A stretch of 11,599 nt of DNA from Hepatocystis sp. ex Piliocolobus tephrosceles (Eukaryota > Apicomplexa > Aconoidasida > Haemosporida > Plasmodiidae), in NCBI GenBank assembly GCA_902459845.2, contig CABPSV020000375.1, positions 1 to 11,599 on the forward strand, read 5' to 3'. The notes under the pieces were generated by a model. That model was given only the letters and a program-made list of their open reading frames with translations. It made no database searches and had not been told where the DNA came from. The translations under genes were made by a program, and so were the position numbers. Shown here piece after piece: positions 1 to 11,599 of this stretch (positions within the stretch are counted from its first letter, which is position 1; every line of letters starts with the position of its first letter).

Positions 1-3000
1 TCTTTACTATAGTAGTATTAAGTCGGAAGGGTATTTTGAATTTGGTATCATAAATTGAATCATTTAAATATATATTATTATTATTGCAAACAATTCGTGG
101 TGTTGGAATTGATTTGTTATAATATTCGTTGTTTAACTCAGAATGTTTTTCTAAAAAAAATATTTTTTTATATAAGTTGTTTTTATGTAATAGTGAAAAT
201 TTTTTAGTTTTTTTTAACTTTTTAAAATTGGTGCGACAGTTTGTTATTATATTATACATGCTATTTTGTTTTTTCCATTTTGAATTTATATTATTTATTT
301 TTCTTTTACATTTCGAATATAAGTAAAAAATATATAAACATTTTAAACACATGAAATGTTGTGTTAGATTATAAAAAAAAAATGTATTATCTAGGTTATA
401 ATAATTATTATTTCTGTTTAAACTTAAATAAAATCTTATATACATATTAATAATATTAAAAATGTATAAGATTATTTTAGCATTTAATTTTAAATAAATA
501 AACAATTCACATATATGTATCCATACTATTGCTTCTAGGTAAATGTTTTGTAGGTTAATCTGTTTTGTAAATGTATAGCGGTTAATATGGCTATTAATTT
601 TGTTGTTATCATGGATATTACTATTATGATCATTACTGTTGTTATCACTACCGATTTCACACCTACTGTTTTGAAAATTCTGATTGTAAATGTATGAATT
701 AAGCATATCTTTTTTATATTCATGGTGTTCTATAGTGTCTTTACTATTATTATCATATTTTAATTTGCTTAAACTAAACAAATTTATATCTGATACATTT
801 ACACCCCTATCCGAATAAAAATAGCGGTTACTATAACATTTATTATTATTTTTAGAGAAACTAAAAAAACAATAATTATGTATATTGTCACTCCTAATGT
901 TATAACACATACTATTTGATTGTGTAATACCATTGGAAAATACATTCTTTTTAATAAAGCTGTGATTTTCTTGTATATGTAAATCACATTTAATCTTATT
1001 CTTATTTATGTAAGACATTATTTTTTTCATATTATTATATATATACATGTCCGATTTGTTTTTTTTCTTTTTCTTCATTTCTTGTTCCCTCATTTTATAA
1101 AAATGGTTAAATATTATTAGTAGCATGGGCATAGAGCAAGGTAATAAATTAATATTGCTCATATCCATATAGTATTTTTTTTCTATTTTACTTAGATTTA
1201 TATTAGTATTATCATTATTTCTTAATTCGAGATAAGATGGAACATGTGTATTTAAATAACTGCTATTATTGTATTGGTTTGTATTAACTGATTTTATTTT
1301 TTTATTTTGACTATACCGAATATTTATGGGAGTTGTGTATTGTTTTTGTGTAGAGTCATTTTTTTTTATTTTATTTTTTTTTTTTTTTTTCATATTAGTG
1401 TTTGCCTCTTCTGATATGTTTAATGCTATTTGAATTTTGTTAATTTCATCCATAATGCTATTGGTTAAAATTCTATTTTGTAGATTCTTTTTTTTTATTA
1501 AGTTATTATTTTTATTTGAGTTGAAGTGTATTTTATGATTTTTTTTGTTACCATTTGGTTCGTTGGTATGTAAAGGTTTATTATATTCAAAGTTATACAA
1601 TTTGTCACGGTTGCTATTGTTACCGCTGTCACTACTTCCAATACTGTCACTACTTCCAATACTGTCACTACTTCCAATACTGTCACTGCTTCCAATGCTG
1701 TCCCCACTACCACTGTCACCACGATCACACATCGATAAAAACTCCTGGGTATCATAATTTATATCTTCCAATAATTGAGTTCTGGAAAACGTAGAACACT
1801 TATTTTGTAAAGAGTAACTGTTTGATATGTTTTTTAGTAAGTTATGTTTAAAAAATGCATCTTTTCGTTTTTTTTTATTTACATCTCTTTGTTTGTTTTT
1901 TCTTTTTGGTTTCTCCCAATAAAATAAAACATTATAAAATCCATAAGATATTAGTATATAATAGATGTACAAAAAAAAAAAAAAAAAATTATTTGAATTA
2001 TATTTAATGGCTTTTAATGCAAATAAAAAAAATGTCTTATTACATGTTTTTTTTGAAAAGCTATGACTATTAATATGGGTAAATAAGTTTTTATTTTTTT
2101 TATTTTTATAAGATTCTTTAGTGGTACACGATTCATATTTATATTTCCCTTTTTTAATGTCATTATAATTAACAGTATTAATCATTTTTTGCTTTTTGTT
2201 GCTCTTATTTAATTCTACAACTTTTTTACCATAAGTTATTTTACCACCACTATCGTCATCTTTTTTTTTTTTTTTTTTTTTATTATTTATAACATTGTGA
2301 TTATCTATTGTTTTATATCCTTTTTTATTTATTAATTCGTTTTCGTATATGTCATCCTTATTAAATTTGTTGCACAGAAATTCTTTTGTTTCTTCACAAG
2401 TCATCAAATTATGGATACTGCATATTTTGGTAACAGGTGGCAATTTTTTTGCTTCTCCGTTATTTATTGTTAGGTCAGCTATATTTTTTTCTTTTTTTTT
2501 ACATGTGTAAAACATATCACTAACATTCGTCACAGATTCGTAAAATTTGGGAGATTTCTTTTTTAAAAGTTTGATTAAGGATTTATACTGTTTATTGTGA
2601 TAAGTCAAAATGTCACCTTTATTATTATTGTTATTATTGTTATTATTGTTATTATAATTATTTTTTTTTTTTTTCCCCATTTTTATTTCGTTTGTATGAT
2701 CAAAGTTGCTACTACTACTGCTATTATTACTGCTATTATTACTGCTATTATTACTACTGCTATTATTACTACTGCTATTATTACTACTGCTATTATTACT
2801 ACTGCTATTATTACTACTGCTATTATTACTACTGCCATTACCACTGCTATTACTACTGCTATTATTACTACTGCCATTACCACTGCTATTACTACTGCTA
2901 TTACTACTGCTATTACTACTGCTATTACTACTATCATTGCAAACTCTGTAACTTTTTCTATGTGTCTTTTTTGTCCTGTTCAACCCCTTTTCTAAGTATT

Positions 3001-6000
3001 GCTCACTTTTTGGATAAAAAGTACTACTAACTACTATGGATAACAAAAAGAATGGAAGTGCATTATTATTGTCGCAATTTTGTAATAAAAATTTTTTACA
3101 TATATATACACAATTTTTAATTTTCAATTCATACAAATAAATAATACACAGATAATAATAACTTAATAAATTATTACAGTCTATCTTAATACTTTTTATA
3201 ATATATTTATGACTTAATTTTAATAATTCATTATAATCATTTTTTAAAACATTTTCTATATTAATCTTTTTATCAATAAGATCATTTTCATAAAGTATAC
3301 TTACTTCTTGTATATTGTCATAAAAATAATTTGTATTAATTTGTTTTAACAAAGAAATACCAATTATATAATACAATTTACTGCTTCTTATTTTGTTCAT
3401 ATCGGTTTTATACTCCAATATATATTTCTTTGTTGGTATGTTAGACTTTTCATTGTTATAGCTATTTAGTTTATTATGGTTGCATATCTTGTTTTTTTTT
3501 TTATAATAAAAAGTTGAATATAAATTCTCTTCTGATAAATACTGCATGTTACTATTTAAGTTTTTCAGATGTGATAAAGACTTTTTATTCTCTTCAGTAA
3601 TGTAACTTTTTTTTTTTTTTTTTTTTTCACACAAGTAGGTACTACTTATATTTTTCAAAATAGTACTATCATCAAGATTTATATTTTTACTATTATTTTT
3701 CGTAACATTTTTATCGTTCTCATTGTCATCACTACTATTCATTGATTTGTCGTTTTTTTGTAACTTTTGTTTTAACTTACTAAAAGTGTTTTTACACTTG
3801 GTTTGGGTTAAACTAGTTTTTGTTTGGTTCAAGATGTTTGTAGTAATTTTTTTATATTTAGTATCCACTATAAAATTAAATTTGTGTGCATTTTTTAAAA
3901 AAAAAAATAAATATTTTAAAGAGTTATGTACGCATATATGAGCACTTGTCAAATAATTAAAATTAACTTTAAGTTCGAAGAATATGTCAAAAAAAATAGA
4001 AAATTTAAATGATTTAATTTGGTTTATTTTTTCGTAATGTTTTTGTTTGTCAAATGAATGGTAATTATCTAAGTGTAAATTATTTTTATCATTTATATAA
4101 TTTGTGCTATATGTATTTTTTATGTAATCATCATATTCAATATCTTCATTTTGCATATAAAAAAAAAGGTTACAATTTTTTATATTTTTACTGGTTTTGT
4201 GTTTTTTATCCTTATGTTTGTTAGTGTTTCCTACCAATACTTTGTGGTGGTTAATCAACTTACAATGTATATTATTAATATATCGCAAAATCGAAACAAC
4301 TGAATTATAATTAGAGTATAAATAATTTAAAAGAGCTAATCTTTGATAAATCGAAAATAATAGGTATGTATTAAATCTAGTAAAATATGCTAATGTTATT
4401 ATTTGTTCATATTTTTTAATAAGAAAGTATTTTCCTTTGTTATATATTTTTTTTTTTAATTCTTCTACATTTACTTGGTAATATTGATTATATAAAAAAA
4501 CATTTTCAATATGTTTTTTCGTTTCTAGTGATAAATTAAGATTATAACTGTTGTTAGTATTATTATTTAAATACATTTTCAGTTCGTCAAATGAATACAA
4601 ACTGATGTAATAAGCATTATTGTTTACTTTCTGTGTACCTTTAAGACTCTTCTTTGTTTTTATATCTGTTATATGATTTTTATGTAATAAAGGATTTGTC
4701 CGTTTTTTTTTTAAGTTCTTTTTTTTTATGTATATATTTTTTGGTTTTTCTACTTTAAATAGTGAATATCTTTGTATATATTCTGTTTCATTTTTTATAC
4801 TATTTTGTATATTTTTTTTGTAACATTGTTTTTTGTAGTCCGTAAAATCGTCTGGTTTATCACATATTTCTGGGTGGAATAAATTAAAATCGGAATATAT
4901 ATTAGAGTCATTTTTATTATCTTTTATTTTTGATAAAAAGAACGAAGGTATATTTATATTATCTTTTATGGAGTAACCACTACCTTTTCTAAACCCATCT
5001 CTGTTTTCATTAAAAATGGTATGAATAGTGGATGGTATTTTATTTTTTTTTTCATTTGGTTTTGCGTTATTTTTTATCAAACTGTTACAATCGTCAGTAT
5101 AACATGATAGGTTGTAAGGGTAATAACAAGTATCAGTACCTTTGTTATAAATGTTATATAATCTTTCTCTACGAATTTTATTTTTCAATCTAAACATTTC
5201 AATGGAAGTAATATTATCAATATTGTTAGCATTGTTGTTGTAATTGTTACTATGATCGTTAGCATATCCACTTGTATTATAATAACTTTTTACATAAACA
5301 AAGGAATAAGGCATATTCAAATAAGGTACTAAAATAAAAAATAACATTTCTGTAATTAGAAATAAAAATTTGATATGTTCATAATTTTCAATATTTATTT
5401 TTGTATTATAATTTATAATTTTTTTTTTAAACGTATCTCTTAATAAATCAATAATTTTACTATTATAATTTTGTTTTTTATTATTTATTAACATAGGAAA
5501 AGTATAGAATGATAAATTTTTTTTTAATTCAGGTTGTTGTTTGATTGTTATTATGTTATAATTTTCATCTTTTAATATTTTACTAACAGTTTGTGTTGTT
5601 TTATCTTTATCGTTTATATCTTTTTTATTAGTTACTGGGAATGTGGGCGAAATATGTTCTTTCCCAAACGTAGTATTGTATAATATTTTTTCTTTTTTTT
5701 TATTTTTTATTAAAAAATTTTCTTTTATATATTTTTTATAAATAGCGATATTTTCATTAATGTCCATTTTGGATCTGTGAAACAATTTATGAAATCTATA
5801 TCGCACTTTCTGTTTTTTTTTTAATATATTTGAAAAATTCAAATATTCATTTATGTCTTTTTTATGTGTGTTCATATATATACATTCGTCAAAAATGTAA
5901 ATATATAAAAAATTATAAATTAGTATCTTCAATTCGTTGTTTTTGAAATTATAAAAAATGTCAAAATTGTTACTGTTGTTACTGTTTTTATTGTTGTTAC

Positions 6001-9000
6001 TGTTTTTACTGTTGTTATTGTTTTTACTGTTGTTACTGTTTTTATTGTTGTTATTGTTTTTACTGTTGTTACAGTTTTTACTGTTATTGTTTTTACTGTT
6101 ATTGTTTTTACTGTTATTGTTTTTACTGTTGTTGTTGTTTTTACTGTTGTTATTGTTGTTATTATTGCTATTATTGTTGTATTTATTAGTATCACATTCG
6201 CTGTTATGGTCTTCACCCAGTTTATTCTTCTTTTTGTTATTAATCTGGTTGTCCTTTAATCCTGGTAAAAGTTCAGTTTCTTCTTTTTTTGCATATACAC
6301 GTCGATTATAAATATTAAACATGCTTTTATTATTTTTTTCGTTCAAAAACTGTTTCATTAAGCTATCATTTTTTTTATAACTATTATGGCTCTTACTTAA
6401 ACGTTTATTATCCACACAGAAATCATTGAAAGTGTCTTGTTCCTTTTGGTTAATAATATTGCTACAATTGTTATTAAGATAGCACTTATTACTATGTTCC
6501 TTATTAGTATCTAACATCAGTATAACTTGATTTTTATAATCTTCTTTACTTACCATTTCGATAGCACTATTATTTGATGTAACATTACTATTAATATTGA
6601 TAAATGCGTTTATGTTATTCAAACTTATTGGGTAATTTATATTTTTATTGTTATAATCTATTTTTTCTAAATACAGATTATGGTTAATATCACTTTGGTT
6701 CATATTATTATTTAAATCATCATTTTTATTATTTAATATGTTACTTACATTTTTAAAATAACAATCGTTAGTTATATTGCTTAAGTTACCGTTTGTAACA
6801 TATTTAAAATTTTTTTTTTTTTTATCTTTATTTGTCATTTCTTTTTTCGTTTCACTTAAATTTCTTAATGTCTTTTCTGTTCTAATTTTTGTACTGATTA
6901 GAGAATGTAATAGATTACTTCCGTATATCTTTTTTTCGTTTTTTTTATGTAACTTGTCACACTTGCCATCTAAAATATCGCTCTTTGAAATATTCTTTAT
7001 ATTTAAATAATCATTCTTGTTATGTTGAACGTATTTATTTTTTTCGTCTTCTACTGTTTCATTTTCACCAGTTTTACCATTTTTAGTAAACTCCTTATAT
7101 CGATCTATTACGTTAGCATCATTTTCACAAAAAGCAAAAAAAAATTTCGAAAAAGTATATAATAAACATTTTTCATTCGTTAAATAATTTTTCTGCTGAT
7201 TTGGGTGGTTAAAACTGATAGTATTATGCAAGAAAATAATTCGTTTTAAGACATATAAATTTTTTTCATAAGTAAAAATATTTGCATCATAAAATTTAAT
7301 AATTTTATTTAAATATAAATAATAAATTAAATTTTTTAAATTATAATTATTTTCATAAAACATGTGTTTTATTTCTATATGGTTAATCAAATTCAAATAG
7401 ATAAATATGTGTTTTTTTAAACCATCAAAAATATATTTGTGATTCACACTAATAGAATTTATAATAAACTGTTTAAAAATGTTATCATTAAATAAGTTCA
7501 AATAAAAAATACGTTTATTTAGTTTGTTTAATTTGTTAAGTTTATTTAATTTATTTAAAAAAAAATTAAAATTTTCATTATGACTGTTATTATATTGACA
7601 GCAATAATATTCTTCTAATTCATAATTTAAATAATAAAAATTGCTGTTGTTTTTTATTTGCATAACAAACTCTTGAAATGCATAAACAGCTTTGTTATTA
7701 TTTAAAAATAATTTATTTTTAATTATGTTATGTTTCAAGTTAGGTATCTTATTTTTATATAGCTGATAATAATGATACATATCTTCATTACTATAATTAT
7801 AAATGTTACTATTCAAAGGAGTATCATATTTTTTATTACTTTTTAAAGTATGAATGCGTGATCCACTCAAATAGCTGCTTTCCCCTAAATCCGGCTGTTC
7901 CTCCTTTTTTTCATCATTGCCTATGGAGAAATAATTATTATTGTTTTTTTTTTTTCTGGTACTATCATTTGTGGTACTATTTTTTAACATCTCTGTGTGT
8001 GATTTACTATCATGTGAGATTCTTTTTTTTTTAAAGATATTATGTACAGTACCATTTTGTAACTTACTATTTTTTAACATATTACTTATTTTCAGTTGCC
8101 TTTTTTTTTTTTTTATATAATTATACTTTCCTTCATCGATATTTATATCAAAAGAATTTAATTTGTTAAATTGTTCATTAAGATCAACAGCTTTCCATTT
8201 TTTTTGATAATTTTCAAAAAGATAATATAAATAAAAATAAACATGTCTATATAAGTAGGTAGAAATTGTTATAAAATTTAATTTACTGTATAATAATGCA
8301 ACTACTAATAATCCTTCTATAATATGAATTTGTTTAAAATAAGAAAAATAAATTAAAACATCAAAAAAATAATTATAAAGGTAATATTTTTTATTTTCTA
8401 TTTGTGTCAATTTTTTAAGAATTTTTTCTTTTTTATGTAAATTTTGTTCTTTGTTATATTCTAAATTTGTAACATATTTTAATTTTGTTATGTATTTTAT
8501 TTTTTTTTCTAATTTTATATTTTTTAAAATGTTTGTAAGTCGTTCTAAAGATTTTACTTTATATGTTATTTTTAAAAATAATAAAAATTCATCTAACGTT
8601 AAATAATATCTTTTTTTTTTTTTTCTTTTTTTTTTTTTTTGATAATAGTTACGTCTGTTTTTGTCCTTAATCACGCTGGTTTTGTCCTTAATCACGCTGG
8701 TTTTGTCCTTAATCACGCTAGTTTTGTCCTTAATCACGTTAGTTTTGTCCTTAATCACGTTGGTTTTGTCCTTAATCACGTTAGTTTTGTCCTTAACCAC
8801 GTTGGTTTTGTCGTTAATCACGTTAGTTTTGTCCTTAACCACGCTAGTTTTGTTATTAACCACGCCGCTTTTAACCTTTCTAATGCTTTTTTTAAGGATG
8901 TCTATTTCCTTTTTAAAACCGTAATCAACCATATCTGTTGCTATTCTCTTATATTGTAAAAACGTGTTTTTATTTTTAATAGTATTAACATGTATATCTT

Positions 9001-10663
9001 CGTTATACTTGTTACAGTCATACGTGTTTAACGATGCATTATTTGTATCTTTAAATTGTTTTGTCTCTGTCAAAGGATTTGTATTAATTGGGGTCTGATT
9101 AGTTGATGCAGTAAAGAGATGGTTATTATGTGTTATTAAATTTTTTTTTTTATAATTTTCTATTTCGAAAATATTCTGTTCTTCATATCCATCGAATGGA
9201 CAAACGTCATTTATTTTTTTAACACTATTAACCGATTGTAAATCATGTATGTTGGTTTTACTTACGCACGTTGAGTTATTTTGATTGCAAACTTCTGTTT
9301 TGTTTATCCCTTTATCGTGTTTTTTGTTTTTTATAATGGCTTCTTTTTTTTTTTTACTCTTACCTTTTTGATAATATTCATCAGGTTGTTTCTTTTCCAA
9401 GTCCAACTTAGCACAATAACTATCTATTTTTTTTTTTAATTCATATGAAAGTGCATTGCTTACTTTAAATTTTGAACTAGCTATTTTTTTTTTCCCTATA
9501 TAGTAGTATTTGTTTTTTTTAACTTTTCTTTTAACATATATATATTCATAAAACTTTATTTTTGCATTTTGAAAATCATTTATATGAATATATGCGATAA
9601 CAATAGGAATATATAATTGAAACAATACAGAATTGAAATTTATATATTTTATGTTTTTTTTATTTATTTCATATTTGAATTTGTTATTTTTACTAAATAG
9701 GTATATATCAAAGTAGCTAAAAGAGGGTAATGTTATAATACTATTATTAATAATCTTGTCAATTTTTTCAAAATCTGTACGTTTCAAAACATAATTAAAA
9801 TTAATACGTTCGTAATGTTTATGTTCATTGGTTTTATGGTTGTAGTGATATTTTATGTTACGGCTGTAACGATTTGTCTCGACCATGTTTTTATTAATAC
9901 GATACGAGTTTGTAAACGGTTTATTGTTTATACTGCTATTGTTTATACTGCTATTGTTTATATTATTATTGCTGCTATTGCTGCTATTGCTGCTATTGCT
10001 GCTATTGCTACGATTACTACTATTGCTACGATTGCTACGATTGCTACGATTGCTACGATTGCTACGATTGCTACGATTGCTACGATTACTACGATTGCTA
10101 CGATTACTACTATTTCTATTTGTACTATTATTTGCATTATTATTGCTGTTGATACTACCTAATGGATGAAATATGTATTCCTTTTTATAAGTTTCGATTG
10201 ATGTATTTTGTTCGAGTTTATTTTGTACTAACTCATTTTGTGGGGACTCATTTTTTGCTATATTATTACAAATACTATTAGTAACATTACTATTGTTTAT
10301 ATAGTTAGTATTAACATCGGCCTCTCTATATATTAACGATTTTACTTTTTTATTTAAGTCCAAAATTTTTATAATTTGTTTATATCGGAAGTTGTTAATG
10401 ATTGGTTTGTTTTTATTTAAAAAACTAGTGTAATAAGTAATCACTACGTTTTTAAATGTATCATAATTTTCTATTACTTTTTTAAACTTATGGTAATTTA
10501 ATAATTTATTGTTATTACGAATATGTTTCCTCAAAATATCTCGAAGTTTAATTTTGTCATTTTTTTTTATGCTATCGTTATGTATACTTTTGCTCAACGA
10601 TCTATCTGTATGATATTTTTTTAACTCTCCTTTATTTATTGTCCCGTATAAAATATTCATCAT
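1..10663 (-). CDS. Giant TPR-like protein with low-complexity inserts, 3' end outside window; candidate TTC7/YPP1-type scaffold
   Basis: Triplet-by-triplet reading shows one open frame of 3,554 codons from ATG at 10663 to position 2, with no in-frame stop; the left edge cuts it, so the true protein is longer. The start is the first of two adjacent ATGs (protein begins MMNILYGTINKGELKKYH). The upstream in-frame stop is at 10745-10747 with no earlier ATG, and A at -3 suits initiation. No intron is needed inside the window. The protein is Asn/Lys/Ile/Tyr/Ser-rich; hydrophobic helix-like islands are separated by hydrophilic inserts and tandem repeats, as is typical of Plasmodium. Several islands match the TPR pattern, and their order resembles TTC7/YPP1, whose members work with EFR3 and FAM126 to recruit PI4-kinase III-alpha to the plasma membrane. 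That function is inferred. No signal peptide is visible and no catalytic motif was recognised. The alternative is a Plasmodium-specific helical-repeat protein of unknown function. The coding call is near certain; the family is moderately supported. Confidence 0.95.
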   Translation of the reverse strand, partial: MMNILYGTINKGELKKYHTDRSLSKSIHNDSIKKNDKIKLRDILRKHIRNNNKLLNYHKFKKVIENYDTFKNVVITYYTSFLNKNKPIINNFRYKQIIKILDLNKKVKSLIYREADVNTNYINNSNVTNSICNNIAKNESPQNELVQNKLEQNTSIETYKKEYIFHPLGSINSNNNANNSTNRNSSNRSNRSNRSNRSNRSNRSNRSNRSNRSNSSNRSNSSNSSNSSNSSNNNINNSSINNSSINNKPFTNSYRINKNMVETNRYSRNIKYHYNHKTNEHKHYERINFNYVLKRTDFEKIDKIINNSIITLPSFSYFDIYLFSKNNKFKYEINKKNIKYINFNSVLFQLYIPIVIAYIHINDFQNAKIKFYEYIYVKRKVKKNKYYYIGKKKIASSKFKVSNALSYELKKKIDSYCAKLDLEKKQPDEYYQKGKSKKKKEAIIKNKKHDKGINKTEVCNQNNSTCVSKTNIHDLQSVNSVKKINDVCPFDGYEEQNIFEIENYKKKNLITHNNHLFTASTNQTPINTNPLTETKQFKDTNNASLNTYDCNKYNEDIHVNTIKNKNTFLQYKRIATDMVDYGFKKEIDILKKSIRKVKSGVVNNKTSVVKDKTNVINDKTNVVKDKTNVIKDKTNVIKDKTNVIKDKTSVIKDKTSVIKDKTSVIKDKNRRNYYQKKKKRKKKKRYYLTLDEFLLFLKITYKVKSLERLTNILKNIKLEKKIKYITKLKYVTNLEYNKEQNLHKKEKILKKLTQIENKKYYLYNYFFDVLIYFSYFKQIHIIEGLLVVALLYSKLNFITISTYLYRHVYFYLYYLFENYQKKWKAVDLNEQFNKLNSFDINIDEGKYNYIKKKKRQLKISNMLKNSKLQNGTVHNIFKKKRISHDSKSHTEMLKNSTTNDSTRKKKNNNNYFSIGNDEKKEEQPDLGESSYLSGSRIHTLKSNKKYDTPLNSNIYNYSNEDMYHYYQLYKNKIPNLKHNIIKNKLFLNNNKAVYAFQEFVMQIKNNSNFYYLNYELEEYYCCQYNNSHNENFNFFLNKLNKLNKLNKLNKRIFYLNLFNDNIFKQFIINSISVNHKYIFDGLKKHIFIYLNLINHIEIKHMFYENNYNLKNLIYYLYLNKIIKFYDANIFTYEKNLYVLKRIIFLHNTISFNHPNQQKNYLTNEKCLLYTFSKFFFAFCENDANVIDRYKEFTKNGKTGENETVEDEKNKYVQHNKNDYLNIKNISKSDILDGKCDKLHKKNEKKIYGSNLLHSLISTKIRTEKTLRNLSETKKEMTNKDKKKKNFKYVTNGNLSNITNDCYFKNVSNILNNKNDDLNNNMNQSDINHNLYLEKIDYNNKNINYPISLNNINAFININSNVTSNNSAIEMVSKEDYKNQVILMLDTNKEHSNKCYLNNNCSNIINQKEQDTFNDFCVDNKRLSKSHNSYKKNDSLMKQFLNEKNNKSMFNIYNRRVYAKKEETELLPGLKDNQINNKKKNKLGEDHNSECDTNKYNNNSNNNNNNNSKNNNNSKNNNSKNNNSKNNNSKNCNNSKNNNNNKNSNNSKNNNNSKNSNNNKNSNNSNNFDIFYNFKNNELKILIYNFLYIYIFDECIYMNTHKKDINEYLNFSNILKKKQKVRYRFHKLFHRSKMDINENIAIYKKYIKENFLIKNKKKEKILYNTTFGKEHISPTFPVTNKKDINDKDKTTQTVSKILKDENYNIITIKQQPELKKNLSFYTFPMLINNKKQNYNSKIIDLLRDTFKKKIINYNTKINIENYEHIKFLFLITEMLFFILVPYLNMPYSFVYVKSYYNTSGYANDHSNNYNNNANNIDNITSIEMFRLKNKIRRERLYNIYNKGTDTCYYPYNLSCYTDDCNSLIKNNAKPNEKKNKIPSTIHTIFNENRDGFRKGSGYSIKDNINIPSFFLSKIKDNKNDSNIYSDFNLFHPEICDKPDDFTDYKKQCYKKNIQNSIKNETEYIQRYSLFKVEKPKNIYIKKKNLKKKRTNPLLHKNHITDIKTKKSLKGTQKVNNNAYYISLYSFDELKMYLNNNTNNSYNLNLSLETKKHIENVFLYNQYYQVNVEELKKKIYNKGKYFLIKKYEQIITLAYFTRFNTYLLFSIYQRLALLNYLYSNYNSVVSILRYINNIHCKLINHHKVLVGNTNKHKDKKHKTSKNIKNCNLFFYMQNEDIEYDDYIKNTYSTNYINDKNNLHLDNYHSFDKQKHYEKINQIKSFKFSIFFDIFFELKVNFNYLTSAHICVHNSLKYLFFFLKNAHKFNFIVDTKYKKITTNILNQTKTSLTQTKCKNTFSKLKQKLQKNDKSMNSSDDNENDKNVTKNNSKNINLDDSTILKNISSTYLCEKKKKKKSYITEENKKSLSHLKNLNSNMQYLSEENLYSTFYYKKKNKICNHNKLNSYNNEKSNIPTKKYILEYKTDMNKIRSSKLYYIIGISLLKQINTNYFYDNIQEVSILYENDLIDKKINIENVLKNDYNELLKLSHKYIIKSIKIDCNNLLSYYYLCIIYLYELKIKNCVYICKKFLLQNCDNNNALPFFLLSIVVSSTFYPKSEQYLEKGLNRTKKTHRKSYRVCNDSSNSSSNSSSNSSSNSSGNGSSNNSSSNSSGNGSSNNSSSNNSSSNNSSSNNSSSNNSSSNNSSNNSSNNSSSSSNFDHTNEIKMGKKKKNNYNNNNNNNNNNNKGDILTYHNKQYKSLIKLLKKKSPKFYESVTNVSDMFYTCKKKEKNIADLTINNGEAKKLPPVTKICSIHNLMTCEETKEFLCNKFNKDDIYENELINKKGYKTIDNHNVINNKKKKKKKDDDSGGKITYGKKVVELNKSNKKQKMINTVNYNDIKKGKYKYESCTTKESYKNKKNKNLFTHINSHSFSKKTCNKTFFLFALKAIKYNSNNFFFFFLYIYYILISYGFYNVLFYWEKPKRKNKQRDVNKKKRKDAFFKHNLLKNISNSYSLQNKCSTFSRTQLLEDINYDTQEFLSMCDRGDSGSGDSIGSSDSIGSSDSIGSSDSIGSSDSGNNSNRDKLYNFEYNKPLHTNEPNGNKKNHKIHFNSNKNNNLIKKKNLQNRILTNSIMDEINKIQIALNISEEANTNMKKKKKNKIKKNDSTQKQYTTPINIRYSQNKKIKSVNTNQYNNSSYLNTHVPSYLELRNNDNTNINLSKIEKKYYMDMSNINLLPCSMPMLLIIFNHFYKMREQEMKKKKKNKSDMYIYNNMKKIMSYINKNKIKCDLHIQENHSFIKKNVFSNGITQSNSMCYNIRSDNIHNYCFFSFSKNNNKCYSNRYFYSDRGVNVSDINLFSLSKLKYDNNSKDTIEHHEYKKDMLNSYIYNQNFQNSRCEIGSDNNSNDHNSNIHDNNKINSHINRYTFTKQINLQNIYLEAIVWIHICELFIYLKLNAKIILYIFNIINMYIRFYLSLNRNNNYYNLDNTFFFYNLTQHFMCLKCLYIFYLYSKCKRKINNINSKWKKQNSMYNIITNCRTNFKKLKKTKKFSLLHKNNLYKKIFFLEKHSELNNEYYNKSIPTPRIVCNNNNIYLNDSIYDTKFKIPFRLNTTIVK
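440..541 (-). other. TPR-like helix pair, residues 3375-3408
   Basis: The stretch YLEAIVWIHICELFIYLKLN (3375-3394) is followed by AKIILYIFNIINM. Val-Trp-Ile-His at 3380-3383, then Glu-Leu-Phe, a turn at Leu-Asn, Ala3395 and a second helix match a TPR. In TTC7 proteins the post-linker TPR has a closely similar Ile-Trp-Leu, Ala-Glu-Leu-Phe/Tyr pattern. Trp is very rare in this protein, which makes Trp3381 notable. The family's last TPRs would then lie beyond the left edge, which agrees with the missing stop codon. Confidence 0.5.
1374..1390 (-). repeat. A17 tract in the transcript, Lys run
   Basis: A 17-base T run on the plus strand encodes consecutive Lys near residue 3092, next to a further K/N-rich stretch. 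It lies between the SIGSSD repeat and the last TPR-like block. Confidence 0.85.
1628..1699 (-). repeat. Four 18-bp units encoding S-I-G-S-S-D
   Basis: Four tandem 18-base units encode SIGSSD (residues about 2989-3012), preceded by an irregular Gly/Ser/Asp lead (RGDSGSGD). Three units are identical in DNA; the high-coordinate one carries two synonymous act-to-gct changes. The repeat is acidic and Ser-rich, so it could be phosphorylated, and it contrasts with the basic composition around it. Confidence 0.95.
1919..2032 (-). other. Very hydrophobic segment, residues 2878-2915 (TPR helix pair or membrane segment)
   Basis: The segment runs FFLFALKAIKYNSNNFFFFF (2878-2897) and then LYIYYILISYGFYNVLFY, ending in Trp2916. 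Five consecutive Phe codons come from an 18-nt A tract on the plus strand (1971-1988). The first part, Ala-Leu-Lys-Ala-Ile followed by Asn-Ser-Asn-Asn, looks like a TPR helix B plus the inter-unit turn, and the rest like the next helix A. It is also long and apolar enough (2893-2915) to score as transmembrane. The collinear position after the previous TPR block favours the TPR reading. Confidence 0.45.
2261..2281 (-). repeat. A21 tract in the transcript, seven Lys codons
   Basis: Twenty-one consecutive T on the plus strand encode exactly seven Lys (residues 2795-2801), just after Asp-Asp-Asp in the plus-strand order. The reading frame is kept on both sides. Such coding A tracts are tolerated in Plasmodium but are slippage-prone in most organisms. 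Confidence 0.9.
2708..2932 (-). repeat. Ser/Asn tract with 12- and 15-bp units
   Basis: The tract encodes residues 2578-2652. It contains 12-bp units near 2720-2743, six perfect 15-bp units (gct att att act act) at 2744-2833, then two copies of a longer block beginning gcc-att-acc-act (2834 and 2873) that add Gly codons. The mixture shows nested expansion. It sits about 16 residues after the TPR-like tandem, inside what would otherwise be contiguous TPR units. Confidence 0.95.
2978..3385 (-). other. TPR-like tandem, residues 2427-2562
   Basis: This is the most convincing TPR stretch. It begins SSKLYYIIGISLLKQ (2427-2441). After a short polar insert it reads ELLKLSHKYIIKSIKIDCNN (2479-2498), LLSYYYLCIIYLYELKIKNC, VYICKKFLLQNCDNNNALPF and FLLSIV, ending QYLEKGL (2555-2561). 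The cadence of helix, Asp-Cys-Asn-Asn turn, helix, Asp-Asn-Asn-Asn turn, helix is about 34 residues, the TPR period, with Asp/Asn where TPRs have the inter-unit turn. In TTC7 proteins a 'Leu-x-x-Gly' helix followed by two such units has the same order. A Ser/Asn repeat follows directly. Confidence 0.65.
3607..3627 (-). repeat. A21 tract in the transcript, six Lys codons
   Basis: Twenty-one consecutive T on the plus strand encode six Lys (residues 2347-2352) plus parts of the flanking Glu and Ser codons. The frame continues without a break on both sides. Its length equals the tract at 2261-2281. Confidence 0.9.
4274..4450 (-). other. Central TPR-like block, residues 2072-2130
   Basis: The block reads NKGKYFLIKKYEQIITLAYF (2075-2094), then TRFNTYLLFSIYQRLALLNY and ends SVVSILRYI (2121-2129). 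Gly-Lys-Tyr followed by a helix, an aromatic pair, Phe2097 and Tyr2100, then Leu-Leu-Phe-Ser-Ile, resembles the TTC7 central region without needing a gap: a Gly-Gln-Tyr turn, a helix ending in aromatics, a Phe-x-x-Trp/Tyr helix and a final helix carrying Leu-Leu/Leu-Arg. This is one of the best local arguments for that family. I could not run an alignment. Confidence 0.5.
5321..5398 (-). other. Hydrophobic helix, residues 1756-1781, resembling the TTC7 'leucine-rich helix'
   Basis: The segment INIENYEHIKFLFLITEMLF continues into FILVPY. An acidic/polar start is followed by a Leu/Phe/Ile-rich stretch containing Ile-Thr-Glu (1770-1772). TTC7-family proteins have a comparable helix (acidic lead, run of leucines, Ile-Ser/Thr-Glu) just before their central TPRs, and here it also precedes the central TPR-like block. 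The match is short and made from memory of the family pattern, so it counts mainly as part of a collinear set. Confidence 0.4.
5969..6175 (-). repeat. Asn/Lys/Ser low-complexity tract (KNS/KNNS repeats)
   Basis: About 205 bases are built almost only of the plus-strand triplets gtt, att, act and ttt (Asn, Asn, Ser, Lys), encoding residues 1497-1565 with KNNS, KNNNNS and KNS units and a single Cys. Asn alternates AAC and AAT. This is a typical Plasmodium Asn-rich insert, and it ends close to the hydrophobic stretch YNFLYIYIFDECIY. Confidence 0.95.
7110..7690 (-). other. Helical island containing an LNK repeat, residues ~992-1185
   Basis: Roughly 190 residues are depleted in long homopolymers and rich in Phe, Tyr, Leu and Ile. 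It starts near AVYAFQEFVMQ (992-1002), includes two adjacent Cys (a YYCC motif) and continues through segments such as HIFIYLNLINHIEIKHMFYE to CLLYTFSKFFFAFCEND. The hydrophobic periodicity suggests several amphipathic helices, plausibly divergent helical repeats. No exact TPR signature is visible. A run of five LNK tripeptides (1036-1050) interrupts it. Confidence 0.4.
7514..7558 (-). repeat. Five 9-bp units encoding Leu-Asn-Lys
   Basis: Five consecutive Leu-Asn-Lys tripeptides (residues 1036-1050) are encoded by 45 bases with synonymous changes between units: Leu as TTA, CTT or CTA and Asn as AAT or AAC. The synonymous variation shows the peptide is older or under more constraint than the fresher arrays elsewhere. 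It lies inside a helical island rather than in a typical disordered insert. Confidence 0.9.
8207..8386 (-). other. Hydrophobic helical segment with TPR-like pattern, residues 760-819
   Basis: About sixty residues are rich in Tyr, Phe, Leu and Ile with few Asn or Lys, unlike the flanks. The core GLLVVALLYSKLNFITISTY (784-803) has the Ala/Leu-Tyr and Leu-Asn-Phe spacing of a TPR helix A to helix B turn, followed by a very aromatic helix (RHVYFYLYYLFENY). A preceding segment (Phe766-Tyr775) could be another helix. This may be a folded island with divergent TPR units. A membrane segment is less likely, because Arg, His, Lys and Glu recur every few residues. Confidence 0.45.
8609..8641 (-). other. 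Basic Lys/Arg tract, residues 675-685
   Basis: The codons read Gln, four Lys, Arg, four Lys, Arg (QKKKKRKKKKR), directly after the seven-residue repeat array. The composition is that of a monopartite nuclear localisation signal. However, it arises from T14 and T15 runs on the plus strand separated by one C, and poly-Lys is common in this genome, so a targeting role is only a possibility. Confidence 0.6.
8660..8869 (-). repeat. Ten 21-bp units encoding T-(S/N)-V-(I/V)-K-D-K
   Basis: Ten exact 21-base units fill 210 bases and encode residues 599-668. In protein order the first unit is degenerate (SGVVNNK), then TSVVKDK, TNVINDK and TNVVKDK, followed by three TNVIKDK and three TSVIKDK. Adjacent units at the low-coordinate end (8660-8722) differ by at most one base, while those at 8807-8869 diverge, so expansion probably occurred from the low end. 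The seven-residue period with charged Lys-Asp-Lys and an apolar Val-Ile pair is unlike the surrounding Asn/Lys composition. It is followed by a Lys/Arg tract. Confidence 0.97.
9533..9631 (-). other. TPR-like helical hairpin, residues 345-377
   Basis: This is the first clear helix-turn-helix-like island of the giant protein. It reads IPIVIAYIHINDFQNAKIKF around residues 352-371. The spacing Ala-Tyr (357-358), Asp-Phe (363-364), Ala367 and Phe371 fits the second half of a TPR unit, where small and aromatic residues pack two helices. It follows the RSN/SSN repeat region and precedes a Lys-rich linker. In TTC7-family proteins an N-terminal TPR with a similar 'Y...G.Y..A...Y..A' pattern occurs. 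One degenerate unit alone is weak evidence. Confidence 0.55.
9968..10114 (-). repeat. RSN/SSN tripeptide repeats (9-bp units)
   Basis: Two nine-base periods are joined: att-gct-gct on the plus strand (Ser-Ser-Asn) at 9968-10006 and att-gct-acg (Arg-Ser-Asn) at about 10007-10111. Ten Arg codons of the type CGT lie at nearly even spacing, with a few units where act replaces gct or acg. The region encodes residues about 184-232 and forms a basic, Ser-rich, probably disordered linker. Near-identical units suggest recent expansion by slippage or unequal exchange. Confidence 0.95.
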
Positions 10664-10680
10664 GTTTGGGGAGTACTCAT
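10660..10680 (-). promoter_or_regulatory. Six-codon upstream ORF overlapping the main start
   Basis: On the minus strand ATG at 10680-10678 opens a short frame (MSTPQT) that ends with TGA at 10662-10660. The TGA shares two bases with the first main ATG (10663-10661) and one with the second (10660-10658), giving an ATGATG core in which stop and start overlap. A ribosome that starts here would terminate exactly at the main start, a layout suited to termination-reinitiation or to repression. It is the only ATG on this strand between the main start and about 10987. Whether the transcript includes it depends on the unmapped transcription start. Confidence 0.7.
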
Positions 10681-10770
10681 AATATATACGTTTTGAATCA
10701 AAAGAATAAAATAAAAACGTATCCAAGCAAAACAAGTAGTTAAACTAAAACTTGTCCAAACAAAAAAAAC

Positions 10771-10792
10771 AAAAAAAAAAAAAAAAAAAAAA
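10771..10792. repeat. A22/T22 homopolymer in the 5' leader or promoter
   Basis: Twenty-two A on the plus strand, preceded by an A8 run after a C, lie about 110 bases upstream of the main ATG (T22 in the sense strand). Long dA:dT tracts often mark nucleosome-poor promoter DNA in Plasmodium. No function is proven here. Confidence 0.85.
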
Positions 10793-10796
10793 GCAG

Positions 10797-10978
10797 CTAA
10801 AAGCGTAACGTAACCAAACAAAAAACTTAACCAAACAAAACAAAATAAAACTTAACTTAACAAAACAAAATAAAACTTAACTTAACAAAACAAAATAAAA
10901 CTTAACAAAACAAAACCAAACAAAACGTAACGTAACCAAACAAGAAAAAGTAAAACGTAACAAAACAAAATAACCTAA
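10797..10978. repeat. Five-base-step leader repeat (caaaa, cttaa, cgtaa, ccaaa blocks)
   Basis: About 180 bases are composed largely of five-base blocks: caaaa, taaaa, cttaa, cgtaa and ccaaa. A clear 25-bp unit (caaaa-taaaa-cttaa-cttaa-caaaa) occurs at 10841-10865 and 10866-10890, with a shortened copy at 10891-10910. The sense (minus) strand is T/G-rich with no ATG. It lies 130-315 bases upstream of the start and probably forms part of the 5' leader or core promoter. Confidence 0.8.
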
Positions 10979-10980
10979 TT

Positions 10981-11270
10981 ATGGCATTATGTGTATTTTT
11001 ACTTCGCTTCACGTTTTTTTTTTATTTTATTTATTTTTTTTTTTTATTTGCATTATAGCTCACAAAAAAAAACAATTCTTAAAGAATTTACTTTTTACAT
11101 GTGTAATTTTTCTGCCTGTATATTATTCGTAAAAAGATTAATTATTTTCATCGTTTCTTGTTTCTTTTTTCTTGTTTATTGTTTTTTGTTTCATTACAAT
11201 ACTTTATTTTTTTAAGAATGATCGAAACTACTTTATTTATTTTATTTATTTTTTTTTTTTTTAATATATA
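10981..11270. other. T-rich intergenic or promoter stretch, no gene seen
   Basis: This stretch holds alternating T runs (for example 11007-11045) and low-complexity AT sequence. A plus-strand frame at 10991-11215 translates to a Phe-rich 74-residue peptide with no recognisable pattern, and I regard it as chance in T-rich DNA. I see no RNA gene. It is likely upstream control DNA of the minus-strand gene. Confidence 0.6.
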
Positions 11271-11382
11271 TGTCTGTGTAAATATGCTTGTATAAATATG
11301 CTTGTATAAATATGCTTGTATAAATATGCTTGTATAAATATGCTTGTATAAATATGCTTGTATAAATATGCTTGTATATGTA
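11271..11382. repeat. 14-bp tandem array, eight units
   Basis: Eight 14-base units fill exactly 112 bases. Units 2 to 7 (11285-11368) are identical copies of tgcttgtataaata. The first (11271-11284) has three changes and the last (11369-11382) two. Identical central units with degenerate ends are typical of a young minisatellite. It lies about 610 bases upstream of the main ATG in the presumed promoter region. Confidence 0.97.
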
Positions 11383-11599
11383 CGTATGTATACACATGTG
11401 TGTATATATAATATATATATTTTTTTTTTCCGTATATTTTTTGCTTTTTTTATTTCTTACTCTCTTTGTAATTATATTTCTCCCTTTTTTGCTTTCCTCA
11501 TTTCGTATTTAATTATGTATATATATATATATTTTTTACTTTATGTTCAATTAAAACTATTACATATCATTGTGTTTATTTATTTATTCAGGCATGTGT
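11383..11599. other. TA-rich and alternating DNA with a 10-bp palindrome, no gene seen
   Basis: Directly after the 14-bp array comes alternating purine-pyrimidine DNA with a perfect palindrome acacatgtgt (11392-11401) and TA runs (about 11402-11420 and 11517-11532). Between them are T- and C/T-rich stretches. I find no coding frame. The palindrome could be a dimeric transcription-factor site, or simply a product of the alternating sequence. Confidence 0.5.

Follow-up and report, generated by a model that had tools for sequence, protein, structure and literature searches.

A giant TPR-containing protein of haemosporidian parasites as a possible counterpart of the PI4-kinase scaffold TTC7

Investigating an 11,599-nucleotide window, which is one entire contig from the genome of the haemosporidian Hepatocystis sp. 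ex Piliocolobus tephrosceles, we observed a gene that is best explained as coding for a giant haemosporidian TPR/alpha-helical repeat scaffold: one conserved long protein with helix-like islands and a TPR. Judged from its sequence, the chances are evenly balanced that this protein is a strongly diverged and expanded counterpart of TTC7 (YPP1 in yeast, NPG in plants), the scaffold of PI4KIII-alpha. The initial annotation had proposed this identity from five hydrophobic islands; a C-terminal tail and the combined score of islands and tail speak for it, whereas profile and structure searches do not, and the evidence taken together is suggestive.

The gene occupies a single uninterrupted minus-strand frame, running from a stop at 10744 to the window end at 2, with the first ATG at 10663. 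The frame comprises at least 3,578 residues and its 3' end is cut off by the contig end, the missing portion being approximately 200 residues long as judged from orthologs. Fifteen related Plasmodium proteins were found, none of them with a named function; those of full length have about 2,900-3,400 residues, in comparison to 843 in TTC7. The greatly expanded parasite protein with TPRs that had been envisaged is supported by at least 3,554 residues from the Met and by a TPR match in island 3. All five islands were recovered exactly where they had been described (440-5398; Table 1) and sit within blocks conserved across the window protein and the 15 Plasmodium proteins, except that island 3 extends 12 residues beyond its block; many of their columns are invariant across the 15 orthologs. 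Just two Trp columns are invariant in 16 of 16 rows, one adjoining island 4 and the other, Trp 3405 (codon 521-523), inside island 5. The long inserts said to separate the islands exist as low-complexity or poorly aligned stretches, yet further conserved blocks, for example residues 2189-2293, 2710-2744 and 3186-3256, also lie between them. To the left of the window, where C-terminal TPRs had been predicted, conserved blocks in the orthologs run on to the C-terminus, but the last 60 alignment columns were not recognised as TPR in Pfam or PDB searches.

Table 1. Features of the window; residue numbers of the islands count from the Met at 10663
Feature	Residues	Position	Strand	Basis or remark
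Coding frame from first ATG	at least 3,554, counted from that Met	2..10663	-	
N-terminal conserved block	306-451	9383..9820	-	alignment with 15 Plasmodium proteins
N-terminal conserved block	708-863	8147..8614	-	alignment with 15 Plasmodium proteins
N-terminal conserved block	1083-1200	7136..7489	-	alignment with 15 Plasmodium proteins
Asn/Lys/Ser low-complexity insert		5981..6208	-	sequence composition
Conserved block	1586-1712	5600..5980	-	alignment with 15 Plasmodium proteins
Island 1, Leu-rich helix INIENYEHIKFLFLITEMLFFILVPY	1756-1781	5321..5398	-	resembles TTC7B 320-345 (EEALLLLLISESM) by eye
Island 2, KGKYFLIKKYEQI then aromatic helices	2072-2130	4274..4450	-	located exactly
Island 3, TPR-like units	2427-2562	2978..3385	-	profile and Pfam matches
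TPR core LSHKYIIKSIKIDCNNLLSYYYLCIIYLYELKIKNCVYICKKF		3089..3217	-	four PDB sequences matched by island 3+4 profile, and Pfam TPR_17
Ser/Asn low-complexity insert, islands 3 to 4		2705..2938	-	sequence composition
Island 4, helix pair ALKAIKYNSNNFFFFFLYIYYIL...FY	2878-2915	1919..2032	-	located exactly
Invariant Trp adjoining island 4	2940	1916..1918	-	16/16 rows
Island 5, Trp-containing stretch YLEAIVWIHICELFIYLKLNAKIILYIFNIINMY	3375-3408	440..541	-	located exactly

The feature most clearly shared with TTC7B is a very C-terminal PxxPFxxxP tail, which falls outside the window and was read from the orthologs: it is present in all 15, four residues before the C-terminus, and in vertebrate TTC7B it lies within the last 20 residues in 119 of 120 rows, these rows being closely related to each other. 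The tail was defined from vertebrate TTC7 rows alone. None of 121 other ORFs, 27 of them bacterial TPR proteins, contains PxxPFxxxP anywhere. Anchored tail scores ranged from 21 to 28; none of 22,871 pseudo-C-termini taken from the orthologs' own conserved core reached 21, and a fraction of 4.65e-4 of 200,000 shuffled tails reached the median score. Such a tail, sitting in TTC7B at almost the position that it has in all 15 orthologs, is hard to obtain by chance. Searching the PDB with the final 26 residues of a single ortholog returned nothing specific. Lying beyond the window, the tail was not visible to the author of the initial annotation.

The parasite islands can be placed along TTC7B in order, and independent placement fits this collinear map for four of six islands with 20-residue windows and for one of six (island 4, whose best window is 568-571 at both lengths) with 24-residue windows. 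The best window of island 1 is 320 with 20 residues, and 320 falls outside the best three with 24; island 5 is placed best at 696 with the shorter windows, and at 800, followed by 696, with the longer ones. Island 3 prefers 384 and 107, both off the map, and the by-eye register of island 2 near TTC7B 397 was dropped, its best window lying at 765-769. The N-terminal blocks 306-451 and 708-863 gave no specific TTC7 match in the same placement, and their reading as TTC7_N was rejected on account of the scatter of their best windows. The traceback position of island 5 with its invariant Trp, TTC7B 696-717, overlaps the EFR3-binding helices of TTC7B, given as 599-616, 690-707 and 712-723 in an excerpt of PMC11661448.

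Order-preserving placement of the five unchanged islands scored higher on TTC7B than on 190 of 200 TPR decoy stretches and on all 200 other stretches. Without the tail, however, equal or higher scores came from 31 of 120 island orders, a count that includes the true order, and from 22 of 200 TTC7B sequences with shuffled blocks, so that the order alone, which had been claimed to be that of TTC7, does not demonstrably exceed chance. When the tail was added, 18 of 240 order permutations were at or above the true order, and TTC7B outscored all 200 other stretches as well as all 200 TPR decoy stretches, the latter overlapping and drawn from 27 proteins. The conserved C-terminal half, aligned to TTC7 296-843, exceeded all 200 column shuffles and was reached by 11 of 200 shuffles of 34-residue blocks and, with all blocks included, by 6 of 200 island-order permutations; against entire TTC7, the score was reached by as many as 22 of 200 block shuffles, and by 44 of 200 without the C-terminal tail. 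Overall, 0-11% of shuffles matched the collinear score when the tail was included and 3.5-26% when it was not, and a strict-gap alignment to TTC7 was no better than shuffles. In a chain test of 81 single proteins with lenient gaps, five vertebrate TTC7B rows ranked 1, 2, 3, 4 and 6. TTC7A, included in the chain and decoy tests as well, came 9th of 81 under lenient gap settings and only 35th under stricter ones; its score was reached by 7 of 200 TPR stretches even with the tail.

These results also have to be read against a haemosporidian TPR scaffold of the general repeat kind without any special tie to TTC7, which would have acquired lineage-specific insertions and would serve another complex; its likeness to TTC7 would then amount to the pattern shared by TPRs at large plus a tail that arose by chance. 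This is a serious possibility, if one we lean against. When the chain test leaves out the tail and penalises gaps more strictly, TPR decoys come first and outrank every TTC7B row, and among 70 targets in hhalign comparisons per island, bacterial TPR proteins equal or beat TTC7: the best P was 0.00063 for a bacterial TPR protein against 0.19 for TTC7B with islands 3+4; with the C-terminal end it was 0.003, compared with 0.038 for the TTC7 profile (second of 70). Two protein searches of limited sensitivity brought up no relative beyond Plasmodium, one with the joined core leaving none at E<=10 among 7,997 candidates. Against such a scaffold speak the shared position of PxxPFxxxP, which chance would hardly give, and the preference of islands plus tail for TTC7B over all 200 TPR decoy stretches.

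TTC7/YPP1, expected as top match in profile and structure searches, did not emerge. HMMER searches of the PDB with the whole-alignment profile, the joined-core profile (4 rows) and four island profiles (5 rows each) gave no TTC7 match, and hhalign of whole cores gave TTC7 a probability of 0.1-0.2%. Two AlphaFold models, the first built from a P. gallinaceum piece together with 12 of the 14 remaining orthologs and the second from 6 rows, were unusable (pLDDT 31 and 33); in Foldseek with the first (pLDDT 31), the 50 matches listed of 676 were mainly TPR proteins, none below E=0.05, and TTC7B was absent among them. With shallow profiles and unusable models, these tests are weak. Weak matches of other kinds were kinesin light chain 1, itself a TPR protein and the best of six in phmmer against the PDB (E=0.064), covering residues 2942-3050, mainly insert, and ryanodine receptor 2, the sole match of the full-alignment profile (E=0.021), via a charged stretch. 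A Pfam scan of the window protein found nothing specific, and the TTC7_N family (PF19440), not recognisable in the N-terminal half, was absent from the three of 15 orthologs scanned as well and not found in the genome by a search without a working control. It should also be noted that the PI4KA N-terminal family PF19274 was likewise not found in this incomplete genome, again without a working control; HMMER absence therefore says little here, and the lack of TTC7_N was rejected as disproof of TTC7.

TPR content is supported at the level of one to two units. Near residues 2507-2549, the profile of islands 3+4 matched four PDB entries, all TPR proteins (two designed ones, SKI3 and TTC37). Pfam TPR_17 was found with E=1.6e-5 in one of five ortholog pieces and with E=0.0034, under Pfam's cut-off, in one of three orthologs, and the helix-turn-helix motif of the TPR superfamily is present. 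Island 3, to which two TPRs had been assigned, contains a TPR; of a C-terminal array one to two units are supported, the further conserved blocks up to the C-terminus not being recognised as TPR. A diverged member of another TPR family, such as SKI3/TTC37 or a subunit of a large TPR complex, appears improbable: apart from designed proteins, that profile matched just SKI3 and TTC37 in the PDB, but the match (E=1.3) consists of one 38-residue TPR, no second region was matched, no similarity extends over several TPRs, and the other profiles did not match these proteins. That the islands share no fold and are mere hydrophobic stretches of an AT-rich reading frame is hardly credible, the models' low confidence notwithstanding: they are conserved in the 15 orthologs, where many of their columns are invariant, and one of them has a TPR match.

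If the protein is a TTC7 counterpart, its C-terminal half, in which TPR occurs as in TTC7B/TTC7A, would bind parasite PI4KIII-alpha and dock the kinase on a plasma-membrane anchor, so that PI4P would be made at the parasite plasma membrane; the identity, kinase binding and location are all inferred. The genome contains a candidate kinase gene of the PI3/PI4-kinase kind, for which PI4KA is the best solved match, ahead of PI4KB by a narrow margin. Of the EFR3-TTC7-FAM126 module that had been postulated, the TTC7 partners EFR3 and FAM126 (Hyccin) were not found, the control for the latter being uninformative. A weak EFR3_ARM match under the cut-off on one contig was rejected, as it contains an in-frame stop and all surrounding ORFs are short. 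In P. falciparum, PF3D7_0419900 is listed as PI4K class III alpha, which was not deleted in this species and gave slow growth in a P. berghei screen (excerpt of PMC8764524), and PI4P has been detected at the parasite plasma membrane (excerpts of PMC10543664 and PMC8764524). According to an excerpt of a 2023 review, Plasmodium and Toxoplasma have no annotated accessory protein of PI4KIII-alpha, and a 'novel mechanism' of kinase recruitment was suggested (PMC10543664).

The protein has no named function and occurs in all 15 Plasmodium records found, so that establishing a function of any kind would be new. That malaria parasites retain the TTC7 of the PI4-kinase complex at about four times its usual length, diverged past homology searches, stands just short of an even chance. 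If true, no 'novel mechanism' would be needed to recruit the kinase, and parasite PI4KIII-alpha would have in this protein its first known accessory subunit. A named TTC7 candidate makes the question of how the kinase reaches the membrane addressable by one pull-down.

The contig (C340, 11,599 bases), one of 611 in the 12.39-Mb parent genome (G000), constitutes the entire window and ends before the gene does, so that the 3′ end of the latter is missing; when the last 170 residues of an ortholog served as query, the assembly gave no match. In a protein search, residues 2040-2600 matched 15 proteins, all of them from Plasmodium species and with record names lacking a function. They comprise 2,034-3,435 residues, 14 of the 15 having at least 2,924, and the shortest (2,034), a P. 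cynomolgi record, is shorter on its N-terminal side. Conserved blocks take up 1,481 of the 3,578 residues in the window, the remainder being low-complexity or poorly aligned. The five blocks of the N-terminal half together contain 569 residues, compared with 386 positions of the TTC7_N domain. In the conserved-core tree (14 named Plasmodium rows and the window protein, the short P. cynomolgi record being omitted), the window protein is 54.9-61.4% identical to the other rows; its neighbours there are the rodent malaria parasites (support 98/96), a placement which its long branch (0.55) renders unsure and which would agree with Hepatocystis or a haemosporidian like it.

Positions of the features in the window and in its minus-strand protein (residues counted from the first Met)
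Feature	Window	Residues	Remark
Stop-free frame	10744 to 2		minus strand
First ATG	10663
Window protein in identity comparison	2-10735
Islands 1-5, joint span	440-5398
Five N-terminal conserved blocks	5600-9820
KDKTNVI-type heptapeptide tandem repeat	8660-8851		7 exact or near-exact units, within insert
ACAAGCATATTTAT, six head-to-tail copies	11292-11375		minus strand, upstream of gene
TPR		~2507-2549	from sequence
Invariant Trp		W2940	immediately after island 4
Invariant Trp		W3405	within island 5

The initial annotation had described five hydrophobic islands, and the observation is confirmed: numbered from the first Met, they lie at the places it gave, with exactly the same joint span. All fall within conserved blocks (island 3 extends 12 residues beyond its block), and additional blocks are located before, between and after them. 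Only two Trp columns are invariant in all 16 rows. That the protein contains a TPR is well supported, and on sequence grounds one segment forms such a repeat: when a profile of islands 3 and 4 was compared with the PDB (E<=10), all four matched sequences were TPR proteins, on this very segment (best E 0.069). Pfam TPR_17 was found in one of five ortholog pieces (E=1.6e-5) and in one of three full orthologs scanned (0.0034, below the Pfam cut-off). Foldseek with the first AlphaFold model returned mostly TPR proteins among the 50 matches listed, none with E<0.05; these carry little weight, because the pLDDT of the model is 31.

Standard profile and structure tools gave no match for the TTC7 relationship which had been proposed from the islands, and the window protein is therefore not filed as a TTC7 member. 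TTC7B did not appear among the HMMER results (E<=10), whether the query was the full alignment, the 4-row joined core or any of four island profiles of 5 rows; hhalign compared the core with vertebrate TTC7B at a probability of 0.1-0.2%, and both models from two AlphaFold runs were unusable. The profiles were shallow (Neff 1.6-1.8 and 1.0), since the best 120 of 2,293 matches for TTC7 were all from vertebrates and no relative beyond Plasmodium was reached. The missing HMMER match is weak evidence, because the PI4KA N-terminal family PF19274 was also unmatched in this incomplete assembly (no working control) despite a PI4KA-like kinase gene. We regard the chances of TTC7 identity as about even.

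The strongest point for TTC7 is the C-terminal tail, which lies beyond the window. In each of the 15 orthologs, P-x-x-P-F-x-x-x-P stands four residues before the end (e.g. CPIIPFNLFPFINL), and the same pattern occurs in the last 20 residues of 119 of 120 vertebrate TTC7B rows (e.g. SSPAVPFTIIPRVL, three residues from the end), closely related rows from the best 120 of 2,293 that equal few independent cases. It was found nowhere in 121 other ORFs. In comparisons with the TTC7B tail that were anchored at the C-terminus, the orthologs scored 21-28. A score of 21 was reached by none of the 22,871 pseudo-C-termini cut from their conserved core, the top score among the 121 real C-termini of other ORFs was 14, and composition-shuffled tails reached the ortholog median at a frequency of 4.65e-4. 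The tail as query against the PDB gave no match. The shared tail is a strong lead rather than proof, because the match was spotted ahead of the test and the comparison covers TTC7 members of vertebrates only.

A kinase locus of the same genome, L004 (contig C140), encodes a PI3/PI4-kinase domain within a 5,039-codon open frame. It is probably the PI4KIII-alpha of the parasite and likewise very large; for a 743-residue piece, PI4KA was the best PDB match (E=1.3e-19), with PI4KB close (3.3e-17). Two more PI3/PI4-kinase genes are present (L003/L005 on C433, L006 on C77). Searches of the genome for EFR3 and FAM126 found neither, with uninformative controls. EFR3 is reported to be bound by TTC7B helices 599-616, 690-707 and 712-723 (PMC11661448); the alignment traceback puts island 5 on TTC7B 696-717. 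Among open-licence papers linking Plasmodium, Toxoplasma or apicomplexans with TTC7, EFR3, YPP1 or STT4, or dealing with PF3D7_0419900, no title reports a protein of this kind. One paper offers a plant parallel to the proposed mechanism (PMC8774046); a 2023 review states that PI4KIII-alpha accessory proteins are not annotated in Plasmodium or Toxoplasma gondii, and suggests a novel mechanism for recruitment of the parasite kinase (PMC10543664). The window protein remains a good candidate for TTC7, and in the proposed function, every step of which we infer, it would act as a scaffold of PI4KIII-alpha.
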